Below, in pieces: positions 1 through 64,000 of a DNA stretch of 64,000 nt. The DNA is from a virus. The first letter of the stretch is position 1; every line of letters begins with the position of its first letter. A program made the position numbers and the translations under genes. A model generated the notes under the pieces. The model was not told where the DNA came from and made no database searches. It saw nothing but the letters and a program-made list of their open reading frames with translations. Location: the IMG/VR virus record IMGVR_UViG_3300032240_001333, positions 17,265 through 81,264 of that record; one strand, given 5' to 3'.

Positions 1-212
1 CTTTAGATATTAAAGTAAATAATTTAATTAGCGATCATCTATTGTTAAACTCTTCAGATAATGCTAAACTATATAAGTTCCACTGTTATGGTGGAGAAAA
101 TTGGCGGATATTTCATTTTATTGATGTTAAGCATATTTACGGTAGTCAAAAATGGAATGACGGAAATTATATTCAATGGATTGAAGATCCATTAGTTAGG
201 GGTACAAGATAA
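1..212 (+). CDS. 3' end of an unidentified phage protein (partial)
   Basis: An open frame runs in from the left edge and stops at 210-212, giving about 69 residues. The last part is rich in aromatic and charged residues (for example HCYGGENWRIFHFIDVKH). I recognise no family. The stop overlaps the next start codon (TAATG), so it is probably co-transcribed and translationally coupled with the downstream gene. The start lies outside the window. Confidence 0.75.
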   Translation, partial: LDIKVNNLISDHLLLNSSDNAKLYKFHCYGGENWRIFHFIDVKHIYGSQKWNDGNYIQWIEDPLVRGTR

Positions 213-535
213 TGCCAAAACCAGTATTTAAAGACAGTAAGCAATTTATATATGATGAATTATATATGCATTCATTATCAGCACCTTCTGGAATTAAAAT
301 ATTAAATGCATGTGTGGATGTGGCTCAAATGCTTATTGAAAAAAATATATCATATGGAGATTCAGCTTTGTCCCCAATTAGATTATTTTCAACAGCGGAT
401 AATATAGAACAATTAAAAGTAAGAATAGATGATAAATTAAATAGGGTTAAAAATGCCCAAGGATTCCCAGGAGATAATGATATAGATGACCTAATTGGTT
501 ATTTAATATTGTATAAAATAGCCAAATCTAATTGA
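212..535 (+). CDS. Nmad1/DUF1599-like protein
   Basis: The 107-residue product has the pattern typical of the DUF1599 / nucleotide-modification-associated domain 1 family: a KNISYGDSAL motif near residues 44-53, then RIDDKLNRVKN (about 71-81), then an acidic DDLIGYLILYKIAK helix at the C-terminus. In phages such domains are associated with nucleotide metabolism or base modification; the exact reaction is not known. The start codon overlaps the stop of the preceding gene. No RNA secondary signal or terminator is visible before the next promoter. Confidence 0.6.
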   Translation: MPKPVFKDSKQFIYDELYMHSLSAPSGIKILNACVDVAQMLIEKNISYGDSALSPIRLFSTADNIEQLKVRIDDKLNRVKNAQGFPGDNDIDDLIGYLILYKIAKSN

Positions 536-560
536 CATTTTAGTCAACTAGAATTATAAT
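532..560 (+). promoter_or_regulatory. Sigma70-type promoter, leaderless, for the terminase operon
   Basis: Consensus TTGACA at 532-537, a 17-bp spacer, and TATAAT at 555-560. The next ATG is at 569, so the transcript starts at or within 2 nt of the start codon. The -35 box overlaps the stop codon of the upstream gene. Confidence 0.8.
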
Positions 561-568
561 TCATATAT

Positions 569-1111
569 ATGGAAATTGAATTATCTGATCATTTTGATCG
601 TATGAATAAAGTTGTTGCCGAACTTTTAAAAGGCAATAATCCGACCCAGATTGCCTCTCTAACGGGCTTTAAACGATCTGACGTAGTAGAACTTATAGAT
701 GAGTGGAAAGCGGTCGTATACAACGATACAAGTTCTAAAGAACGGGCTAAAGAGGCTATTTCAGGAGCAGATCAACATTACTCAATGCTAATTAAAGAAG
801 CATGGAAAACTGTAGAAGATGCTGATCAAGCAGGTCAATTAAATGTTAAAGCTAATGCTCTTAAATTAATTTCAGATATTGAAACAAAAAGAATTACCAT
901 GCTTAAAGAAGTAGGCGTATTAGATAATGCTGAAATTGCAGCACAAATTGCTGAAACTGAACATAAGCAAGATATATTAGTTAAAATATTAAAAGAAGTA
1001 ACTGCTACATGTCCTAAATGTAAAATGGATGTTGCTAAAAGATTATCTCAAATTACGGGTATTGTTGAACCAATTATTATTCAAGAGGAAAAAATAGAAG
1101 ATGTTCAATAA
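569..1111 (+). CDS. Putative terminase small subunit
   Basis: 180 residues. Residues about 20-50 (NPTQIASLTGFKRSDVVELIDEW) look like a helix-turn-helix DNA-binding segment, followed by a long helical region and a late CPKCKMDV motif. This arrangement, and its position one gene before the large terminase subunit, fit TerS, which recognises phage DNA for packaging. It starts without a Shine-Dalgarno site directly behind a consensus promoter. Its 3' end overlaps the next gene by 11 nt. The late Cys pair is an unusual addition. The family call rests on the HTH and synteny. Confidence 0.65.
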   Translation: MEIELSDHFDRMNKVVAELLKGNNPTQIASLTGFKRSDVVELIDEWKAVVYNDTSSKERAKEAISGADQHYSMLIKEAWKTVEDADQAGQLNVKANALKLISDIETKRITMLKEVGVLDNAEIAAQIAETEHKQDILVKILKEVTATCPKCKMDVAKRLSQITGIVEPIIIQEEKIEDVQ

Positions 1112-1739
1112 AAATGGATTTAAAACAATTGGTGATAATATTTATGTATATAATAATTTTGTTACAGAGCAAGAATGCAATCAGATACTTTCTTTAATTA
1201 AAACATTTCAAGAAGATAAATGGATGGGTAGATTTTCTATTGATGGTGAAGGTCATAAGTGGTATGATTTTAGTGTTGATTTATTAGTTCCAATAAAAAA
1301 AAGAATTGAAAATATTCTTGATGATAAAATATATTTAGGTGACAATTTAAGCATAATAAGAATGTTAAAAGGACAGTCTTGGGGACTGCATTCAGATGAT
1401 CATGATTACAAAGAAATAGTAAAAGCTAGTAAAAATTTAAAAGAAGGCGAAGAATTTGAGTTAAGACAAAATATTGTTATGGGTCTTATACTTTATTTTA
1501 ATGAATTTGAGGGTGGAGATCTATACTATCCTATTCAAAATGTAGGCTACCAGCCTAAAAAGGGAGATCTTGTAATCCACGGACCAGATAAAAATTGTCA
1601 ACATAAAGTAAATAAATTAATTAGTGATGTTAGATATTCTCACTCAAATCATCTGTATGAAATTATTAAAGTGCCAAAAGGAACACCTGGAGAACCAGCT
1701 CATTATTTTAATGAAAGTGATATAGATAATGTCATTTGA
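1101..1739 (+). CDS. 2OG-Fe(II) oxygenase (prolyl-4-hydroxylase-like fold)
   Basis: 212 residues with the double-stranded beta-helix signature: HxD iron ligands in GLHSDDHD (H97, D99), a LYFNEFEGGDLYYP core strand, a KKGDLVIHGP turn, distal His H168 (NCQHKV) and the 2-oxoglutarate-binding Arg R178 (SDVRYS). Family members use O2, Fe(II) and 2-oxoglutarate to hydroxylate protein side chains or other substrates; the substrate here is unknown. It is inserted between the two terminase genes with overlaps on both sides, so it is made together with the packaging proteins. An insert of about 20 charged residues follows the HxD motif. Confidence 0.88.
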   Translation: MFNKNGFKTIGDNIYVYNNFVTEQECNQILSLIKTFQEDKWMGRFSIDGEGHKWYDFSVDLLVPIKKRIENILDDKIYLGDNLSIIRMLKGQSWGLHSDDHDYKEIVKASKNLKEGEEFELRQNIVMGLILYFNEFEGGDLYYPIQNVGYQPKKGDLVIHGPDKNCQHKVNKLISDVRYSHSNHLYEIIKVPKGTPGEPAHYFNESDIDNVI

Positions 1740-3528
1740 TTTTGCAGATATAATAGATATTTTAGATAATGAAGAATTTGAAGAGCGCCCAGTAGATTTA
1801 AGAACATTCGTTACCAGTCCAGAATATCTTGGGCTACCACCACTTTCAGAGCATCAATATACATTAATTGAAAAATCATCTCAAATTTATAAAGAGTCTA
1901 CTTTAATTAAGTTATTTGGTGAAGACGAAGGCAGACGTATATTTAAACAAACTGCTAATGAAGTTATCGCACAATTAGGTAAAGGTTCTGGAAAAGATTA
2001 TTCATCTACTATTGCTGTAGCATATATTGTATATTTGCTGTTATGTCTTAAGGATCCTGCATTATATTATGGAAAACCACCAGGAGATGCAATTGATATT
2101 TTAAATATTGCTATTAACGCACAGCAGGCAAATAATGTTTTTTTTAAAGGGTTTAAAACACGCATTGAAAAGTCACCATGGTTTGTTGGAAAATATACAG
2201 ATAAAGCTTCCGAAATGAAGTTTGATAAATCTATTACAGTTCATTCTGGTCACTCTGAACGTGAAGCATGGGAAGGCTATAACGTTATTATTGTTATTCT
2301 TGACGAAATATCTGGTTTCGCTACAGAAAATACAACTGGTCATGATCAAGCAAAAACTGCTGACGCTATATATGATATGTATCGTGCATCGGTAGATTCT
2401 CGTTTCCCAGATTTTGGTAAAGTTATTTTGCTTTCATTTCCTCGTTTTAAAAATGATCCAATTCAAAAGTTTTATGATTCAGTAATTGCAGAAAAAGAAA
2501 CAATTACTAGAAGCCATAGATTTAAAATGGATTTAGATTTACCTGATGGAACGGAAGGTAATGAGTTTGATATTGAATGGGAAGAAGATCATATAATATC
2601 TTATTCTATTCCTAAAGTATATGCATTAAGAAGGCCAACATGGGAGATCAATCCCACAAGAAGCATTGAAGATTTTAAAGTAGCTTTTTATAAAAACTCT
2701 ATGGATGCTTTAGGTAGATTTGCTTGCATGCCACCAGAAGCCATAGATGCATTTTTTAAATCAAGAGAAAAAATTGAAATAGCTTTTAATAATACAGCAT
2801 TAGCAATTGATCAATTTGGAAGATTTGAAAACTGGTTTGCCCCAGACCCAGATAAAGATTATTTTATACATGTAGACTTAGCACAAAAACATGACCATTG
2901 TGCAGTATCTTTAGCACATGTACAAAAATGGGTTAATGTGAAGTTAACGGATACATACTCACAACCAGCACCAATTGTAGAAGTTGATGCAGTAAGATAT
3001 TGGACACCAACAGCAGATAAATCTGTAGATTTTACTGAGGTTAAAGATTATATATTATCTTTAAGAACAAAAGGATTTAAAATAAAAGTTTGTACATTTG
3101 ACCGATGGAACTCTCATGACATGATGCAACAACTAAAACAATATGGCATCAATACAGAGATTCTGTCGGTCGCTAAAAAACATTATGATGATATGGCAAT
3201 GGTCGTTTTAGAAGAAAGATTAAAAGGTCCACATATTCCATTATTAATAGATGAACTTTTACAATTAAAAATTATGAGAGATAGGGTTGACCACCCAAGA
3301 AAAGGTTCTAAAGACTTAGCAGATGCTGTTTGTGGATCAATATATAATGCTATTAGTAAAACAAGATTTGAGTCAAATAATGAAATTAAAATTCATACAT
3401 ACGAATCTATGAGTTTTGATAATGACTTTAACCCAACACAAGAAGAAGAGTTTGTACAAAATATGATCAGGGCACCAAGGATGCCAGATCATTTAGCAGA
3501 ATCCTTAGAAAGAATGACAACGTTATGA
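1729..3528 (+). CDS. Terminase large subunit (packaging ATPase-nuclease)
   Basis: 599 residues, normal for TerL. The ATPase half has a Walker A-like GKGSGKD (residues 84-90) and a Walker B strand VIIVILDE (D192, E193). The C-terminal RNase H-like nuclease half has HVDLAQKHD (D383), then CTFDRW and KDLADAVCG with further acidic ligands. It pumps DNA into the prohead and cuts concatemers. The start overlaps the upstream oxygenase by 11 nt and the stop overlaps the next start. No portal gene follows, which is unusual and shows that the packaging and capsid genes are separated here. Confidence 0.92.
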   Translation: MSFDFADIIDILDNEEFEERPVDLRTFVTSPEYLGLPPLSEHQYTLIEKSSQIYKESTLIKLFGEDEGRRIFKQTANEVIAQLGKGSGKDYSSTIAVAYIVYLLLCLKDPALYYGKPPGDAIDILNIAINAQQANNVFFKGFKTRIEKSPWFVGKYTDKASEMKFDKSITVHSGHSEREAWEGYNVIIVILDEISGFATENTTGHDQAKTADAIYDMYRASVDSRFPDFGKVILLSFPRFKNDPIQKFYDSVIAEKETITRSHRFKMDLDLPDGTEGNEFDIEWEEDHIISYSIPKVYALRRPTWEINPTRSIEDFKVAFYKNSMDALGRFACMPPEAIDAFFKSREKIEIAFNNTALAIDQFGRFENWFAPDPDKDYFIHVDLAQKHDHCAVSLAHVQKWVNVKLTDTYSQPAPIVEVDAVRYWTPTADKSVDFTEVKDYILSLRTKGFKIKVCTFDRWNSHDMMQQLKQYGINTEILSVAKKHYDDMAMVVLEERLKGPHIPLLIDELLQLKIMRDRVDHPRKGSKDLADAVCGSIYNAISKTRFESNNEIKIHTYESMSFDNDFNPTQEEEFVQNMIRAPRMPDHLAESLERMTTL

Positions 3529-3770
3529 GTGAATATCAAGAAAAAGCAAAAGAATGTAAATGTTGTGGAAAACATGTACCACTTCCAACTGTATTAAAAG
3601 AGTATAATGGAATTATGGTATGCCCAACTACATTTTCAAACATTACAGAATATACTAGAATATGGAATAGTTTAGGACATAGACCAGCTGGAAATATTAG
3701 AAAACATTTTTCAGAGTATGTTCAGCAAATAGTTGAAAGATCAATGACGGAGGCAAAAAATGATATCTAG
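3525..3770 (+). CDS. Small zinc-finger protein
   Basis: 81 residues. It begins with a CKCCGKHVPLP cysteine cluster, with another Cys in VMVCPT-like context (GIMVCPTTF), consistent with a treble-clef or zinc-ribbon fold. The rest (RIWNSLGHRPAGNIRKHFSEYVQQIVE) is helical and basic. No specific family is recognised. It overlaps the terminase stop by 4 nt and the next oxygenase by 11 nt. Confidence 0.7.
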   Translation: MSEYQEKAKECKCCGKHVPLPTVLKEYNGIMVCPTTFSNITEYTRIWNSLGHRPAGNIRKHFSEYVQQIVERSMTEAKNDI

Positions 3771-4404
3771 TTTTATTGAAAATAATTATCAAGTTAAAGA
3801 ATTTATGGATCAGGTATTTATTGTAGAGAACTTTATAACTGAAGAAGAGCAAAATTTTTTAATGAATTTAGCCGAAACAAGCACTCAAAAAGATTGGGAA
3901 AAAGAATATACTAAAAATTTAAAAAATTTTTGTATGGAAAAGTTTGGCAGAGATGATGTCGATAATTTAGTTAAAGAAGGTAAATTTGAAATAACTGAAA
4001 ATTGGTCCGATAAAATTATTGCAATACATCAAACTACTGCATCTAAAAATATTACATCTAGATTAAAAGATGTTTTAAAAACATATGAACATTTAGATAT
4101 AAGGGGTTTTGGAAGCGTACAAAGACAAACAGAAGGTATTCCTTTAAAAGCACATACTGACATACATACAGATCCATCCATTCAATATGCATCAATTATT
4201 TATTTAAATGATGACTATAATGGTGGAGAATTTTATTTTGTAAATAAAGATTTTGAAATAAAACCACCAGCTAGATCTTTATTAATTTTTCCAGGAACTG
4301 ATGAATTTGAACATGGAGTAAATTCACCACAAGCTGGACCAATTAGGTATGTATTGCCTGGATTTATTCATACAAAAGGTTTCTACGAAAATAATAAATT
4401 TTAA
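3760..4404 (+). CDS. 2OG-Fe(II) oxygenase
   Basis: 214 residues. Iron ligands are H132 and D134 (KAHTDIH) and H185 (EFEHGV); R196 (PIRYVLPGF) should bind 2-oxoglutarate. The segment IIYLNDDYNGGEFYF is the family core. It is the last gene before a promoter and the Met tRNA. A second possible start, M16, would leave the typical N-terminus MDQVFIVENFI; the GGAGG at about 3750 supports the first ATG. Confidence 0.88.
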   Translation: MISSFIENNYQVKEFMDQVFIVENFITEEEQNFLMNLAETSTQKDWEKEYTKNLKNFCMEKFGRDDVDNLVKEGKFEITENWSDKIIAIHQTTASKNITSRLKDVLKTYEHLDIRGFGSVQRQTEGIPLKAHTDIHTDPSIQYASIIYLNDDYNGGEFYFVNKDFEIKPPARSLLIFPGTDEFEHGVNSPQAGPIRYVLPGFIHTKGFYENNKF

Positions 4405-4409
4405 TATTA

Positions 4410-4438
4410 TTGACTGTTGTATATTTAATATATATAAT
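4410..4438 (+). promoter_or_regulatory. Sigma70-type promoter for tRNA-Met and downstream genes
   Basis: TTGACT at 4410-4415, 17-bp spacer, TATAAT at 4433-4438. The predicted transcript start lies a few bases before the tRNA at 4452. Confidence 0.8.
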
Positions 4439-4451
4439 GATATTATTATGA

Positions 4452-4525
4452 GCAACAGTAGCTTAGTTGGTTAAAGCCCCGAACTCATAATTCGGTAATC
4501 GTAGGTTCAAGTCCTACCTGTTGCA
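4452..4525 (+). tRNA. tRNA-Met (anticodon CAT), elongator type or Ile2
   Basis: A full cloverleaf folds: acceptor stem GCAACAG/CTGTTGC, D arm GCTT/AAGC, anticodon stem CCGAA/TTCGG with loop CTCATAA (anticodon 4486-4488), T arm GTAGG/CCTAC with TTCAAGT loop, discriminator A. The G1-C72 pair argues against an initiator tRNA. CAT could also be tRNA-Ile2 after lysidine modification. CCA is not encoded. Confidence 0.92.
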
Positions 4526-4537
4526 CAAGGAGATATT

Positions 4538-4828
4538 ATGGATAGTTATGATGAAAGATTAGCATACTATATTGAAATAGGTGCAATAGATCCTGTAGGA
4601 TTAGACAAAGACGGAGAAGTAATATTTCAAGTTACAGAAAAGGCAAAAGATTTAATACCAGAAATATGGGAAGCCCATACTCAATATGTTGATGAAATTT
4701 TAATTGATTTATTTGAAAAAGACCTTATATCTGTAGAGTACAATGAAAATTTAGAGGCAAATATTAGTTTAACAGATGAAGCAAGAAAAATAATACAAGA
4801 AAAAGGAATTATTGACCTAGAAGAATAG
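4538..4828 (+). CDS. Small hypothetical protein, possibly winged-helix
   Basis: 96 acidic residues, mostly predicted helix with two short beta segments (GEVIFQVTEKAKDLI and ANISLTDEARKII), a duplicated strand-then-helix pattern reminiscent of winged-helix proteins. No cysteines or membrane segment. An AAGGAG site directly after the tRNA sets the start. It is probably co-transcribed with the tRNA. Confidence 0.7.
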   Translation: MDSYDERLAYYIEIGAIDPVGLDKDGEVIFQVTEKAKDLIPEIWEAHTQYVDEILIDLFEKDLISVEYNENLEANISLTDEARKIIQEKGIIDLEE

Positions 4829-4863
4829 GTCTTTTAGGCAACTGGGGATGGTATACTAAGATC

Positions 4864-5313
4864 ATGGAAGAATTAATTTACAGACTAAGACAATGGCAGG
4901 CAAATTCTCTTGTCCTGTATTCAACTGCACATGGATTCCACTGGAATGTTGAAGGTGCATTATTTACACAGTATCATGAATTTTTTGAAAAAATTTATAC
5001 CGATGTTTTTGAATCAATTGATACAATTGCTGAATGGCAACGTAAGTTTCAAAGTCCAGCTCCATTCACATTACAACAATTTACATCTTTAAATACATAT
5101 GGAGATATTCCAACAGGTTATACATCTCCACTTGTAATGTCAGAAGCATTATTACTTATGATTGAAAAAATGATTGAAGATGTAAAATCTTTATTTGATA
5201 TTGCCACCGCCAATAGAGAACAGGGGTTAGCAAATTTTGCTGCTGATCGTCAAGATAAACTAGAGTTTTGGGCATGGTGGTTACGCTCAAGTATTAAATC
5301 AACAATTAACTAG
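4864..5313 (+). CDS. Dps-like ferritin
   Basis: 149 residues of four-helix-bundle type, close to normal Dps length. The ferroxidase residues have the same spacing as in bacterial Dps: H26 (GFHWNVEG), H38, E42, D53 and E57 (SIDTIAEW). Dps proteins assemble into 12-mers that oxidise and store iron and protect DNA. Here it could supply or buffer iron for the many Fe(II) oxygenases (inference). It is leaderless: extended -10 TGG-TATACT at 4849-4857 ends six bases before the ATG. The long basic DNA-binding N-terminus of E. coli Dps is missing. Confidence 0.78.
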   Translation: MEELIYRLRQWQANSLVLYSTAHGFHWNVEGALFTQYHEFFEKIYTDVFESIDTIAEWQRKFQSPAPFTLQQFTSLNTYGDIPTGYTSPLVMSEALLLMIEKMIEDVKSLFDIATANREQGLANFAADRQDKLEFWAWWLRSSIKSTIN

Positions 5314-5321
5314 GAGTTAAT

Positions 5322-5504
5322 ATGCCATACAATATCAAGCAAGGCGCAGCAGGATGTAAAGGCTGGGCAGTAGTAAATGATAAAGGTGAACTAAAAGGTT
5401 GCCATCCAAGTAAATCAAGAGCATTAGCACATCAAAGAGCCTTATACGCAGCAACTGCAAATGAACAAAAAATGGCTGAACAAAAAAAGAAACGTATATT
5501 GTAA
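5322..5504 (+). CDS. Small basic phage protein with GCHPSKSRALAHQRAL motif
   Basis: 60 residues. The motif CKGWAVVNDKGELKGCHPS followed by a basic helix resembles a short module often seen as a free protein or as an appendage of head proteins in phages of actinobacteria; its function is unknown to me. An RBS (AGGAG) precedes the ATG, 9 nt after the Dps stop. The tail is Lys-rich. Confidence 0.7.
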   Translation: MPYNIKQGAAGCKGWAVVNDKGELKGCHPSKSRALAHQRALYAATANEQKMAEQKKKRIL

Positions 5505-5530
5505 AAAAATAAAGTATTTGATATACTTAT

Positions 5531-5559
5531 ATACGGACCGCTCAAATGAGGGTCCGTAT
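5531..5559 (+). terminator. Hairpin before hsp20: terminator or 5' mRNA hairpin
   Basis: Stem ATACGGACC (5531-5539) pairs with GGTCCGTAT (5551-5559). Only an AT-rich, not U-only, tail follows. A possible -10 box TATACT lies at 5522-5527, so the hairpin may instead form the very 5' end of the hsp20 mRNA and stabilise it. Confidence 0.5.
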
Positions 5560-5589
5560 ATTAATTTATTCGCTTGAAGGAGGAATAAA

Positions 5590-5997
5590 ATGGTAACAAA
5601 ACTTGCTATGGATCTTTTTAATGATCCATTTTTTATTGGGTGGGATACAAATTTTGCAAAAATGCAATCTTCAAATTCTAACTATCCAATTTATGATTTA
5701 GTTAAATTCGATAACGGTTCCTACGGAATTAGTCTGGCAGTTGCTGGATTTGAACGTAGTGATATTAAAGTATATGTTGAAAATAATACTTTAGTTATTG
5801 AAGGTGAACTTCATGGAGAACACTGGGATGGTGAATATATTCATGAGGGCATTGCTAAAAGAAACTTTCAAAGATCATTCTCATTAGGAGAATATATGGA
5901 AGTTACTGAAGCTGAAATGAAAGATGGAATGCTCTATATATCAATTGATAAGAATGTTCCAGAAGCAAAAAAGCCAAAGACTATTAAAATAAAATAA
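5590..5997 (+). CDS. Small heat-shock protein, Hsp20/alpha-crystallin family
   Basis: 135 residues with a complete alpha-crystallin domain from about residue 35: the strands YGISLAVAGFERSDIKVYVENNTLVIEG and a final DGMLYISIDKNVPEAKKPKTIKIK, similar to IbpA/IbpB. Such chaperones hold unfolded proteins in large oligomers. They occur in some tailed phages, where a role in scaffold or tail-fibre folding has been suggested. A strong GAAGGAGG site precedes the ATG. The C-terminal I-x-I-type motif (TIKIK) needed for oligomer contacts is present. Confidence 0.88.
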   Translation: MVTKLAMDLFNDPFFIGWDTNFAKMQSSNSNYPIYDLVKFDNGSYGISLAVAGFERSDIKVYVENNTLVIEGELHGEHWDGEYIHEGIAKRNFQRSFSLGEYMEVTEAEMKDGMLYISIDKNVPEAKKPKTIKIK

Positions 5998-6004
5998 ACA
6001 ATAG

Positions 6005-6110
6005 TATAATATAAGTCTGCATCCCGTCACTGGGAAGTCGCAGGCTATTCGGGTCGCTACCCGAAGGATACACCTGAGCATGTGTATAAACTGCTCCTTA
6101 ACATTAAGGA
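6005..6110 (+). promoter_or_regulatory. Promoter plus structured leader that hides the fmdB-like RBS
   Basis: A -10 box TATAAT lies at 6005-6010. The next 100 nt hold nested hairpins: CTGC/GCAG enclosing TCCC/GGGA, then a strong stem TTCGGGT/ACCCGAA, then TACAC/GTGTA. Finally TCCTTA (6095-6100) pairs with TAAGGA (6105-6110), which is the ribosome-binding site of the gene at 6116. The leader is therefore a candidate cis-acting riboregulator. I cannot match it to a named riboswitch. Confidence 0.55.
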
Positions 6111-6115
6111 TTATT

Positions 6116-6301
6116 ATGCCAACGTATGAGTATAAATGCATGAATAATAAAACTCACACCATTGAAGAACAAAGATCAATAGATGACAGAGATTTACCAA
6201 CCACATGTTCATGTGGATCTGATATGTCAAGAGTTTTAGTTGGTAGCGTAGGTATTCAGTTTAAAGGAACTGGTTTTTACAAAACAGATAATCCTAAGTA
6301 A
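6116..6301 (+). CDS. FmdB-family zinc-ribbon protein
   Basis: 61 residues starting MPTYEYKC, with a CSCGSDMSRVLVG zinc knuckle and the closing GIQFKGTGFYKTD, the standard FmdB/CxxC_CXXC_SSSS layout. The first CxxC pair is reduced to one Cys (KCMNNKTHTIEE), so metal binding may be incomplete. Family members are putative regulators of unknown mechanism. I chose the ATG at 6116 over an upstream in-frame ATG because it gives the canonical N-terminus and follows AAGGA. Confidence 0.85.
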   Translation: MPTYEYKCMNNKTHTIEEQRSIDDRDLPTTCSCGSDMSRVLVGSVGIQFKGTGFYKTDNPK

Positions 6302-6373
6302 CTAAGATTATTTAAATAAAGATACATGATATAATTTCAATGTAACAAAAAGTTTGTTGCATTGGAGACCCAA

Positions 6374-7924
6374 TTGAGTAGAAAGTTAAAACTATTACTA
6401 GTCAGCCTATTATCATTTGGCTGGCTTTTTGCAATTAATACTGAATCATCAAATTCTGTTTGTATTAATACTTCACAGGCTGCAACGATTGCAGCTGCTG
6501 CTACACCTACTGCTCCTGGAGATACTCCAACTGTTACCGTATTAGAAACTTGTGGCGGAGACGACATTTCCTATTCAGTACCAATTACTGCAACGGTAAC
6601 ATTTGATGGTCGTCAATATGATTCTGTATATGCAACGACCAACTCAGTAATTACTTTTGGTGCCCCAGACGGCACCTACTGGCAATATCCTCAGACACCA
6701 TCTATTTCTTTATATAGTATGGACTGGGTTGCTTATCCACGAACTTGTATTGCTCCATGTGTTAGACCATGGGAACATGATGATGAGCATTTTATTATTA
6801 GTTCTAGTGATGGTGGCTTTCAAGTAGATTTATCAGCAAGACCATATTGGATGCAAAATGCTGCTGAAGCAACTAACATTGTTATTACTGCTGCAATAAA
6901 TGCAAATGGAACTGTTGCAATATCTTATGCTGTAAATGGACCTACTTATACAGGTCAAACAAGAACTGGTGTTACATTAAATAATGGAAATGTAGTTACT
7001 CTTGAAGAATATGGTGTTGTACGTGTAGAAACACCTGTTGTTCTTACACCAACAGTGGTTGAAACACCTACAGTAGTTATTGAAACACCAACTGTTATTG
7101 TTGATACTTCGACTTCAACTGTTGATAGTGGTTCTGTAACTGTGGATACTCAAACTTCCCAAACTGATACGTCAACGGCTCCAACAACTCAACCTGTTTC
7201 TCCAACTCCACCAGCGCCAGTTGAACCCGCTCCTGCAATTGAGCCACTTCCTCCTGTAGTGGAACCTGCTCCAGAACCTGCTCCAGTTGTTGAACCTGCG
7301 CCGCAACCAGACCCAGAACCTGCGCCTGCTCCTGCGCCAGAAGAAGCACCCGCTCCTGAGCCTGCTCCAGAGCCTGAACCAATTCCTGAAGTTGCACCTG
7401 AACCTCCTTCTGTTGAAAGTGTAGTAAGTGATGCTATGGCAGATGGAAAATTAACGGATGCTGAAAAAGAAATAATTGCTGATGCGCTTATTGCTGATGC
7501 TCTTGTTAATGGAACAGCCGTTACTGCAGAAGATATAAAAAATGCAGGTCTTACATATGCTGATTTACCACCAGAAACTCCAGTTGAAGTTAGAACTGAT
7601 GCTCATGGAAATGAAGTTATTATTACTGCAGAAGTTGCTGCAAATTTAGAATTAGTACAAGATCCTGGAGCATTATTAAATGCAGTATTTACAAATCCAG
7701 CAGAAGCATTAGCAGCATTAGGTAGTTTGGGTGCAGATATGAGCCCACAAGAAAGAGCAAAAGCAGAAGATATGGTTGTAGCAACAGTAGTTGCAACAGG
7801 AGCAGCAATAAATGCAGTAACAGTAGCTTCAGGACCAAGTACTCCATCAAATAATAGATCATCTAACGGATCATCTGGTGGTACTAATTCTGGAGGTTCA
7901 AGAAGGAGGAACGAAAGATGGTAA
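6374..7924 (+). CDS. Large secreted protein with Pro-Glu-Pro-Ala linker
   Basis: 516 residues. Signal peptide (basic MSRKLK then about 20 hydrophobic residues), then a beta-rich domain (about 50-230) with FDGRQYDSVYATTNSVITF, a Val/Thr-rich stretch, a Pro/Glu/Ala linker (about 275-350) of PAPEPAP type, a helical domain (DGKLTDAEKEIIADALI) and a Ser/Gly tail ending in RRRNERW. This looks like a cell-wall-spanning surface protein of a Gram-positive host rather than a virion core protein. GGAG at 6364-6367 selects the TTG at 6374. It overlaps the lysis cluster's first gene, so it may act at the envelope during lysis or exclusion (inference). Confidence 0.7.
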   Translation: MSRKLKLLLVSLLSFGWLFAINTESSNSVCINTSQAATIAAAATPTAPGDTPTVTVLETCGGDDISYSVPITATVTFDGRQYDSVYATTNSVITFGAPDGTYWQYPQTPSISLYSMDWVAYPRTCIAPCVRPWEHDDEHFIISSSDGGFQVDLSARPYWMQNAAEATNIVITAAINANGTVAISYAVNGPTYTGQTRTGVTLNNGNVVTLEEYGVVRVETPVVLTPTVVETPTVVIETPTVIVDTSTSTVDSGSVTVDTQTSQTDTSTAPTTQPVSPTPPAPVEPAPAIEPLPPVVEPAPEPAPVVEPAPQPDPEPAPAPAPEEAPAPEPAPEPEPIPEVAPEPPSVESVVSDAMADGKLTDAEKEIIADALIADALVNGTAVTAEDIKNAGLTYADLPPETPVEVRTDAHGNEVIITAEVAANLELVQDPGALLNAVFTNPAEALAALGSLGADMSPQERAKAEDMVVATVVATGAAINAVTVASGPSTPSNNRSSNGSSGGTNSGGSRRRNERW

Positions 7925-8088
7925 ATTTCATTAAAGATATGCTAGATCAAGCATGGACTCTATTAGGTATGTTTGTAGCTTGGCTAGTATTAGAAGGAAG
8001 CGCTAAAACCGTTACTGGGTATGCAATTATTCTAACTAGCTTTATTTGGGCTCTTACATACCCTTTACGCACAAAAGACGAAAATTAG
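7918..8088 (+). CDS. Small two-helix membrane protein, holin candidate
   Basis: 56 residues. Two hydrophobic segments (about 12-29 and 34-49) are separated by a short charged turn (EGSAKT) and followed by a charged tail PLRTKDEN. AAGGAGG at 7903-7909 gives a perfect RBS, and the start overlaps the preceding stop (ATGGTAA). Small size, topology and position four genes before the endolysin suggest a class II holin, but membrane proteins of other roles look alike. Confidence 0.65.
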   Translation: MVNFIKDMLDQAWTLLGMFVAWLVLEGSAKTVTGYAIILTSFIWALTYPLRTKDEN

Positions 8089-8101
8089 GTATAATGGGTA
8101 T

Positions 8102-8323
8102 ATGAAAAAAATTACCCGTATTGCCCTATCTGGCATATTAATGCTATCATTAACCTCATGCGGATATGATGGTGGATATCGTTATTCATGTCAAGATCCA
8201 GCAAATTGGGGAAAAGCAGAGTGCAACCCTCCAATTTGTGAACCTTCTGGAATATGTTCAAAAGATCTAGTAGGTAAAGCAACATGGGACGAATATCAGA
8301 AAACAAAGGTAAATAATGGCTAG
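8102..8323 (+). CDS. Small lipoprotein
   Basis: 73 residues. A lipoprotein signal peptide ends in LTSC, so Cys20 should be lipidated. The mature part has a Tyr/Gly start and further Cys residues (SCQDPANWGKAECNPPICEPSGIC). The gene is leaderless: TATAAT at 8090-8095 ends six bases before the ATG. It lies in the lysis cluster, where it might act like an outer spanin or superinfection protein, although a Gram-positive host would not need a spanin. Confidence 0.75.
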   Translation: MKKITRIALSGILMLSLTSCGYDGGYRYSCQDPANWGKAECNPPICEPSGICSKDLVGKATWDEYQKTKVNNG

Positions 8324-8729
8324 ACGTGAAAGATTAACACCAGCAGAATTAGATGCTAGATTAAAATTTATTTTAGGTATTACATTGGGAACAATTTTAT
8401 TATGTACAGCATTAGGAATTCTTTACGGCCTTTTGTTTGTTACTCAACCAGTAGGTGCACAATCAGAAAATGATAAAATGTTTTTTAATGTGTTAGGATC
8501 AGTAGCAACATTTATTACAGGAACATTGGCGGGTCTATTAATTGGACAATCAGGTGCTAAAGATATTATGAAGGCACAACTTGATAATAAAGAAATGGAT
8601 TCTAAAAATACTTTAGCAGATAAAAAATTAGAAGCAGAAATTGATGAAGCAGCAGCTCGTAGAGCAGCAAAAGATCCTTCACAAGTTCCACCAGAGCACC
8701 CAATTGATGATGATTGGAATAAAAAATAA
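8316..8729 (+). CDS. Membrane protein with two TM helices, holin candidate
   Basis: 137 residues: a basic N-terminus, TM1 (about 19-41), TM2 (about 54-75, ending LLIGQSGAKD), then a charged coiled-coil-like tail (NKEMDSKNTLADKKLEAEIDEAAARRAAKD). It sits just upstream of the endolysin, overlaps the lipoprotein gene by 8 nt, and has the two-helix plus soluble-tail form seen in several holins or holin partners. Confidence 0.72.
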   Translation: MARRERLTPAELDARLKFILGITLGTILLCTALGILYGLLFVTQPVGAQSENDKMFFNVLGSVATFITGTLAGLLIGQSGAKDIMKAQLDNKEMDSKNTLADKKLEAEIDEAAARRAAKDPSQVPPEHPIDDDWNKK

Positions 8730-8731
8730 TC

Positions 8732-9235
8732 ATGGCTTCATTAGGTACAGCAGCAAAATTAATTGAAGTTGCAGAACAAGAAGTAGGAACAGTTGAAGGT
8801 CCTAAAGATAATGAAACTAAGTATGGTAAATTTACTAAAGTAGATTTTGCTCCATGGTGTGGTTCATTTGTTATGTGGTGTGCCAATCAAGCAGGAGTTA
8901 AAGTTCCAAATACTGTTCATACTCCAACAGGTGCAGCAGCATTTAAAAAAGCTAATGCGTGGATTGATGGAGATCTAGCAGATCCAGAGCCAGGAGATAT
9001 TGCATATTTTGATTTTCCAGCAGATGGTGTAGATCGTATTAGTCACGTTGGAATTGTTGTTAAAGACAATGAAGACGGAACAGTTTGGTGTATTGAAGGA
9101 AATACTTCTGGTAACCCTAAAGGCAGCCAAAGAAATGGTGGAGAAGTAGCCAAAAAACTTCGTGCATTTAGAAAAAATAAAAAAGGTGTACAAATTTCAA
9201 TAGTTGGATTTGGAAGACCTGTCTTTAAAAAATAA
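8732..9235 (+). CDS. Endolysin with CHAP peptidase domain
   Basis: 167 residues covering one CHAP (NlpC/P60 superfamily) domain: catalytic Cys43 in PWCGSFVMWC, His105 in ISHVGIVV and a polar third residue in CIEGNTS (E122/N124). Such enzymes cut peptide or amide bonds of peptidoglycan. There is no signal peptide, so export needs a holin, and no separate wall-binding domain, although the basic C-terminal KNKKGVQISIVGFGRPVFKK might help. Only 2 nt separate it from the membrane-protein gene. Confidence 0.88.
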   Translation: MASLGTAAKLIEVAEQEVGTVEGPKDNETKYGKFTKVDFAPWCGSFVMWCANQAGVKVPNTVHTPTGAAAFKKANAWIDGDLADPEPGDIAYFDFPADGVDRISHVGIVVKDNEDGTVWCIEGNTSGNPKGSQRNGGEVAKKLRAFRKNKKGVQISIVGFGRPVFKK

Positions 9236-9378
9236 TGAATGTTTATAAAGTAAAATTAGAAGTAGAGGTAGAAGTAGAAGCCTTTGATGAAAATGATGCT
9301 TTAGATTATTCAAATGATATATTTGGCATAGATGATGAAATAACAAACGTTAAAGTAATTAATATTAAGGAGAAATAA
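9235..9378 (+). CDS. Small acidic hypothetical protein
   Basis: 47 residues with alternating Val/Glu at the start (KLEVEVEVEAFDENDALDY) that should form a beta strand followed by an acidic helix. Both ends overlap neighbours (TAATG), which supports a real gene. Function unknown. Confidence 0.65.
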   Translation: MNVYKVKLEVEVEVEAFDENDALDYSNDIFGIDDEITNVKVINIKEK

Positions 9379-10484
9379 TGGCTAAAGAAGGATACAAACC
9401 AACCGCAGGAATGCAGTCAGCAGCACGTCGTGCTATTAAATTAAAAGAGCAAGGCAAAGCAAAAGGTGCTGGTACAGCAGTAGGATGGACTCGTGCAGGA
9501 CAACTTGCTAGAGGAGAATCTTTAAGTTTAGATACAGTAAAAAGAATGTATTCTTTCTTTTCACGCCATGAAGTAGATAAAAAAGGTAAGGACTGGGGTA
9601 ACGCAGAAAATCCATCAAATGGAAAAATTATGTGGTTAGCTTGGGGCGGAGATGCAGGATTTTCTTGGTCAAGAGCAATTGTAAACCGTGAAAAGAATAA
9701 AGTTAATAAAGCATACGGCAATGAGATTGTAGAAGAAATTAAATCAATGTTTGATGATGTCATTGATCCAATTACAGAAGAAATTCAAATTGATGATACA
9801 GAAGAAATTCAAAAAGCATTAAGAGCAGAAGTTTCTAGAGAGCAATTGTATGAATTAGTACAACATTTACATGAGGCAATTGAAGCCTTAGTTGAAACTC
9901 CAGACACTATAGAAGAAGATGATATGGCGGAAGAGTCTGATATTATGATCGAAGATGCTAATCCAGGAAACCCAGCTCCAATAGGAGATCCCGATAAAAA
10001 TCCTATTAATTGGCCAATTGCTAAATCTGAAGAAATGGAAGATTTAAATAAAGCCAAAGATAAATATGATAATGTAATTAAACCTAGAAAAGGTGAACCA
10101 GCAGATAAAGAATTATATGCCAGGATTATTGCTGAAGCTAAAAGAAAATTTGATGTATATCCATCTGCATATGCAAATGGATGGGTAGTTCAAGAATATA
10201 AAAAGCGTGGAGGAACATATAAAGTGTCAAAAAATATATTTGAAGGATCATTTGACCCATATGATTTAGTAAAACGTAAATTTAGTCCTGAGTCAAGAAG
10301 AAGAATGGCAGATTCAGGAAATGCAATGCCAGATGGATCTTATCCAATTGGCAATAAACAGGATTTAATGAATGCTATTCGTTCATGGGGACGTGGCGGA
10401 TCAGATCCAAAAGTTAAAGCACATATCAAGCGTCGTGCAAAGGAATTAGGCGCCGAAGATATGATTCCAGAAAATTGGAAATAA
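9378..10484 (+). CDS. Multi-domain phage protein (SARRAIKLKEQ and DUF5872-like domains)
   Basis: 368 residues with three parts. Residues 1-100 carry a motif set (SAARRAIKLKEQ, DTVKRMYSFFSRHEVDKKG, WLAWGGDAGFSW) often linked to capsid-maturation or head proteins in actinophages. A central acidic linker is about 110-225. The C-terminal third has KDKYDNVIKPRKGEPADKE, AKRKFDVYPSAYANGWVVQEYKKRGG (DUF5872-like) and SPESRRRMADSGNAMPDGSYPI. These modules usually sit beside head proteins; an enzymatic role is not evident. AAGGAG precedes the start. Confidence 0.65.
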   Translation: MAKEGYKPTAGMQSAARRAIKLKEQGKAKGAGTAVGWTRAGQLARGESLSLDTVKRMYSFFSRHEVDKKGKDWGNAENPSNGKIMWLAWGGDAGFSWSRAIVNREKNKVNKAYGNEIVEEIKSMFDDVIDPITEEIQIDDTEEIQKALRAEVSREQLYELVQHLHEAIEALVETPDTIEEDDMAEESDIMIEDANPGNPAPIGDPDKNPINWPIAKSEEMEDLNKAKDKYDNVIKPRKGEPADKELYARIIAEAKRKFDVYPSAYANGWVVQEYKKRGGTYKVSKNIFEGSFDPYDLVKRKFSPESRRRMADSGNAMPDGSYPIGNKQDLMNAIRSWGRGGSDPKVKAHIKRRAKELGAEDMIPENWK

Positions 10485-10497
10485 TTATAAAAAACAG

Positions 10498-10527
10498 TTG
10501 ACAAGGCTTAAAAAATCCCTGTATAAT
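10498..10527 (+). promoter_or_regulatory. Sigma70 promoter of the whiB operon
   Basis: TTGACA (10498-10503), 18-bp spacer, TATAAT (10522-10527). A leader of about 30 nt and an AAGGA site follow before the ATG at 10564. Confidence 0.82.
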
Positions 10528-10563
10528 AGTATGCAGGGATTCGCCCTTTATATTTAAGGAAAA

Positions 10564-10794
10564 ATGTTACATTTAAACGAACTTGGTGTAAACGTATTTA
10601 TAAATAAATATAAATCATTAGTAAATGAAGCTTATTGGAATAATTACGATTTAATTATTTGGAAAAAAAATCAAAATGGATTTTTTAATGTAAAAGGAAT
10701 GTTTAAAAATTCTTGGGGCACAGCAGATAAAGTATCTGTAAATTATAATGGAATGTGGGTTTTACCAAAACAATATGTCAAATATTTTAAATGA
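10564..10794 (+). CDS. Small hypothetical protein
   Basis: 76 residues, rich in Asn, Lys, Trp and aromatic residues (YWNNYDLIIWKKNQNGFFNVKGMF). It looks like a small beta-sheet protein. First gene of the operon led by the promoter at 10498; TAAGGA gives the start. It overlaps the whiB start by 20 nt. No family recognised. Confidence 0.65.
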   Translation: MLHLNELGVNVFINKYKSLVNEAYWNNYDLIIWKKNQNGFFNVKGMFKNSWGTADKVSVNYNGMWVLPKQYVKYFK

Positions 10795-11086
10795 TTTAGG
10801 TGTTGATAAAGACGATCTGGATTGGTGGCACCTTTCAGTATGTCGTGGCATGGATACTAATTTATTTTATGATAAATATGAAAATGATCCAAAGATTGCA
10901 AAAAATATAGATGAGGCATGTCTAGCGTGTCCAGTAATATCTATGTGTTATAAAAATGGAGTTAGCAATAATGAATACGGAGTATGGGGCGGAGTTTATT
11001 TAAGTTCTGGCGCAATAGATAAAGCTAGAAATATTCATAAAACACCAGACGTATGGAAAAAATTAAAGGCAAAGAATGTTCATTGA
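10775..11086 (+). CDS. WhiB-family iron-sulfur transcription factor
   Basis: 103 residues from the ATG at 10775. It has the four cluster-binding cysteines C23, C49, C52 and C58 in the C-x25-C-x2-C-x5-C layout, and the GVWGG turn (69-73) followed by a basic tail. WhiB-like proteins occur only in actinobacteria and their phages; they bind a [4Fe-4S] cluster and region 4 of the principal sigma factor and redirect transcription. The phage protein could control host genes or the odd promoters of the leftward block (inference). An in-frame ATG at 10748 is possible but has no better RBS. Confidence 0.92.
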   Translation: MSNILNDLGVDKDDLDWWHLSVCRGMDTNLFYDKYENDPKIAKNIDEACLACPVISMCYKNGVSNNEYGVWGGVYLSSGAIDKARNIHKTPDVWKKLKAKNVH

Positions 11087-11393
11087 TAAAAACAAAGATC
11101 ATTTTAAATATGGAATTAACCAATGGACTGGGGAACCAAACAAACCAGTTTTTTATACACCAGAAATGGCAAAAGCTTTAAGAGGAATAACTAAACCAGT
11201 AAACAACTTACAAATGGATGTTGTTAAATATCCAGAATTTTTAGCATTAAGATTATATGAAGATAACTTTATACAATTTGAAGGAGTTAAAAAAGAAATG
11301 GTCATTGATTATGTAGCAAAAGCAAAAAAGCTAATTGAATCATATGGCGTAAGATGCGTGCTGGAAGGAGTCCCTAGTGAAAGAGTACTATGA
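11076..11393 (+). CDS. Hypothetical protein
   Basis: 105 residues, mixed alpha/beta, with an N-terminal loop (GINQWTGEPNKPVFYTPEMA) and a helical second half ending KKLIESYGVRCVLEGVPSERVL. No motif recognised. It overlaps whiB by 11 nt and the next gene by 17 nt. Confidence 0.65.
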   Translation: MFIDKNKDHFKYGINQWTGEPNKPVFYTPEMAKALRGITKPVNNLQMDVVKYPEFLALRLYEDNFIQFEGVKKEMVIDYVAKAKKLIESYGVRCVLEGVPSERVL

Positions 11394-11580
11394 TAGAGTT
11401 TTAATAGTTTTTATTCACGATATGGGAATATATGGATCTACAGAAAAATTAGGAGCATTTGCTTCTATAATTAAATATACAATAAATGGAGTGGAGCATG
11501 AAGAGTTGATTGATAATGATGAATTTGCAATCATGGATGAGTTAGTATTTACACACGTAGAAGAGGATTATAATGGATAA
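11377..11580 (+). CDS. Small hypothetical protein, GTG start
   Basis: 67 residues beginning MKEYYDRVLIVFIHDMGIYGS. A GGAAGGAG site lies just upstream. Its start lies inside the previous gene and its end overlaps the next. No cysteines and no membrane segment long enough for insertion. Function unknown. Confidence 0.6.
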   Translation: MKEYYDRVLIVFIHDMGIYGSTEKLGAFASIIKYTINGVEHEELIDNDEFAIMDELVFTHVEEDYNG

Positions 11581-11809
11581 AGTACTTTGTTACTCATGTA
11601 ATAAATCAAAAAATAAGCTAAATGTAAAAAAGTCTAGTTTACTAGCAATTAATTTATTAATGTGTGAAGGATGTATTACATCTAAATTTGAACCACGTTG
11701 GTTAATTGTAATTGCTGGAAGACAAAATGGTGCGGATTCAGTAAGAGAATTTGTATTAAAAAAGAAGTATGTTGGAAATGAAATCTCTGCTTCTGAATTA
11801 TTAATTTAG
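11573..11809 (+). CDS. Small zinc-finger protein
   Basis: 78 residues with CYSCNKSKN near the N-terminus and CEGC about 20 residues later, a treble-clef-like pair of CxxC knuckles. The rest (WLIVIAGRQNGADSVREFVLKKKYVGNEISASELL) looks like a small alpha/beta unit. Last gene of the whiB transcription unit. Confidence 0.68.
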   Translation: MDKVLCYSCNKSKNKLNVKKSSLLAINLLMCEGCITSKFEPRWLIVIAGRQNGADSVREFVLKKKYVGNEISASELLI

Positions 11810-11838
11810 CAAACATTTACGGTATAATATGATATATA

Positions 11839-12147
11839 ATGACCCTAGACCTGAACTCTATAATTATTGCCATAGCTGCAGCCGTATTGTCTGGCATGGG
11901 AACGGCAATTATTGCTGGATTGAACGATAATAAAAAAGAAAAAAATAGACAAAAAGAACGAGAACAAGATCAATTAAAATTAGAGGTTAAAGATCTTAAA
12001 ATTGAATTATATCAATTAGAAAAAGAATTAACTGACTGGAAAGATAAATATTATGATGCTATTCAGGAATTAATTTTAATTAAATCTGAGCTTGAAAATG
12101 CGCTTAGAGACCTTTCTGAGGTGGAATTTAACGAAAAAGAAGACTAG
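11839..12147 (+). CDS. Membrane-anchored coiled-coil protein
   Basis: 102 residues: one N-terminal TM helix (about 7-26, SIIIAIAAAVLSGMGTAIIAG), then a long, highly charged coiled coil (KKEKNRQKEREQDQLKLEVKDLKIELYQLEKEL). This resembles inner-membrane spanins or small holin-like anchors. A TATAAT box (11823-11828) lies 10 nt before the ATG and no clear RBS is seen. Confidence 0.68.
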   Translation: MTLDLNSIIIAIAAAVLSGMGTAIIAGLNDNKKEKNRQKEREQDQLKLEVKDLKIELYQLEKELTDWKDKYYDAIQELILIKSELENALRDLSEVEFNEKED

Positions 12148-12179
12148 ACCTTCGAATTTATAAATAGTATACTAGTACT

Positions 12180-12749
12180 ATGACTGCCGTAGTAGCCCTA
12201 ATTCATGAAAATAAAGTCCTCTTAGGAGGAGATGCTGCTGCATCCGATGATAAAAGTGGTTTAATTTTTTCTAGAACAGATCCAAAAGTATTTAAAGTAG
12301 GACAATTTGGTATTGCATTTGTTGATAGTTTTAGAATGGGACAAATTTTACAATACAACTGGATCCCACCAGTTTATAAGCCAAGTGCTGGATTTAAAAA
12401 CTTAGATAAATTTATGAGAACTAAATTTGTAGAGTCTATCAAAGAAGCATTTAAAGAAAATGGATATGGAAACCAAGTTCCAGGATCAAGCGAAGATGGT
12501 GATGAAGGCGGAGTATTCATTATTGCAGTTCAAGGTGCAGGCAGAATTTTTACAATGGATTCAGATTTTCATATAGGTGAAGCAGATTTACAATATATGG
12601 CAGAAGGAGCAGGACAAGAAATAGCTTTAGGTTCATTATTTTCTACCACATCTATTAAGACCCCTCGTAAACGTGTTAGAATGGCTCTAGAAGCCTCTGC
12701 CAAGTTCAACATGTCAGTCAGACCCCCATTTACAATAATTGAAGTTTAA
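12180..12749 (+). CDS. Ntn hydrolase, HslV/proteasome beta-subunit-like
   Basis: 189 residues. After Met removal the N-terminus would be Thr (MTAVVALIHENKVLLGGDAAAS), matching the T1 nucleophile and the GGD motif of proteasome-type Ntn hydrolases. LQYMAEGAGQEIALGSLFST matches the conserved G-x-G-x2-xALGS region near the end of such folds. The family cleaves peptides in barrel-shaped complexes; a phage copy might process virion proteins or act on host targets. It is leaderless: TAGACC (12145-12150), 17 nt, TATACT (12168-12173), then six bases to the ATG. Confidence 0.72.
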   Translation: MTAVVALIHENKVLLGGDAAASDDKSGLIFSRTDPKVFKVGQFGIAFVDSFRMGQILQYNWIPPVYKPSAGFKNLDKFMRTKFVESIKEAFKENGYGNQVPGSSEDGDEGGVFIIAVQGAGRIFTMDSDFHIGEADLQYMAEGAGQEIALGSLFSTTSIKTPRKRVRMALEASAKFNMSVRPPFTIIEV

Positions 12750-12763
12750 AGTATAATAATATT

Positions 12764-12976
12764 ATGGATGATATTGGAGATTTAAGCCCTAAGAATTACT
12801 CTCAGGCTATGGATCTAAGAGGTACTCCAACACATGTATGTCCATGCGGTTGTTTTGTATGGAATGTTAAAGTAACTTTTTATGATTATGAAATTGTTCA
12901 ATATTTTTTAGATATGGAATGTGCAAACTGCGGAAGCTTAGCAACCGCCCCAACACCAGAGGATAGGCCAGAATGA
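12764..12976 (+). CDS. Small zinc-ribbon protein
   Basis: 70 residues with CPCGCF and CANCGS knuckles separated by about 25 residues, a classic zinc ribbon. It could be a nucleic-acid-binding or adaptor protein. Leaderless: TTTACA (12729-12734), 17 nt, TATAAT (12752-12757), six bases, ATG. Confidence 0.75.
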   Translation: MDDIGDLSPKNYSQAMDLRGTPTHVCPCGCFVWNVKVTFYDYEIVQYFLDMECANCGSLATAPTPEDRPE

Positions 12977-13143
12977 GAAAATCAGAAAGACTAAGACTAC
13001 TTGAAATGCAAATTATTAAAATGGAATTTGAATTAGATTTATTAAACAATATGCTTGCAACTTTATTAGAAGCCAACAACCTTGCTCAGCCACAATTAGA
13101 TGCTGGTAAGTGGTATCAAAGAAGGCTAGATAAAAACTCTTGA
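12973..13143 (+). CDS. Small helical hypothetical protein
   Basis: 56 residues, nearly all helical with heptad-like Leu spacing (RLRLLEMQIIKMEFELDLLNNMLATLLE). The start overlaps the preceding stop (AATGA). Probably a small coiled-coil partner protein; no family recognised. The -35 of the next promoter overlaps its stop codon. Confidence 0.6.
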   Translation: MRKSERLRLLEMQIIKMEFELDLLNNMLATLLEANNLAQPQLDAGKWYQRRLDKNS

Positions 13144-13175
13144 CATATACCCTACTAATTTAGTAGAATGTAGAC

Positions 13176-14108
13176 ATGAATAAAAAATTAATAACTGCAA
13201 TTTCAGCGGTAACTTTAATGCTACCAATTACATTTATTACTGCAGAGGCTAAGGCGGATACACAAGCCCCTGCAGTTGCTGTATTAGATACAGCCTTAGA
13301 TACTTCATTACCAATTTTTAAAGATAGAATTGCATATGAAGTATGTATTTTGGAATGGGCCTCATGTCCAAATGGTCAAAAGTTTATGGAAGGCACAGGA
13401 TCAACAGTGCTTCCATCAAATATTATTTTACAAAATGGGTTTGATCATGGAACACAAATGGCATCAATTGTTGCCAATACAGATCCAAACGTTAAAATTG
13501 TATTTGTTAGGATTATTGGAAATACAAAAGCTGGTGCACGACAAACTACTAGCGAATCAACTGTAGCGTTAGCATTAAAATGGGTATTAGATAATAAAGA
13601 TCGTTTTAATATTCAAGCAGTTTCAATGTCTCAGGGTCATCATAATTTAACTACTTTAACTGATTACTGTCCTAAAACAACAATGACTAAATCATTAGTA
13701 ACATCGTTAATGCAGGCACAAATTCCAACTTTTTTTCCTGCTGGTAATGGAAGGGATTATGAAAGATTAGATTGGCCAGCATGTATTGACGAATCAATTT
13801 CTGTTGGAATGACAGATCAATATTCACAAATTGATAATTATTCTAATTATGATTTTAAAAAATTAGATTTTTATGCTTTGGGTAATTTATTAGTAACTAT
13901 GCCAGGAGGTATTGTTAAGTATGCTGCTGGCACTTCAGCATCGACACAAGTTGCAGCAACTACTTGGGTAGCAGTTAAAAATAAAAATCCTAATTTAACT
14001 TATCAACAAATATTTGATATTCTTTCAAAAACCTCAACCTCAACTAGAGGTTCTAGAGGACAGGTTGGTAAATTAATTGACTATAAAGGAGCATTAGATG
14101 TCAGATAG
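13176..14108 (+). CDS. Secreted subtilisin-like serine protease (S8 family)
   Basis: 310 residues with a signal peptide (about 1-27, AEAKA). The S8 residues are all present: D38 (VAVLDTALD), H91 (FDHGTQMASI), oxyanion N191 (PAGNGRD) and Ser254 (AGTSASTQVAA). It lacks a long propeptide. As an exported enzyme it could trim surface-layer proteins, process virion adhesins or act at release; the neighbouring S-layer-like gene makes an envelope role plausible (inference). Leaderless: TTGACA (13140-13145), 18 nt, TAGAAT (13164-13169), six bases, ATG. Confidence 0.85.
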   Translation: MNKKLITAISAVTLMLPITFITAEAKADTQAPAVAVLDTALDTSLPIFKDRIAYEVCILEWASCPNGQKFMEGTGSTVLPSNIILQNGFDHGTQMASIVANTDPNVKIVFVRIIGNTKAGARQTTSESTVALALKWVLDNKDRFNIQAVSMSQGHHNLTTLTDYCPKTTMTKSLVTSLMQAQIPTFFPAGNGRDYERLDWPACIDESISVGMTDQYSQIDNYSNYDFKKLDFYALGNLLVTMPGGIVKYAAGTSASTQVAATTWVAVKNKNPNLTYQQIFDILSKTSTSTRGSRGQVGKLIDYKGALDVR

Positions 14109-14307
14109 AATGACAGTTCTTGAAGAAATTATTAAAGAAGTTTCTGCAGAGTTGTATCAAAAATGGTACAACGCAATGCCAGAAGAAGAAAAAAATGAAT
14201 CTTCATCTGAAGCTTTGGCTAAAAATGCTGGAGAAACCACATTTTTTGTAGTCCAAACTTTTATGAATAAGTTTAATTCAGCAGCAGAAGAGTTAAAAGA
14301 TAAGTAA
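14098..14307 (+). CDS. Small helical hypothetical protein
   Basis: 69 residues, acidic, helical (EEIIKEVSAELYQKWYNAMPEEEKNESSSEALAKNAGETTFFVVQTFMNKF). It overlaps the protease stop by 11 nt and the thioredoxin start by 1 nt, so it is translationally coupled to both. Function unknown. Confidence 0.65.
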   Translation: MSDRMTVLEEIIKEVSAELYQKWYNAMPEEEKNESSSEALAKNAGETTFFVVQTFMNKFNSAAEELKDK

Positions 14308-14612
14308 TGATAGAGATTACAGATCTAACATTTACCGATCATTTATCTCAACATGATATACTAGTAGTTGATTTTTGGGCCACATGGTGTAGACCATGCA
14401 AAATGTTTTCCCCAATTTTAGAAGAAATTGCTAAAGAAAATAACATTTGGATTGCTAAGATTGATGTAGATGAAAACCCAGAATCTGCTCAAAAGTATGA
14501 AATCTCATCAGTACCAACTACAATAGTATTTGAAAAAAAAATGCCAGTTAAAACAATAATTGGTGCAAAGCCAAAACATCAAATGCTTGAGGAATTAAAA
14601 CAATGGCTATAG
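14307..14612 (+). CDS. Thioredoxin
   Basis: 101 residues, full thioredoxin fold with the active site WCRPC (C28, C31), the cis-Pro loop SVPTTIVF and the usual DVDENPESAQKYEI segment. It reduces disulfides, and it is the natural reductant for the C-terminal CxxxxxC of class II ribonucleotide reductase, which this phage also encodes at 44330. Active-site RP instead of GP occurs in other phage thioredoxins. Confidence 0.93.
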   Translation: MIEITDLTFTDHLSQHDILVVDFWATWCRPCKMFSPILEEIAKENNIWIAKIDVDENPESAQKYEISSVPTTIVFEKKMPVKTIIGAKPKHQMLEELKQWL

Positions 14613-14779
14613 AATTTCTTGATGTTCAATCTTGGTATGAATATGGTCGCAAAAAGAATTGGGTATCAGAAGTATTTTGTGATACACATGAAGGCCCTCC
14701 ATTAACTGATGAAGAGGCTAAAGATTGGGAAGAGGGCGGAGATCCTTGCTCTTTCCATATTAAATTATGGGATCAATAG
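14603..14779 (+). CDS. Small hypothetical protein
   Basis: 58 acidic residues (EFLDVQSWYEYGRKKNWVSE, then DTHEGPPLTDEEAKDWEEGGDPCSFHI). The start overlaps the thioredoxin end by 10 nt. The Cys/His-containing end might bind metal but the set is incomplete. No family recognised. Confidence 0.62.
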   Translation: MAIEFLDVQSWYEYGRKKNWVSEVFCDTHEGPPLTDEEAKDWEEGGDPCSFHIKLWDQ

Positions 14780-14825
14780 AATTCCACGCCCATAAGGGGT
14801 GGATGTTAAAGGAGAAAAAAAATAA

Positions 14826-16442
14826 ATGAGTTCATTTAAAGATATGTCTAAACTGAAGCGTATAGCTATCGCTACAGTTTTAGCATTGACGTTTGGTGCG
14901 TTATCAGCACTCCCGTCTAATGCAGCACACAATGCAGACACCTTATCACTTGATACTAATTCAACTACAATTATTGCTGGTGAAACAGCAACCGCAGTTG
15001 CATCTGTATCATTTTTGGCAACAAACTCAGGAGATACAATTACATTGACATCTTCTGTTGTTAGCTTACCTTCAGGTGCTGCACAATTGGCAGTTCTTTC
15101 TGTAAAGGAAACTACTAGTGCAGTTGTAACAGTATCAGCAGATAAATATACTGCAGATATTTCATCAACAACTAATAGTCTTACAGCAGTATCTGCTAAA
15201 TTAAACTTAAATCTTGTTGCTCCAAGCGTTGCTGGAACATACGTAATTAAGTTAACACCTACAGTAAAAGGTGGCGGAGGATCATTAAATTCATCTGCAG
15301 TCCTATGGTCAGTAGTAGTAACAGCAAAAGATGTTTATGCATCTGCTTCAACAACTACATCAATCATTAATTCAGGTGAAACAATTTCAGCAACTACTGA
15401 TGCAACAGTATATGCTTCAAAAACAGTATCTTCCGATGCTGCAGCAGTTATTGTTGTAACACAAAAAAATGCTGCTGGATCTTCTGTTGCAGAGTCATTA
15501 ACAGCAACTGTTTTAGGATCTGGTTTAGTTGGTGCTGGTTCAAACCATGCAACAATGTCAGCATTGGGTCGCTCAATTTCAGTTAAAGCTGGAGATTATA
15601 TTGGTGTATTTGCTGACGGTACTTCTGGTACTGGTGCAGTAACTATTACATCACAATCTGGTGTAGTACTAGCAACAGAAAAAATAACATTCTATGGTGA
15701 TGTTGCTAAGGTAGTAACTACTGTAAAGAAGCCTGTAATTGCTACAGGAACAACAACAGATGTTCTATCTGCAGTAGCATACGATGCTAATGGAGTTATT
15801 GTAGGTTCTGGAACTCTTACTGCAACATCTTCTGATCTAGCAGTAATTAGTAATTCAGCAACATCTGCTTCAATCGTAAATGGTGAAGCATTATTCCCTC
15901 TAACTGGTGTAAAAACTGGTGCTGCAGGTATTGTTGTAAAGAGCGGATCAATTTCTGCAGATACAGCAACTGTACGTGTAGAAGGAACTGCTGGTTCAGT
16001 TAAGTTAGCTTTTGATAAGGCTACATATGCTCCAGGAGAAGCAGCATTAATTACAGTTACAGTTCTTGATACTGTAGGATTAGTAATGTCTTCAAAGACA
16101 CAATCTAATCTATTTGCAGATGGTGGAATTGTTTCAAGTTATGCATTCTCATCAGGAGATACCCTTACTGCAGTATCTGTAACTACAGATGCTAATGGTG
16201 TAAAGACATACAAGGTATTTATGCCAGCAACAGAAGGTGCTGTTACAATTACAGCAAAAGGTGGAACATTGCTTCCAGTTGCATCTCGTGTAGATGTAAC
16301 CGCATCAGCAACAGTAGTAAACTCAGCAACAACTGCTCTTACTCAAATTGCTGCTTTGGCTGCTACCGTAACATCTCTTAAGACTTTAATTAATACCCTT
16401 ATGGCTATTATTTTAAAGATTCAAAAGAAAGTTAAGGCCTAA
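14826..16442 (+). CDS. Secreted surface-layer-like protein
   Basis: 538 residues. Signal peptide about 1-34 (KLKRIAIATVLALTFGALSALPSNAA). The mature protein is Ser/Thr/Ala/Val-rich with repeated beta domains (about 38-160, 165-290, 295-390, 395-490) like bacterial Ig or S-layer modules. The C-terminus is a hydrophobic helix ending LMAIILKIQKKVKA, like the anchors of S-layer-type proteins of small actinobacteria. No cysteines. Codons are less AT-biased than in neighbouring genes, suggesting origin from a host gene. Strong RBS (AAAGGAG), and a terminator follows, so it is highly expressed as its own unit. It may coat the infected cell or mimic a host receptor (inference). Confidence 0.72.
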   Translation: MSSFKDMSKLKRIAIATVLALTFGALSALPSNAAHNADTLSLDTNSTTIIAGETATAVASVSFLATNSGDTITLTSSVVSLPSGAAQLAVLSVKETTSAVVTVSADKYTADISSTTNSLTAVSAKLNLNLVAPSVAGTYVIKLTPTVKGGGGSLNSSAVLWSVVVTAKDVYASASTTTSIINSGETISATTDATVYASKTVSSDAAAVIVVTQKNAAGSSVAESLTATVLGSGLVGAGSNHATMSALGRSISVKAGDYIGVFADGTSGTGAVTITSQSGVVLATEKITFYGDVAKVVTTVKKPVIATGTTTDVLSAVAYDANGVIVGSGTLTATSSDLAVISNSATSASIVNGEALFPLTGVKTGAAGIVVKSGSISADTATVRVEGTAGSVKLAFDKATYAPGEAALITVTVLDTVGLVMSSKTQSNLFADGGIVSSYAFSSGDTLTAVSVTTDANGVKTYKVFMPATEGAVTITAKGGTLLPVASRVDVTASATVVNSATTALTQIAALAATVTSLKTLINTLMAIILKIQKKVKA

Positions 16443-16455
16443 ATAAATTAATATT

Positions 16456-16485
16456 GGGGCAAGGGAAACCTTGCCCCTTTATTTT
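16456..16485 (+). terminator. Rho-independent terminator
   Basis: Perfect stem GGGGCAAGG / CCTTGCCCC around a GAAA tetraloop, followed by TTTATTTTT. It ends the surface-protein transcript. Confidence 0.92.
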
Positions 16486-16505
16486 TAAAATGGTAAAATA
16501 GATTT

Positions 16506-16640
16506 ATGGACTACATAGAAGACCAAATTCGAGAAAAAATTTTGCAGGAAATTAAATATTTAGAATTACCACACGAATGGAAACCGCAGGAAGTAATTAG
16601 CTATATAGTAAATAAATTAAGTAGGGGGAATTATGGATAG
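16506..16640 (+). CDS. Small helical hypothetical protein
   Basis: 44 residues (IEDQIREKILQEIKYLELPHEWKPQEVISYIVNKL). Leaderless: TAAAAT (16494-16499) with a TGG extension ends six bases before the ATG, and TTGCCC lies 17 nt upstream, inside the terminator stem. It overlaps the next gene by 8 nt. Confidence 0.62.
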   Translation: MDYIEDQIREKILQEIKYLELPHEWKPQEVISYIVNKLSRGNYG

Positions 16641-16851
16641 TAAAAAAAGAAGTTTGTATAAGTCAATAACTTGGCCATTAGTACATATGGCATTTGTTGG
16701 TACATTAGTATATTTTTTTGAAAAAGTTATTACTGGTGAGGCACATTGGGAATATGCTGGGGGATTTGCAATAATTTATACATTATGTGAAATGTTAGGA
16801 TTTTTTTTACATGAAAGAGTTTGGGCAAGATTTGGGAAAGGAGTAGAGTGA
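16633..16851 (+). CDS. DUF2061-like membrane protein
   Basis: 72 residues with the DUF2061 pattern: KSITWPLVHMAFVGTLVYFF (TM1), a Gly-rich EYAGGFAIIYTLCEMLGFFL (TM2) and the closing HERVWARFG. Function of the family is unknown; members are common in aquatic bacteria and phages. GGGGG before the ATG acts as RBS. Confidence 0.78.
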   Translation: MDSKKRSLYKSITWPLVHMAFVGTLVYFFEKVITGEAHWEYAGGFAIIYTLCEMLGFFLHERVWARFGKGVE

Positions 16852-16994
16852 ACTTAGTAAGTAAAGCAGAAAATCCATTAGTACACAGCATGTGTGAAAA
16901 AGGAAATTGTGAAAATAAAGCAACTAGAATCATTAAAGATTTAAATGTTTACACATGGGTTTGTGAAAATTGTTATGGAATATATAGACCTTGA
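16848..16994 (+). CDS. Small zinc-ribbon protein, GTG start
   Basis: 48 residues with CEKGNCENKATR and WVCENCYGIYRP, four Cys in two knuckles. The GTG overlaps the previous stop (GTGA) and the stop overlaps the next TTG start, typical of the tightly packed genes here. Confidence 0.65.
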   Translation: MNLVSKAENPLVHSMCEKGNCENKATRIIKDLNVYTWVCENCYGIYRP

Positions 16995-17614
16995 TAAAAA
17001 ATATAAATAATAAAATTTATATAATTGAAAATTATATTTCTGAAGGTACTTCTAAATTTATAACAGACGTATATAATGAATCACTATATGATTCTCCAAG
17101 CTATCAAATTAAAGGCGGACCATCTTTAAAACCAGATGACGGATATACTTTTCAATGTGGTAAAACAATTGACCAATATAATGGAAATTTAAATCACGAT
17201 GTAGCAGTAGATATATTAACTATGATTTGTACATCAATGACTAAAACAATATCAGATTTTGCTGATAAGCAAATGGATATTAAAACTATGTTTTATGGAC
17301 TAATGCTTCCAGGATCTAAAAATGAACTGCATTCAGATAATTACTTAGAAATAAACAATGAGGATAGTCTTAGACAAAATTCAAAAGATGATTGGTCTGG
17401 ATTACTGTATTTAAATGATTCATATGAGGGTGGACTTTTAGAATTTCCTGAAGAGGAGTTTTCAATAAAACCTAAAATTGGTACATTTATATTTTTTAAA
17501 GGGGATCATAATTTACCCCATAGAGTTTCAGAAGTAACAGGCGGATCTAGAAATGTAATAATATCCTTTTTTTGGCCAAAAGAATACCGTGGTTTAGACA
17601 CTATTTTAGGCTAG
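16991..17614 (+). CDS. 2OG-Fe(II) oxygenase
   Basis: 207 residues from a TTG start. Ligands: H114 and D116 (ELHSDNYLE), H177 (NLPHRVS); R187 (GSRNVIISFFW) for 2-oxoglutarate. Core strands LLYLNDSYEGGLLEFPEE and IKPKIGTFIFFKG are well conserved. The N-terminus IKNINNKIYIIENYIS is the usual first strand of this phage group, supporting the TTG. Confidence 0.88.
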   Translation: MIKNINNKIYIIENYISEGTSKFITDVYNESLYDSPSYQIKGGPSLKPDDGYTFQCGKTIDQYNGNLNHDVAVDILTMICTSMTKTISDFADKQMDIKTMFYGLMLPGSKNELHSDNYLEINNEDSLRQNSKDDWSGLLYLNDSYEGGLLEFPEEEFSIKPKIGTFIFFKGDHNLPHRVSEVTGGSRNVIISFFWPKEYRGLDTILG

Positions 17615-17627
17615 TAATTTCTTAAAT

Positions 17628-17665
17628 GCTATAATAGACCTATAGATGGATTTCTAGACCCATCT
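17628..17665 (+). promoter_or_regulatory. Extended -10 promoter and 5' hairpin
   Basis: TGC-TATAAT (-10 at 17630-17635) is followed by a leader of about 50 nt with the hairpin AGATGG/CCATCT (17644-17665) and then a TAGGAG RBS for the gene at 17694. Confidence 0.6.
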
Positions 17666-17693
17666 AAATTAAACAACCTATAGGAGAAATAAA

Positions 17694-17894
17694 ATGTCAG
17701 ACGGTATTAATACAACAGGATTTACAGACCCAAAAGTTAACCCATCATCACCATGGGCAACAGAGTCTTACACAGAAGCACCAGCTTCTGCTTTTCCAGC
17801 AAAAGATATGTCATCACAAGGCAATGCAGGATTAAATGGAGAAGGATCTTCATCCGCTCTTCCAATTTCTGGCGCAGACGAATCGGATATGTAG
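17694..17894 (+). CDS. Small Ser/Ala-rich hypothetical protein
   Basis: 66 low-complexity residues with Pro, Ser and Gly (DPKVNPSSPWATESYTEAPASAFPAKDMSSQGNAGLNGEG). Disordered, acidic. The PAKDMSSQGN segment recurs as SDKDMSAQGQ in the next gene, so the two may share an origin. First gene of a run of five tiny genes. Confidence 0.62.
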   Translation: MSDGINTTGFTDPKVNPSSPWATESYTEAPASAFPAKDMSSQGNAGLNGEGSSSALPISGADESDM

Positions 17895-17896
17895 TT

Positions 17897-18052
17897 ATGT
17901 GTGAAATGTGTGGATGCGGTAGCCAAGAATTTATGGGCGTACCATTAAAATCATTTTCAGATAAAGATATGTCGGCTCAAGGACAATCTGGAACAACTAA
18001 TACAATGGTTAATTCTATTGAATCAATGAGAGAATTTGGAGCAGGAAAATAA
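17897..18052 (+). CDS. Small Cys-motif hypothetical protein
   Basis: 51 residues starting MCEMCGCGSQEF, a CxxCxC metal-binding-like knot, followed by a disordered tail with SDKDMSAQGQSG. It sits 2 nt after the preceding stop and its own stop overlaps the next ATG. Unrecognised. Confidence 0.6.
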   Translation: MCEMCGCGSQEFMGVPLKSFSDKDMSAQGQSGTTNTMVNSIESMREFGAGK

Positions 18053-18192
18053 TGTCAGATACAAATGTAACTGGAGAAGCTCAGGTTATCAGATCGGGAA
18101 ATATGTTTTCAACTGATTCACAAGATACCCTTGGAACTCAAATGGAAATGCCTTTAACTGCAGCACCTGAAGTAGAAATTAATAACAAGTAA
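18052..18192 (+). CDS. Small hypothetical protein
   Basis: 46 residues, disordered and uncharged (MSDTNVTGEAQVIRSGNMFSTDSQDTLGTQMEMP). Overlapping TAATG junctions at both ends are the main evidence that it is translated. Confidence 0.55.
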   Translation: MSDTNVTGEAQVIRSGNMFSTDSQDTLGTQMEMPLTAAPEVEINNK

Positions 18193-18422
18193 TGTCATCA
18201 TTTAAAAAAGATGACGGTACTGGAATGCAAGCACCAGCCGAAACTGGAGCAGCAGGAGCAGTTAGTTCTTCTCAAGTTGGACGAAAAAATCCATCACAAG
18301 GAAAACTTAGATCAGGAATTAATGATCAAAGATCAATGACAAGAATTGATCGTAATAAACATGGTATTCGTAGAGAAACAAATCTAGGTGCCAAAAAAAC
18401 AGGTAGACCAAAGAAAGTATAG
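18192..18422 (+). CDS. Small basic disordered protein
   Basis: 76 residues: a Gly/Ala N-terminal half (GTGMQAPAETGAAGAVSSSQVG) and a strongly basic end (RNKHGIRRETNLGAKKTGRPKKV) with an AT-hook-like GRPKK. It might bind DNA non-specifically. Coupled to the gene before it by TAATG. Confidence 0.58.
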   Translation: MSSFKKDDGTGMQAPAETGAAGAVSSSQVGRKNPSQGKLRSGINDQRSMTRIDRNKHGIRRETNLGAKKTGRPKKV

Positions 18423-18425
18423 TTT

Positions 18426-18527
18426 ATGTGCACAAAATCAATATCTAGTTCTTCGGAGCTAGATATTGACATTTTAAATACCATAGACGATCAAATAGAT
18501 AAAGCCGAAAGTACGGGATTAATTTAA
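18426..18527 (+). CDS. Possible tiny protein
   Basis: 33 residues (MCTKSISSSSELDIDILNTIDDQIDKAESTGLI), acidic and helical at the end. It starts 3 nt after the preceding stop and ends 5 nt before the next gene. An inverted repeat (CTAGTTCTTCGGAGCTAG) lies inside it. Weak evidence. Confidence 0.4.
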   Translation: MCTKSISSSSELDIDILNTIDDQIDKAESTGLI

Positions 18528-18532
18528 TAATT

Positions 18533-19327
18533 ATGAATACAATAACTACTATTGATTTTCCTGGATATGATGAAATAAAAAATAATTTTAAAAAATACAA
18601 AGAAATATTTATTAATAATAAAATAATAGCATTTCGAAATGCAAATATTGATTTTAATATGCAAACCAAAATAATGCATTTATTTGGAGATAATTTAGGA
18701 TGGTATCCTAATTCAAATAATCCAGAATCATCTGATTATATAGAAGATCATCATAAACATATGAATAATAATAATACTAATAAAAAAGATAGTATTATGT
18801 TAGCTTGGCATCAAGAACATGTTGCTACTACTGGCAAGCCATTAGTAAGTGGATTATGGAATATGACTTTATTTAACTGTAACCCAGACACTGGAAAAAC
18901 TTATTTTATAGATATGTCAAAGTTTTATTATTCTTTATTAAAAGAAGATCAATTATTTTTAGATAAATGTAAAGCAATGGTTAACATAGAAGATTCATTT
19001 TTTATATACGATGTAGTTTCAAACCATTGGATAACAAATGAAAAAGTATTAAGAACATATTTTGATGATGAAATAGTAGAATTAATTGAATTTGATTCAA
19101 AAGAGCCATCAGAAATAGAAAAAAATAAATTTAATTATTTATCTAAATATATTTCTAATGAAATTAATTTTAATGAAGATATAAAAATGCAACATATATG
19201 GCAACAAGGAGACTTATTAGTTCCTGATTTATTTAAATTAGCACATGCAGTAAGTGGTGGATTTAATAAAAATGAAAGAAAGCTAGAAGGAATGTTTGGT
19301 AAGTTAGAACCTTGGGGTAAAGGTTAA
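18533..19327 (+). CDS. TauD/TfdA-like 2OG-Fe(II) dioxygenase
   Basis: 264 residues, different from the prolyl-hydroxylase-like group. It has the TauD layout: IIAFRNANID (start strand), WHQEH with ligands H93 and E95 (HxE), GLWNMTLFNCNPDTGKTYFIDM, then the distal QGDLLVPDLFKLAHAV (H238) and an Arg at 249. TauD-type enzymes usually act on small molecules or amino acids. HxE in place of HxD is unusual. The gene is convergent with the oxygenase at 19324, with overlapping stops. Confidence 0.75.
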   Translation: MNTITTIDFPGYDEIKNNFKKYKEIFINNKIIAFRNANIDFNMQTKIMHLFGDNLGWYPNSNNPESSDYIEDHHKHMNNNNTNKKDSIMLAWHQEHVATTGKPLVSGLWNMTLFNCNPDTGKTYFIDMSKFYYSLLKEDQLFLDKCKAMVNIEDSFFIYDVVSNHWITNEKVLRTYFDDEIVELIEFDSKEPSEIEKNKFNYLSKYISNEINFNEDIKMQHIWQQGDLLVPDLFKLAHAVSGGFNKNERKLEGMFGKLEPWGKG

Positions 19328-19887
19328 TAATTTAAAGCATAGTCTTTATCATTAGTTAACCAAAATAAAACTGCATATCTTGTACTAGATATTTTTTTAA
19401 TACAATGATCATACTCTGGTTCAGTAGAAGGCCAGCAGACCAAGTCTCCCTTTATAGATTTATATTTATAATTAAAATATGGGAAATATAGTTCGCCATC
19501 TTTTATTGTATCATTTAAATAAATAGCACAACTATATTTAAATTGAGTATTATTGCCATTATCGCTATCATTATGCATATCCAAATGAGAACCATCTGAT
19601 TGTTTGGCCAGCCAAAAAGAATTAATATATAATTCATCATTATAATTAAATTCATTTTTTACTTTATTGATTACTTTATTAAAATATTCAATAATTAAAT
19701 CTTTTATTTCATCAATTCCCTCTAAATACTCTATAGACTCTTTATGGTATTTATCCTTACCAAATAACAATATTCTATATTTATCATCTTGATAAGAAAC
19801 AAATTTATTTAAATTATTATCTATATAATTAATTATTAAATCTGCGGACCGATCATCGATAAAATTATTAAATATTTTAATATTCAT
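19324..19887 (-). CDS. 2OG-Fe(II) oxygenase
   Basis: 187 residues. Ligand region HLDMHNDSD (H101/D103 or H105/D107), core AIYLNDTIKDGELYFP, distal H161 (DHCIKK) and R170 (SSTRYAVLFW). One of few genes on this strand in the region. Leaderless: TGA-TATAAT (19899-19894) ends six bases before the ATG. Confidence 0.85.
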   Translation of the reverse strand: MNIKIFNNFIDDRSADLIINYIDNNLNKFVSYQDDKYRILLFGKDKYHKESIEYLEGIDEIKDLIIEYFNKVINKVKNEFNYNDELYINSFWLAKQSDGSHLDMHNDSDNGNNTQFKYSCAIYLNDTIKDGELYFPYFNYKYKSIKGDLVCWPSTEPEYDHCIKKISSTRYAVLFWLTNDKDYALNY

Positions 19888-19920
19888 TATTATATTATAT
19901 CATTTATGCTATAATATAAT
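19888..19920. promoter_or_regulatory. Back-to-back divergent leaderless promoters
   Basis: Thirty-three bases separate two divergent start codons. Leftward: TATAAT at 19899-19894 with TGA extension. Rightward: TATAAT at 19910-19915 with TGC extension (19907-19909). The two extended -10 elements are four bases apart, so two RNA polymerases could not bind at once. Confidence 0.72.
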
Positions 19921-20478
19921 GTGAACAAAAAAGAGTTAATTCCAGGCGTAGTCGTATATTCAGATATTAACGATAATTTAAATTTTATTGATTTTATTAT
20001 AAATAGTAATCTTTTATGGCAGCAGTCCCTATCAGTTATAAATAATGAAGAGGTTTATGATGATAAAAGAACAAGCAAATATATATATATTCCTCATGAA
20101 CAAGAAAGCAATAATAGTATTCAAGAAAATTTGAGACAAAAAATTATAAATTTTTCTAAAGAAGCTGAAGAAGACTACAAGAATGAATATGAAATTCAAA
20201 CAAAATTTCATGATGGATATTCTATATTAAAATATGAAAAAGGAGATAAATGTGCTGAGCATATTGATAATAATGAAATTAATCCTAGAACGATTTCTAC
20301 TGTGTGGTATTTAAATGAAGACTATAAAGGCGGGGAAATATACTTTCCTAGATTCAATTTAAAATATAAACCTTTAAAAAATGAATTATTAATATTTCCA
20401 TCATTTTATGTGTATAACCACGAAGTATTGCCAGTTACAGAGGGAACAAGATATTCCATTGTAAGCTGGTTAAATTGA
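19921..20478 (+). CDS. 2OG-Fe(II) oxygenase, GTG start
   Basis: 185 residues. H114 and D116 (CAEHIDNN), WYLNEDYKGGEIYFPRFNLKYKPLKNELLIFPS core, H167 (VYNHEVL) and R177 (GTRYSIVSWLN). Leaderless GTG directly behind TATAAT. Paired divergently with the oxygenase at 19324; the two share the FPxFNxKYK block and may be paralogues. Confidence 0.87.
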   Translation: MNKKELIPGVVVYSDINDNLNFIDFIINSNLLWQQSLSVINNEEVYDDKRTSKYIYIPHEQESNNSIQENLRQKIINFSKEAEEDYKNEYEIQTKFHDGYSILKYEKGDKCAEHIDNNEINPRTISTVWYLNEDYKGGEIYFPRFNLKYKPLKNELLIFPSFYVYNHEVLPVTEGTRYSIVSWLN

Positions 20479-20513
20479 TTGACTAATCTGGTATAATATT
20501 ATACAATTACTAG

Positions 20514-20636
20514 ATGTTAAATAAAATCATATGTAAAATATGGGGGCACCCCATTTTTAGAGCAACCTCATGTCCATTTACAATGATGAATTATCTTGTA
20601 TGTGATAAATGTGGTTATATGAAAGTGGTGAGATAA
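20514..20636 (+). CDS. Small zinc-finger protein
   Basis: 40 residues: MLNKIICKIWGHP, then a Cys in TSCPFT, and CDKCGYMKVV, forming a split zinc knuckle. A TATAAT box at 20492-20497 serves the unit. The stop overlaps the next start (TAATG). Confidence 0.6.
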   Translation: MLNKIICKIWGHPIFRATSCPFTMMNYLVCDKCGYMKVVR

Positions 20637-20764
20637 TGAAGATTGTATTATTTATAGGTTTAGCAATAGCAATAACTATTGGAATATTTAATTTAATATA
20701 TAAAAATGTTTTAAAAGACTATCAAACATTAGATTTAACTGGTAAGTCTTGGGAAGAGGAATGA
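20636..20764 (+). CDS. Small single-pass membrane protein
   Basis: 42 residues with one TM helix (about 3-21, IVLFIGLAIAITIGIFNLI) and a short charged tail ending KSWEEE. Overlaps both neighbours (TAATG at the start, ATGA at the end). Function unknown. Confidence 0.62.
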   Translation: MKIVLFIGLAIAITIGIFNLIYKNVLKDYQTLDLTGKSWEEE

Positions 20765-20991
20765 GAAAACTCCTTGATGGCAAAATAGTTAATTCTTACT
20801 TTGACCCAATAGATTTAACTATTCATACCAAAGCCCCAGGCAAATGGAAACTAATTGATATGGAAACTGGTCAGGAATATATAGGATCGGATACAATGAC
20901 TCAATACGGAATGTGGATCAGAGTTAAAGAGGCGGCAACACCAGGAAACATGGATATAGTAAAAGCTAAATATGGTAAGGATTGGTCATAA
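20761..20991 (+). CDS. Small beta-rich hypothetical protein
   Basis: 76 residues (MRKLLDGKIVNSYFDPIDLTIHTKAPGKWKLIDMETGQEYIGSD). The ATG at 20761 follows AGAGGA and overlaps the previous stop, better than an upstream TTG. Likely a small beta-barrel; no family recognised. Confidence 0.65.
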   Translation: MRKLLDGKIVNSYFDPIDLTIHTKAPGKWKLIDMETGQEYIGSDTMTQYGMWIRVKEAATPGNMDIVKAKYGKDWS

Positions 20992-21152
20992 TGGGATTAA
21001 AGTTTAGAAGCCCAATATATTGGGAATATAAATTCAATGGTTCGGTAAATAAACTCTGTTATACCTGTGGTGTTAGATATACGACTACCTTTAAAAAGAT
21101 AGAGAAAAAAAAAGATAAATGCCCATATTGCAAATATAGAGAGGCAATCTAA
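20991..21152 (+). CDS. Zinc-ribbon protein
   Basis: 53 residues with CYTCGVRYTTTFKK and CPYCKYREAI: two CxxC knuckles about 20 residues apart, rich in Lys between. Resembles rubredoxin-like or transcription-factor zinc ribbons. Coupled to the previous gene by TAATG. Confidence 0.72.
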   Translation: MGLKFRSPIYWEYKFNGSVNKLCYTCGVRYTTTFKKIEKKKDKCPYCKYREAI

Positions 21153-21262
21153 TTAAACAGGATTATCCAGAAGAATATACTAATCCTGGATTTAGCATAG
21201 CCAAATGGTCAGACGATGACGATTGGCATCCAATAACTCCATTTAGAGGAAAACTAAGATGA
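21152..21262 (+). CDS. Possible tiny protein with ATT start
   Basis: An open frame of 36 codons (KQDYPEEYTNPGFSIAKWSDDDDWHPITPFRGKLR) fills the gap between two genes exactly and has coding-like composition, but no ATG, GTG or TTG. An in-frame stop lies at 21137-21139. The only start in the right place is ATT at 21152, overlapping the previous stop. It could also be a decayed gene or need frameshifting. Confidence 0.35.
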   Translation: MKQDYPEEYTNPGFSIAKWSDDDDWHPITPFRGKLR

Positions 21263-22077
21263 ATTCTAGTAGATTTGTTTTACATGGTTATACAATAAAC
21301 CCGATAACAGAAGCTAAAACTTTACATAGTATAATCAATGGTTTATGTTCATATGAATATAAAATAAGCCATATTTGCGATTTTGATCCAAATAGAGTAA
21401 AAAAACATATAAATTATTTAGGTTCACCTATTAGTGTTGCTAAAATTGAAAAAATTCAAGATAATGATAAAACAGGTTTAATTGCAACTCAATTTTTAAC
21501 CAATGGATATTTTACAATAAAAATATGGGAAAATATAACTCCATCACTAGTGCGATTTGATTTATATTTAGATGAAAAATTAGATGATATTGATTTAATA
21601 CTAGACCACCTAACATCTCCTGCTATACCTGATGATGGATTAGGTTTATTTGATTATACATATTCACTGACCCATGATCAATTTCATAAGCATCCTTTGC
21701 AAAAATATGATAAGAAAATGTCTTCTTATTTTATTAATGATAAGATTAAATATGAGGACGATGAAATAAATTGGTCAATTACTTTAAATGAGTTGGATAA
21801 AATAGAATGTCATTTTTGTAGTAATGCTGCCACACAATGGATTATAATTAGCCCACCTTGGTTAAAAGAAGGTGAATTTGGCGAAGATTATAACTTTATA
21901 ACTGTAACTGTTTGTTCCAATTGTGTTTCTAGGGGAAGAAAAGGAGAAATTATAAAAATTAAAAAAGATAATATGAAAATTATTACTACTTCAGATTTAA
22001 ATTATTTAAAAGTAACAGAAATAGATGAATTTGGAAATAAATATACTAGAAATGATCCACAAGATAATCATGAATGA
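21259..22077 (+). CDS. Hypothetical protein with zinc finger; distant SpeD-like N-terminus?
   Basis: 272 residues. Residues about 1-120 (LHGYTINPITEAKTLHSIINGL through GYFTIKIWENITPSLVRFDLYL) weakly recall the S-adenosylmethionine decarboxylase fold, but the Ser-His that forms the pyruvoyl group is not evident, so activity is doubtful. Residues about 180-220 hold a zinc pair CHFCSNAAT and CSNCVSRG. It overlaps neighbours on both sides. The fold suggestion is tentative. Confidence 0.5.
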   Translation: MNSSRFVLHGYTINPITEAKTLHSIINGLCSYEYKISHICDFDPNRVKKHINYLGSPISVAKIEKIQDNDKTGLIATQFLTNGYFTIKIWENITPSLVRFDLYLDEKLDDIDLILDHLTSPAIPDDGLGLFDYTYSLTHDQFHKHPLQKYDKKMSSYFINDKIKYEDDEINWSITLNELDKIECHFCSNAATQWIIISPPWLKEGEFGEDYNFITVTVCSNCVSRGRKGEIIKIKKDNMKIITTSDLNYLKVTEIDEFGNKYTRNDPQDNHE

Positions 22078-22240
22078 ATTTGATGGATATTGCAAATATT
22101 GTGAAATGGTTGTAAGAGGTAAAACTACAGCAATCAATACCCTGGAATCTGGTAATTACCTATATATAGGAGAATGCCTAATATGCCTATATGAGATCAG
22201 AAAAATAGTTGCAAAAGCTAAACAAATTATAGTTGACTAG
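22070..22240 (+). CDS. Small zinc-finger protein
   Basis: 56 residues: CKYCEMVVRGKTTAI and CLICLYEIRKI, two CxxC knuckles. The start at 22070 overlaps the previous gene by 8 nt; a longer in-frame start exists but lies fully inside that gene. Confidence 0.68.
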   Translation: MNEFDGYCKYCEMVVRGKTTAINTLESGNYLYIGECLICLYEIRKIVAKAKQIIVD

Positions 22241-22311
22241 AATATATATATAATATATACTATATACATCCCAATTAGTGCAAGCGAAAAGTGAAGCGGA
22301 AAAGAGAACAA

Positions 22312-22593
22312 ATGAACATATTTAGGCAATTTCGCCTTAAGAAGGCTATTGGCCAGATAATGAATGAGCATGAAGAATTATTTAAACAATTAGCAGAGGC
22401 GGAGAAACAACCAATTACCAATTTAACATGGCAAGATGATGATGGGCTATATAGGGCATGGTCCTATAATAAAAAGCAAAATAGATACTATTTCAATGAT
22501 ATTGGTGATGAGATGTTTTTGAAAGTATGGGAGTATATATTTAAAGATGGCGGGGAAGATGAATTATCTAAAGGAAGGCTGGTAGAGTTATGA
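22312..22593 (+). CDS. Hypothetical protein
   Basis: 93 residues: a basic helical start (NIFRQFRLKKAIGQIMNEHEELFKQLAEAEKQ) and a Trp/Tyr-rich second half (LTWQDDDGLYRAWSYNKKQNRYYFND). A GTG at 22291 is an alternative start. The stop overlaps the next ATG. No family recognised. Confidence 0.62.
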   Translation: MNIFRQFRLKKAIGQIMNEHEELFKQLAEAEKQPITNLTWQDDDGLYRAWSYNKKQNRYYFNDIGDEMFLKVWEYIFKDGGEDELSKGRLVEL

Positions 22594-22772
22594 GTTATAT
22601 ATTTTTGATGGCTATTACATGGTTAATAACTAGGTTATATTACACAGGAAAGCTGGAAAAAATTCTAGGCAATTCAAATCTCATAGAGACTAAATGCGAT
22701 AGATGCTCCAATATCCTGTATTTAACCCAAGAGAACATTAGAGCAGTAAATTACTGCAATGGCTGCAAATAG
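22590..22772 (+). CDS. Membrane-anchored zinc-finger protein
   Basis: 60 residues: N-terminal hydrophobic helix (SYIFLMAITWLITRLYY) then CDRCSNILYL and YCNGCK, a full four-Cys zinc ribbon at the C-terminus. Such a TM plus ribbon layout suggests a membrane-tethered adaptor. Function unknown. Confidence 0.65.
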   Translation: MSYIFLMAITWLITRLYYTGKLEKILGNSNLIETKCDRCSNILYLTQENIRAVNYCNGCK

Positions 22773-22785
22773 GACGGGGAAAGCG

Positions 22786-22959
22786 ATGAAATGCGATATA
22801 TGTAAACTAGATAAGAAACTATACCTATATATCAAAGATACTCTAATATACGGATTATGCTTATTATGTCTGAAGACCCAAGAGCAAATAGATATAGCCA
22901 GAGATTATAAAGAACTTAAAGAGCAACTATATAATAATATGCTGAAAGATGACCTATAA
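22786..22959 (+). CDS. Small zinc-finger protein
   Basis: 57 residues: MKCDICKLDKKLYLY, then CLLCLKTQEQ, followed by a helical tail. GGGGAAAG lies 6 nt before the ATG at 22786, so I prefer it to an earlier in-frame ATG at 22759. Last rightward gene before the converging leftward block. Confidence 0.65.
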   Translation: MKCDICKLDKKLYLYIKDTLIYGLCLLCLKTQEQIDIARDYKELKEQLYNNMLKDDL

Positions 22960-23523
22960 TAGCTGATATAAGCCATTAGAAATTCTTTCAGTATGGCTAA
23001 AATATGCTACATATCCTAACTTCCCCCTTCCCTTCCAGAGCTCTTAAAACCCCCTTTAAAGCCCATTTAGAGCCATTTCTATTAGATATCTATGAAAGTA
23101 AATACTATTAATTCATTAGTAAATACTATAGATTTATGATTATATAATTATACATGTATTTGAGCATCCTCCATAACTCCCCATAATGCTCCACATGTCC
23201 CCATGTCTATCAAATGTTCAGGGATTTGTCAACATGTCTCGTAAAAGCATATTTTTGCCCACATGTCAATAGATTTTATATAACAATTTGGCATAAATGT
23301 ATGTTAAATTTGCTATACATTTTGCTATATTTTATATATATTTTAATAGATTCTATATATGTTTTATTATATTATTATACATTCTTATATGATTCTCAGG
23401 GATTTTTAAGTATTCTTCGTAAAGGAGAAATTGTGCCCTTAGCTAATATACAAAAAAGGGACATATATATCCAAGATGTACATATAGTACAAATCGGACA
23501 TACATGTCCCATGTTTGATTATA
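22960..23523. other. Non-coding convergence region with repeats
   Basis: No credible gene in 564 bases. It is pyrimidine-rich at 23010-23080 (CCCCCTTCCC-type runs) and very AT-rich later. It contains several ACATGTC/GACATGT words (around 23203, 23230, 23260, 23500), two CAGGGATTT elements followed by CTCGTAAAAGC-like and TTCGTAAAGG-like words (from 23219 and 23398), and ACAAATCGGACAT at 23489-23501, which recurs at 34069-34081 on the other side of the leftward block. Confidence 0.55.
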
Positions 23524-23793
23524 TTATATTATAGGTTCATGTTGTTCTATTACTTCGGCTAGATGACTGGATAACATTAGGGCTTCTGATGTATATCCTT
23601 CCGCCCATGCCGTTTGGAAATTACCCGCCTGTTGTTTAATAACTTCCTTTATCAGTTCCATAAGTCTATCTTGAGTATATAGCGGTAGGTTATTAACAAT
23701 AATACTAGCGCAAATCATTGGATTAAACCAATGATTATCTAATACTACTTGTAGTTGGTCTACGATTTTTTCTTCATCTGTTTTCTTTGCCAT
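23524..23793 (-). CDS. Hypothetical protein
   Basis: 89 residues, helical (EEKIVDQLQVVLDNHWFNPMICASIIVNNLPLYTQDRLMELIKEVIKQQ). Last gene of the leftward block. Unlike its neighbours it has a standard promoter: TTGACC and TATAAT with 17 nt between (minus strand, -10 around 23816-23821). RBS AGAGGCGG. No family recognised. Confidence 0.65.
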   Translation of the reverse strand: MAKKTDEEKIVDQLQVVLDNHWFNPMICASIIVNNLPLYTQDRLMELIKEVIKQQAGNFQTAWAEGYTSEALMLSSHLAEVIEQHEPII

Positions 23794-23886
23794 GTCCGCC
23801 TCTTTCTAGTCTTTGGATTATATCAAAAAAGTTGGGAAAGGTCAATAGTGATATGCGACTATCAACCCCTCCCAATGTTAGATAGT

Positions 23887-24027
23887 TTACTTGGTCTTAA
23901 CCTCTGCAGTAAACTTGATGCCGTTCTTCTCGGCCTCTGATAGAGCTTGCTTGGCTGCTCCTGAGAAGCGACCACGCTTGCCGACAGTAATGCCCTTGCT
24001 TACTAGATATTCACGTTTTGTAGCCAT
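23887..24027 (-). CDS. Lsr2-like small DNA-binding protein
   Basis: 46 residues: YLVSKGITVGKRGRFSGAAKQALSEAEKNGIKFTAEVKTK. The KRGRFS loop followed by a helix resembles the RGR/AT-hook-like DNA-binding end of actinobacterial Lsr2 and a group of small phage HTH proteins. It probably binds AT-rich DNA. It is clearly richer in G+C than the neighbours. It lies 2 nt after the stop of the 24030 gene. Confidence 0.62.
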   Translation of the reverse strand: MATKREYLVSKGITVGKRGRFSGAAKQALSEAEKNGIKFTAEVKTK

Positions 24028-24029
24028 TT

Positions 24030-24461
24030 TTATTCCTCTTCTAATATAACAGGTTCCGCCTTGAAACCTGGTTCTTGCGTTCCATATTCAGTTGTATTAT
24101 CTGACTCCTCGTCAGAATCTTCATCCAGCCATCCGTCGTCTTCGAGGGCGGCAAGGAAATCATTATCAATCATCCAATCAAGAATTGCCTCATCAACAGC
24201 CTCCGCACCATATTCAAGGGTAAAATCACTTGGCGGGTTGGCCCAGAGTTTATCCCAGATAACATCTAGAGTAGTATTAGCAGTTATTACAAAGTCATTG
24301 CCAAAATCATCTTGAGAATAATTATTAAACTTATCTTTAATTACATCCCATACCCATAGCCATACTAATGACATTGGAACATCCATGCCATTTAAAGTAT
24401 CGACAATTTGGTCCAATTGCATTCTAATCTTGACACCACGGTCATATTGTGCATTATCCAC
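24030..24461 (-). CDS. Acidic hypothetical protein
   Basis: 143 residues with a Trp-rich centre (SLVWLWVWDVIKDKF) and a very acidic tail (LEDDGWLDEDSDEESDNTTEYG). The start overlaps the gene at 24454; an ACGAAAGGGC word precedes it, a variant of the block's shared leader. Such acidic proteins can be DNA mimics, but nothing more specific is visible. Confidence 0.62.
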   Translation of the reverse strand: MDNAQYDRGVKIRMQLDQIVDTLNGMDVPMSLVWLWVWDVIKDKFNNYSQDDFGNDFVITANTTLDVIWDKLWANPPSDFTLEYGAEAVDEAILDWMIDNDFLAALEDDGWLDEDSDEESDNTTEYGTQEPGFKAEPVILEEE

Positions 24462-24708
24462 GCTGTTTTGCCCTTTCGTTGATAGCGAATGCTAAATTAT
24501 ACGTCATAACATACAAATCTGTCAATGCGTCCATACGTCCTTCAAAATAAAATTTATCTGCAATATTATCAGAATCACCTATTTCCGATAGTTTTGTTTC
24601 ACATTCATACATCCAATTTTTTAATTCACCATGCATGATGTTAGTACCTGTTTCTCCCAGGTCAATCAGCTTTTGAAGATGTGGGCTTAATTCATCAGAC
24701 ATTATCAT
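24454..24708 (-). CDS. Helical hypothetical protein
   Basis: 84 residues (SDELSPHLQKLIDLGETGTNIMHGELKNWMYECETKLSEIG). GGAGG six bases before selects the first ATG. The next two upstream genes (24695, 24958) encode proteins with the same 'FYFEGRMDALTDLY / WHYIQGQIFAIEHL' type of helix, suggesting duplicated small proteins. Confidence 0.62.
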   Translation of the reverse strand: MIMSDELSPHLQKLIDLGETGTNIMHGELKNWMYECETKLSEIGDSDNIADKFYFEGRMDALTDLYVMTYNLAFAINERAKQRG

Positions 24709-24862
24709 TTGCTACCTCCAATAAATGTTCTATGGCAAATATCTGTCCTTGTATATAATGCCAATCAATTGAATCATCTTTTAAAGATGTCTTTTCAATT
24801 AGTTCTTTATCTTGTTCAAGACTTATTAAATGAAGTTTCATATATTCGATTAAATTAGTCAT
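24695..24862 (-). CDS. Helical hypothetical protein
   Basis: 55 residues (MTNLIEYMKLHLISLEQDKELIEK..WHYIQGQIFAIEHLLEVANDNV). I use the ATG at 24862 because it overlaps the stop of the 24855 gene (ATGACTAA); an earlier GTG would need complete overlap with that gene. Confidence 0.58.
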   Translation of the reverse strand: MTNLIEYMKLHLISLEQDKELIEKTSLKDDSIDWHYIQGQIFAIEHLLEVANDNV

Positions 24863-24965
24863 GGATATCTTTCTGTCCAGTTTCTCTATTATGAATTGCA
24901 TATACTCCGCAATCACAATTAAAGTATCCTGGTGTGTCGGTGCATTCCCATTTATGACTATGCAT
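24855..24965 (-). CDS. Tiny Cys/His protein
   Basis: 36 residues: MHSHKWECTDTPGYFNCDCGVYAIHNRETGQKDIHD. Cys8, Cys17, Cys19 and several His could bind zinc. It joins its neighbours by overlapping stop/start codons (ATGCATAG upstream, ATGACTAA downstream), the normal spacing for this operon. Confidence 0.55.
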   Translation of the reverse strand: MHSHKWECTDTPGYFNCDCGVYAIHNRETGQKDIHD

Positions 24966-25137
24966 GATCGAAATACCCCTCAGCCCATAGTCCTTGCAAG
25001 AAACTGTTTGCCATTTCTAAATCGCTTCTAAGTTCTGTCTTATCCATTAAATTGGACGGGGTCCTAAGATAAAAAAGTTTTGCGTCATGTATAGCATTAA
25101 TCATTCTATTTAAATCATTTTCAGTATAACCTAGCAT
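24958..25137 (-). CDS. Helical hypothetical protein
   Basis: 59 residues (LGYTENDLNRMINAIHDAKLFYLRTPSNLMDKTELRSDLEMANSFLQGLWAEGYFDHA). Overlaps the 25131 gene by 7 nt and the 24855 gene by 8 nt. No family recognised. Confidence 0.6.
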   Translation of the reverse strand: MLGYTENDLNRMINAIHDAKLFYLRTPSNLMDKTELRSDLEMANSFLQGLWAEGYFDHA

Positions 25138-25340
25138 AAGAAGTACTCATCCCCTTCTTTATATCCATAATATTCATTATAAGATTGTCTTACATTATCA
25201 GGAGCAAATTCCATAAATTTAAATTCAGCATATTCTTCGCCTTCATCTAAATTAGAATTATTCCAGTCTTCAAACAATTGCTCTTTTATATCATGCTGGA
25301 TAGAATCTATTAGCATTTCATTCATATCATCTGTAAACAT
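25131..25340 (-). CDS. Acidic hypothetical protein
   Basis: 69 residues (MFTDDMNEMLIDSIQHDIKEQLFEDWNNSNLDEGEEYAEFKFMEFAPDNVRQSYNEYYGYKEGDEYFLC). First gene of a six-gene leftward unit. Its leader is AACGAAAGGGGAAAA before the ATG and it has a block-type promoter at 25364-25385. Confidence 0.65.
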   Translation of the reverse strand: MFTDDMNEMLIDSIQHDIKEQLFEDWNNSNLDEGEEYAEFKFMEFAPDNVRQSYNEYYGYKEGDEYFLC

Positions 25341-25363
25341 TTTTCCCCTTTCGTTATGGCTTA

Positions 25364-25385
25364 ATTATATATCAGACCACTGACA
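25364..25385 (-). promoter_or_regulatory. Block-type promoter TGTCAGT-N9-TATAAT
   Basis: TGTCAGT (25385-25379), nine bases, TATAAT (25369-25364). Same layout as at least a dozen other promoters in this block, with no -35 hexamer at the usual place. Confidence 0.75.
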
Positions 25386-25496
25386 TTTGTAAATAGAATA
25401 TTGGTGTGTTTCACACCACATTGTCCAAAGATTGAGATTTCCAGGAAATTTACTTGACATCCGTAAAACAGATATGATACCCTCACCAGCTGCGGG

Positions 25497-25630
25497 AAAT
25501 AAGAAACCCCCCAGCCGAGACTACTGGGGGATTAAGAGAGTGGCTGCTAGGACCTCAACGAAAGGAAAAGCCTGCTTTACTTAGCAACTAGATAAGTTGC
25601 ACCACTCATATGAATAGGCACCCTGGGCCT
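25497..25630 (-). ncRNA. Candidate trans-acting antisense sRNA
   Basis: Read leftward: an extended -10 promoter TGC-TATAAT (25642-25637), then about 130 nt without a gene, ending in a terminator hairpin CCCCCAG/CTGGGGG with a U-rich tail (stem around 25506-25530). The RNA folds into AGGC/GCCT and GCAAC/GTTGC hairpins, and GAGTGG can pair with CCACTC to close a larger loop. In that loop lies TTTTCCTTTCGTT (25569-25557), the exact complement of the leader AACGAAAGGAAAA that precedes many genes of this block. It could block or remodel ribosome binding across the regulon. A weak rightward promoter (TTGACA at 25454) leaves the opposite orientation possible. Confidence 0.55.
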
Positions 25631-25647
25631 AATCAAATTATAGCATA

Positions 25648-26052
25648 TTAGACGAGCAGTCTCTCCAATGCATACTTCTCACAGAATGATGTGAGATCCA
25701 TGGTAAAGATTGCTTCATTCTTCATACCTAAAACTTTATTCTCTAAGTTGCGATGATCATCTTGCTCATGCAATGAGAACGTTTGGTCCTTCCAATTAAT
25801 AACAGCGATCTTGTGCTCATTGTCACCAATTGAATTTACCTGCAGACCCCAGCCTGTTTCCATGTTCCATTGGTCGCCGATCAAATGACTAATAGCAATA
25901 CGTGTTGCATATGATTCGTCATTCCATCGAGGACGTGCTGCAATAACAGCATCCGCCAATTTACCTAACATGTTATATCCAGCCCAGTGTCCGTATAAGC
26001 AGATTGTATCTCCTGCTCCATCAACGAATACGTAGTTTGCTCTATCTCCCAT
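25648..26052 (-). CDS. Conserved phage protein starting MGDRANYVFV
   Basis: 134 residues. The start MGDRANYVFVDGAGDTICLYGHWAGYNM belongs to a phage/plasmid group I know only as hypothetical; the body alternates strands and helices (IAVINWKDQTFSLHEQ). Last gene of the 27822-25648 leftward unit; the candidate sRNA promoter overlaps its end. Confidence 0.7.
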   Translation of the reverse strand: MGDRANYVFVDGAGDTICLYGHWAGYNMLGKLADAVIAARPRWNDESYATRIAISHLIGDQWNMETGWGLQVNSIGDNEHKIAVINWKDQTFSLHEQDDHRNLENKVLGMKNEAIFTMDLTSFCEKYALERLLV

Positions 26053-26243
26053 TATATTTCCGCCTTTTCTAGTTGAGGTGTTTCTTCCGTTTTGTTTAAT
26101 TCTATCATTTCATAGGCCCATTTGTCTAGAGCCTCTGAATTACTATTTCGGTGATGTCCGCAAAATGCCAGCTCACCTGATGTGCTACGGGCTAACCATT
26201 TAGCCTGAGCTGAGCATGAATCACATTTGATCCATTCGCTCAT
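26052..26243 (-). CDS. Small zinc-finger protein
   Basis: 63 residues: IKCDSCSAQAKWLARS, then FCGHHRNSN, giving CxxC plus C/H/H, a plausible zinc finger; Lys/Glu-rich tail. The stop shares a base with the next ATG. The start overlaps the 26240 gene. Confidence 0.65.
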   Translation of the reverse strand: MSEWIKCDSCSAQAKWLARSTSGELAFCGHHRNSNSEALDKWAYEMIELNKTEETPQLEKAEI

Positions 26244-26386
26244 ATCTTGTTTTCCTCTATCATATCTGATAGGCGGTCAAGGAGCCAAGAGTCGATATCC
26301 GCTAAGTCTATCTCTCTTAACTTCTCAATGATCTCCTCACGAGCAAATTTATACCCGTCATCAAAACCATCTTTATACTCAGACAT
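26240..26386 (-). CDS. Small helical hypothetical protein
   Basis: 48 residues (SEYKDGFDDGYKFAREEIIEKLREIDLADIDSWLLDRLSDMIEENKI). The 'DGFDDGYKFAREEI' pattern is common in small phage proteins of unknown role. Overlaps neighbours by 8 and 4 nt; RBS AGGGGAGA. Confidence 0.65.
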   Translation of the reverse strand: MSEYKDGFDDGYKFAREEIIEKLREIDLADIDSWLLDRLSDMIEENKI

Positions 26387-26612
26387 TTTCTCCCCTAACA
26401 TATGCTAATTCATTCTCAGCATAATCTTTTTCATTTAATACTGTAAGATTGTGAGTTTGAATTAACTTGCTCACCTTCTCAATATTACCTGTTCCGATCT
26501 CGAATGTCAAGGACTTACGGTCATGAGAATCAGGATCAAGCCCCATGACCTCCGCATCCCATGAGGCTCTATGGAAAGCAACATTACTATTTGCTTTTAA
26601 TTTATAAAACAT
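26379..26612 (-). CDS. Hypothetical protein
   Basis: 77 residues from the ATG at 26612 (MFYKLKANSNVAFHRASWDAEVMGLDPDSHDRKSLTFEIGTGNIEKV), which overlaps the previous stop as TAATG. Beta-alpha composition; no family recognised. Confidence 0.62.
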   Translation of the reverse strand: MFYKLKANSNVAFHRASWDAEVMGLDPDSHDRKSLTFEIGTGNIEKVSKLIQTHNLTVLNEKDYAENELAYVRGENV

Positions 26613-27064
26613 TAGTTCCAATCCACATCTGTGTCTTCAATTGACCAATCATTTACTTCAACATCGCTTCCATATGATGTTAAAGTAAGTTCATCTCCAA
26701 GTTTGTAATGAGCGTCAAAGTTATCAACCTCATCAAGTGGAACCTGAACAGTTACTTCAAAATTAATAGTTCCAGTTACTGTAACTGTCTTTGATAATTC
26801 AAATCCAAACAGTTCTGCTATTTGTTGAAGCGCTTCTTCCTTTGTATAATTAGGATTATATAATTCAACTAGAAGTTCTTCTAACTCATTAACCTTTGAT
26901 TTAAGGCTATGATAGTTATCATTAGCACGACGACCTTGATCTAAGGCCCATTCTAAATCAACTACCTTATCGGTAATATATTCAGGTGCTTCAGGTGCTG
27001 CGTAGGTTCCTGCAATCTTCTTGTAAGTCACAAGTAGATTAGGATTGTATGTTTCTATTGACAT
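26612..27064 (-). CDS. Hypothetical protein
   Basis: 150 residues: a coiled-coil-like middle (EWALDQGRRANDNYHSLKSKVNELEELLVELY) and a beta-rich end (TVTVTGTINFEVTVQVPLDEVDN). The leader AACGAAAGGAAA before its start lies inside the end of the upstream gene, where it is read as codons Thr-Lys-Gly-Asn. Confidence 0.65.
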   Translation of the reverse strand: MSIETYNPNLLVTYKKIAGTYAAPEAPEYITDKVVDLEWALDQGRRANDNYHSLKSKVNELEELLVELYNPNYTKEEALQQIAELFGFELSKTVTVTGTINFEVTVQVPLDEVDNFDAHYKLGDELTLTSYGSDVEVNDWSIEDTDVDWN

Positions 27065-27822
27065 TAGTTTCCTTTCGTTGTAGTAGTGGTTAAGTATACA
27101 TTATGGGTCTGACATTCCGCCATAGCATCTTCATCCTGCCAAGAGCCTTGATTACATTCTGAGCAGAATTCTCCGCATCCGTCTTCACAATAATCTATTG
27201 TGTTAAAAGATTGGCAGGCATAACATCTGTTTTCATATTCTAAGTTTTCATTAACTTCACCACGAACAATCTCGTATTCACCACCCCAACCAGTCTCTTC
27301 TTCAAATTCAAGGGTTAATAGAGAGTTTGGAACAAGATTGCTAAGTTTAGTTAATATAGTAACGGCAGGTGACCAAGCAGTATTATATTTATAGATAACC
27401 CAGTTGTCTTCACCCTCTGATGTATATTCAAGTAATTCAGTATCAGGATATTCATCTTTGTCTGCTACGGCAACATCCCATTTTGTTCCCCAGTTAGTTG
27501 TATTCCAGTTATACCAATCTTTCTGAGTTTTAGCATGCTCCATTTCTTTATCAAACCAATCAGGTTGATTTGTAGAAATTCCAAGTCGTGCAGGTTGTTG
27601 AACATATTCTTGCATTGTAATACCATCTTGTAATGGAGAATGTATATTCCAAAATGCAAAGACAGGATTAGAGTAAGTAGATTCAGTTACTTCCATTTTA
27701 TTAGTTTCCATGTTCCAACTATCGTGCCATACCATAAATGGCTCGTTAAGTTTATCTTTGATAAAATCTATCTCAGACTTTGGTCCTTGGATTGTTAATG
27801 TGTTATACACCCAGTTAGGCAT
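27064..27822 (-). CDS. Api92/DUF1281-like protein with zinc-ribbon tail
   Basis: 252 residues. MPNWVYNTLTIQG, the FAFWNIHSP segment and NWYxWNTTNWGTKWD are hallmarks of the Api92/YubB (DUF1281) family, a ferredoxin-like fold of unknown role found in phages and plasmids. The C-terminal 50 residues add CYAC, CEDGC, CSEC clusters, a probable double zinc site. The ATG at 27822 follows AACGAAAGGAA; an upstream in-frame ATG would begin inside the promoter. Confidence 0.75.
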   Translation of the reverse strand: MPNWVYNTLTIQGPKSEIDFIKDKLNEPFMVWHDSWNMETNKMEVTESTYSNPVFAFWNIHSPLQDGITMQEYVQQPARLGISTNQPDWFDKEMEHAKTQKDWYNWNTTNWGTKWDVAVADKDEYPDTELLEYTSEGEDNWVIYKYNTAWSPAVTILTKLSNLVPNSLLTLEFEEETGWGGEYEIVRGEVNENLEYENRCYACQSFNTIDYCEDGCGEFCSECNQGSWQDEDAMAECQTHNVYLTTTTTKGN

Positions 27823-27847
27823 ATTATTCCTTTCGTTGATTAGCGCA

Positions 27848-27869
27848 ATTGTATCAGAGTCGACTGACA
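27848..27869 (-). promoter_or_regulatory. Block-type promoter TGTCAGT-N9-TACAAT
   Basis: TGTCAGT (27869-27863), nine bases ending TGA, TACAAT (27853-27848). Drives the 27822-25648 unit. Confidence 0.7.
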
Positions 27870-27946
27870 TTATCAAGGATTTCCAGGAATTTTATTGATG
27901 TTCTCATAAAAGCGAAAAAAGGCCCTTAGCTATTGGGGGCAGCTTG

Positions 27947-28020
27947 CGATCCCAACGGGACTTGAACCCGTAGCCTTTACCGTGACAGGGTAACGATCTA
28001 ACCAATTGATCTATGGGACC
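27947..28020 (-). tRNA. tRNA-Asp (GTC)
   Basis: Leftward cloverleaf: acceptor GGTCCCA/TGGGATC with one G-U pair, D arm GATC/GATC, anticodon stem TTACC/GGTAA with loop CTGTCAC, T arm ACGGG/CCCGT, discriminator G as expected for Asp. It lies just after the DUF932 gene and a GC-rich hairpin (28029-28045). Confidence 0.92.
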
Positions 28021-28051
28021 TAGATGTGGGGCCCTTTCGGGCCCCATTTAT

Positions 28052-29059
28052 TTATACTAGTTGCAGATTATTTTGTACAACTTTTAACAAGCGATTTTTT
28101 TCTGCGTTAATTACAGGATTGAAACCACTTGCAGATGCTAAAAGAGTTTCAGCATTTCCACGGCGATGCCAATCTAAACGCTCAGTTAAAGCGTTAAATG
28201 CTCCCCATGCATTACCAGCGATCATGTGATTAAATTCGCCAGTGTAGATATCATTAATGAGATCAACTTTCGTTTCCCATTTTTTAATTGCGCCCTTAGT
28301 ATCTTTTGTAGGCTTAGGGTACGCAGCCAAAATAATATCGTTAAATTGTTGAGCGGTGATTTCTTTTTGAATCATCTGCTTAGCCATGATATCGAATTTA
28401 TCCATGTATGAATTCGCAAGACCTAAAGCCTCACGAGCCACACGCACACGACCTTCAGCAGATTGTGTATGACGGATTTTGAAAGATTGCTTAACGCCAT
28501 CTTTCTTTTTGATATTGCCCATCGCAAGATTTAGCGTGTTAGCGCATACAACACGAACGGGTGTTATAGATGCTTGAATAGCAATTGAGCCATCATGTGA
28601 TGTATTAATAAGCAGATAAGTTTTAACAACATCTGCCACGCCACTAGGATCAAGAACGGTTTCACGCTCTAATGCTAATGAGCCGAATACAACACGACCG
28701 CCACGAATTGAGCCAGCAGTCTCCCAACGTCCACCGCCATCAAGAATATTATCGCCGAATGCGAATAATTCTTCATTTTGCAATGGTACATAACGCTCAC
28801 CGACAATTCCTAAAACATCGGTTTGTGTTTTGTCCGTAGGATTAGTACGCACAACATATTGATAGTTTTTATCGCTTGTTAATGTAGATGGAATTTCTAA
28901 TTCCTCTAAGCGAACATTCCAACCATTAAGGTTAGCGGTTTCTAGCATTTCGCTAGTTGTTTTTTCTTCTGTGAACACGGTACCTAAACCATGCCACGCA
29001 GGTTCACGAAATGATGCAAAAGAAGTTTTGCCATTTTGTGATTCTAGTTCATGAGCCAT
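28052..29059 (-). CDS. DUF932 phage/plasmid-like protein
   Basis: 335 residues, normal length for DUF932 (TIGR03299). Hallmarks: PAWHGLGTVF near the start, YVPLQNEELFAFGD, GGRVVFGSLALER, LLINTSHDGSIAIQASITPVRVVCANTLNLA, and an RHTQSAEGRVRVAREALGL helix. Function unknown, widespread in phages and plasmids and often highly expressed early. It has a block-type promoter (29088-29109) and the AACGAAAGGAAAA leader. It is richer in G+C than the average gene here. Confidence 0.9.
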   Translation of the reverse strand: MAHELESQNGKTSFASFREPAWHGLGTVFTEEKTTSEMLETANLNGWNVRLEELEIPSTLTSDKNYQYVVRTNPTDKTQTDVLGIVGERYVPLQNEELFAFGDNILDGGGRWETAGSIRGGRVVFGSLALERETVLDPSGVADVVKTYLLINTSHDGSIAIQASITPVRVVCANTLNLAMGNIKKKDGVKQSFKIRHTQSAEGRVRVAREALGLANSYMDKFDIMAKQMIQKEITAQQFNDIILAAYPKPTKDTKGAIKKWETKVDLINDIYTGEFNHMIAGNAWGAFNALTERLDWHRRGNAETLLASASGFNPVINAEKNRLLKVVQNNLQLV

Positions 29060-29087
29060 TTATTTTCCTTTCGTTTAATGTAGCGTT

Positions 29088-29109
29088 ATTCTAGCATACA
29101 TGACTGACA
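29088..29109 (-). promoter_or_regulatory. Block-type promoter TGTCAGT-N9-TAGAAT
   Basis: TGTCAGT (29109-29103), nine bases ending TGC, TAGAAT (29093-29088). A GGCGTGTCG word (29135-29127) lies 17 bases further upstream. Confidence 0.72.
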
Positions 29110-29169
29110 TTTGGCAATATCCTATCCGACACGCCAGGGATTTTAAAAGCTTGACTTAAAGCAGAAAAT

Positions 29170-29190
29170 GCCCCCACAGTATCTGGGGGC
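29170..29190 (-). terminator. Bidirectional terminator hairpin
   Basis: GCCCCCA (29170-29176) pairs with TGGGGGC (29184-29190). Leftward it is followed by ATTTTC after the 29197 gene; rightward by TTTTAATT. Confidence 0.7.
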
Positions 29191-29196
29191 TTTTAA

Positions 29197-29415
29197 TTAA
29201 GAAATGACTAACGATTTAAAATCGGTTGGAAAAAACATTGCCAGAATCTTTTTCTTTTCAACATTGTCATATACATATGCTTTGACATTGCCCTGGAACT
29301 TATTTAGATTTTTTCTAACAACTTTATTTAGCGCTTCACGATTTAATATATCATTAAAATGTAAAGTTAAATCATGAGCTTTGTTAGCATCATAGATTTC
29401 TACACGATACCGCAT
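29197..29415 (-). CDS. Small hypothetical protein
   Basis: 72 residues (MRYRVEIYDANKAHDLTLHFNDILNREALNKVVRKNLNKFQGNVKAYVYDNVEKKKILAMFFP), beta-alpha-beta in pattern. Leader is CAAAAGGAAA, a variant of the block's consensus; its promoter has only a TAAAAT box next to the hairpin at 29454-29478. Confidence 0.65.
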   Translation of the reverse strand: MRYRVEIYDANKAHDLTLHFNDILNREALNKVVRKNLNKFQGNVKAYVYDNVEKKKILAMFFPTDFKSLVIS

Positions 29416-29453
29416 TTGTTTCCTTTTGTAGTAGGGAGAACTATTTTAACATA

Positions 29454-29478
29454 GGGGGCTAGATTTTGTCTAGCCCCC
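29454..29478 (-). terminator. Hairpin after the 29488 gene
   Basis: GGGGGCTAGA (29454-29463) pairs perfectly with TCTAGCCCCC (29469-29478). There is no U-run leftward; the -10 box of the next gene starts almost at once, so terminator and promoter are fused. Confidence 0.6.
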
Positions 29479-29487
29479 ATTTGTTTA

Positions 29488-29910
29488 TTATAGATATTGA
29501 GCGATAGCGTTGTAAGTAGAAGTTGAAACTACTTCCTCATCTGTCATTTTCAGAATACGGATAGCGTTTTCAATTTCATCTTTTGTAGCCTTGTAAGTAT
29601 GAACATGGAAGGTTTCAAAATCACGCTCAGGTTGCTTAGGAAAATCCTTCTCGTCAATTTTTAAGTCAAAATCAACATTGAGTTGGTTATTCCATGAACG
29701 ATAATTTGTGCGGACATTTTCCGCTTTTGAGATATTATCAAGAGCAAACTTAACAATATCTTTATTCCACTTAGCCAAAGTCTTTTGATACTTTGCCTCG
29801 TTCTCGTCTTGTTTCTTATAGTTAGTTTCAATTTCTGCTAACTTAGTTTCTAAAGCCTTGATAACTTTAGGTGTAGCGATTTTAACGCTAATTGCTTTTT
29901 GTCTTGACAT
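29488..29910 (-). CDS. Helical hypothetical protein
   Basis: 140 residues, Lys-rich coiled coil (ALETKLAEIETNYKKQDENEAKYQKTLAKWNKDIVKFALDNISKAENV), then EKDFPKQPERDFETFHVHTYKATKDEIENAIRILKM. Similar proteins occur in actinophages without known function. Leader AACGAAAGGAAA; block-type promoter at 29937-29958. Confidence 0.68.
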   Translation of the reverse strand: MSRQKAISVKIATPKVIKALETKLAEIETNYKKQDENEAKYQKTLAKWNKDIVKFALDNISKAENVRTNYRSWNNQLNVDFDLKIDEKDFPKQPERDFETFHVHTYKATKDEIENAIRILKMTDEEVVSTSTYNAIAQYL

Positions 29911-29936
29911 GTATTTCCTTTCGTTAGGTTGGGTTT

Positions 29937-29970
29937 ATTATAGCGGACACCACCGACAAGCGGTGTCCGC
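29937..29970 (-). promoter_or_regulatory. Block-type promoter inside an inverted repeat
   Basis: TGTCGGT (29958-29952), nine bases, TATAAT (29942-29937). The TGTCGGT element sits between perfect arms GCGGACACC (29943-29951) and GGTGTCCGC (29962-29970), which also act as the hairpin after the 29978 gene. Terminator and promoter element thus overlap. Confidence 0.7.
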
Positions 29971-29977
29971 ATATTAC

Positions 29978-30121
29978 TTAGTTTAGAACTACTGAAGTCC
30001 AGCGTTCTTTGCCATTTACATCTAGCAAGATACGAGCCACTCCGCTTGGGTGATTATCAACGGCTTTGATAATTCCAGTAATACCACTTGTAGTGGTTGT
30101 GTATAGTTGTCCGATTTCCAT
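29978..30121 (-). CDS. Small beta-barrel-like protein
   Basis: 47 residues (MEIGQLYTTTTSGITGIIKAVDNHPSGVARILLDVNGKERWTSVVLN), resembling a KOW/SH3-like barrel. The ATG at 30121 follows AACGAAAGGAAA; a longer frame to 30172 would read through the leader. Promoter TGTCGGT (30171-30165)/TATAAT (30155-30150). Confidence 0.65.
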   Translation of the reverse strand: MEIGQLYTTTTSGITGIIKAVDNHPSGVARILLDVNGKERWTSVVLN

Positions 30122-30172
30122 TTTTGTTTCCTTTCGTTTATGGGTTGTTATTATAGCACCTGCCACCGACAA

Positions 30173-30442
30173 TTAGTAATCGGTTTCAGGTAGCCACGCT
30201 TCTAGGTGGTGAGCCTCGATAATTGCTAAGGCAGGAGCCTTATCTCTGCCCCTATATGACACGCCTTGAGGCATATCTATCAGGCGATCATAGTCCTCAT
30301 CATAGTACGCATCTATGGCATCAATACATGGTTGTACCATTGATAGCGGAACGGGTGGATAGTGATTACCTTGTAAGTGATAACCAATAGCCATTTCTAA
30401 GTCTAAGTTTTCTGCTAAGTCTATTGCTGTATTTAATCCCAT
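30173..30442 (-). CDS. Hypothetical protein
   Basis: 89 residues (GLNTAIDLAENLDLEMAIGYHLQGNHYPPVPLSMVQPCIDAIDAYYDEDYDRLIDMP). The centre resembles small phage proteins that contain a GYHLQxNHYPPVP motif, function unknown. It starts directly after the stop of the 30443 gene. Confidence 0.7.
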   Translation of the reverse strand: MGLNTAIDLAENLDLEMAIGYHLQGNHYPPVPLSMVQPCIDAIDAYYDEDYDRLIDMPQGVSYRGRDKAPALAIIEAHHLEAWLPETDY

Positions 30443-30718
30443 TTATTCATTCTCCTCTAATATAGTTTCGGATAAGTTTTCTATTTCGTTAATACTATCC
30501 GTCATCTCTTTCATCTCGGTTTCGGATAGTAATACTTTAGTAGTTAGGTCTGCTGTTTTACTAGCAAGACTAGCAGAATAAAGATAAATTAACTTTGCGA
30601 AAGTTTTATCATCTATTTCATTTCTGCGTTCCATTAAGTCCCCTGCTAAGGCTGTAATATCATCATTAAATACTGCTTCCTTAGTTGCTTCTGATATTGC
30701 TATGGCTGTTGCTAACAT
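30443..30718 (-). CDS. Helical hypothetical protein
   Basis: 91 residues, all helical (LATAIAISEATKEAVFNDDITALAGDLMERRNEIDDKTFAKLIYLYSASLASKTADLTTKVLL). Leader AACGAAAGGAAAA; promoter TGTCGGT (30766-30760), N9, TATAAT (30750-30745). Confidence 0.68.
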   Translation of the reverse strand: MLATAIAISEATKEAVFNDDITALAGDLMERRNEIDDKTFAKLIYLYSASLASKTADLTTKVLLSETEMKEMTDSINEIENLSETILEENE

Positions 30719-30770
30719 ATTTTCCTTTCGTTGGTGATGGGCTGATTATACACCAGCCCACCGACATTTA

Positions 30771-31031
30771 CTAAGCCAGTACTATAAGAGCCTGCGTAGC
30801 AAACTCATTAGCAATATCTAACTTTGCTTGGATTTCATCTCTAGTCATATCGGCAGGGTTACCGACAAACTCAGTAATTGCGCCTTGATTGTAAGTTGCA
30901 AACCTACCAGCAGGCAAGTTTTCTACTTTTGGATAAAACTCACCTTTTGGATCTAATAAAGAGTTAAACTTAACTCCATTAACTTCGAATGGATAAACCA
31001 CCCAATTAGTTGTGTCTAGCATTGTTTTCAT
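30771..31031 (-). CDS. Hypothetical protein
   Basis: 86 residues, alpha/beta (TTNWVVYPFEVNGVKFNSLLDPKGEFYPKVENLPAGRFATYNQGAITEFVGNPADMTRDEIQAKLDIANEFA). Leader AACGAAAGGAAA; promoter TGTCAGT (31080-31074), N9, TACAAT (31064-31059). Function unknown. Confidence 0.68.
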   Translation of the reverse strand: MKTMLDTTNWVVYPFEVNGVKFNSLLDPKGEFYPKVENLPAGRFATYNQGAITEFVGNPADMTRDEIQAKLDIANEFATQALIVLA

Positions 31032-31155
31032 TTTATTTCCTTTCGTTTAAGTAGTGGAATTGTAGCAGATCTAACTGACATTTTGTTGCGACACGCCGTC
31101 AGCTCGTAAAAATTTTCAGGGTGTTTTATATCACATTCTTAACGACACGCCCGAC

Positions 31156-31196
31156 CCCGCAGTATTTGCGGGCAAAGCCCCCTTTTGTCAAGGGGG
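31156..31196 (-). terminator. Tandem hairpins after the 31210 unit
   Basis: CCCGCA/TGCGGG (31156-31172) and CCCCCTT/AAGGGGG (31178-31196) follow the last gene of a short leftward operon. Confidence 0.6.
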
Positions 31197-31209
31197 ACAC
31201 GCTGGTTAT

Positions 31210-31302
31210 TTAATAACACTCTCCACATAATGGATAGTAATATTCGCCATCATCAGTAATAAACTGAGTGGTATCTTGATTGCAAGATGAACATTTATTC
31301 AT
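31210..31302 (-). CDS. Tiny zinc-ribbon protein
   Basis: 30 residues: MNKCSSCNQDTTQF...YPLCGECY, two CxxC pairs about 20 residues apart. Coupled to the upstream gene by overlapping TAATG. Confidence 0.62.
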   Translation of the reverse strand: MNKCSSCNQDTTQFITDDGEYYYPLCGECY

Positions 31303-31511
31303 TATAAATCCCCCATTTCTGCGTCAGCCATGCGTGTATTCATATGATCTGCATCAATATCACGCCAGCCAAAGTAAGCCATTTCTGACATATCATAACA
31401 TTCAGGGCAGACATAATCGTCGCCAAAGATTTCATATTCCTCAATAGTTTCGAAAGTCTGAGTAGCACCACAGATTTCGTACATTAAGCAAGCAACTGTT
31501 AGATTTTCCAT
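31302..31511 (-). CDS. Small zinc-finger protein
   Basis: 69 residues: CLMYEICGATQTF (CxxxxxC) and YVCPECYDMSE knuckles, then an acidic tail. Leader AACGAAAGGTGAA; promoter TGTCAGT (31561-31555), N9, TAGTAT (31545-31540). Confidence 0.65.
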   Translation of the reverse strand: MENLTVACLMYEICGATQTFETIEEYEIFGDDYVCPECYDMSEMAYFGWRDIDADHMNTRMADAEMGDL

Positions 31512-31649
31512 TTTAGTTCACCTTTCGTTAAGTAATGGAATACTAACACATCACACTGACATTTCCAAATCGACACGCCGAAATTTTCAGGGCATTTTTA
31601 TCATGTGTCTTAAATCACAAAACGCCCCCACAGCTTTTGCGGGCTTTTT

Positions 31650-31787
31650 CTAATCTGTCAAGTCGACACGCCGTTTATGTTTTAATTTTCTTGTGTATTT
31701 TTTTTTATTGCGAACAGGTTGGGCCGCATTGCTGCGGCGTAATTCCTGAATGCGTTTTACTTTATTTAGAAGAATATTTTGGCACAT
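31650..31787 (-). CDS. Small basic protein with RRSNAA motif
   Basis: 45 residues (MCQNILLNKVKRIQELRRSNAAQPVRNKKKYTRKLKHKRRVDLTD), pI very high. ELRRSNAA..VRNKKKYxRKxKHK matches a short protein type I have seen in several phages, function unknown, possibly nucleic-acid binding. It overlaps the previous gene by 26 nt. Longer in-frame starts exist but lie deep in that gene. Confidence 0.55.
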   Translation of the reverse strand: MCQNILLNKVKRIQELRRSNAAQPVRNKKKYTRKLKHKRRVDLTD

Positions 31788-31953
31788 GATAACCGCTTGC
31801 TTCATGAAATTTAACAACATCAAAACGCTCATTATCTTTTGCAAACATTTCTGCAAAATCGTGAACAGTTTTAGAAAAAACAGCGGGATGAATTTTATCG
31901 CTGATATATTTTAAAATTTCAGCGGTTGCGATATAGTCTTTACGGGTCATCAT
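31762..31953 (-). CDS. Small helical hypothetical protein
   Basis: 63 residues (TRKDYIATAEILKYISDKIHPAVFSKTVHDFAEMFAKDNERFDVVKFHEASGYHVPKYSSK), a pattern common in small phage proteins (DYxxxAExL... FxxDNxRFDxxKFxxA). Overlaps its neighbours. Confidence 0.7.
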   Translation of the reverse strand: MMTRKDYIATAEILKYISDKIHPAVFSKTVHDFAEMFAKDNERFDVVKFHEASGYHVPKYSSK

Positions 31954-32150
31954 TTTGCGGACACCAATCCAATCAAGTTAAAATTTTTAGTATACATTTT
32001 ACCATTAGGCATAGTTAAATTATATCTTGCGTTTTCTACGGCAAAGCCATGATCTTTACATCTAGCAAAAGCCTCAAACGCTTGAAGAGCATCAGAAAAT
32101 TCATGGGTAAATTCTAATTTCCCATCATAGTAAGTAAATAATTTATACAT
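31950..32150 (-). CDS. Small hypothetical protein
   Basis: 66 residues (MYKLFTYYDGKLEFTHEFSDALQAFEAFARCKDHGFAVENARYNLTMPNGKMYTKNFN), ferredoxin-like strand-helix pattern. The ATG at 32150 overlaps the stop of the 32150-32281 gene (TAATG). Confidence 0.66.
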   Translation of the reverse strand: MYKLFTYYDGKLEFTHEFSDALQAFEAFARCKDHGFAVENARYNLTMPNGKMYTKNFNLIGLVSAK

Positions 32151-32281
32151 TAGATCACCCACTCATCTAAAACACAATCACAACTTTCAACATCATAATT
32201 TTTTTCATCGCCCCAAAATACAAATCCTGCGCCACCGCATTCTTCACATTCAATTGCGATTATTTCTTTTATATTTCCCAT
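32150..32281 (-). CDS. Tiny zinc-finger protein
   Basis: 43 residues with CEECGGAGFVFWGDE and SCDC, similar to one DnaJ-type CxxCxGxG knuckle. Leader ACGAAAGGAAAA; promoter TGTCAGC (32333-32327), N9, TATAAT (32317-32312). Confidence 0.65.
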   Translation of the reverse strand: MGNIKEIIAIECEECGGAGFVFWGDEKNYDVESCDCVLDEWVI

Positions 32282-32334
32282 TTAGTTTTCCTTTCGTAGT
32301 TTGTTAATAGAATTATAGCGGATACCGCTGACAC

Positions 32335-32550
32335 CTAGTAGGTGTCAGGGTAAACATCTTCGGGTTTTCCAATCCCGATTACACGATATTTATTACGGAT
32401 CATGCCCGTATCAATTTCGATTAAATAAGCATCAATATATCTGCCAAAAAAAGCAGAATGTTTTTCAGCAGAAACAATTTTTCCGCTGATAGTATCGGAT
32501 GAATAAGTCCTACCGACTAGCAAGTCGGTGTGAGAGTAGATATTAGCCAT
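32335..32550 (-). CDS. Small hypothetical protein
   Basis: 71 residues, beta-rich (TDLLVGRTYSSDTISGKIVSAEKHSAFFGRYIDAYLIEIDTGMIRNKYRVIGIGKPEDVYPD). Leader AACGAAAGGAAAA; promoter TGTCAGT (32600-32594), N9, TAAAAT (32584-32579), inside the palindrome CCCACTGA/TCAGTGGG. Confidence 0.66.
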   Translation of the reverse strand: MANIYSHTDLLVGRTYSSDTISGKIVSAEKHSAFFGRYIDAYLIEIDTGMIRNKYRVIGIGKPEDVYPDTY

Positions 32551-32601
32551 AGTTAGTTTTCCTTTCGTTTATGGTGTAATTTTAACATAACCCACTGACA
32601 A

Positions 32602-32751
32602 TCAGTGGGTTGGCGTTTCCGCCATGATTAGTTTTAATAAACCAATTCGTTGCGATTTGGTTAAATTTAATTTCGCAACAGTTTCGGATTTTATTCCGCC
32701 ATTATTATATTCGAACAAAAGTTCGTTATAGATTTCGCTAAATTCTTTCAT
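32602..32751 (-). CDS. Small HTH-like protein
   Basis: 49 residues (MKEFSEIYNELLFEYNNGGIKSETVAKLNLTKSQRIGLLKLIMAETPTH); KSETVAKLNLTKSQRIGLL could be a helix-turn-helix. Leader AACGAAAGGAAAA; promoter TGTCAGT (32800-32794), N9, TAGAAT (32784-32779). Confidence 0.6.
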   Translation of the reverse strand: MKEFSEIYNELLFEYNNGGIKSETVAKLNLTKSQRIGLLKLIMAETPTH

Positions 32752-32838
32752 TTAGTTTTCCTTTCGTTTAATAGTTTTATTCTAACACCTACCACTGACA
32801 TTTTGCCTATTACTGACCAGTATTTGAGACAGTATTCG

Positions 32839-32854
32839 TGTGATCATAATCACA
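32839..32854. promoter_or_regulatory. Crp/GlxR-like palindrome
   Basis: TGTGA-TCATAA-TCACA, a perfect match to the Crp/GlxR consensus, centred about 74 bases upstream of the predicted start of the 32602 transcript. Confidence 0.6.
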
Positions 32855-32858
32855 CGAG

Positions 32859-32933
32859 TTATCCACGACACGCCCGAAGTTTTCCACAGATTTTCAGGGG
32901 TTTTCCACATCTGTGCATAAACCCTGTGGATAA
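32859..32933. other. DnaA-box cluster, candidate replication origin
   Basis: Four DnaA boxes in 75 bp: TTATCCACG (32859-32867, one mismatch), TTTTCCACA (32880-32888), TTTTCCACA (32901-32909) and TTATCCACA on the other strand (32933-32925). The spacing of about 21-24 bp is near two helical turns. The region is non-coding. Confidence 0.6.
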
Positions 32934-32985
32934 CGCCCACAAAAAGCTGCGGGCCAATGTCGCCATTGTCAAGGCGACACGCCGT

Positions 32986-33084
32986 CTATTTCTTGTGAGT
33001 TTCCTCACATACGCATTTGGTATATGCGCCAGCGTTTAACCTGCCACATTTAGGGCAGGTATAGAAACCAGCAGGATTAGTCAT
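32986..33084 (-). CDS. Tiny zinc-ribbon protein
   Basis: 32 residues: YTCPKCGRLNAGAYTKCVCEETHKK, four Cys in CxxC and CxC. Last of five overlapping tiny genes. The codons for its end contain another TGTGA-N6-TCACA palindrome (32994-33009). Confidence 0.6.
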   Translation of the reverse strand: MTNPAGFYTCPKCGRLNAGAYTKCVCEETHKK

Positions 33085-33190
33085 TTAACCCACCGCTCTT
33101 TACATCGTAGTAGATAGCGTAGACTAGGGCAGATACTACACCTAGCAACGCTAATTGGATGGCGGTGGTGATTAGTCTATTTAGTGTCAT
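33077..33190 (-). CDS. Tiny membrane protein
   Basis: 37 residues with one TM helix (LITTAIQLALLGVVSALVYAIYY) and a short tail DVKSGGLND. Overlaps both neighbours. Confidence 0.58.
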   Translation of the reverse strand: MTLNRLITTAIQLALLGVVSALVYAIYYDVKSGGLND

Positions 33191-33321
33191 TACTTACGAC
33201 CTCTCCATATTTTAATTCCAGCAATTACTACAACAGATACGATAATTAGTTTCCAATCTAGTGCGACATAGAACCAATCGCTATCTACGCAGAAACCATA
33301 TGAGTTTAATTCAATAGTCAT
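33190..33321 (-). CDS. Tiny membrane protein
   Basis: 43 residues with a C-terminal TM helix (LDWKLIIVSVVVIAGIKIW) ending RGRK. One base of its stop is shared with the next start. With the gene at 33077 it may form a small membrane complex (inference). Confidence 0.58.
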   Translation of the reverse strand: MTIELNSYGFCVDSDWFYVALDWKLIIVSVVVIAGIKIWRGRK

Positions 33322-33324
33322 TTA

Positions 33325-33504
33325 TTACTCCGTCCAGTCTAAGGTTAATTCTTGCTCTGCTAATTCATCAAGGCTAATTATATCGGTATCAAAATCGCTA
33401 ACGATATCTTCATCGCCCTCTTGCTTGGCGATAGCCTCTCTCTCGTCCCAATGGCGGTATGCGTCTGCGATATCCGCTTGGATAGTGTCCCATTTAGTCA
33501 TCAT
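33325..33504 (-). CDS. Small acidic hypothetical protein
   Basis: 59 residues, helical then acidic (TIQADIADAYRHWDEREAIAKQEGDEDIVSDFDTDIISLDELAEQELTLDWTE). Starts 2 nt after the stop of the 33506 gene. Unknown. Confidence 0.6.
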   Translation of the reverse strand: MMTKWDTIQADIADAYRHWDEREAIAKQEGDEDIVSDFDTDIISLDELAEQELTLDWTE

Positions 33505-33505
33505 A

Positions 33506-33616
33506 TTAGAAACCCCAGCAATCTGAGCAGATAACTACATCGCTCTCATCGTAGAATATAGAGGACATCTCTACATCGCACACCTTACAATTTAAGGTGA
33601 TTAGTGTGTCGTTCAT
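33506..33616 (-). CDS. Tiny zinc-ribbon protein
   Basis: 36 residues: NCKVCDVEMSS...VVICSDCWGF, two CxxC pairs. First gene of the five-gene unit. Its leader is AACGAAAGAAGG and its promoter TGTCGGT (33671-33665) with a poor -10 (TAAGGT); a Crp-like site (33690-33705) lies about 54 bases upstream of the start point. Confidence 0.62.
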   Translation of the reverse strand: MNDTLITLNCKVCDVEMSSIFYDESDVVICSDCWGF

Positions 33617-33689
33617 TTTCTTACCTTCTTTCGTTTTTGTTATGGTGAAACCTTATCATACCCCACCGACAAAGCGCAAGCCTTGCCGA

Positions 33690-33705
33690 TGTGATGTTGC
33701 TCACA
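33690..33705. promoter_or_regulatory. Crp/GlxR-like palindrome
   Basis: TGTGA-TGTTGC-TCACA between the 33706 gene and the promoter at 33650-33671. Confidence 0.6.
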
Positions 33706-33930
33706 TTAGTAGGCACCATAGGTGCCATCCTTTAGTGATTGGATAGTAGTCAATACATGGTCAATAGCCATCATGACTATCTCTTTATCAGAGCGGTCTT
33801 GATAAGCCCAATGATCCTTATAGTAGACATATGCTTGCTCATATGTCCAGCAATAAGTATCGTGATAATACTTAAGCGTAGGAGATAGCGTTTCATACGC
33901 CTCATTTATTTCTTTTATCATAGTTATCAT
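33706..33930 (-). CDS. Hypothetical protein
   Basis: 74 residues, aromatic and helical (INEAYETLSPTLKYYHDTYCWTYEQAYVYYKDHWAYQDRSDKEIVMMAIDHVLTTI). First gene of the leftward block. Its mRNA has the longest leader here, about 100 nt, containing a duplicated 17-mer; RBS AACGAAAGGA. Confidence 0.66.
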   Translation of the reverse strand: MITMIKEINEAYETLSPTLKYYHDTYCWTYEQAYVYYKDHWAYQDRSDKEIVMMAIDHVLTTIQSLKDGTYGAY

Positions 33931-34295
33931 ATTTATATCCTTTCGTTGATATATATTGAGCGGTTATTTGCTAGGCTCACCTTTCGGATTATTTGCTAGG
34001 CTCACGCTCTAATTCTTTATTTAATTTATACTATAATCATATAAGAGGGGACTGACATTTTGCAAGTCACAAATCGGACATGTCGGACATTTTGAAAACT
34101 TTTTTTGGAAAATCGTGTGATACTCCTCACATATGGTCGCTCTAAAGGGATAAATCGGACATTTCAAAATGGTGTATCATACAAAATAAAAATATATTAA
34201 CATTTTGTGAAATCTGAAATACTAGTCGACTAGGATTATATGTGTATATATGAGATATATTTTAGTTAACTAAGATATTAATGTATAATTTAAAT
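33931..34295. promoter_or_regulatory. Divergent control region at the start of the leftward block
   Basis: No gene in 365 bases. Contents: a direct repeat TTATTTGCTAGGCTCAC at 33964-33980 and 33989-34005; leftward promoter TGTCAGT (34057-34051), N9, TATGAT (34041-34036); ACAAATCGGACAT (34069-34081) followed by GTCGGACAT, and AAATCGGACAT again at 34152-34162; a Crp/GlxR palindrome TGTGA-TACTCC-TCACA (34116-34131); and a rightward TATAAT (34284-34289) for the leaderless gene at 34296. Confidence 0.65.
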
Positions 34296-34916
34296 ATGAT
34301 TCCTAAAATAATATGGCAAACCCATGAATGGGAGTTGGCGAATCTTCCAGATACTTTTAAAGAAAGCATGAATAGTTGGAAAGGCATAAATCCTACATGG
34401 GATTATAAATATATAAGTGCCAGAGAAAGATTAGATCATATTAGAGATTATGGCGGGGAAGAACTTTTAAAATACTATAAAGAGTGTAATAAACTTACTC
34501 AAGCAGATCTATGGAGATATCTAATTCTATATAAATTTGGCGGGGTATACTCAGATATGGATTTTAAATGCATTTCGCCTATAGACCAGATAATAGAAGA
34601 ATCATATAAAGAAAATTCAATAATATTACATTCATTTATGGAAAATCAAACAGATCCTTTTGTCAATAGCGTTATAGGATCAGATGCTAGTCAACCAGTA
34701 TTTAAAAGACTAATAGAAGATGCTATAGAAAAGTTTAAATCTCTCCCAGTAGATAAAAATAATCTATATTGTCAACATGGATGTTGTTATAATAGTGATA
34801 GAGAATGTAATGGTAGAGATGATTATCATTTAGGATGGGAGTATTTTTCTATGCATATTCAAAGACATGGGTCTCTTATTTCGCCGACGTTGCACTTGAT
34901 TGCTCAACCATTTTAG
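34296..34916 (+). CDS. Glycosyltransferase with DXD motif (GT32/OCH1-like)
   Basis: 206 residues. IPKIIWQTHEWELANLPDTF is the classic start of the Gly_transf_sug group; ADLWRYLILYKFGGVYSDMDF holds the metal- and sugar-nucleotide-binding DMD. Late NSVIGSDASQPVFKRLI and GWEYFSMHIQRHGSL complete the domain. It would transfer a sugar, perhaps to virion fibres or host envelope. The ATG at 34296 lies six bases after TATAAT; an earlier ATG is part of that promoter. Confidence 0.85.
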   Translation: MIPKIIWQTHEWELANLPDTFKESMNSWKGINPTWDYKYISARERLDHIRDYGGEELLKYYKECNKLTQADLWRYLILYKFGGVYSDMDFKCISPIDQIIEESYKENSIILHSFMENQTDPFVNSVIGSDASQPVFKRLIEDAIEKFKSLPVDKNNLYCQHGCCYNSDRECNGRDDYHLGWEYFSMHIQRHGSLISPTLHLIAQPF

Positions 34917-34925
34917 GATATATGT

Positions 34926-35609
34926 ATGCACAATGTATATTTAATTGGTGATTGTCATACAACTAGAATTTATCAACATCATGATTTTAATAGTAAAGAT
35001 ATTGATTTAAAAATTTGGGGCAAGGCTGGATTAAATGCTTGGGATATAGCTTTTGATATAGAAGAATTAAAAAGAAATAATACAAAGGCTTCTAATATAG
35101 AATATGGAGACTTAGAAGATTGGCCAAGTGTATTACATTTTAATGATATAAAAGATGATGGATTAATATTAGCTTGGGCTGGGTATATAGATATAAAATA
35201 TAATTTACCTAAATACAAAAATTCTGAAAAAGTAGTTATTAACTATATAAACTCTTTAATAAAGGCATTTCCAAATTCTAAAATTAAAATAATAGAACCA
35301 CATCCTCAATTTGTAGAAGATATGATTAGAAAAGGGGAGGGACATGAAGGATTTGATTATGAGACCAGAGAAAAACAAAATAAAGAGTTTTGCAAAGCTC
35401 TCCAGAAGTATTCGTTAGAATTTGGTCTAGGTTTTACTATTACTCAACAACAAATATATGAAGCAGCTGGATTAGATAAATTTACTATACTAGATACAAT
35501 AAAAGGATTTCATCCAGATGATGTAGTAGATGGATTACATCCTAAATATAGAGTAGGCATCTATAATATGTTTATGGATGAGATATATGGGATATTAAGT
35601 ATAAGATAG
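34926..35609 (+). CDS. SGNH-hydrolase-like protein
   Basis: 227 residues. YLIGDCHTTRIY in the block I position (with Cys where GDSH/S is usual), ILAWAGYIDIKYNL, KIIEPHPQF and the final DVVDGLHPKYR (Asp-x-x-His) fit the SGNH esterase fold, also common in glycan-related gene sets. The nucleophile is Cys or absent, so catalysis is uncertain. Follows the sugar transferase by 9 nt, suggesting a shared glycan task. Confidence 0.6.
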   Translation: MHNVYLIGDCHTTRIYQHHDFNSKDIDLKIWGKAGLNAWDIAFDIEELKRNNTKASNIEYGDLEDWPSVLHFNDIKDDGLILAWAGYIDIKYNLPKYKNSEKVVINYINSLIKAFPNSKIKIIEPHPQFVEDMIRKGEGHEGFDYETREKQNKEFCKALQKYSLEFGLGFTITQQQIYEAAGLDKFTILDTIKGFHPDDVVDGLHPKYRVGIYNMFMDEIYGILSIR

Positions 35610-35639
35610 TCTCTTAATTCCGCCGATGCACTTTTATTT

Positions 35640-36464
35640 TTATATATAAAACTTTTTGTATTGATCTGGGACTACGCCATTTATTTTTGCTCCTGGATTA
35701 ACTCTTTTTACTTGTTCTTCCGTAAGCATTGATCCATCATCATTTACATATGGATTATTTACAAATTGATCAGATTTGCCTTCTTCTACCTGCCAGTGTC
35801 CTTTAATCATATATTTTTCTCCACTTCTTATTTCATGAGCTGTGTGTGGATATATATGCGGTTTTAATGGTGGAAATATAATTACACTAAAAGGTTTTGG
35901 TTTTAACCAAAATGTAATAAGATCTTTATTTTTTTCATGGTCTGGTGGGTACAGGCCATTTGGACCTTCTGTAAGATTACCATTTATTACTTCTATTCTT
36001 TTATCAGCACTTGGTAAACTAAAAGATAATTCTCCGCCCTCGTAGTCATCATTTAAATACATTAATACCGAATAGCTTTTTAAATTAATAGGAACAGTGT
36101 CTATATGTGTTATGTAAACAGTTCCTGGGCAATGCCTGTCAATATGACTAAATTCATCAAATGGCTTTTGAGCATCTATATGCTTATCATTAGAGTAGTG
36201 AATTGATGCTTCAACAAATGCTTTGCTTATAATTTCATTTACTTTAGGATGAGTTTGTTTACTAAATTCTTTTCTATAAGCTACCATTCCACTTTGATTT
36301 GCTTTTATTTCTGGATCTCGGTCTGGGTTATATATTTTACCAGTATCATATATTTTTACCCAATTTTCAGGTTTATTTAATATTGATAAAATATATTGTG
36401 CGTCTTCTTCATTAATTAAATCTGTATAGTAATAACAATTTTCATCTAATTTTTCAATATTCAT
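35640..36464 (-). CDS. 2OG-Fe(II) oxygenase
   Basis: 274 residues. HxD in YITHIDTVPIN, core LMYLNDDYEGGELSFSLP, a 40-residue insert, IIFPPLKPHIYPHTAHEI with the distal His, and a Lys (GEKYMIKGHWQ) where Arg is usual. The C-terminal 40 residues are extra. Leaderless: TACAAT (36476-36471) ends six bases before the ATG at 36464. Confidence 0.85.
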   Translation of the reverse strand: MNIEKLDENCYYYTDLINEEDAQYILSILNKPENWVKIYDTGKIYNPDRDPEIKANQSGMVAYRKEFSKQTHPKVNEIISKAFVEASIHYSNDKHIDAQKPFDEFSHIDRHCPGTVYITHIDTVPINLKSYSVLMYLNDDYEGGELSFSLPSADKRIEVINGNLTEGPNGLYPPDHEKNKDLITFWLKPKPFSVIIFPPLKPHIYPHTAHEIRSGEKYMIKGHWQVEEGKSDQFVNNPYVNDDGSMLTEEQVKRVNPGAKINGVVPDQYKKFYI

Positions 36465-36501
36465 ATACACATTGTAGCAAATATAGTATACTAATATAGA
36501 T

Positions 36502-36574
36502 TGGTCCATAGCTCAGTTGGCAGAGCGCAGAGCTGTTAACTCTGATGTCCCAGGTTCGAGCCCTGGTGGACCAG
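36502..36574 (+). tRNA. tRNA-Asn (GTT)
   Basis: Cloverleaf: acceptor TGGTCCA/TGGACCA, D arm GCTC/GAGC, anticodon stem CAGAG/CTCTG with loop CTGTTAA, T arm CCAGG/CCTGG, discriminator G. CCA not encoded. Confidence 0.93.
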
Positions 36575-36594
36575 CATATTACAAGGAGGTAGAT

Positions 36595-36687
36595 ATGGAA
36601 CCCAATAAAATGACACCTAAAGGATTATTTACAATTGGTGTATTTATTATGGCTTTAGTAATTTTTTCCATTGTTATAGCATCTTGA
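36595..36687 (+). CDS. Tiny membrane protein
   Basis: 30 residues (MEPNKMTPKGLFTIGVFIMALVIFSIVIAS), one TM helix. AAGGAGG lies 6 nt before the ATG, directly after the tRNA. The stop overlaps the TTG start of the next gene. Confidence 0.6.
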   Translation: MEPNKMTPKGLFTIGVFIMALVIFSIVIAS

Positions 36688-37310
36688 ATATTCCAATAAA
36701 TAAAGTAATATGGCAAACAAATGATGAAAATTTTGAAGATTTGCCACAAAGATTTATTAATAACATTAATTTTTGGAAAAACAAAAATTTAGGTTGGGAT
36801 CATAGATATTTTAATGGTGAGCAAAGAAAAAATTTTTTAATTGAAAATGGATTTTTAAAAAATAATTTATCTTTAGATCGTTATAATAATTTAAAAAAAT
36901 CTTGGCAATCTAATCTTTGGCGTGTAGCCGTGGTTTGGCAATTTGGTGGATCTTATGCAGACATGGACTCCGTTCCAGCGTTAGATCAATGTTTAGACAA
37001 GGCAATATTTAATGCAAATTCTTTAAAAAAACCATATACTATTATTTGTACAAGAGATGAAAATCATTTAGGAATGGGTTGCAATAATGCAAATTTTATT
37101 GCACCAAAAAATTCAGATTTTTTAAAATCTGTATTAGATAAATATTTAAAGGTATTAAATAGCGATTATGATTATTTAAATGATGCTCAAATTAAAGAAA
37201 GAATAGAAAGAACAATGCCAAATATTACTTTTGGATTAGAATCTATATATAGAGAAGATGCTGCATTTATTTTTGATGGAGTGCTTCATGGTAGTTCATT
37301 TAAACCATAA
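36684..37310 (+). CDS. Glycosyltransferase with DXD motif (GT32/OCH1-like)
   Basis: 208 residues from TTG. INKVIWQTNDENFEDLP start, SNLWRVAVVWQFGGSYADMDSVP with the DMD motif, then a GMGCNNANFIAPKNSDF segment. Paralogue of the 34296 protein; the aspartates that hold metal are kept. The TTG overlaps the stop of the tiny membrane gene. Confidence 0.82.
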   Translation: MNIPINKVIWQTNDENFEDLPQRFINNINFWKNKNLGWDHRYFNGEQRKNFLIENGFLKNNLSLDRYNNLKKSWQSNLWRVAVVWQFGGSYADMDSVPALDQCLDKAIFNANSLKKPYTIICTRDENHLGMGCNNANFIAPKNSDFLKSVLDKYLKVLNSDYDYLNDAQIKERIERTMPNITFGLESIYREDAAFIFDGVLHGSSFKP

Positions 37311-37320
37311 TTAAAGAATT

Positions 37321-37392
37321 GGCTCCATCGTCTATCGGTTAGGACGCCAGATTTTCAATCTGGTAAGACGGGTTCGATTCCCGTTGGGGCTA
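37321..37392 (+). tRNA. tRNA-Glu (TTC)
   Basis: Cloverleaf: acceptor GGCTCCA/TGGGGCT (with G1-U72 and one more G-U), D arm GTCT/GGAC, anticodon stem CCAGA/TCTGG with loop TTTTCAA, T arm ACGGG/CCCGT, discriminator A. CCA not encoded. Confidence 0.9.
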
Positions 37393-37396
37393 CTAG

Positions 37397-37426
37397 TTGA
37401 CAGAAAATTTTATTTAATGTTATACT
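37397..37426 (+). promoter_or_regulatory. Sigma70-type promoter followed by a non-coding stretch
   Basis: TTGACA (37397-37402), 18-bp spacer, TATACT (37421-37426). The next 145 bases hold no gene but two G-rich words (GGGGGC at about 37441, a GGGGGG tract at about 37516), before the separate leaderless promoter of the HNH gene. Confidence 0.65.
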
Positions 37427-37590
37427 AATCACGGTTTGTGGGGGCTTACACTAGGGACTCAAATGTACCAGATGTAAATTCCTCTCTATCTTTCCAAAAA
37501 GATTTTTTAAATTTGGGGGGTAGGGGGGCTTTCCTAAAAATCTAAATACCCAGATATAACTTAAAAAAATATATAATATATAATAAAGAC

Positions 37591-37875
37591 ATGAAGTCTG
37601 AAAAGACTAGTATATCTAAACAAAAGGCATACTTGTCTAAATATATTCAGGAATTAAAATCCAAGACTCTTTGTATGGATTGTAAGATAAACTATCCCTA
37701 TTATGTAATGGATTTCGATCATGTCAGAGGTAAAAAACATAAAAATGTAATGGAATTAATTCCTACATTATCTAAAAAGAAAATTGATGAGGAAATAGCT
37801 AAATGCGAAATAGTATGTTCGAATTGTCACAGGATCAGAACTCATCAGAGAAAATTGAAAAAAACGGGGAAATAA
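37591..37875 (+). CDS. HNH endonuclease
   Basis: 94 residues, one HNH domain with structural zinc: CMDCKINYPYYVMDFDHVRGKKHKN and CEIVCSNCHRIRTHQRK. The DH pair (DFDH) and the final His fit the beta-beta-alpha metal site. Free-standing HNH enzymes in phages serve as homing or packaging nucleases. Leaderless: TATAAT (37579-37584) ends six bases before the ATG. Confidence 0.88.
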   Translation: MKSEKTSISKQKAYLSKYIQELKSKTLCMDCKINYPYYVMDFDHVRGKKHKNVMELIPTLSKKKIDEEIAKCEIVCSNCHRIRTHQRKLKKTGK

Positions 37876-38006
37876 AAATTTGGGACTTTGATCTCAGACC
37901 CATACCAGAGAATAATCAAATAGATTGGGAACATCTTAATAGATCCCATGAAGCACATAAGATAGTTGTAGGTCCTAATCCTCCAGTTGTATGGTGGTCT
38001 ATATAG
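37815..38006 (+). CDS. Small hypothetical protein overlapping the HNH gene
   Basis: 63 residues (MFELSQDQNSSEKIEKNGEIKIWDFDLRPIPENNQIDWEHLNRSHEAHKIVVGPNPPVVWWSI). Composition after the HNH stop looks coding. The first 60 nt lie in another frame of the HNH gene. An upstream ATG at 37803 is an alternative. Confidence 0.5.
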   Translation: MFELSQDQNSSEKIEKNGEIKIWDFDLRPIPENNQIDWEHLNRSHEAHKIVVGPNPPVVWWSI

Positions 38007-38026
38007 TCTATATATATTCTAGTTGA

Positions 38027-38374
38027 CTAGGATTTAGCTATAGAAAATGAATAGTAAAGCAACTCTTCAGTTTTAGACTTTACATCTTTATTTATTTTAT
38101 TATACTTTGTAGTTAATTTATTATACTCATCTACAAGAAAAGCAATATTTTTATTTGCTTGATCTACATCAGCCTTATGATTTGATCTTTCATTAACTAA
38201 CTCTACAGATCCATTCATAATAATATCGCTAGTATATTTAATACAATACTGAGCAGATTGCAGAGAATTTTTTCTTTGATACTGTAAATCATCATTTATA
38301 AATATAATAACTATAAATTGTGCCAATAATAATCCGACTAATATTAATATTAATTTATTTTTTTTATTTGTCAT
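38027..38374 (-). CDS. Membrane-anchored coiled-coil protein
   Basis: 115 residues: TM helix about 7-27 (LILILVGLLLAQFIVIIFI), then a long polar helix (DVDQANKNIAFLVDEYNKLTTKYNKINKDVKSKTEELLYY). It could face the outside of the cell. TATACT-like box just upstream. Unknown. Confidence 0.62.
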   Translation of the reverse strand: MTNKKNKLILILVGLLLAQFIVIIFINDDLQYQRKNSLQSAQYCIKYTSDIIMNGSVELVNERSNHKADVDQANKNIAFLVDEYNKLTTKYNKINKDVKSKTEELLYYSFSIAKS

Positions 38375-38516
38375 ATACCTAGTATAGTATTTATATGTGT
38401 AACTTTCAAGTAGCCCACTTTTTCTAGAATAGCCCGTATTGGCCTTCTAAGGCCCTTTTGGGAGTTTTCTAGGCATAGATGGTGGGTTGGGTATGGATAT
38501 CTCTCTTTCGACGCAC

Positions 38517-38551
38517 TGCAATTTTACGCAATTGCACTTATTTAGTAGAAT
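38517..38551 (+). promoter_or_regulatory. Leaderless promoter overlapped by an inverted repeat
   Basis: TAGAAT (38546-38551) ends six bases before the ATG at 38558. The region where a -35 should lie is covered by TGCAATT-N6-AATTGCA (38517-38536), a possible operator. Confidence 0.55.
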
Positions 38552-38557
38552 TAGATC

Positions 38558-39058
38558 ATGGAAGAACAATACATTAAAGGTGATGAACCACTATGGGAGT
38601 ATTTAAATAAAGAGCCTTATACCATCCGTCAAAGAATGGCTGAATACTTTTTAGCAGATGAATCTTTAGTAGTAGATATAGGAACATATAAAGTTCCACT
38701 TAAGGTTAAGGGTGAGTTAATATCTATAGATCCACTTTGTACTTTTGCGGGTGGATACAATAAGGATGTTAAAACATTTTTAGAACAAGTTAATCCAATT
38801 AATTTTTCATTGTCTTGTCTCGGACTAGCAATAGAGGGCGGACAACAACAATGGGATGCCTTTATAGAGTTATTTAAAAGATCTAAGATAGCCGTTATAG
38901 AATATTCCAGAGATGCTCATAATCATTCTCATTTTGATAAATTAGAAGAATTATGTAATATAAAAGAAGTTTATTTTAAAGCCTATTTAGATATGCCAGA
39001 TATAGAATCTGAGGGAATTAAACCATATCCTAAAAGAAAATTTTTAGTCTTTAGGTGA
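38558..39058 (+). CDS. Methyltransferase-like hypothetical protein
   Basis: 166 residues. LVVDIGTYKVPLKVKGELISIDPLC has the shape of a SAM-binding motif I followed by an acidic strand end, and IAVIEYSRDAHNHSHFDKLEEL a later strand and helix, like a shortened Rossmann methyltransferase. The glycine loop is incomplete, so enzymatic activity is uncertain. Confidence 0.5.
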   Translation: MEEQYIKGDEPLWEYLNKEPYTIRQRMAEYFLADESLVVDIGTYKVPLKVKGELISIDPLCTFAGGYNKDVKTFLEQVNPINFSLSCLGLAIEGGQQQWDAFIELFKRSKIAVIEYSRDAHNHSHFDKLEELCNIKEVYFKAYLDMPDIESEGIKPYPKRKFLVFR

Positions 39059-39193
39059 TTTTTTCCAAAACAGTAATTTTTTAAGAAATTTTTCAATTTT
39101 GTTTTGCATTCTCATTTCAGCACTTTCATTTTTATAATGATCTGACTGAAAGTATGGACTAAACATTTGATTAGAAAAGTGTTTTGGGCTCAT
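39044..39193 (-). CDS. Small basic hypothetical protein
   Basis: 49 residues (MSPKHFSNQMFSPYFQSDHYKNESAEMRMQNKIEKFLKKLLFWKKSPKD). Leaderless: TATAAT (39205-39200) ends six bases before the ATG. Converges with and overlaps the 38558 gene by 15 nt. Confidence 0.58.
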   Translation of the reverse strand: MSPKHFSNQMFSPYFQSDHYKNESAEMRMQNKIEKFLKKLLFWKKSPKD

Positions 39194-39222
39194 AGTTTAA
39201 TTATACCTTAAATTTATTATAA

Positions 39223-40548
39223 TTATTGTGAAATAAATGTTCCGCTAATATTAAATGTTGTTGATGTAGTCATATTAGCTGGTTTTTGTTTGGTAAATGA
39301 TTCATATGTATTAGGGGTATTAGCTCCGTTAGAGACACTATAAATTAATCCAATAGAATTTGACCCAGCTGTTACTTTTCCACCAATATCATATATTGTT
39401 CCACCAATTGTACACTGTCCAAAAAGTAATGAATTATAAGCAGCAGTAAATGGAAGAGTTAAAAAGTATTGAACTCCATTTTGACCAAAATTAGTTACTG
39501 TTGCTAGGTTAACATCTATATGCACAAGAACCATTTTTCCAGTTGCAAGATATCTTGCAGATGTTGGTGTTCCTGAGTATGCAAGATTTGTTGATGAAAG
39601 TGTTGATACATATGTTGTTACCGTTGGTGTAATTGAAGATAAATCTGGTTTATTAAGAATTTGAGCTTTACCAGATACTGCATTCCAATCAGAGTTTACT
39701 TGTGGAATAGCAGCAGTTGATTGAGTTGTATTATCTCCAAATGTCAGCGTTTTCCCAGAAGCCAATACCGTATTTCTATTTAATACTAAATTTGCAGAAG
39801 AGGAGGTAAGTCCAATTTGAATATCAGTAGATCCTAAAGTAGATTCAATTGTATTATTAACAAATTTAAGTTGACCCACTTGTAATTGATTAGCGCCATT
39901 AATTAAAAGTATTCCATTGTTTACAGATATACTAGCATTTGTTAATAAAGATTGATCAACAATATTTATTGTATTTGGTCCAATATAAATATCCGCCCAT
40001 TTTTTTGTTAAAGTTCCTAGAGTATATGTATTTGTTGTTGTTGGAACAATGTTGCTTGCTACATTTAAAAAGTCTAAAGGATTACCATCGGCACCAGTAT
40101 CACCTTTGTCACCCTTTGGACCAATGTCACCTTGTGCACCAGTTGCTCCTTGAATACCTTGAATACCTTGTATGCCTTGTATGCCCTGTAAACCTGTATC
40201 ACCTTTATCGCCTTTAATACCTTGTATGCCTTGAATACCAGCATCGCCCTTTGCACCAGTTGCACCAGTATCACCTTTTGGTCCAGTTAAACCAGTATCA
40301 CCTGTATCACCTTTATCGCCTTTAATACCTTGAATACCTTGTGGTCCAACAATATCTCCTGCATCTACCCAACCTTCTAATGTTGAATAAACCATTAAAG
40401 ATCCGTCTGATTGTAATAACCAACAATCTCCTGGAGTACCTGCAGATGCACCTGCTCCTGCATTAAATGCAGCAAGATTTGGATAATTTCCTTTTAATGT
40501 AAATGATTGACCAGATGGTCCACGTTCTGAGGTTATGATAAATGGCAT
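39223..40548 (-). CDS. Collagen-like tail-fibre protein
   Basis: 441 residues. N-terminal domain (about 1-65) with a [15 protein letters not shown] motif, then a Gly-X-Y collagen-like segment (about 68-155) of [10 protein letters not shown] and GIQGIQG type, then a beta-rich stalk and a C-terminal head (about 320-441). The Y position holds Lys or Thr very often, Pro rarely. It should trimerise as a fibre or adhesin. Encoded leftward with the 40550 gene, just downstream of an oxygenase. Confidence 0.85.
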
Positions 40549-40549
40549 A

Positions 40550-40810
40550 TTATCTTTCCAATATTAAAATAGAAGTTGTTCCAGATCCAATAGCATAAAG
40601 TTTGTCATAGGGATAGAGATCGGCACTAAAAATTTGTCCAGGTGCAAGTTTAATTCCATAAGATAATGTACTTACATTTTCATCGCCAATATAAAGCACA
40701 TTTGTTGGATCTGTATTTTGAATAGATATTGTATTATGTGAATCTACAGGATCTGTTAACGTCAATAATGCTGGAGTCCCAGTTAAAGTTAAATTTCTAG
40801 TTCTTAGCAT
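40550..40810 (-). CDS. Small virion-associated hypothetical protein
   Basis: 86 residues, all beta ([81 protein letters not shown]), similar to small phage head- or tail-decoration proteins. One base separates it from the collagen-like fibre gene; RBS AAGGGGA. Confidence 0.65.
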
Positions 40811-40875
40811 AAAATCCCCTTAGTTGCCAATTTGCAACAATTCCATTATACACCCATATAAACAATAACTAAAAT

Positions 40876-40956
40876 AACAGAAAACCCAATCGGAGGCGGA
40901 TCCAATTGGGTTCTGGCATCTAATGATGCAATGTAAGGAGCCAAAGCTCGACCTAC
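40876..40956 (-). ncRNA. Candidate small RNA with own promoter and terminator
   Basis: Leftward promoter TTGACT (40991-40986), 17 nt, TATACT (40968-40963). The RNA of about 80 nt would hold a hairpin GTAGG..GAGC/GCTC..CTTAC, a small GCATC/GATGC hairpin, and end in a terminator stem AACCCAAT/ATTGGGTT (40883-40912) followed by TTCTGTT. The segment GGCTCCTTAC resembles the anti-Shine-Dalgarno end of 16S rRNA. It could also be the leader of the 40550 gene with an attenuator. Confidence 0.55.
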
Positions 40957-41006
40957 AAAATAAGTATATAATTCTTAATTTTATAAGTCAATAGAATTAG
41001 TAAATA

Positions 41007-41810
41007 TTACCAACCATTTTTTTCCATCATAATTTTTGTTTTTTCTTCTATTATATCTGCAAATTGTGGATTAATTCTTAGCGGAGAATTCCAATCATTT
41101 AATTGTTGTTCGCTAGGATTTTCATATTTTCCAATTTGTTCTTCCCATTCAGGAGTTTTATAATTATAAAATGTTCCTGGGTTATCCTCTGCTAATAAAG
41201 CAAAGCATGAAAATGCAAATCTTGTACCACTTTTTGTTTTTCTAGTTCCATGATCATAAGGGATACATGCTCCATGTAATATAATATCTCCTGGTTCTGG
41301 CTGAACTTCAAGACAAGGCTGAGCAAGTTTTTTCTCATCAATTCTCATATCGCCAGTTTTTTCAGTACCATCTGGATTAATATTTGGATAATATAAAGCA
41401 CCGCCAGTAAAGTCACCCAAATAGGCAATCATTCCATATTCAAGTTCACAACATGTAGACCATTGATCTATTTCAAGTAATAATTCACATCTTCCTTTTC
41501 CAGGACTGTCAGCATGAACAAACATACCTTCATCATGTGGTTGAGAAACCATTAAACTTCTTACTGGATGAATAACAATTTCTGGATGTATTAATTCTGA
41601 CATAAATTTCCATAAAGGGAATGTGCTAGAAAAACCTGGAGTCATTTTGTCCTTATACCAGTCCCTAACACTCCAGTCATTATCTGCCCCACCTCTTTCA
41701 AAGGTTGCAAGATCTTTATTAATCGATTCAATTATTTCTTTAGGAATAATATTTTTAAATATATAAATTCTATTTGCTATTTTTTTACATCTAGGATCAT
41801 CGTAAAACAT
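41007..41810 (-). CDS. 2OG-Fe(II) oxygenase
   Basis: 267 residues, a divergent member. HxD in MFVHADSPGKG, core MIAYLGDFTGGALYYPNI, a 25-residue insert, DIILHGACIPYDHGTRKTKSGTRFAFSCF with the distal His and Arg. Three Cys near STCCELEYG. Strong RBS (AAAGGAGG). It lies directly upstream of the sRNA candidate and the collagen-like fibre operon. Confidence 0.85.
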   Translation of the reverse strand: MFYDDPRCKKIANRIYIFKNIIPKEIIESINKDLATFERGGADNDWSVRDWYKDKMTPGFSSTFPLWKFMSELIHPEIVIHPVRSLMVSQPHDEGMFVHADSPGKGRCELLLEIDQWSTCCELEYGMIAYLGDFTGGALYYPNINPDGTEKTGDMRIDEKKLAQPCLEVQPEPGDIILHGACIPYDHGTRKTKSGTRFAFSCFALLAEDNPGTFYNYKTPEWEEQIGKYENPSEQQLNDWNSPLRINPQFADIIEEKTKIMMEKNGW

Positions 41811-41870
41811 ATATTATTTCCTCCTTTATTTTATGTTAATATTATACCACTTATGTGATACAATAACACT

Positions 41871-41954
41871 ATGACCGAAAACATAAATGAGGCATCAGTT
41901 AACTGCTGTGAAGCATGTACTTGTGATACTCCTCATAAATCAAAACCAGAGTAA
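41871..41954 (+). CDS. Tiny Cys-rich peptide
   Basis: 27 residues (MTENINEASVNCCEACTCDTPHKSKPE) with CCxxCxC. Leaderless: TGA-TACAAT (41859-41864) ends six bases before the ATG. Could bind metal like a minimal metallothionein; unproven. Confidence 0.5.
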   Translation: MTENINEASVNCCEACTCDTPHKSKPE

Positions 41955-41978
41955 TTTTTAAATTTACTTATAAATAAA

Positions 41979-42000
41979 GCCCCAGTCTATTGACCAGGGC
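41979..42000 (-). terminator. Terminator of the 42021 unit
   Basis: GCCC/GGGC outer stem and GTC/GAC inner stem; leftward it is followed by TTTATTTAT. Confidence 0.7.
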
Positions 42001-42020
42001 CTATATTTATTGTGCAAAAT

Positions 42021-42209
42021 TTATTCTTTTATTAATTCTTTTTCTAATAGCCTTTGATAAGTGTTTGTACATACCAATTCAAAACTAGGTTTACCTTGTT
42101 CTATATAATTAGCAGACTCATCATCGGAGATACCAGCATTAGAATACATAAATTTCATATCTTCAATAAATCCATTTAGCATTAATTTAATAATTTCTTC
42201 TTTATTCAT
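42021..42209 (-). CDS. Small acidic hypothetical protein
   Basis: 62 residues, helical (MNKEEIIKLMLNGFIEDMKFMYSNAGISDDESANYIEQGKPSFELVCTNTYQRLLEKELIKE). Last gene before a terminator; overlaps the upstream gene by 8 nt. Unknown. Confidence 0.62.
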   Translation of the reverse strand: MNKEEIIKLMLNGFIEDMKFMYSNAGISDDESANYIEQGKPSFELVCTNTYQRLLEKELIKE

Positions 42210-42405
42210 TAATTTCTCCTTCTGGTGTAAATGATGGAACTGGTCCTAATAAATATCCTTGATTATGATATTCTACCATTTTAGAAGTCTTTTCTTCCCC
42301 AGCAACTTTATTAGAAATTAAAGTTAATATATCATATATTCTATGAAGCATAATATATGTAACCATTGGAATATTTTCTTCTAAATTTTGATTTTCATCT
42401 GACAT
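42202..42405 (-). CDS. Small hypothetical protein
   Basis: 67 residues, with a central helix (VTYIMLHRIYDILTLISNKVAGEE) and a polar tail. Overlaps its neighbours by 8 and 11 nt in a four-gene leftward unit. No family recognised. Confidence 0.6.
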   Translation of the reverse strand: MSDENQNLEENIPMVTYIMLHRIYDILTLISNKVAGEEKTSKMVEYHNQGYLLGPVPSFTPEGEINE

Positions 42406-42610
42406 TTGCGTCTACCGCCTTTTTCATATCGTTATAAGCTTTTTCTCCTATAAACTTTTTATAAGAGCAAGAAAGACAATATAAATAAACATTGTCTTCT
42501 AAATCTAAATTAGAAAGAAGAAGACCTTGATCCATTGGACATTCCATTTTAGGAACCAGGCCTTCTTCTGATAAAGCTATATATTTAGATACGTATTGTA
42601 TCTGTTTCAA
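42395..42610 (-). CDS. Small zinc-finger protein
   Basis: 71 residues: KMECPMDQGLLLSN (single Cys) and YLYCLSCSYKKFIG (CxxC), a possible incomplete zinc ribbon. Function unknown. Confidence 0.62.
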   Translation of the reverse strand: MKQIQYVSKYIALSEEGLVPKMECPMDQGLLLSNLDLEDNVYLYCLSCSYKKFIGEKAYNDMKKAVDANVR

Positions 42611-42619
42611 TATTGCTCC

Positions 42620-43171
42620 TTAAGCTGATGGAAACTCTGTTATGAGTTGCCTTGCTTTGCCTATTGAATTAGGCCAAGCTGACCAATTTTTACCGCCATC
42701 GGTCATATAGTACGTTATCTCTGCGTTTGTTACTGGATCAAATAATTCCTTATTTGAAACTAAATCGAACTTTTCTTTTCTCTTTACGCCTAAATCTCCA
42801 AGCATATTGATTTGGAAAATTCCGTAAGACTTATCTCCAGTTGATTTGTTATCGTTTAAAGCCATTGGTCGCCCATGTGACTCTACCGTTGCAACAGCCC
42901 AAGCTGTTTTTAATTCAGTTCCTTCAAAACCTACAGCCCATAAAAGATCTTTTAAATCTTCAGGCGAAAGCATTTCAGAACTGCCATAAGTATCATTACT
43001 GAACTTATTTAGTATTTCTCTTTTTAGTTGTTTTTCGGTTTTTTGCGGTTTTACTTCTAAAGCCTGAGTTACTGTTGGTCCAGGTTGGACGGAAAATAAG
43101 AATAATGTTATCATTCCTATTGCAGTCCAATTATGAACAACATCGCTCAAACTTTGTTTGATTCTCTCCAT
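42620..43171 (-). CDS. Membrane-anchored lytic transglycosylase (SLT-like)
   Basis: 183 residues from the ATG at 43171, which lies 7 nt after AAGGAGG (an earlier ATG is too close to it). N-terminal TM or signal segment (about 14-33, WTAIGMITLFLFSV), a spacer, then an SLT-like domain: AWAVATVESHGRPMAL with the catalytic Glu, KSYGIFQINML, and a late NAEITYYMTDGGKNWSAWP. It would cut peptidoglycan glycan strands, for entry or for lysis. It diverges from the glycosyltransferase at 43256. Confidence 0.8.
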   Translation of the reverse strand: MERIKQSLSDVVHNWTAIGMITLFLFSVQPGPTVTQALEVKPQKTEKQLKREILNKFSNDTYGSSEMLSPEDLKDLLWAVGFEGTELKTAWAVATVESHGRPMALNDNKSTGDKSYGIFQINMLGDLGVKRKEKFDLVSNKELFDPVTNAEITYYMTDGGKNWSAWPNSIGKARQLITEFPSA

Positions 43172-43255
43172 TGGCATTCCTCCTTTAGAGATAACGAACT
43201 ATAATAATAACATTGGCGGGTAATGACTGTCAAGCCAGTCAACCAGAAGGATTTA

Positions 43256-44245
43256 ATGAATATTTCATTTTCTACAGTAATTGCTAATTTAAGAAGTAGC
43301 AATGGATATGGATATGCTGGTCAAAATATAGTAAAATCATTAAATAACTTAGGACACTTTGTTCCATTTCAAGATCCAAAAGCACTAGTACAATTAAATT
43401 TTTCTCAACCATCACATTTTAAATTACATAAAAATCAATATCAAATTAGCTATACTCCATGGGAATCAACTGTAATACCAGAAGAGTGGAAATATTATAT
43501 GAATGCATGTGATGAAATTTGGACAACATCTAACTGGTGTGCAAATGTATTTGAAGATAATGGATTTAAAAATATAAAAGTATTTCCTCATGGAATTGAT
43601 CCAATGTGGGTACCAAATAGAAGACAAGATGATGGTATTATTAAATTTTTACATATAGGAGAACCAGCTCCTAGAAAAGCTGGACAAATAGTAGTTGATG
43701 CATTTACAAAATTATTTGGTGGAAAAGAAGGATATTCTTTAACAATTAAAGCAGATCAAATTAATACTACTAGAATATATAATAATTATATAGATAAAAA
43801 TATAATTGGATTACCTAATGAGTTATATCCAAATATTAATTTAATAACTAAAATTTTAAATGATGAAGAATTAGTGCAGTTATATCAAACACATGATGTA
43901 TTAATTTATCCTAGTTATGGAGAAGGATTTGGATTTATTCCACTTCAAGCTTTAGCAACTGGTATGCCAACAATATGTACATCTGGTTGGGCACATTATG
44001 AAAATTATCTTGGTCCATTAAAATTAAAATCAGAGTTAATAGATTCGCCTTGGCCATTTCCACATGAAGGAAAAGTATTTGAACCAAACTATCAACATTT
44101 ACTTGAGCTTATGAGAGATGTAGCAATAAACTTTAATGCATATTCTGGATATTATTTTGCTCAGTCAACTAAAATACATAAAGATTATAATTGGGATCAG
44201 TTGACCAAAAATGCATTTAATCATATTTTTAAAAAATTTTCATAA
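43256..44245 (+). CDS. GT4-type glycosyltransferase
   Basis: 329 residues, GT-B fold: SNGYGYAGQNIVKSL near the start, ISYTPWESTVIPEEW, IKVFPHGIDP, FLHIGEPAPRKAGQIVVDAF, and the donor-site motif YPSYGEGFGFIPLQALATGMP. The ATG at 43256 follows AGAAGGA. The leader holds a TGACTG/CAGTCA hairpin and the promoter -10 is TATAAT (43200-43205). It transfers a nucleotide-activated sugar to an unknown acceptor, perhaps the virion fibres. Confidence 0.87.
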   Translation: MNISFSTVIANLRSSNGYGYAGQNIVKSLNNLGHFVPFQDPKALVQLNFSQPSHFKLHKNQYQISYTPWESTVIPEEWKYYMNACDEIWTTSNWCANVFEDNGFKNIKVFPHGIDPMWVPNRRQDDGIIKFLHIGEPAPRKAGQIVVDAFTKLFGGKEGYSLTIKADQINTTRIYNNYIDKNIIGLPNELYPNINLITKILNDEELVQLYQTHDVLIYPSYGEGFGFIPLQALATGMPTICTSGWAHYENYLGPLKLKSELIDSPWPFPHEGKVFEPNYQHLLELMRDVAINFNAYSGYYFAQSTKIHKDYNWDQLTKNAFNHIFKKFS

Positions 44246-44329
44246 AGTCTTCCCTCTATAAATAACATTTGATACACTTAGATCTCATTCAAAAATTTAT
44301 TTAACCGTAAGGCAGAGGAAAAGGTCTAT

Positions 44330-46264
44330 ATGTCAACATCTATTGAAAACCCATATGAAAATTTTATTGCGTTATCTCGTTATGCAAGATGGATACCAGA
44401 AGAGAATCGCAGAGAAACATGGAGTGAGACAGTAGATCGTTATTTTTCTTTTATGCTTGATCACTTATTTAAAGAGCATGCATATGAGCCATCATCAAAA
44501 TTAATTGCAGAATTAAAGCAAGCAGTATTAGATCGAAATGTAATGCCATCAATGAGATCAGTAATGACCGCTGGTGCAGCACTAGAAAGAGATCATGTTG
44601 CTGGATATAATTGTTCATTCGTACCAGTAGATAATCCAAGATCATTTGATGAGACTATGTATATTCTTATGTGTGGAACTGGTGTTGGATTTTCTGTTGA
44701 ATATAAATATGTTAATAAACTTCCTGCCATTCCAGAATCATTTGAAAAGTCATCAACAATAATTAACGTTGAAGATTCTAAGCAAGGATGGGCAAAAGCA
44801 TATCGTGAACTATTGGCACTCCTTTGGACGGGACAAATTCCATCAATTGATGTAAGCAAACTTCGTCCTGCAGGTGCAAGACTTAAAACAATGGGTGGTC
44901 GTTCATCTGGACCACAACCATTAATTAATCTTTTTGATTTTACAATTGCAAAATTTAAAAATGCAGCAGGTCGTCAACTTAAACCAATTGAGGCACATGA
45001 CATTATGTGCAAGATTGGTGAAATTGTAGTAGTTGGTGGAGTTCGCAGATCTGCAATGATTTCTTTGTCAAACATTAATGATATTGAAATGGCTCAAGCA
45101 AAATCTGGTAATTGGTGGGAAAATAATTCACAACGTGCATTGTCTAATAACTCAGTGGCCTATTCACGCAAACCAGAAATGGAACAATTTATAGCAGAAT
45201 GGAAATCTTTATATGATTCAAAATCAGGAGAACGTGGAATTTACAATGTTGCAGCAGCACAAAAACAAGCAGCTAAATATGGAAGACGGGATCCTGAAAT
45301 TCATTATGGAACCAACCCATGTTCAGAGATTATTCTACGTCCTTATCAGTTTTGTAATCTTTCAGAAGTCGTATTACGTGAAAAAGATAAAATTGAAGAT
45401 GTTGCAAATAAAGTCCGTCTTGCCACTATTTTAGGAACATGGCAATCAACATTAACAGATTTTAAATATCTTCGTAAAATTTGGAAAGATAATACAGAAG
45501 AAGAACGTTTATTAGGAGTTTCTTTAACTGGTCAATTTGGACATAAATTCTTTTCAGGTAAAGAAGATATTAATAAATTGGAACAAGTATTAATTGAACT
45601 TCGTGAGTCTGCAAGAAAAACAAATGCAGCAGAGGCTAAAAAAATTGGTATTCAAGAATCAGCAGCAATTACATGTGTTAAGCCTTCTGGAACCGTATCT
45701 CAATTAGTTGGAGTTTCATCTGGAATGCACCCATGGCACTCTGAACACTATATTCGTACAGTTCGTGGGGATAAAAAAGATCCTATTTCTACATTCTTAA
45801 AAGAAGTAGGAATTCCAGTAGAAGATGATGTAATGAAACCAAACGATACATATGTATTTTCATTTCCAGTAAAAGCACCAGAAGGTGCTATTGTTAGAAA
45901 TGATCTTACTGCAATTGATCATTTAAATACATGGTTAATTTATCAACGTGCATGGTGTGAGCATAAGCCATCAATTACAGTTTCTGTAAAAGAAGATGAG
46001 TGGATGGAAGTTGGAGCATGGGTATACAAGCATTTTGATGAGGTATCTGGAATTTCATTCCTACCACATTCAGATCACACATATAAGCAAGCACCTTATC
46101 AAGAAGTTTCCAAAGAAGAATATCTAGATCTTTTAGGTAAAATGCCTAAAGAAATTAGATGGGCAGATCTTTCATTTTATGAAACAGAAGATGGAACATC
46201 TGGAACTCAAACACTTGCATGTACTTCTGATGGAAATTGTGAAATTGTAGATATTTCAGCATAG
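44330..46264 (+). CDS. nrdJ: Class II (adenosylcobalamin) ribonucleotide reductase
   Basis: 644 residues of the monomeric RTPR type. C95 (YNCSF) and C342 (QFCNLSE) form the reducible pair and C331 in NPCSEI is the thiyl-radical Cys; the 11-residue spacing equals the Lactobacillus leichmannii enzyme. C-terminal C631/C637 (ACTSDGNC) would take electrons from thioredoxin. It makes deoxynucleotides from ribonucleotides using vitamin B12, without oxygen. No cobalamin riboswitch is visible in the 84-nt upstream region; RBS GAGGAAAAGG. Confidence 0.95.
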   Translation: MSTSIENPYENFIALSRYARWIPEENRRETWSETVDRYFSFMLDHLFKEHAYEPSSKLIAELKQAVLDRNVMPSMRSVMTAGAALERDHVAGYNCSFVPVDNPRSFDETMYILMCGTGVGFSVEYKYVNKLPAIPESFEKSSTIINVEDSKQGWAKAYRELLALLWTGQIPSIDVSKLRPAGARLKTMGGRSSGPQPLINLFDFTIAKFKNAAGRQLKPIEAHDIMCKIGEIVVVGGVRRSAMISLSNINDIEMAQAKSGNWWENNSQRALSNNSVAYSRKPEMEQFIAEWKSLYDSKSGERGIYNVAAAQKQAAKYGRRDPEIHYGTNPCSEIILRPYQFCNLSEVVLREKDKIEDVANKVRLATILGTWQSTLTDFKYLRKIWKDNTEEERLLGVSLTGQFGHKFFSGKEDINKLEQVLIELRESARKTNAAEAKKIGIQESAAITCVKPSGTVSQLVGVSSGMHPWHSEHYIRTVRGDKKDPISTFLKEVGIPVEDDVMKPNDTYVFSFPVKAPEGAIVRNDLTAIDHLNTWLIYQRAWCEHKPSITVSVKEDEWMEVGAWVYKHFDEVSGISFLPHSDHTYKQAPYQEVSKEEYLDLLGKMPKEIRWADLSFYETEDGTSGTQTLACTSDGNCEIVDISA

Positions 46265-46303
46265 TAGTATAATAGATAGTGGCGAAAGCCAAAAGGAGAT
46301 AAC

Positions 46304-46498
46304 ATGAACACATATACAGCACAAATACTAGCAGCACTAGGAACTTACGGAAGAGCATTCCTAGCAGCAGCTACAGCCTTATACATGACTGGAAATACAA
46401 ATCCAAAAGATTTAGTTGCAGCAGGAGTTGCAGCAATAGCTCCAGTTATTCTAAAGGCATTAAGTCCAAGTAATCAAGAATTTGGCTTCAAGAAGTAA
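46304..46498 (+). CDS. Small membrane protein, holin-like
   Basis: 64 residues, two hydrophobic segments (YGRAFLAAATALYMTGN and DLVAAGVAAIAPVILKAL) joined by TNPKD, ending LSPSNQEFGFKK. The pattern 'LGTYxRxFLAAxxALYMxGxTxPKDLxxAGxAAxxPxxLRxLxPxxxxFG' is common to small phage membrane proteins labelled holins. RBS AAAGGAG; terminator follows. Confidence 0.75.
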   Translation: MNTYTAQILAALGTYGRAFLAAATALYMTGNTNPKDLVAAGVAAIAPVILKALSPSNQEFGFKK

Positions 46499-46523
46499 AA
46501 TAAAGTAATACCAATTAGGATCG

Positions 46524-46553
46524 CTCCTATGCTAAAATGGGCATAGGAGTTTT
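46524..46553 (+). terminator. Rho-independent terminator
   Basis: CTCCTATGC (46524-46532) pairs with GCATAGGAG (46541-46549), then TTTTCC. Confidence 0.9.
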
Positions 46554-46575
46554 CCTATTTTAGGAGATTTTGCAA

Positions 46576-46926
46576 ATGGCAGTAAACAAAAATTTTGAAG
46601 TAGATCAAAATACTACTTTCACCTTTCAGGTTCAATATACCTTAGAGGATGAAGTAACGCCTATTAATTTAACTGGTGCAACAGCAAAGATGCAAGTTAG
46701 AAATACACAAGGTGGAGATAAACTAGCTTTTACTTTAACATCACCTTCTGGCGGTATTACAATTAATGGATCAACTGGTACATTAACAATTAAAATGACA
46801 CCTACTCAAACTAATAAATTATTTTATCCAAAATCTGCCTATGACATTATGGTCGTCGATTCTAATGGGAATAAAATAAAACTCCTAGAGGGTTTTATGA
46901 CACTCAGTAGATCGGTAACCATATAA
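46576..46926 (+). CDS. Phage structural protein, BppU/Ig-like
   Basis: 116 residues: MAVNKNFEVDQNTTFTFQVQYT, PINLTGATAKMQVRNTQGG, GGITINGSTGTLTIKMT, YDIMVVDSNGNKIKLLEGFMTLSRSVTI. This is the pattern of small phage baseplate or tail proteins (BppU N-terminal-like). TAGGAG RBS selects the ATG at 46576. Its first residues (VNKNF) resemble the starts of the 47857 and 50139 fibres. Confidence 0.78.
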   Translation: MAVNKNFEVDQNTTFTFQVQYTLEDEVTPINLTGATAKMQVRNTQGGDKLAFTLTSPSGGITINGSTGTLTIKMTPTQTNKLFYPKSAYDIMVVDSNGNKIKLLEGFMTLSRSVTI

Positions 46927-47213
46927 TGTCTGAAAAAGTAATAGTAACCGAATTAAAAAATAAAGTAATTGTTTTATCTCCTGGACCTCAAGGTCCTAGA
47001 GGAAATACTATTTTAAATGGCAACGGTGCTCCAGCAAATAATCTTGGAATACAGAATGATTTTTACATAGATAATCTTACTTCAAGATTTTATGGACCAA
47101 AACTTTCTGATTCAACATGGTCTGGCGCACATTCATTCTTACTTGCATCATCCGTAGTTCCAGATCACAGACATACATATGATGGTGAAATTGATGAAAC
47201 ATATGTTCCATAA
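46926..47213 (+). CDS. Short GPQGPRG adaptor of the fibre cluster
   Basis: 95 residues: strand-rich start, one short collagen-like GPQGPRG stretch, then NDFYIDNLTSRFYGPK, a motif typical of phage fibre connectors. Coupled to the previous gene by a one-base overlap. Confidence 0.68.
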   Translation: MSEKVIVTELKNKVIVLSPGPQGPRGNTILNGNGAPANNLGIQNDFYIDNLTSRFYGPKLSDSTWSGAHSFLLASSVVPDHRHTYDGEIDETYVP

Positions 47214-47274
47214 TTTTAGGCAATTATAAATATTGACTGATATAATTAGATGAAGTCATAATTTCGAGGTAAAC

Positions 47275-47832
47275 ATGGCAATAAACTTTCCAGAATCATT
47301 AGATCAATTATCAAATCCAAATGCAACTGATTCATTAAGTAATCCTTCGCACTCTGAACAACACAGAAATGCAAATGATGCAATTGAAGCATTGCAAACA
47401 AAAGTTGGCATTGATGGATCTGAAGATGAAAACTCATTAGATTACAAAATTACAGATATTATTTCTCAATTAGGTAGTCTAGGCAACAATACAGACACTA
47501 TTCAAACATTATTAGGACTTGAAGGAAATAATGATTTAACAGTAACTGGAATTGAGAACAAAACAACACTTGATTCATTTAACAAAACACAATATAGAGT
47601 AGTCAAGTATATTCTATCTATATCAAAGGGATCAGAATACTATACATCTGAGTTGTCCGTTTTAAATGATGGAGCAAACATAAACCTTTCAGAATCTAAT
47701 GTAATATCAAATACCAATACTACATTAGCAATAGTCACATTTGAAGAAAATTCAGGTATAATTAACTTATGCGTAACTCCCACCAGTACTGCGGTAACCG
47801 CCAGATACTATAGGACTGCGCTTAAGGCATAA
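47275..47832 (+). CDS. Fibre-cluster protein
   Basis: 185 residues. FPESLDQLSNPNATDSLSNPSHSEQHRNANDAIEALQTKVGIDGS is a widespread phage tail/fibre start module (NDAIEALQxKVG), followed by a beta-rich C-terminus. TATAAT at 47241; RBS GAGG. Confidence 0.75.
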   Translation: MAINFPESLDQLSNPNATDSLSNPSHSEQHRNANDAIEALQTKVGIDGSEDENSLDYKITDIISQLGSLGNNTDTIQTLLGLEGNNDLTVTGIENKTTLDSFNKTQYRVVKYILSISKGSEYYTSELSVLNDGANINLSESNVISNTNTTLAIVTFEENSGIINLCVTPTSTAVTARYYRTALKA

Positions 47833-47856
47833 AAAAAGCAATACAGGGAGATATAA

Positions 47857-50070
47857 ATGGCAACAGTAAATAAAAACTTTAGAATCAAAAATGGTTTAGT
47901 TGTTGAAGGATCAACAGGTACCATTAATGGTCAAAATATATTAACAGAGACAGGTTCAGATCAGTATATTCTGGATTTAATTGGCGGAGAAACATTAGTA
48001 AAATCAGTAAACTCTGCACAACTAGAAGTAAGTGTTGGTGGAGAACTTTCCGTAAAATCAAACGTATTTGATGCATACGGTGCAGCCTCTTCTGCACAAT
48101 CTGCAGCAGAATCTTATGCTGATGGCTTAGCATCTAATTATGATGCAGCTGGTTCAGCATCTACAGCAGAATCAAATGCTAAATCTTATGCTGATGGTCT
48201 AGCTTCAAACTACGACCCAGTAGGTGCTGCAAGTACTGCAGAATCAAATGCAAAGTCTTATGCAGATGGTTTGGCTTCAAACTACGATGCAGCAGGATCT
48301 GCATCAACTGCAGAGTCAAATGCAAAGTCTTATGCAGATGGTTTGGCTTCAAACTACGATGCAGCAGGATCTGCATCAACTGCAGAATCAAATGCAAAGT
48401 CTTATGCAGATGGTTTGGCTTCAAACTACGATGCAGCAGGATCTGCATCAACTGCAGAGTCAAATGCTAAGAGCTATGCCGATGGCCTAGCTTCTAACTA
48501 TGATCCAGCAGGTGCTGCATCAACCGCAGAATCAAATGCAAAAAGTTATGCTGACGGACTTGCATCTAATTATGACCCAGCAGGTGCAGCCTCTTCTGCA
48601 CAATCTGCAGCAGAATCTTATGCAGATGGCGTTGCTGCTACAGCAGAGTCTAATGCAAAATCATATGCTGATGCAATAGCACAAGGTCTTGATGTTAAGG
48701 CTTCTGTAAAGGCAGCATATTCAACAAATCAATCTATATCTGATAGATTAGGATGGTCTAATAACGTAGATCGTGTTTTATTTTTTGGACAAGATAATCC
48801 TGCAGAAAATGGTATTTATACATATGCAGCAGGACAATGGAATAGAACAGAAGATGCTTCATTTGATCCTGGCTCAGGACAAGGAACACTTACAAAAGGT
48901 TCTTTCGTATTTGTTGAAGGTGGAGATTATGCAGGACATGGTTATGTAGTATCAAATATTAATCTTGCGACTGGTGCCATTACTTGGACTCAGTTCTCTG
49001 AGACAGGTAACTATATCACATCTGTTTCATCAGAACTTGATGTTACAAGTGGATTGCTTTCAATTGGAACTACTCTTTCTAATAAGACCCTTGCTAATCC
49101 AGAAATCACAGTAGGTTCATCATCTGCTGGTCCTGACATGTCTGTGGCTGGATTTGTTACTTCTTGGGGAGGTGGACATCCAAATTGGATTTATGTTTAT
49201 TCTTCTGGTCCTTCATATGGACTAACTGATGGTACCTATAATGTAAACTTCTCAGGTGCAACTGGCGCTCATGCTGCAGCATTAAACGGTACACGAGTTG
49301 TTACTGTTGAAAGTGATGGCACAACACTTATTATTGAACTAGGTTCAAACTGGGGTGGTTGGGGAAGTTCATTTAGCGGTATCTGGGGAAGCAATGTAAA
49401 CACTTCAGTTGGTACATCTTTAACAGTCTCATCAACTGAACTTGGATACTTAGATGGAGTTACATCTAATATTCAGACTCAGTTAGATGGAAAAGATGCA
49501 TCAGGTGCTGCCGCTACCGCAGAATCAAATGCAAAGTCTTATGCAGATGGTTTGGCTTCAAACTACGATGCAGCAGGATCTGCTTCAACAGCAGAATCAA
49601 ATGCTAAGAGCTATGCTGACGGACTAGCATCTAACTATGATGCAGCAGGTGCAGCTTCACAAGCACTAACAGATGCTAATGACTACACAGATGGATACAT
49701 AGGAGCAGTTTTAGACGGATCAGAACCATTTACAGCAATTAATGTAAACTCTGTTTCATTACAAAAAGCAGTTCAAAGTTTAGTTGCTACAGCTCAAAAT
49801 GGATCATCTATGCTATCTTGGGCAAAGTCAGATTACGCATCAGCAAAGGCGTGGGTTAAGTTTGCAACAGCAACACACTCACAAATTTCAGAAATCTTAT
49901 TAACAACAGATGCATCAAACAACATAGCAATTACAGATTTTGCTGAGGTTGGGACAAATGGATCTCTTGGAACAATTACAGCTTCTTACCTTGCAGGTAA
50001 CATTGCAATTGAAGTAAATACTGTTTATGCAAATACAACAGTAACTGTAGTAGCAACATTAATTAAATAA
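47857..50070 (+). CDS. Large tail fibre with 24-residue repeats
   Basis: 737 residues. N-terminal NKNFR-KNGLVVEGSTGTINGQNIL connector, a rod of at least seven 24-residue repeats of YADGLASNYDAAGSASTAES type (about 87-254), then a beta domain with DVKASVKAAYSTNQ and DRVLFFGQDNPAENGIYTYAAG, two more repeats (about 562-610) and a C-terminal domain. The repeats suggest an extended coiled or helical rod. RBS GGGAG. Confidence 0.85.
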   Translation: MATVNKNFRIKNGLVVEGSTGTINGQNILTETGSDQYILDLIGGETLVKSVNSAQLEVSVGGELSVKSNVFDAYGAASSAQSAAESYADGLASNYDAAGSASTAESNAKSYADGLASNYDPVGAASTAESNAKSYADGLASNYDAAGSASTAESNAKSYADGLASNYDAAGSASTAESNAKSYADGLASNYDAAGSASTAESNAKSYADGLASNYDPAGAASTAESNAKSYADGLASNYDPAGAASSAQSAAESYADGVAATAESNAKSYADAIAQGLDVKASVKAAYSTNQSISDRLGWSNNVDRVLFFGQDNPAENGIYTYAAGQWNRTEDASFDPGSGQGTLTKGSFVFVEGGDYAGHGYVVSNINLATGAITWTQFSETGNYITSVSSELDVTSGLLSIGTTLSNKTLANPEITVGSSSAGPDMSVAGFVTSWGGGHPNWIYVYSSGPSYGLTDGTYNVNFSGATGAHAAALNGTRVVTVESDGTTLIIELGSNWGGWGSSFSGIWGSNVNTSVGTSLTVSSTELGYLDGVTSNIQTQLDGKDASGAAATAESNAKSYADGLASNYDAAGSASTAESNAKSYADGLASNYDAAGAASQALTDANDYTDGYIGAVLDGSEPFTAINVNSVSLQKAVQSLVATAQNGSSMLSWAKSDYASAKAWVKFATATHSQISEILLTTDASNNIAITDFAEVGTNGSLGTITASYLAGNIAIEVNTVYANTTVTVVATLIK
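48114..48617 (+). repeat. Seven tandem 72-bp repeats inside the fibre gene
   Basis: Units start at 48114, 48186, 48258, 48330, 48402, 48474 and 48546, with a shorter variant after 48618; two more start at 49540 and 49612. Several neighbours are nearly identical, so the number of units can change by recombination. Confidence 0.88.
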
Positions 50071-50138
50071 TTAAATAAAAGGCCAGGGGGGAGCCTGAAT
50101 CTCCCCAACAAAAACAATTAGGGGATATGTGAACTTAA

Positions 50139-50498
50139 ATGTCAACAACAAATAAAAATTTTAAAGTTAAAAATGGTCTCAATGTAGGCGGAACTGCCAC
50201 ATTTGATACAGACATAGTATTAGGTTCAGCCCCTATTTCTTTTGATACACAAACAAACAGATTAAAAATTCAAATAAATGGAACATGGACTCCTGTAGCA
50301 TTTTTAGGAGATGTTCCAGATTTAACAAATATGCTTACATTTATGGATATTGGTTTATCTATTGATTATAATGGACAACCAGTATACATTGTTCAAGGCA
50401 ATGGAATTACAATTTCTGGAGATAGTAAGTTTGTAGATGGTAATACACCTACACCTTATATTCCAGATTATATATTTGATTCTGGAGCTTTAGTTTAA
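50139..50498 (+). CDS. Fibre-cluster protein
   Basis: 119 residues sharing STTNKNFKVKNGLNVGGTATF with the 47857 start, followed by RLKIQINGTWTPVAFLGDVP and a beta-rich end. It may be a truncated or accessory fibre. A GGGGAG/CTCCCC inverted repeat (50086-50105) lies upstream. Confidence 0.72.
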   Translation: MSTTNKNFKVKNGLNVGGTATFDTDIVLGSAPISFDTQTNRLKIQINGTWTPVAFLGDVPDLTNMLTFMDIGLSIDYNGQPVYIVQGNGITISGDSKFVDGNTPTPYIPDYIFDSGALV

Positions 50499-50538
50499 AT
50501 AAAATAATGCTATACTTAGCAAATAAGGGGTAATAAAT

Positions 50539-53082
50539 ATGTCAACAGTAAGAATTCAAGTACGTCGAGGAACCGCAGATCAATGGTCTGACGTAAATCC
50601 AATCTTAGCAGCGGGAGAAATGGGTCTTGAATCCGACACAAACTTTATTAAGTTTGGTAATGGCACAAGTCACTGGCTTGATCTTGCATATGCCAACGAG
50701 CCACTTTCAGATTTACAAAATACATTAGCAGATTATGTATTAGTTGCAGATGTAGGAAATGCAGGCGGACCTGCTAAATTAGATGCAGATGGAAATTTAT
50801 TAATTCCTAAATCAAGCATTATCCTAGAAGGATCATCAGCAGATGCTTATGAAACAACTTTAACAGTAACAAATCCTACAGCAGATAGAACGATTACAAT
50901 TCCAAATGCTTCAGGTACAGTAGCTTTAACATCAGATTTAAATGCATATGCAACAACACAAGCATTAAATTCCGTAGTTGCATCATTAAATATTCACCAA
51001 GCAGCAGATGTTGCTACAACAGAAGCACTTGCTGCTACATATGCAGCAGGAACATCAGATTTGCATGGCGGAACAGGTATTGGCGCAAAACTAACAATGA
51101 ACGCCAATGGCGTATTAGTAATTGATGGATATACAGTTAGATTATACGATAGAATATTAGTAAAAAACCAATCAGATTTAAAACAAAATGGTATATATGA
51201 AGTAACAAGACTTGGCACCTCATCAGTAGTAGCAATTCTTACAAGATCTATAGATTATAATAATTCATTAGATCAAATACCAGGAGATGTTGCTAAAGGT
51301 GACGTTATTTTTGTAAGCAATGGAACAACTAATGCATTAAAACAATTTTCACAAATAAGTGAAGGAACCAATACAGATCAAACTGTTAAAATTGGAATTG
51401 ATAATATTGAATTTACTCAAATTTCAGGAACTGCTACATTAAAAGAAGGAACTGGTATCACTATATCAGGAGATACAATTTCTGTAAATAGTACAGTATT
51501 TCTTTCAGTAGCAAATGCACAATCAACATATTTAACACCAGGAACTGCAGCTAGCACTTACTTAGCACAAACAGACGCAGCATCAACATATTTAACATCA
51601 ACAAATGCAGCTAATACTTATTTAACACAAACAAATGCTGGTACAACATATTTTGCAAAAAATACAACTGCAATTGCAAATTCAAATATAGCTTCAAATG
51701 CAGCAATTGATAAAAATAAAATTTCTGGAGTTGCTGTAACGCAAGCAGATTCTGGTACTGTAACAAATACAATGCTTGCTGGATCTATTGCTAATGATAA
51801 ACTTGCAGGATCAATTGCTAATAATAAATTAGCAAATTCAACAATTTCAGGTAAATCACTAGGTTCTAATTTAGATACATTAACAATTGGAACTGGTTTA
51901 AGTGGAACTTCCTATAATGGTGGATCAGCAACAACAATTGCAGTAGATTCAACAATTGCTACCAAGACATATGCAGACACAGCAGTATCTACACATTCAT
52001 CATCTACAACATCTGTTCATGGAATTTCAGATACTTCCGCATTAGCTACAAAAACATATGCTGATTCAGCAGTATCTACTCATTCGTCTGCCACAACAAA
52101 TATTCATGGTATAACAAATACAGCAGATTTATTATTAAAATCTGGTGGAACAATGACAGGTGCATTAACATTGTCAGGAGCACCAACATCCGATCTTCAT
52201 GCAGCAACAAAGCAATATGTTGACGGCATATCAGCAGGAATTAATTTCCATGCAGCAGTAAAAGCAGCAACTACAACTAATTTATCTGCTAATTATAGCA
52301 ATGGTACAAATGGTTATGGTGCAACCCTTACTGCTGATACTAACCGTGCATTTACAACACTTGATGGTGTTTCATCATGGTCAGTTGAAGAAAGAATTCT
52401 TGTTAAAGATCAAACAACTGCAACACAAAATGGTATTTATACATTAACCACAGTTGGATCAGTATCCACCCCATGGGTATTGACTCGTGCAGTAGATGCT
52501 GATAATAATCCAGCGGGAGAACTTGCAACTGGAGACTTTTGTTTCGTAACAAATGGATCAACAAATATTTCTAAAGGATTTATTTTAAGTACAACAGGAA
52601 CTATTACAATTGGAACTACAAATATTAACTATACACAGTTTAATGCTTCTGAAGCAATTACTGCTGGTACAAATATTAGTAAGTCTGGATCAACAATATC
52701 TGTTGTAAATACTCCAACATTATCAGGAGTAACATTTTCAGATGGTACACAAACTAAAGAAGGTGTTCCTTCAAGAACTCCAATTATTTCAAAAACTGAA
52801 AACTATACTCTTACAAATCTATCTGAAAGAGATTCATTAATTGAGGTAGATTCAACAAGCCCTGTAACAATTACAATTCCAACAAATTCAGCAGTTGCAT
52901 TCCCTGTGGGAACAACACTAGATATACTTGGAGTTAATACAGGATTAATTACAATTGCAGGAGATACTGGCGTAACTGTAAATGCTACCCCAGGATTAAA
53001 ATTACGTACTCAATGGTCATCATGTACATTATTTAAGCGTGGAGAAAATGCTTGGGTAGTATATGGTGATTTGAAGTCTTAA
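50539..53082 (+). CDS. Large tail fibre with hyaluronidase-type N-terminus
   Basis: 847 residues. MSTVRIQVRRGTADQWSDVNPILAAGEMGLESDTNFIKFGNGTSHW is the usual phage fibre start. Two repeats of an IHQAADVATTEALAATY / NFHAAVKAATTTNLSANY module, each with an IYEVT/GIYTLT strand pair, flank a region of TYLTxTNAAxTYL repeats. The last 60 residues (VTVNATPGLKLRTQWSSCTLFKRGENAWVVYG) match the end of the collagen-like fibre at 60238, so the two share a tip module. Confidence 0.83.
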   Translation: MSTVRIQVRRGTADQWSDVNPILAAGEMGLESDTNFIKFGNGTSHWLDLAYANEPLSDLQNTLADYVLVADVGNAGGPAKLDADGNLLIPKSSIILEGSSADAYETTLTVTNPTADRTITIPNASGTVALTSDLNAYATTQALNSVVASLNIHQAADVATTEALAATYAAGTSDLHGGTGIGAKLTMNANGVLVIDGYTVRLYDRILVKNQSDLKQNGIYEVTRLGTSSVVAILTRSIDYNNSLDQIPGDVAKGDVIFVSNGTTNALKQFSQISEGTNTDQTVKIGIDNIEFTQISGTATLKEGTGITISGDTISVNSTVFLSVANAQSTYLTPGTAASTYLAQTDAASTYLTSTNAANTYLTQTNAGTTYFAKNTTAIANSNIASNAAIDKNKISGVAVTQADSGTVTNTMLAGSIANDKLAGSIANNKLANSTISGKSLGSNLDTLTIGTGLSGTSYNGGSATTIAVDSTIATKTYADTAVSTHSSSTTSVHGISDTSALATKTYADSAVSTHSSATTNIHGITNTADLLLKSGGTMTGALTLSGAPTSDLHAATKQYVDGISAGINFHAAVKAATTTNLSANYSNGTNGYGATLTADTNRAFTTLDGVSSWSVEERILVKDQTTATQNGIYTLTTVGSVSTPWVLTRAVDADNNPAGELATGDFCFVTNGSTNISKGFILSTTGTITIGTTNINYTQFNASEAITAGTNISKSGSTISVVNTPTLSGVTFSDGTQTKEGVPSRTPIISKTENYTLTNLSERDSLIEVDSTSPVTITIPTNSAVAFPVGTTLDILGVNTGLITIAGDTGVTVNATPGLKLRTQWSSCTLFKRGENAWVVYGDLKS

Positions 53083-53094
53083 GGAGATAAATAA

Positions 53095-54393
53095 ATGAGT
53101 AAAAAAGTTGGTAGACATTCACAGTCAGCAAATGACTTTTTAGAACCTAAACCAGTAGTAAATTTAACGGCTACAGACGTTGGAACAAATAGAGCATTTA
53201 ATGACGGTGCAGTAAACCTTTCTTGGGAATTACCAGCAGGTTCACCAGCTGCAACCTCTTACTCAATTATAACAAATCCTAGTACATCAACATATACAAC
53301 ATCTGATACTTCATATCAAGTAACAGGTTTATCATCTAATACATCATATACATTTTTAGTTGCTGGTATAAATGGAGCAGGAACATCTGCTGCAACAGAA
53401 TCTAGCTCTACACTAGTCACTACAGTTCCAGCAGCACCAACTTCTGTAAGTGCATCTTCACCAAATGTTAATCAAGACGTAGTTTCTTGGTCGGCAGGAT
53501 CTTCTGGTGGTAAAAATATTACAAGCTATACTGTAGTTTCATCAGATGGTCCTACATATACAAATCAAACATCACCAGCAACAATTGCAGAAACTGGTGG
53601 AACATCACAGACATATAGTATTTATGCAATTAATGATAATGGAACATCAGCAGCTGCAACAACAGATTCAATAACAACAACAGCACCATTTTTTCCTCCA
53701 TACTTTCCATACTTCCCACCATACTTTCCTTATTTCCCACCATTCTTTCCATATTTCCCATTCTTTCCACCATACTTTCCACCATTTTTCCCATACTTTC
53801 CATTCTTTCCACCATTCTTTCCACCGTTCTTCCCACCATTCTTCCCACCATTCTTCCCACCAAGATTTGGTCCATATTTCGTAGGTAGATGTGTTGATGA
53901 AGACACTTTAATATTAACTAGTAAGGGGTTAGTTCCTGCTAAAAATATACAAATGGGAGACTCACTACTAACTGTTGATATCCAAGCACTAGAATCAGGT
54001 CAAGGTACATTTGATTTAAATACTACAGACTTGAATATCAATACAAATTTTGTAATGACAGAAATTACAAATATAATCGTTGCTCAAAAAGCAGATAGAG
54101 TATATTTTAATAATGACTACGCAAATAAATTTACTGAAACTCATCCAATATTTATAAAGAGAAATTCAGAATACCGTGTAGTAGAAGCAGCAAATGTTGT
54201 AGAAAAAGATATAATTATAATTATAAATCTAGATAAACTACACGAATCAGTTACAACAAAAGAAGCAGTTTCTGAAATAGAAGTAACATCTGTACATAAA
54301 GAAACTTTAGATACTCCAAAAGATGTCTATACCTTCAGTTGTGATCCATATAACTGGTACTTTGCTGGTAATATACTAACTCACAATAAGTAA
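53095..54393 (+). CDS. FnIII fibre/adhesin with FPY linker and C-terminal Hint (intein-like) domain
   Basis: 432 residues. Two fibronectin III domains (about 16-105 and 110-195; NLSWELPAG and VVSWSAGSSGG strands), an aromatic FPPYFPYFPP-type linker (about 198-262), then a Hint domain (266-432): Cys266 in GRCVDEDTLILTSKGLVPAKNIQMGD, a TETHPIF block (H350), and the end FAGNILTHNK (H430, N431). There is a splice-type N-terminal Cys and His-Asn end, but Lys follows Asn and no C-extein exists, so cleavage or attachment rather than splicing is expected. RBS AAGGAGA. Confidence 0.85.
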   Translation: MSKKVGRHSQSANDFLEPKPVVNLTATDVGTNRAFNDGAVNLSWELPAGSPAATSYSIITNPSTSTYTTSDTSYQVTGLSSNTSYTFLVAGINGAGTSAATESSSTLVTTVPAAPTSVSASSPNVNQDVVSWSAGSSGGKNITSYTVVSSDGPTYTNQTSPATIAETGGTSQTYSIYAINDNGTSAAATTDSITTTAPFFPPYFPYFPPYFPYFPPFFPYFPFFPPYFPPFFPYFPFFPPFFPPFFPPFFPPFFPPRFGPYFVGRCVDEDTLILTSKGLVPAKNIQMGDSLLTVDIQALESGQGTFDLNTTDLNINTNFVMTEITNIIVAQKADRVYFNNDYANKFTETHPIFIKRNSEYRVVEAANVVEKDIIIIINLDKLHESVTTKEAVSEIEVTSVHKETLDTPKDVYTFSCDPYNWYFAGNILTHNK

Positions 54394-54406
54394 TTAATTA
54401 GTCATC

Positions 54407-54430
54407 AAAACCCCCTCAAAAGGGGGTTTT
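54407..54430 (+). terminator. Rho-independent terminator
   Basis: AAAACCCCCT/AGGGGGTTTT around CAAA, ending the fibre/adhesin transcript. Confidence 0.9.
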
Positions 54431-54437
54431 GGTATTC

Positions 54438-54466
54438 TTGACAATAATAAATATATTTACTATAAT
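54438..54466 (+). promoter_or_regulatory. Sigma70 promoter of the oxygenase cassette
   Basis: TTGACA (54438-54443), 17-bp spacer, TATAAT (54461-54466), directly after the terminator. Confidence 0.88.
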
Positions 54467-54490
54467 GTATTTCTAAGAGAAAGATATATA

Positions 54491-55198
54491 ATGCAAGATC
54501 ATTATGATATAGATAATAATCCTTGGTTTACAAAAGATAGATCAGAGTCTGCCTCTGTTAGAGTAAATAGATCATTTAAAAATATTAATGTTTCTAATCC
54601 TGGTATTGGATTAAATATTTATGAATCTGCAATTCCTGCTAATATTAGACAAAATGCAATTAAAACATTAGAAGATAAATTAACTAATGGATCTAAATAC
54701 AAGTGGTCAGAAGCACAAGTTACAAATTCTAATAAAGCAATTAAAAGTGCTAGAGATTGTGTTGACTTTAAATTTAAACCAGAAAATTTAGGACCTAGAG
54801 ACGACAATAATTCAGATCTTCTTGATATGCATAAATCAATATATGATATTTTAAAATCATGTGTTGATGATTATTGTCAATATTGGGGAATTAATGTTGT
54901 CTATTATGAAGCATTTAATTTTGTAAAATATACTGGTCCTGGACAACACTTTAGAGTACATGCTGATCATGGTCCAGCATATAACTGTACTGTATCCGCA
55001 GTTATTTATTTAAATGATGATTATGAAGGCGGGGAAATTGCATTTCCTAGACTTGATAAGTTAGTTTATAAGCCAAAAGCTGGCGACATAGCAATTTTTC
55101 CATCAAATTACATATATGAACACTCCTCAGAACCAATGATTTTTGGAGATAAATATTCAGTTGTTGTAATGATGGATATTAATTTATTAGCACACTAA
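54491..55198 (+). CDS. 2OG-Fe(II) oxygenase
   Basis: 235 residues. HxD in FRVHADHGPAYNC, core AVIYLNDDYEGGEIAFPRLDKLVYKPKAGDIAIFPS, distal His in YEHSS, and Lys (DKYSVVVMMD) in place of Arg. SARDCVDFKFKPE near residue 95 is shared with the next gene (NYRDCVDFKFK), so the two are tandem paralogues. First gene of the six-oxygenase cassette; weak RBS AGAGAAAG. Confidence 0.88.
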   Translation: MQDHYDIDNNPWFTKDRSESASVRVNRSFKNINVSNPGIGLNIYESAIPANIRQNAIKTLEDKLTNGSKYKWSEAQVTNSNKAIKSARDCVDFKFKPENLGPRDDNNSDLLDMHKSIYDILKSCVDDYCQYWGINVVYYEAFNFVKYTGPGQHFRVHADHGPAYNCTVSAVIYLNDDYEGGEIAFPRLDKLVYKPKAGDIAIFPSNYIYEHSSEPMIFGDKYSVVVMMDINLLAH

Positions 55199-55207
55199 GG
55201 AGAAAAA

Positions 55208-55867
55208 ATGGAAAATAAAATGACTTGGAGCTCGGTAGAAGATTTAGGACATGGTATATTTGTATATAGAGATGTTTTATTAAAAGAATTAAATGTTATT
55301 GAAAGATTAGAAAAAGAATTAGATGGCAAAAATTCTGGATATACATGGCAACCAGCTTATGTTGGGTATCAAGAAAGAATGCCAAACTACAGAGATTGTG
55401 TTGATTTTAAATTTAAAAAAAGTGATATAGAACACGATAAATCTGAAGTTTCATTAGCATTGCAACAAATTTGGCAAGATTGTTACGATAGACAGGCACC
55501 AGCAGTTGCAGATTATTGTAAAAAATTTAATATTCATCAATTAAGATATTGGGAAGCATTTAACTTTATTAAATATGAACCAGGACATCATTTTATGGAG
55601 CATCATGACCATGGATTTTCTTATAATTGTACGGTATCTCTTGTTGGATATTTAAATGATGATTATGAGGGTGGAGAGCTTTATTTTAGATTACAAGATT
55701 TAAATATAAAACCAAAAGCTGGAGATTTATATATATTTCCTTCAACATACATGTATCCGCATCAAGCAAAAGTGGTGCATTCTGGAACTAAGTATTCTTT
55801 AGTAACCATGTTAGATTATAGCGCTAAATTTCATACTCAACAAATGTATGAAGATAGCGGAAATTAA
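55208..55867 (+). CDS. 2OG-Fe(II) oxygenase (tandem paralogue)
   Basis: 219 residues. HxD in FMEHHDHGFSYNC, core LVGYLNDDYEGGELYFRLQDLNIKPKAGDLYIFPS, distal His in YPHQAK, Lys in TKYSLVTMLD. Same RDCVDFKFK block as its neighbour. AAGGAGA RBS. The last base overlaps the next gene's start. Confidence 0.88.
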   Translation: MENKMTWSSVEDLGHGIFVYRDVLLKELNVIERLEKELDGKNSGYTWQPAYVGYQERMPNYRDCVDFKFKKSDIEHDKSEVSLALQQIWQDCYDRQAPAVADYCKKFNIHQLRYWEAFNFIKYEPGHHFMEHHDHGFSYNCTVSLVGYLNDDYEGGELYFRLQDLNIKPKAGDLYIFPSTYMYPHQAKVVHSGTKYSLVTMLDYSAKFHTQQMYEDSGN

Positions 55868-56583
55868 TGCCAATATTAACGGCATATAAAACTAATCCAA
55901 ACTCTTTTATAATCGAACCACTTTCAGTTAAAAGAGATTGGATGGAAAATACTCCAGAAAAACATGCCTATCATTGTTTTCCTGTAACTATGGCAAATAC
56001 AATAGGTTGGACCTTATCCTCACCAGTAGATATATCTTTTACTTGGAATGGAATAACAGATACCACACCAGATACTGTAAAAATTTTATCTGGAGAACAG
56101 TATGCTTATACTGGAAGAGGTCAAGGAACAATTAGCTTTATGACTGGTTTAATTTTTAAATCAGAAAAAAATGTTAGTTTATTTACAATTACCTGCCCTA
56201 ATTATTTTAATCAAGATTTTGAGGTAATGTCTTCATTAATAAGTACTTCATTTTATCCTAATGAATTACCTTTAGCAATAAAAGCAAAAACACCAAATAA
56301 AGAAATAACTATAAAAGCTGGTGAACCAATTGCTACTATTATTCCAATTTCATTAACTTCTTTAAAAGATGAATCTATAGAAATAAAAGATTTTATTTTT
56401 ACTGAAGAATACACTAATGCTCAAAGAAAATATGGTGAAGCTGCACAGGTAATTAATAAATCTGGTAAATGGACAGACTGGTATAGAGATGCTATTAATG
56501 AAGAAGGATTATCTATAGGAGAGCATGAAGTTAAATCATTAAAGTTAAAAGTTATAGATAATTCAAGGAAAAATAATGGCTAA
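55867..56583 (+). CDS. DUF6065-like beta-rich protein
   Basis: 238 residues. Features: KHAYHCFPVTMANTIGWTLSSPVDISFTWNG, TISFMTGLIFKSEKNVSLFTITCPNYFNQDFEVMSSLISTSFYPNELPLAIKAKTPNKEITIKAGEPIATIIPISL, matching the DUF6065 type, probably a jelly-roll. It is always seen here between oxygenases, so it may be a substrate, partner or sugar-binding protein (inference). Related to the next gene. Confidence 0.65.
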   Translation: MPILTAYKTNPNSFIIEPLSVKRDWMENTPEKHAYHCFPVTMANTIGWTLSSPVDISFTWNGITDTTPDTVKILSGEQYAYTGRGQGTISFMTGLIFKSEKNVSLFTITCPNYFNQDFEVMSSLISTSFYPNELPLAIKAKTPNKEITIKAGEPIATIIPISLTSLKDESIEIKDFIFTEEYTNAQRKYGEAAQVINKSGKWTDWYRDAINEEGLSIGEHEVKSLKLKVIDNSRKNNG

Positions 56584-57304
56584 TAAAATTAAATTTGTTT
56601 CAAATAGACCATGGTTGAAAAAAGATAGTGCTTCCGTCCCAACACCAACAATAAAAGAAATGCCAGAATGGTTTAGAAAAGCAGATAGATTTGCCATAAA
56701 TCCTATGACAAAAGATTATTGGATAGGTCCAGATGGAGGAAAAATTCCAACTTGGAAAGCTTGCCCAGCACTGTTTGATATATTAAGTACAGGATATGTT
56801 TTAAAAACACCATGTGATTTAAAATTTTATTTAAAAAATTCAAAAATAGCTGTTGAAATATCTGACCCTAAGTATAAAGATTTTTGTACAGAAAGACCAT
56901 TTATGCCACAATTTGTTCATCCACAAGGATACTATCAAGAACACTTTGCATGGTTTCCAGATTGGGCAGTGGAACTACCAGAAGGGTATAGTGCATTATA
57001 TACTCATCCATTAAATAGATTTGATTTACCATTTTTTATGACAACTGGAATTATTGATAACGATAAGGTTAAATTACCTGGGACTATGCCATTTTTTATA
57101 ATTAAAGGATTTGAAGGAACTATTCTTGCTGGAACCCCGTATGCCCAGATTATTCCATTTAAAAGAGAAGATTGGAAATCTGAAATTATTATTGAAGATA
57201 TTAAAAATATAAACAAAAAAAACCAAGATAATAGTAATACTTATAGAATTAAAGATGGTGGATTTTATAAAAATAATGTATGGTCTAAAAGAAATTATGA
57301 GTAG
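56576..57304 (+). CDS. DUF6065-related beta-rich protein
   Basis: 242 residues. PEWFRKADRFAIN, GKIPTWKACPALFDILSTGYVLKTPCDLKFYL, QEHFAWFPDWAVELPEGYSALYTHPLNRFDLPFFMTTGIID, GTILAGTPYAQIIPFKRE. The last block aligns in kind with GEPIATIIPISL of the previous gene. Overlap of 8 nt with it. Function unknown. Confidence 0.65.
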   Translation: MANKIKFVSNRPWLKKDSASVPTPTIKEMPEWFRKADRFAINPMTKDYWIGPDGGKIPTWKACPALFDILSTGYVLKTPCDLKFYLKNSKIAVEISDPKYKDFCTERPFMPQFVHPQGYYQEHFAWFPDWAVELPEGYSALYTHPLNRFDLPFFMTTGIIDNDKVKLPGTMPFFIIKGFEGTILAGTPYAQIIPFKREDWKSEIIIEDIKNINKKNQDNSNTYRIKDGGFYKNNVWSKRNYE

Positions 57305-57321
57305 GATGGTATAATCAATAT

Positions 57322-57993
57322 ATGGATAAAGAATTAGCTAATGGCTCACAAAATTGGGAAAATCGTGTTTCAATAACTCCACCAGGATTTTTTGGAACAT
57401 CTGCAAATAATATTCAAGTAAGAGAAAATTTTATGACAGAAGAAGAAAGAGAGTTTCTTTTATCTGCTGCTAAATCAATTGATTCGTGGGACAGAACTGA
57501 AACCCATTATAATGATAATGGTGTAATTATTTATGACGCTTCATATTGGGATAATAGAGTTGCATCAAGACCAATTTTAGATAAAATTGATCCTCAAATT
57601 TCAATTGTTATAGAAAATATGGTTAATAGATTTAAATTAGAAGTAGATGAATTTTTTCAAGTTGATGCCAAACCCACAAGTCCAGCTATAGTAAGATGGA
57701 TGGCAGGATATAGGCAAGAACCACATGCAGATAAACAATTACAAAATGGAGAACCAAATGATTTTCCATGGTATGATTTAGCTGGTCTTTTTTATTTAAA
57801 TGACGACTATGAAGGTGGAGAATTATATTTTATAAATCAAGGTGTTGAATTTAAACCAAAACCAGGAGCAGCTTATTTTTTTCCAGGAGATGTAGGATAT
57901 AGTCATGGAGTTAGAGAAATTACTAATGGAATTAGATATGTTATCCCATTCTTTTGGACTATTTTAAAACATACTGGGGAAAGACAACCATGA
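57322..57993 (+). CDS. 2OG-Fe(II) oxygenase
   Basis: 223 residues. HxD in EPHADKQL, core LFYLNDDYEGGELYFINQGVEFKPKPGAAYFFPG, distal His in YSHGVRE, Arg in GIRYVIPFFW. Leaderless: TGG-TATAAT (57310-57315) ends six bases before the ATG. Confidence 0.9.
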   Translation: MDKELANGSQNWENRVSITPPGFFGTSANNIQVRENFMTEEEREFLLSAAKSIDSWDRTETHYNDNGVIIYDASYWDNRVASRPILDKIDPQISIVIENMVNRFKLEVDEFFQVDAKPTSPAIVRWMAGYRQEPHADKQLQNGEPNDFPWYDLAGLFYLNDDYEGGELYFINQGVEFKPKPGAAYFFPGDVGYSHGVREITNGIRYVIPFFWTILKHTGERQP

Positions 57994-58802
57994 GTAAGAA
58001 TTTAAACTTTATTACTTTATATCCAAAAATACATATGTATAAGAATGTATTTAAAGATGTAGACTCTTTTTTAGAAAATGCAAAAAAATGTGAAATTTGG
58101 GAACAATGGTATACATTTGGAGATATGCTTGCTCTTCAAGAGGCACCAATTAAATTTAATAATTTTCCAACAAAAGAAGAATATGTTAATGCAAGATCAT
58201 GGCAGGCAGAAAATGAAAATGATAAATTAAGAAATGAACTTACTGAAGAAGTAGGAGAAATTTTTTATGATGTAACAAACCATTTCCTATCTACATACCC
58301 AGAAATTAAATTTTCTAATTGGGTAAAAAATCCAGCATCAATTAATAAATATACTAATAATGCAGGTATATCAGAAAATTATGCAATGAATTACCATACA
58401 GACTTTGTTGAAGCTGAAAAAGATTGGCCAGGGTCTAAATTTTCAATAACTACAACTTTTTATTTAAATGACACATATGATAATGGTGAAATATGTTTTA
58501 AAATTAATGATGAATATATTTCTTATAAACCACAAAAGGGTGATGTCATAGTATTTCCATCAAGCCCACCATACTACCATGCAGTAAGAAAAGCTAGTGG
58601 TTCTGATAGGTACATGATTAGATCTTTTTGGCAATTTGACTACGATGGTTCTTCAGAATGGATTGAGGGTCAAAATAAATATGGAAAAGATAAATGGGAT
58701 GAAATGGAAAAAGAAAGAATTAAAGGTATTAGATTTAATTATCAATTTGATGGAGAAAGTTTTCATGAATTTTTTGGTAAAGATAATGGAATTTATAGAT
58801 GA
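57990..58802 (+). CDS. 2OG-Fe(II) oxygenase
   Basis: 270 residues. HxD in MNYHTDFVE, core TFYLNDTYDNGEICFKINDEYISYKPQKGDVIVFPS, distal His in YYHAVRK, Arg in DRYMIRSFWQFD, then a polar tail of about 55 residues. The ATG at 57990 overlaps the previous stop (ATGA). Confidence 0.88.
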   Translation: MSKNLNFITLYPKIHMYKNVFKDVDSFLENAKKCEIWEQWYTFGDMLALQEAPIKFNNFPTKEEYVNARSWQAENENDKLRNELTEEVGEIFYDVTNHFLSTYPEIKFSNWVKNPASINKYTNNAGISENYAMNYHTDFVEAEKDWPGSKFSITTTFYLNDTYDNGEICFKINDEYISYKPQKGDVIVFPSSPPYYHAVRKASGSDRYMIRSFWQFDYDGSSEWIEGQNKYGKDKWDEMEKERIKGIRFNYQFDGESFHEFFGKDNGIYR

Positions 58803-59641
58803 AGCAATGCGTATGCGGAAGATCTGCAACATATCCATATTGCGATGAAACACATAAAAAGAAAAGGAAACCAGAAATGAAAAATGGAATGATTGATATT
58901 ATAGATCCATCTAAATTTATTATTTTACAAGATGAAGAAATCCCAGAAAATAAAAGAGGAGTTCTTGGAGTATCAACAAATAAAATTGTAGAAATACCAA
59001 ATTTTGTAGATCCAGATGTTGTTCCTAAAATGATTAATTTTTTTGAAAATTGTGATGTTGAATGGGGAGATATTGCTTTTTATGGATCATCTGGAAAAGG
59101 AATTAAAACTGATTCTGCAACCATGGAAAAATTTGGATTGCCAGATGGATTTTTTGATAAATTAAAAGATAAATATCAAGAAGCTATAAAAACTGTTTTT
59201 GGTAGAGAAGTTAGAGCAAATACATCTCATGCACAAAAATGGGATGTTGGCGGATTTGCATCACCACACTCAGATAACTCAGATAATGATGGAAAACCAA
59301 ATGCTTTTGAAATAAATAAATATGTTGGAATTCTTTATCTAAATGATGATTACGAAGGTGGAAATTTATACTTTTGCGATAAAGATAATGAAATGAATCC
59401 ATATTTATCATTTAAGCCAAATGCGTATTCTTATTATGTATTTCCTGGAGGATATGAAAATATACATGGAGTAGCAGAAATTACAAAAGGAACTAGGTAT
59501 ACAATGGTTTCATTTTGGGATTTTGCAGATTTAGTATATGATGAAGAAACATTAGAGCGTTGGAAAGAAGAAGAGAAGCAGGTAAGAATTGAACAGGCTG
59601 CTCAAAAAGAAGAATGGCTAAAAGGAAATAAATATGCTTAA
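58799..59641 (+). CDS. CDGSH iron-sulfur motif fused to a 2OG-Fe(II) oxygenase
   Basis: 280 residues. Residues 1-20 are MKQCVCGRSATYPYCDETH: C4, C6, C15 and H19 match the CDGSH [2Fe-2S] signature C-x-C-x2-S-x3-P-x-C-D-x2-H, with ET in place of GS. A basic linker leads to the oxygenase: H157 and D159 (SPHSDNSD), LYLNDDYEGGNLYFCDKD, H223 (NIHGVAE) and R233 (GTRYTMVSFWDF), then a charged coiled tail. The cluster could pass electrons to the iron centre or sense redox state (inference). Confidence 0.82.
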   Translation: MKQCVCGRSATYPYCDETHKKKRKPEMKNGMIDIIDPSKFIILQDEEIPENKRGVLGVSTNKIVEIPNFVDPDVVPKMINFFENCDVEWGDIAFYGSSGKGIKTDSATMEKFGLPDGFFDKLKDKYQEAIKTVFGREVRANTSHAQKWDVGGFASPHSDNSDNDGKPNAFEINKYVGILYLNDDYEGGNLYFCDKDNEMNPYLSFKPNAYSYYVFPGGYENIHGVAEITKGTRYTMVSFWDFADLVYDEETLERWKEEEKQVRIEQAAQKEEWLKGNKYA

Positions 59642-60230
59642 TCTTCAACAATATGAAAAAATACATTATTATAAAAATGTTATTTCTGAACCAAATAAAT
59701 TAATTGAATTAATTGAATTATCTGATAATAATTTAACAGAAAATTCAAGTATTCCAAAATGGAAAGAATGGTCTGCAAGTGGAGATGTTGCATATTTATT
59801 TGGATATCAAAAAAGATTTAATGATAATGTAGATAAGGATCCAGACTCAGATATTCAAACAATAAATAACACTCTTAAAAGTGCCATTATAAATGCATCA
59901 GAAGATTATGCAAGAGTTCATAATATTAATATTGGTTCTTTAACACCTCTATCTATTAGTAAATATTCAACTGGTAAATCCATGGGGCCTCATGTAGATG
60001 ATTATGGTAACGGCGATGACCCAAATATATCAGTTGTTTTATATCTTAATGATAACTATGAGGGCGGAGAACTATTTTTTAAAGAGCAAGGCATAAAGAT
60101 AAAGCCAGAAGCAGGAAGTATTATTATATTCCCATCAGTAGATCCTTACTATCATGAGTCCCTGCCAGTTATTTCTGGCATCAAGTATATGTGTCCTGGA
60201 TTCTGGCGTAAAACTAACAAGGTGGTATAA
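59634..60230 (+). CDS. 2OG-Fe(II) oxygenase
   Basis: 198 residues. HxD in GPHVDDYGN, core VLYLNDNYEGGELFFKEQGIKIKPEAGSIIIFPS, distal His in YYHESLP, Lys in IKYMCPGFW. Last of the cassette; overlaps the CDGSH fusion by 8 nt and precedes the second collagen-like fibre by 7 nt. Confidence 0.88.
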   Translation: MLNLQQYEKIHYYKNVISEPNKLIELIELSDNNLTENSSIPKWKEWSASGDVAYLFGYQKRFNDNVDKDPDSDIQTINNTLKSAIINASEDYARVHNINIGSLTPLSISKYSTGKSMGPHVDDYGNGDDPNISVVLYLNDNYEGGELFFKEQGIKIKPEAGSIIIFPSVDPYYHESLPVISGIKYMCPGFWRKTNKVV

Positions 60231-60237
60231 TTAAAAA

Positions 60238-61227
<990 letters not shown>

Positions 61228-61228
61228 A

Positions 61229-61675
61229 ATGGCAAAAGATCTTGGCAGTAAAAAAGGTACAAGAAAAGTAACTGTACCAAATATCAGTACATTGTCTATT
61301 ACAGATGCAAGAACAGCATTAACAAATATAGAATTAAACTATTCTGATTCTAGTACAACTACTGCAACATCAGGAGATGATGCTAAAGTATTCAGTCAAT
61401 CACCAGCAGCTGGCACAATAGTATTATTAGGAAGTACTGTATCTATAGGTTATTATACATATGTTGCTCCACCATTTTTTCCATATTTTCCATATTTTCC
61501 AAATTTTGGACCATATTTTGCTCCACCATTTTTTCCATATTTTGCATGTAATCCATTACAAGGTACAGGATGTTTAAGAACAGCACCAGGTTCTGGTGGA
61601 AAAACATGCTATTATGATTCTGTATATAATTGTGCAGGAAATTGTGTTGGCGGATCATTATTATTTTGTTTATAA
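61229..61675 (+). CDS. PASTA-domain protein with FPY segment and Cys-rich tail
   Basis: 148 residues. Residues 10-78 form a PASTA-like domain (KVTVPNISTLSITDARTALTNIELNY..VFSQSPAAGTIVLLGSTVSIG), a fold that binds peptidoglycan or beta-lactams. Then a PPFFPYFPYFPNFGPYFAPP-type segment like that of the 53095 protein, and a Cys-rich end (CNPLQGTGC, CYYDSVYNCAGNC). No signal peptide, so it is probably a virion part that touches the cell wall. Confidence 0.75.
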   Translation: MAKDLGSKKGTRKVTVPNISTLSITDARTALTNIELNYSDSSTTTATSGDDAKVFSQSPAAGTIVLLGSTVSIGYYTYVAPPFFPYFPYFPNFGPYFAPPFFPYFACNPLQGTGCLRTAPGSGGKTCYYDSVYNCAGNCVGGSLLFCL

Positions 61676-61687
61676 AGAAAGGGTAAT

Positions 61688-63652
61688 ATGTCATACTATT
61701 TAAAAGTATTAAAAGATTATCCAATAGGATTTTGGCAACTAGATGATGTTGCTGAAAATCCTTCATTTGATTTTAATGACATATTAGATAATTTTTCTAC
61801 ATATCAAGATTTGTTAGATAGATATAGTCAATATGGAAATATTAATTATTTAGCAACAGATAGTTCTGGATGTGGTAATAATGGTTTATATGTTGGCAAT
61901 TTTACTAATAGTAAACAGCATTTACCATTATCTCCAGGAGGACAATATGCTGTAGATATTACATTTGATAAAAGTATAGAATTTCCTATTTTAAATAGTT
62001 ATTATAAACAAATAGCACCTGGCGGATTTGCAACTAAGTATTATAATGATAATGACTTTACTCTAGAATGTTGGATTAATCCAGAAATTATTACAAATAA
62101 TTTAACTACAATATTTGGAGATCCAGTAAATAATATTGGTATATTTTGGCAAGATGGAAATATAATATTTAAATTAGATACAGATCAATTAGAATATACA
62201 ATTCCTTTTATAAATAAATCATTTCATATAGCATGTGTATATTCTGTATCTCAATCTTTTATTTATATAAATGGAGAACTTGTAGCAAGTAAAACTTTAT
62301 TAAATAATTTATTCACAAATAATAGCTTTTTGTTAAAATCTGGACCAACCCAAAATACAAAAGATGTATTTTTAGCAGATGATTTTGCGGTATACAGATA
62401 TTCATTATCTCAATCACAAATTTTAGAACATTATAATGATAAAGGATACACAATACCTTCTCAAATAGTAAGTCCAGATAATGGAGAAATATTTGAATTT
62501 TATGATAATAATATTAACACATCATTTAGATATTCATATCCATTAAATAAATCATGGGAATATTTTTTAAGTACTGATTTAATATATAATCAAGAAAAAG
62601 AATATATACAGATGGCACAAACAACAGAAGCAGTTGCTAAAACTGTTGTATTCAAAGATTTAATTTCAATACCAAGTGGAATTCCTATGGATTCTTCAAA
62701 AATAGAATGGTATGGTAATAATGGTATTATAGTGGAAACAAGTTTTGATGATGAAATTTATGAACAATGTGTAAATGGAGAATTTATTCCACAATATAAA
62801 TATTCTAATTTTAGTAGTCAAAGAGCTATCTGGATAAAAGTTACAATGTATTCACCAGATGCCTCTAGATATTTGCCTAGACTAGATACTTTATCTATGT
62901 ATTTTTATAACGAACAAGTAATGTATTCTAAAAATGGCATAAGCTATATATCAAAAATTGATAATTGTGATTATTATTTAGGACTTAATAAATACCCAAT
63001 AATGTCTAAAGATTTTAGAAATGGCTTATCTATACCAGAAGATTCTGGATTTAATTTAAATTTAAATAATAATATAAAAAGTATTGAATTTTTTTATACA
63101 CCATTTTTCTTATTACCATTAATTGATAGTCAAATTACAGATGTTTCAGCATCTGAAAATAGTATTATAAATGCAGAAATTAATACTAACTCAGTAATAT
63201 CAGACGTCATACCAGCGGAAACAACAATTTTATCATCTAGAGCTTATGGTTTAATTTTACAAGATTTAACTGAAACAGAATACCTTTGGGACAATGTTGG
63301 AAATATTACTAAAAATAACATTCAGTCTATATATGTAAATGGTGTGGACATGACAGCAGAAACCAATATTTTAGATATATTTGTAAGTGATAATTTACAC
63401 CATGTTGTTATTAATTTTGAAGACCCAATAACTGGTCAGGTATTAATGAATAAACCTTCAGACACAGCAATTAAAGCCCTATATCAATATATGTCTTTAT
63501 ATCAATATAACTTAGGTTTAAATACAATTAATAATCATTTTAATTTATATACTGGAAAAGAGTCATATCAAACCCTAGGAGTTACACTGGCAATGTCAGA
63601 AAACTCTGTTAACCTATATAATAATGACTGGCTTGTGATACAAAACGTATAA
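61688..63652 (+). CDS. LamG-like adhesin or tail protein
   Basis: 654 residues. N-terminal YLKVLKDYPIGFWQLDDVAENPSFD is typical of LamG-type phage proteins; a concanavalin-like domain covers about 60-245 (DFTLECWINPEIITNNLTTIFG, FHIACVYSVSQSFIYINGELVAS). The rest holds further beta domains. Likely a receptor-binding or baseplate-associated protein. RBS AAAGGG. Confidence 0.8.
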   Translation: MSYYLKVLKDYPIGFWQLDDVAENPSFDFNDILDNFSTYQDLLDRYSQYGNINYLATDSSGCGNNGLYVGNFTNSKQHLPLSPGGQYAVDITFDKSIEFPILNSYYKQIAPGGFATKYYNDNDFTLECWINPEIITNNLTTIFGDPVNNIGIFWQDGNIIFKLDTDQLEYTIPFINKSFHIACVYSVSQSFIYINGELVASKTLLNNLFTNNSFLLKSGPTQNTKDVFLADDFAVYRYSLSQSQILEHYNDKGYTIPSQIVSPDNGEIFEFYDNNINTSFRYSYPLNKSWEYFLSTDLIYNQEKEYIQMAQTTEAVAKTVVFKDLISIPSGIPMDSSKIEWYGNNGIIVETSFDDEIYEQCVNGEFIPQYKYSNFSSQRAIWIKVTMYSPDASRYLPRLDTLSMYFYNEQVMYSKNGISYISKIDNCDYYLGLNKYPIMSKDFRNGLSIPEDSGFNLNLNNNIKSIEFFYTPFFLLPLIDSQITDVSASENSIINAEINTNSVISDVIPAETTILSSRAYGLILQDLTETEYLWDNVGNITKNNIQSIYVNGVDMTAETNILDIFVSDNLHHVVINFEDPITGQVLMNKPSDTAIKALYQYMSLYQYNLGLNTINNHFNLYTGKESYQTLGVTLAMSENSVNLYNNDWLVIQNV

Positions 63653-63716
63653 ATTTGTCACAATGATTGACAAAAAGATGGACTTTAACCCAAAAGAATG
63701 GTAGAATTAATACCTA

Positions 63717-64000
63717 ATGGATATTAAAAGAATAAATCAACAGGTCGTAGAAGAGACCACACTTGGAATTTATGTCTGGGAAATGCCAGATGGACGCTGG
63801 ATTGGCGACGATGATGGTAATTATTTATCTATTACTTCTAAAAAGGGAAATCGTTCTAGAATGGATGCTATTGCAAGAGAGGTAAGATCATATGGTATTT
63901 ATGAGGGGCAACCAAAATTTTTATCTGGTAGACGTAAAATTGATGATGAAGAGTTCCAATACCAAAAACAAAGACTTGAATGGGGTCTAACACCAGATCC
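63717..64000 (+). CDS. Conserved phage protein (partial)
   Basis: 94 residues to the window edge: MDIKRINQQVVEETTLGIYVWEMPDGRWIGDDDGNYLSITSKKG..FLSGRRKIDDEEFQYQKQRLEWGLTPD. Similar proteins occur in actinophages and cyanophages with no assigned function. Promoter TGGACT (63679-63684), 17 nt, TAGAAT (63702-63707), then nine bases to the ATG: leaderless or nearly so. Confidence 0.75.
   Translation, partial: MDIKRINQQVVEETTLGIYVWEMPDGRWIGDDDGNYLSITSKKGNRSRMDAIAREVRSYGIYEGQPKFLSGRRKIDDEEFQYQKQRLEWGLTPD

Follow-up and report, generated by a model that had tools for sequence, protein, structure and literature searches.

The locus described here raises the question of whether a single phage-encoded RNA could govern a whole block of phage genes through one short word that stands before their start codons. 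The window, by which we mean the whole stretch of DNA analysed, is 64 kb out of an IMG/VR virus record of 81,264 bp, and at 25642-25497 its minus strand holds a promoter-like site, a structured RNA of ~130 nt and a terminator. An earlier note on this DNA had described a leftward extended -10 box, about 130 nt of hairpin-rich RNA and a terminator with a U-rich tail, and all three are found. The -10 element (TG-C-TATAAT; 25645-25637, -) sits directly 3' of the stop codon of a conserved 134-aa gene of unknown function (25648-26052, -; phrog_31860, 65 viral loci), which lies immediately upstream of the RNA. Transcription would start near 25630, and the small RNA (~25630-25497, -) has a computed fold with z = -3.2 that none of 200 shuffles equalled in stability. 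The predicted intrinsic terminator (25533-25505, -) has an 11-bp stem, and its U-rich tail extends to about 25497. The element had been placed between 25648 and 25340; the promoter, RNA and terminator do lie in this interval, but the RNA ends near 25497 and not at 25340. The segment 25340-25497 (-) is a separate promoter and leader, distinct from the small RNA, and it includes, just 3' of the terminator, a second conserved stretch that reads roughly GCCC(G/A)CAAAA..GAGGGTANCATAT..TTTACGGANGTCAAATATATTTCCYGGAAA and recurs in nearly all relatives.

The RNA begins with a 5' hairpin, AGGCCCAGGGTGCCTATT (25613-25630, -), which is seen in the fold and is present in many relatives too. It is followed by a three-way junction (25538-25607, -), identified by RNAalifold, covariation and a model match, in which an outer helix (25607-25602 with 25543-25538, -) encloses a hairpin (25600-25595 with 25589-25584, -) and a loop-bearing helix (25575-25571 with 25551-25546, -). 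The covariance model matches the window at 25615-25529 with 72.8 bits, the window sequence itself being part of the model. As had been claimed, the loop UUUUCCUUUCGUU (25569-25557, -), also written TTTTCCTTTCGTT, is the exact reverse complement of the leader word AACGAAAGGAAAA. In the free fold of the window RNA, the loop is in part only about half unpaired.

All start-associated copies of the leader word fall within a leftward-read block that spans 24.4-34 kb (-). With up to two mismatches, AACGAAAGGAAAA occurs 17 times in the window as opposed to 3.4 ± 1.9 expected, an over-representation of ~5-fold that was reached in none of 100 shuffles. The core AACGAAAG/ACGAAAG is located 14-19 nt upstream of 15 start codons on the minus strand, in agreement with the earlier count of about 15. 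The word AACGAAAGGAAAA itself precedes the starts at 32751 (word at 32756-32768), 32550 (32557-32569), 30718 (30720-30732) and 29059 (29063-29075; a DUF932 protein). The others, all likewise on the minus strand, are AACGAAAGGATAT (33935-33947; gene start 33930), AACGAAAGAAGGT (33623-33635; start 33616 of a 36-aa ORF, with the word separate from the Shine-Dalgarno sequence), TACGAAAGGAAAA (32286-32298; start 32281), AACGAAAGGTGAA (31517-31529; start 31511), AACGAAAGGAAAT (31035-31047, start 31031, and 29913-29925, start 29910), AACGAAAGGAAAC (30126-30138, start 30121, and 27067-27079, start 27064), AACGAAAGGAATA (27825-27837; start 27822), AACGAAAGGGGAA (25343-25355; start 25340, the gene just 3' of the RNA) and AACGAAAGGGCAA (24468-24480; GTG start 24461). 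A cassette promoter of the form [AT]TGTC[AG]GT...TATAAT precedes most leaders (24400-34000, -), pointing to a phage-specific -35 variant or an activator site. Promoter spacing, with the word close behind the -10 box, implies a position near the mRNA 5' end.

The word is conserved beyond the Shine-Dalgarno sequence, as AACGAAAG is retained even where the latter is separate, for example in AACGAAAGAAGG... and AACGAAAGAGG.... Throughout the 81-kb record, ACGAAAGG occurs 14 times on the minus strand and once on the plus strand, the plus copy being the RNA itself. The same asymmetry is seen in 49 of 50 related records, with 2-14 copies on the RNA strand and 0-2 on the opposite strand, and in most of these the RNA is itself one of the opposite-strand copies. 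On the regulon strand, 459 of 636 GAAAGG copies are preceded by C, as opposed to 2 of 21 on the opposite strand, and this C is the base that matches the RNA loop. The 16S rRNA tail would favour A, not C, at this position. Judged by their sequences, the leaders are a strand-specific regulon tag.

The RNA belongs to a family, of which 79 distinct homologues were collected from IMG/VR contigs. A 20-mer of the window RNA is present in 22 such contigs, scaffold patterns with the loop left free match 33 and 69 contigs, and a search with the neighbouring 134-aa protein gave the 65 viral loci. RNAalifold applied to 36 of the 79 RNAs returns the three-way junction with 18 pairs, 10 of them with compensatory changes, and the covariation of the named 20-pair structure is 0.408 compared with 0.151 ± 0.014 when shuffled and at most 0.13 when slid. 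A conserved secondary structure is what is expected of a trans-acting base-pairing small RNA. A TATAAT-like box occurs within 75 nt upstream in 66 of the 79 homologues, and those lacking it start right after the neighbouring gene, in its 3' UTR, which suggests a 3'-UTR-derived form. In Rfam 15 no family scored at or above its gathering threshold for the RNA, and relaxed thresholds gave weak non-specific matches only, plus a tRNA elsewhere in the loci. Nucleotide searches of isolated phages and plasmids with the RNA gave no matches, and the exact scaffold pattern has none across 84,980 species genomes; hence the RNA appears to be confined to viral contigs. Streptomyces phage Karimac has a tmRNA gene directly 3' of the 134-aa homologue (L161, 4417-4695), in the slot taken here by the small RNA. 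A tmRNA reading of the latter was rejected, as neither ARAGORN nor Rfam detects one in the window. Protein similarity to actinobacteriophages indicates that the host is probably an actinobacterium; a lookup via ribonucleotide reductase led to mixed metagenome bins only.

The loop is the constant part of this family. In all 63 loci that extend far enough, which were found via the neighbouring protein alone and without use of the RNA, CUUUCGUU (also written CTTTCGTT) follows the 134-aa gene at a distance of no more than 230 nt, compared with five further occurrences in 948 kb of the strand concerned. It is also present in 90 of 92 locus matches of the loop-unconstrained scaffold pattern (overlapping loci of one contig being counted separately). 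The stems vary with compensation while the loop stays constant, and in one locus (L094) a plain GGUGGGGAGG/CCUCCCCAC hairpin replaces the junction and carries the same loop, UUUCCUUUCGUU. As expected of a trans-acting small RNA, the family has a conserved seed with complementarity to several mRNAs from other loci. The leader word might instead serve a phage protein or the promoter cassette, leaving the complementary loop as a leftover or a coincidence, and the conserved cassette does accompany the leaders and could have spread by duplication, as such cassettes can. A loop word kept in every one of the 63 loci, stems that change around a loop that does not, and matching loops on unrelated scaffolds (L094 and the two phages DSL-LC01 and L272 discussed below) make this the least probable of the readings that we weighed.

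The earlier note had named, as a case that would count against its proposal, relatives with the leaders but without the loop. The 63 loci next to the same gene provide none, and the one homologue without the loop word (G034, in L111) is also without leaders: it has the scaffold at 49 bits, a different loop and no ACGAAAGG in 21 kb, and it is the sole exception to RNA-strand leaders among the 50 related records. The homologue with this other hairpin loop, CCUCGAAAA, is seen at L111 2982-3073 and L205 4661-4752, on a contig without the leader word, and TTCGAGG-type leaders, sought as its partner, were not found. A locus that counts against the pairing model is L124, in which the loop CUUUCGAU occurs alongside AACGAAAGG leaders.

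A lake metagenome assembly (PMC10611076) provides an independent case, the Actinomycetia phage DSL-LC01 (OQ999401). Its genome has a 42% relative of the 134-aa protein and no CCTTTCGT on the leader strand. With leaders present, it looked like a refuting case until its own matching hairpin was found. About 21 leaders are present, mostly CGAAAGGACAA (type ...AAAGGACAA), and near 30170 a 16-bp hairpin unrelated to the window scaffold bears a loop, UAGUUUACUUGUCCUUUACGUC / UUGUCCUUU, that matches them. This loop gives -16 kcal/mol with its own leaders and -8.9 with those of the window, while the window loop is less selective (-17.6 with its own leaders and -16.6 with those of DSL-LC01). In leader complementarity the DSL-LC01 loop ranks second among the 823 hairpins of the record, and the top-ranked hairpin, which lies at about 27186 on the opposite strand and next to the gene start at 27180, looks like the antisense of a leader. 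A relative (L272) has the same 22-nt loop on a changed stem together with AAAAGGACAA leaders. Loop and leader, as read from these genomes, thus correspond across lineages. Covarying structure, a near-invariant loop, strand-specific leaders and this correspondence together give good support to the small antisense RNA against a shared leader that the earlier note had put forward. A second loop motif, UUUACUU, occurs ahead of the anti-leader word in class B RNAs (for example L069, 10446-10547) and in the DSL-LC01 hairpin; it is complementary to the scaffold linker UAAGUAA, and this complementarity may represent a switch or a second contact.

Within the main family the cores of leader and loop are both near-invariant, so that only the flanks can reveal co-variation. 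GGAA leaders make up 188 of 347 with CC loops (UUCCUUUCGUU) versus 16 of 90 with AC loops (UUACUUUCGUU; p = 3e-10), GGTA leaders show the opposite trend (25 of 347 versus 23 of 90), and the GGAA fraction per contig is 0.54 with CC loops and 0.17 with AC loops (p 3e-5). The contigs are related, and the association is suggestive only, not being significant once relatedness is counted: the class changes about seven times on the neighbour-protein tree, but supported branches hold only two independent pairs. CC leaders favour CC loops in terms of duplex energy, and AC-class leaders are indifferent (-14.6 versus -14.8).

These loop classes also bear on the possibility that the loop imitates the 16S rRNA 3' end or is directed at host mRNAs, with the leaders being only strong ribosome-binding sites. 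The loop does contain CCUUUC, as in the 16S tail, and could pair likewise, and CCUCCU occurs within the loop of the cluster K hairpin described below. Such mimicry is nevertheless very improbable, as AC-class loops lose the CC that pairs with the Shine-Dalgarno sequence yet keep CUUUCGUU, the 16S tail offers no partner for the conserved AAC or for the C that precedes GAAAGG, the leaders are restricted to one strand and one block, and the DSL-LC01 loop follows its own leader.

We propose, with a probability of roughly 75%, that the RNA acts in trans to repress translation initiation across a phage regulon. The RNA appears to be real and conserved, and we strongly infer that it pairs with the leaders. 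It is oriented like its would-be target genes and hence would act in trans. The conserved three-way junction of the ~130-nt transcript encoded at 25630-25497 (-) would present the loop UUUUCCUUUCGUU, which would pair with AACGAAAGG(AAAA) at the 5' terminus of the short leaders that precede about 15 genes in the leftward block. Computed pairings of loop and leader involve 8-13 bp at -12 to -20 kcal/mol and are stronger than the pairing of a leader with the 16S tail, which is worth about -10 kcal/mol. By covering the Shine-Dalgarno region in competition with the 30S subunit, the RNA would prevent 30S binding and silence the whole gene set together, probably as an early-to-late shut-off. Pairing might have its main effect elsewhere, through decay of the duplex by RNase III or through protection or activation of the mRNA. 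In favour of this, the word stands close to the 5' terminus of short leaders, where pairing could change mRNA stability, and two RNAs that pair with phage mRNAs show both modes of action, P22 sar blocking translation and lambda OOP causing decay by RNase III (PMC12197685). We consider this alternative unlikely, although less so than the two readings set aside above, in that the pairing overlaps the Shine-Dalgarno sequence in most leaders, which makes a block of initiation the simplest outcome, and no leader hairpin that pairing could open was noticed in an unsystematic look at the leaders.

Small RNAs of bacteria with C-rich loops use a fixed seed to control many mRNAs near the Shine-Dalgarno sequence, at varied target sites. 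GcvB (PMC3879156) is such a single fixed-seed RNA and resembles the repressor proposed here in this respect, but it is bacterial, has an unrelated scaffold and recognises varied sites rather than one shared tag. Among phage RNAs, sar of P22, OOP of lambda and c4 of P1/P7 likewise pair with phage mRNA and limit its expression, each with one main target as described (PMC12197685), whereas the RNA of the window faces about 15 leaders. The T4 RegA protein targets about 30 phage mRNAs at their initiation regions (PMC3014915), and the small RNA would be the RNA counterpart of such a single phage regulator of many phage mRNAs, with exact pairing in place of a protein that binds A/U-rich sites.

A close parallel in layout is found in cluster K mycobacteriophages, in which the start-associated sequence (SAS) repeats, GGGATAGGAGCCC, were described by Pope 2011 (PMC3203893). 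As in the window phage, a short word conserved beyond the Shine-Dalgarno sequence stands in many copies (11-19 in cluster K) and one orientation directly before the starts of a subset of genes, with upstream promoter cassettes (ESAS; PMC3203893; PMC11373665; PMC12699233). The word differs, being GGGATAGGAGCCC there and AACGAAAGG here, as do the phages and their hosts, and the likeness is one of layout and not of membership. One complementary site was described in Adephagia, Angelica and CrimD (Pope 2011; PMC3203893), and we find that in Adephagia a long hairpin in the gap between genes 92 and 93 has this single K1 copy as its apical loop (L235 9600-9760, equal to 58600-58760, with the hairpin at 58640-58725; annotated as a hypothetical protein in some records). 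The hairpin is a long single stem, unlike the junction of the window RNA. In ten of the 11 phages examined, covarying stems bear a loop that contains CCTCCTATCC, replaced by CCTCCTTCCC in two of them, and the loop 9-mer is absent from that strand in 60 first-order Markov genomes. Late transcription appears to begin between the same two genes (PMC11373665). The purpose of the SAS has been open since 2011 and was still called ill-defined in 2024, and the portions of the cluster K literature available to us (PMC3203893; PMC11373665; PMC12699233) contain no mention of a complementary RNA.

In other cluster K subclusters an exact SAS complement was not clearly seen, and the cluster K parallel hence remains a lead. 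A contiguous-stem hairpin scan found no general anti-SAS hairpin in K2, K3 and K5-K7 apart from a candidate in Aminay; the K1 hairpin escaped the same scan owing to an interior loop in its stem. Other hairpins with a near-complement of SAS in the loop occur in Ekdilam (L247) and DarthP (L249) near 18 kb of the locus and in Aminay (L259) near 7.2 kb, with loops such as GGGCUCGUAUCGC and a 13-bp stem with GGGCUCCCC, and these are possibly alternative anti-SAS elements. It is conceivable, at somewhat under even odds, that actinobacteriophages have a general class of regulatory RNAs in which a lineage-specific tag at the starts of early genes is matched by one hairpin or junction RNA with an anti-tag loop, and that in cluster K the late transcript itself silences the early genes that carry the tag, which would account for the SAS.

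The RNA described here defines a family outside Rfam that is widespread among uncultured, probably actinobacterial, freshwater phages. If the proposed function is correct, it would constitute a phage-wide translational switch made of RNA, in which one anti-tag loop acts against a tag common to a whole regulon. The cluster K parallel would give the SAS a testable function, in phages that grow on a laboratory strain, M. smegmatis mc2 155.
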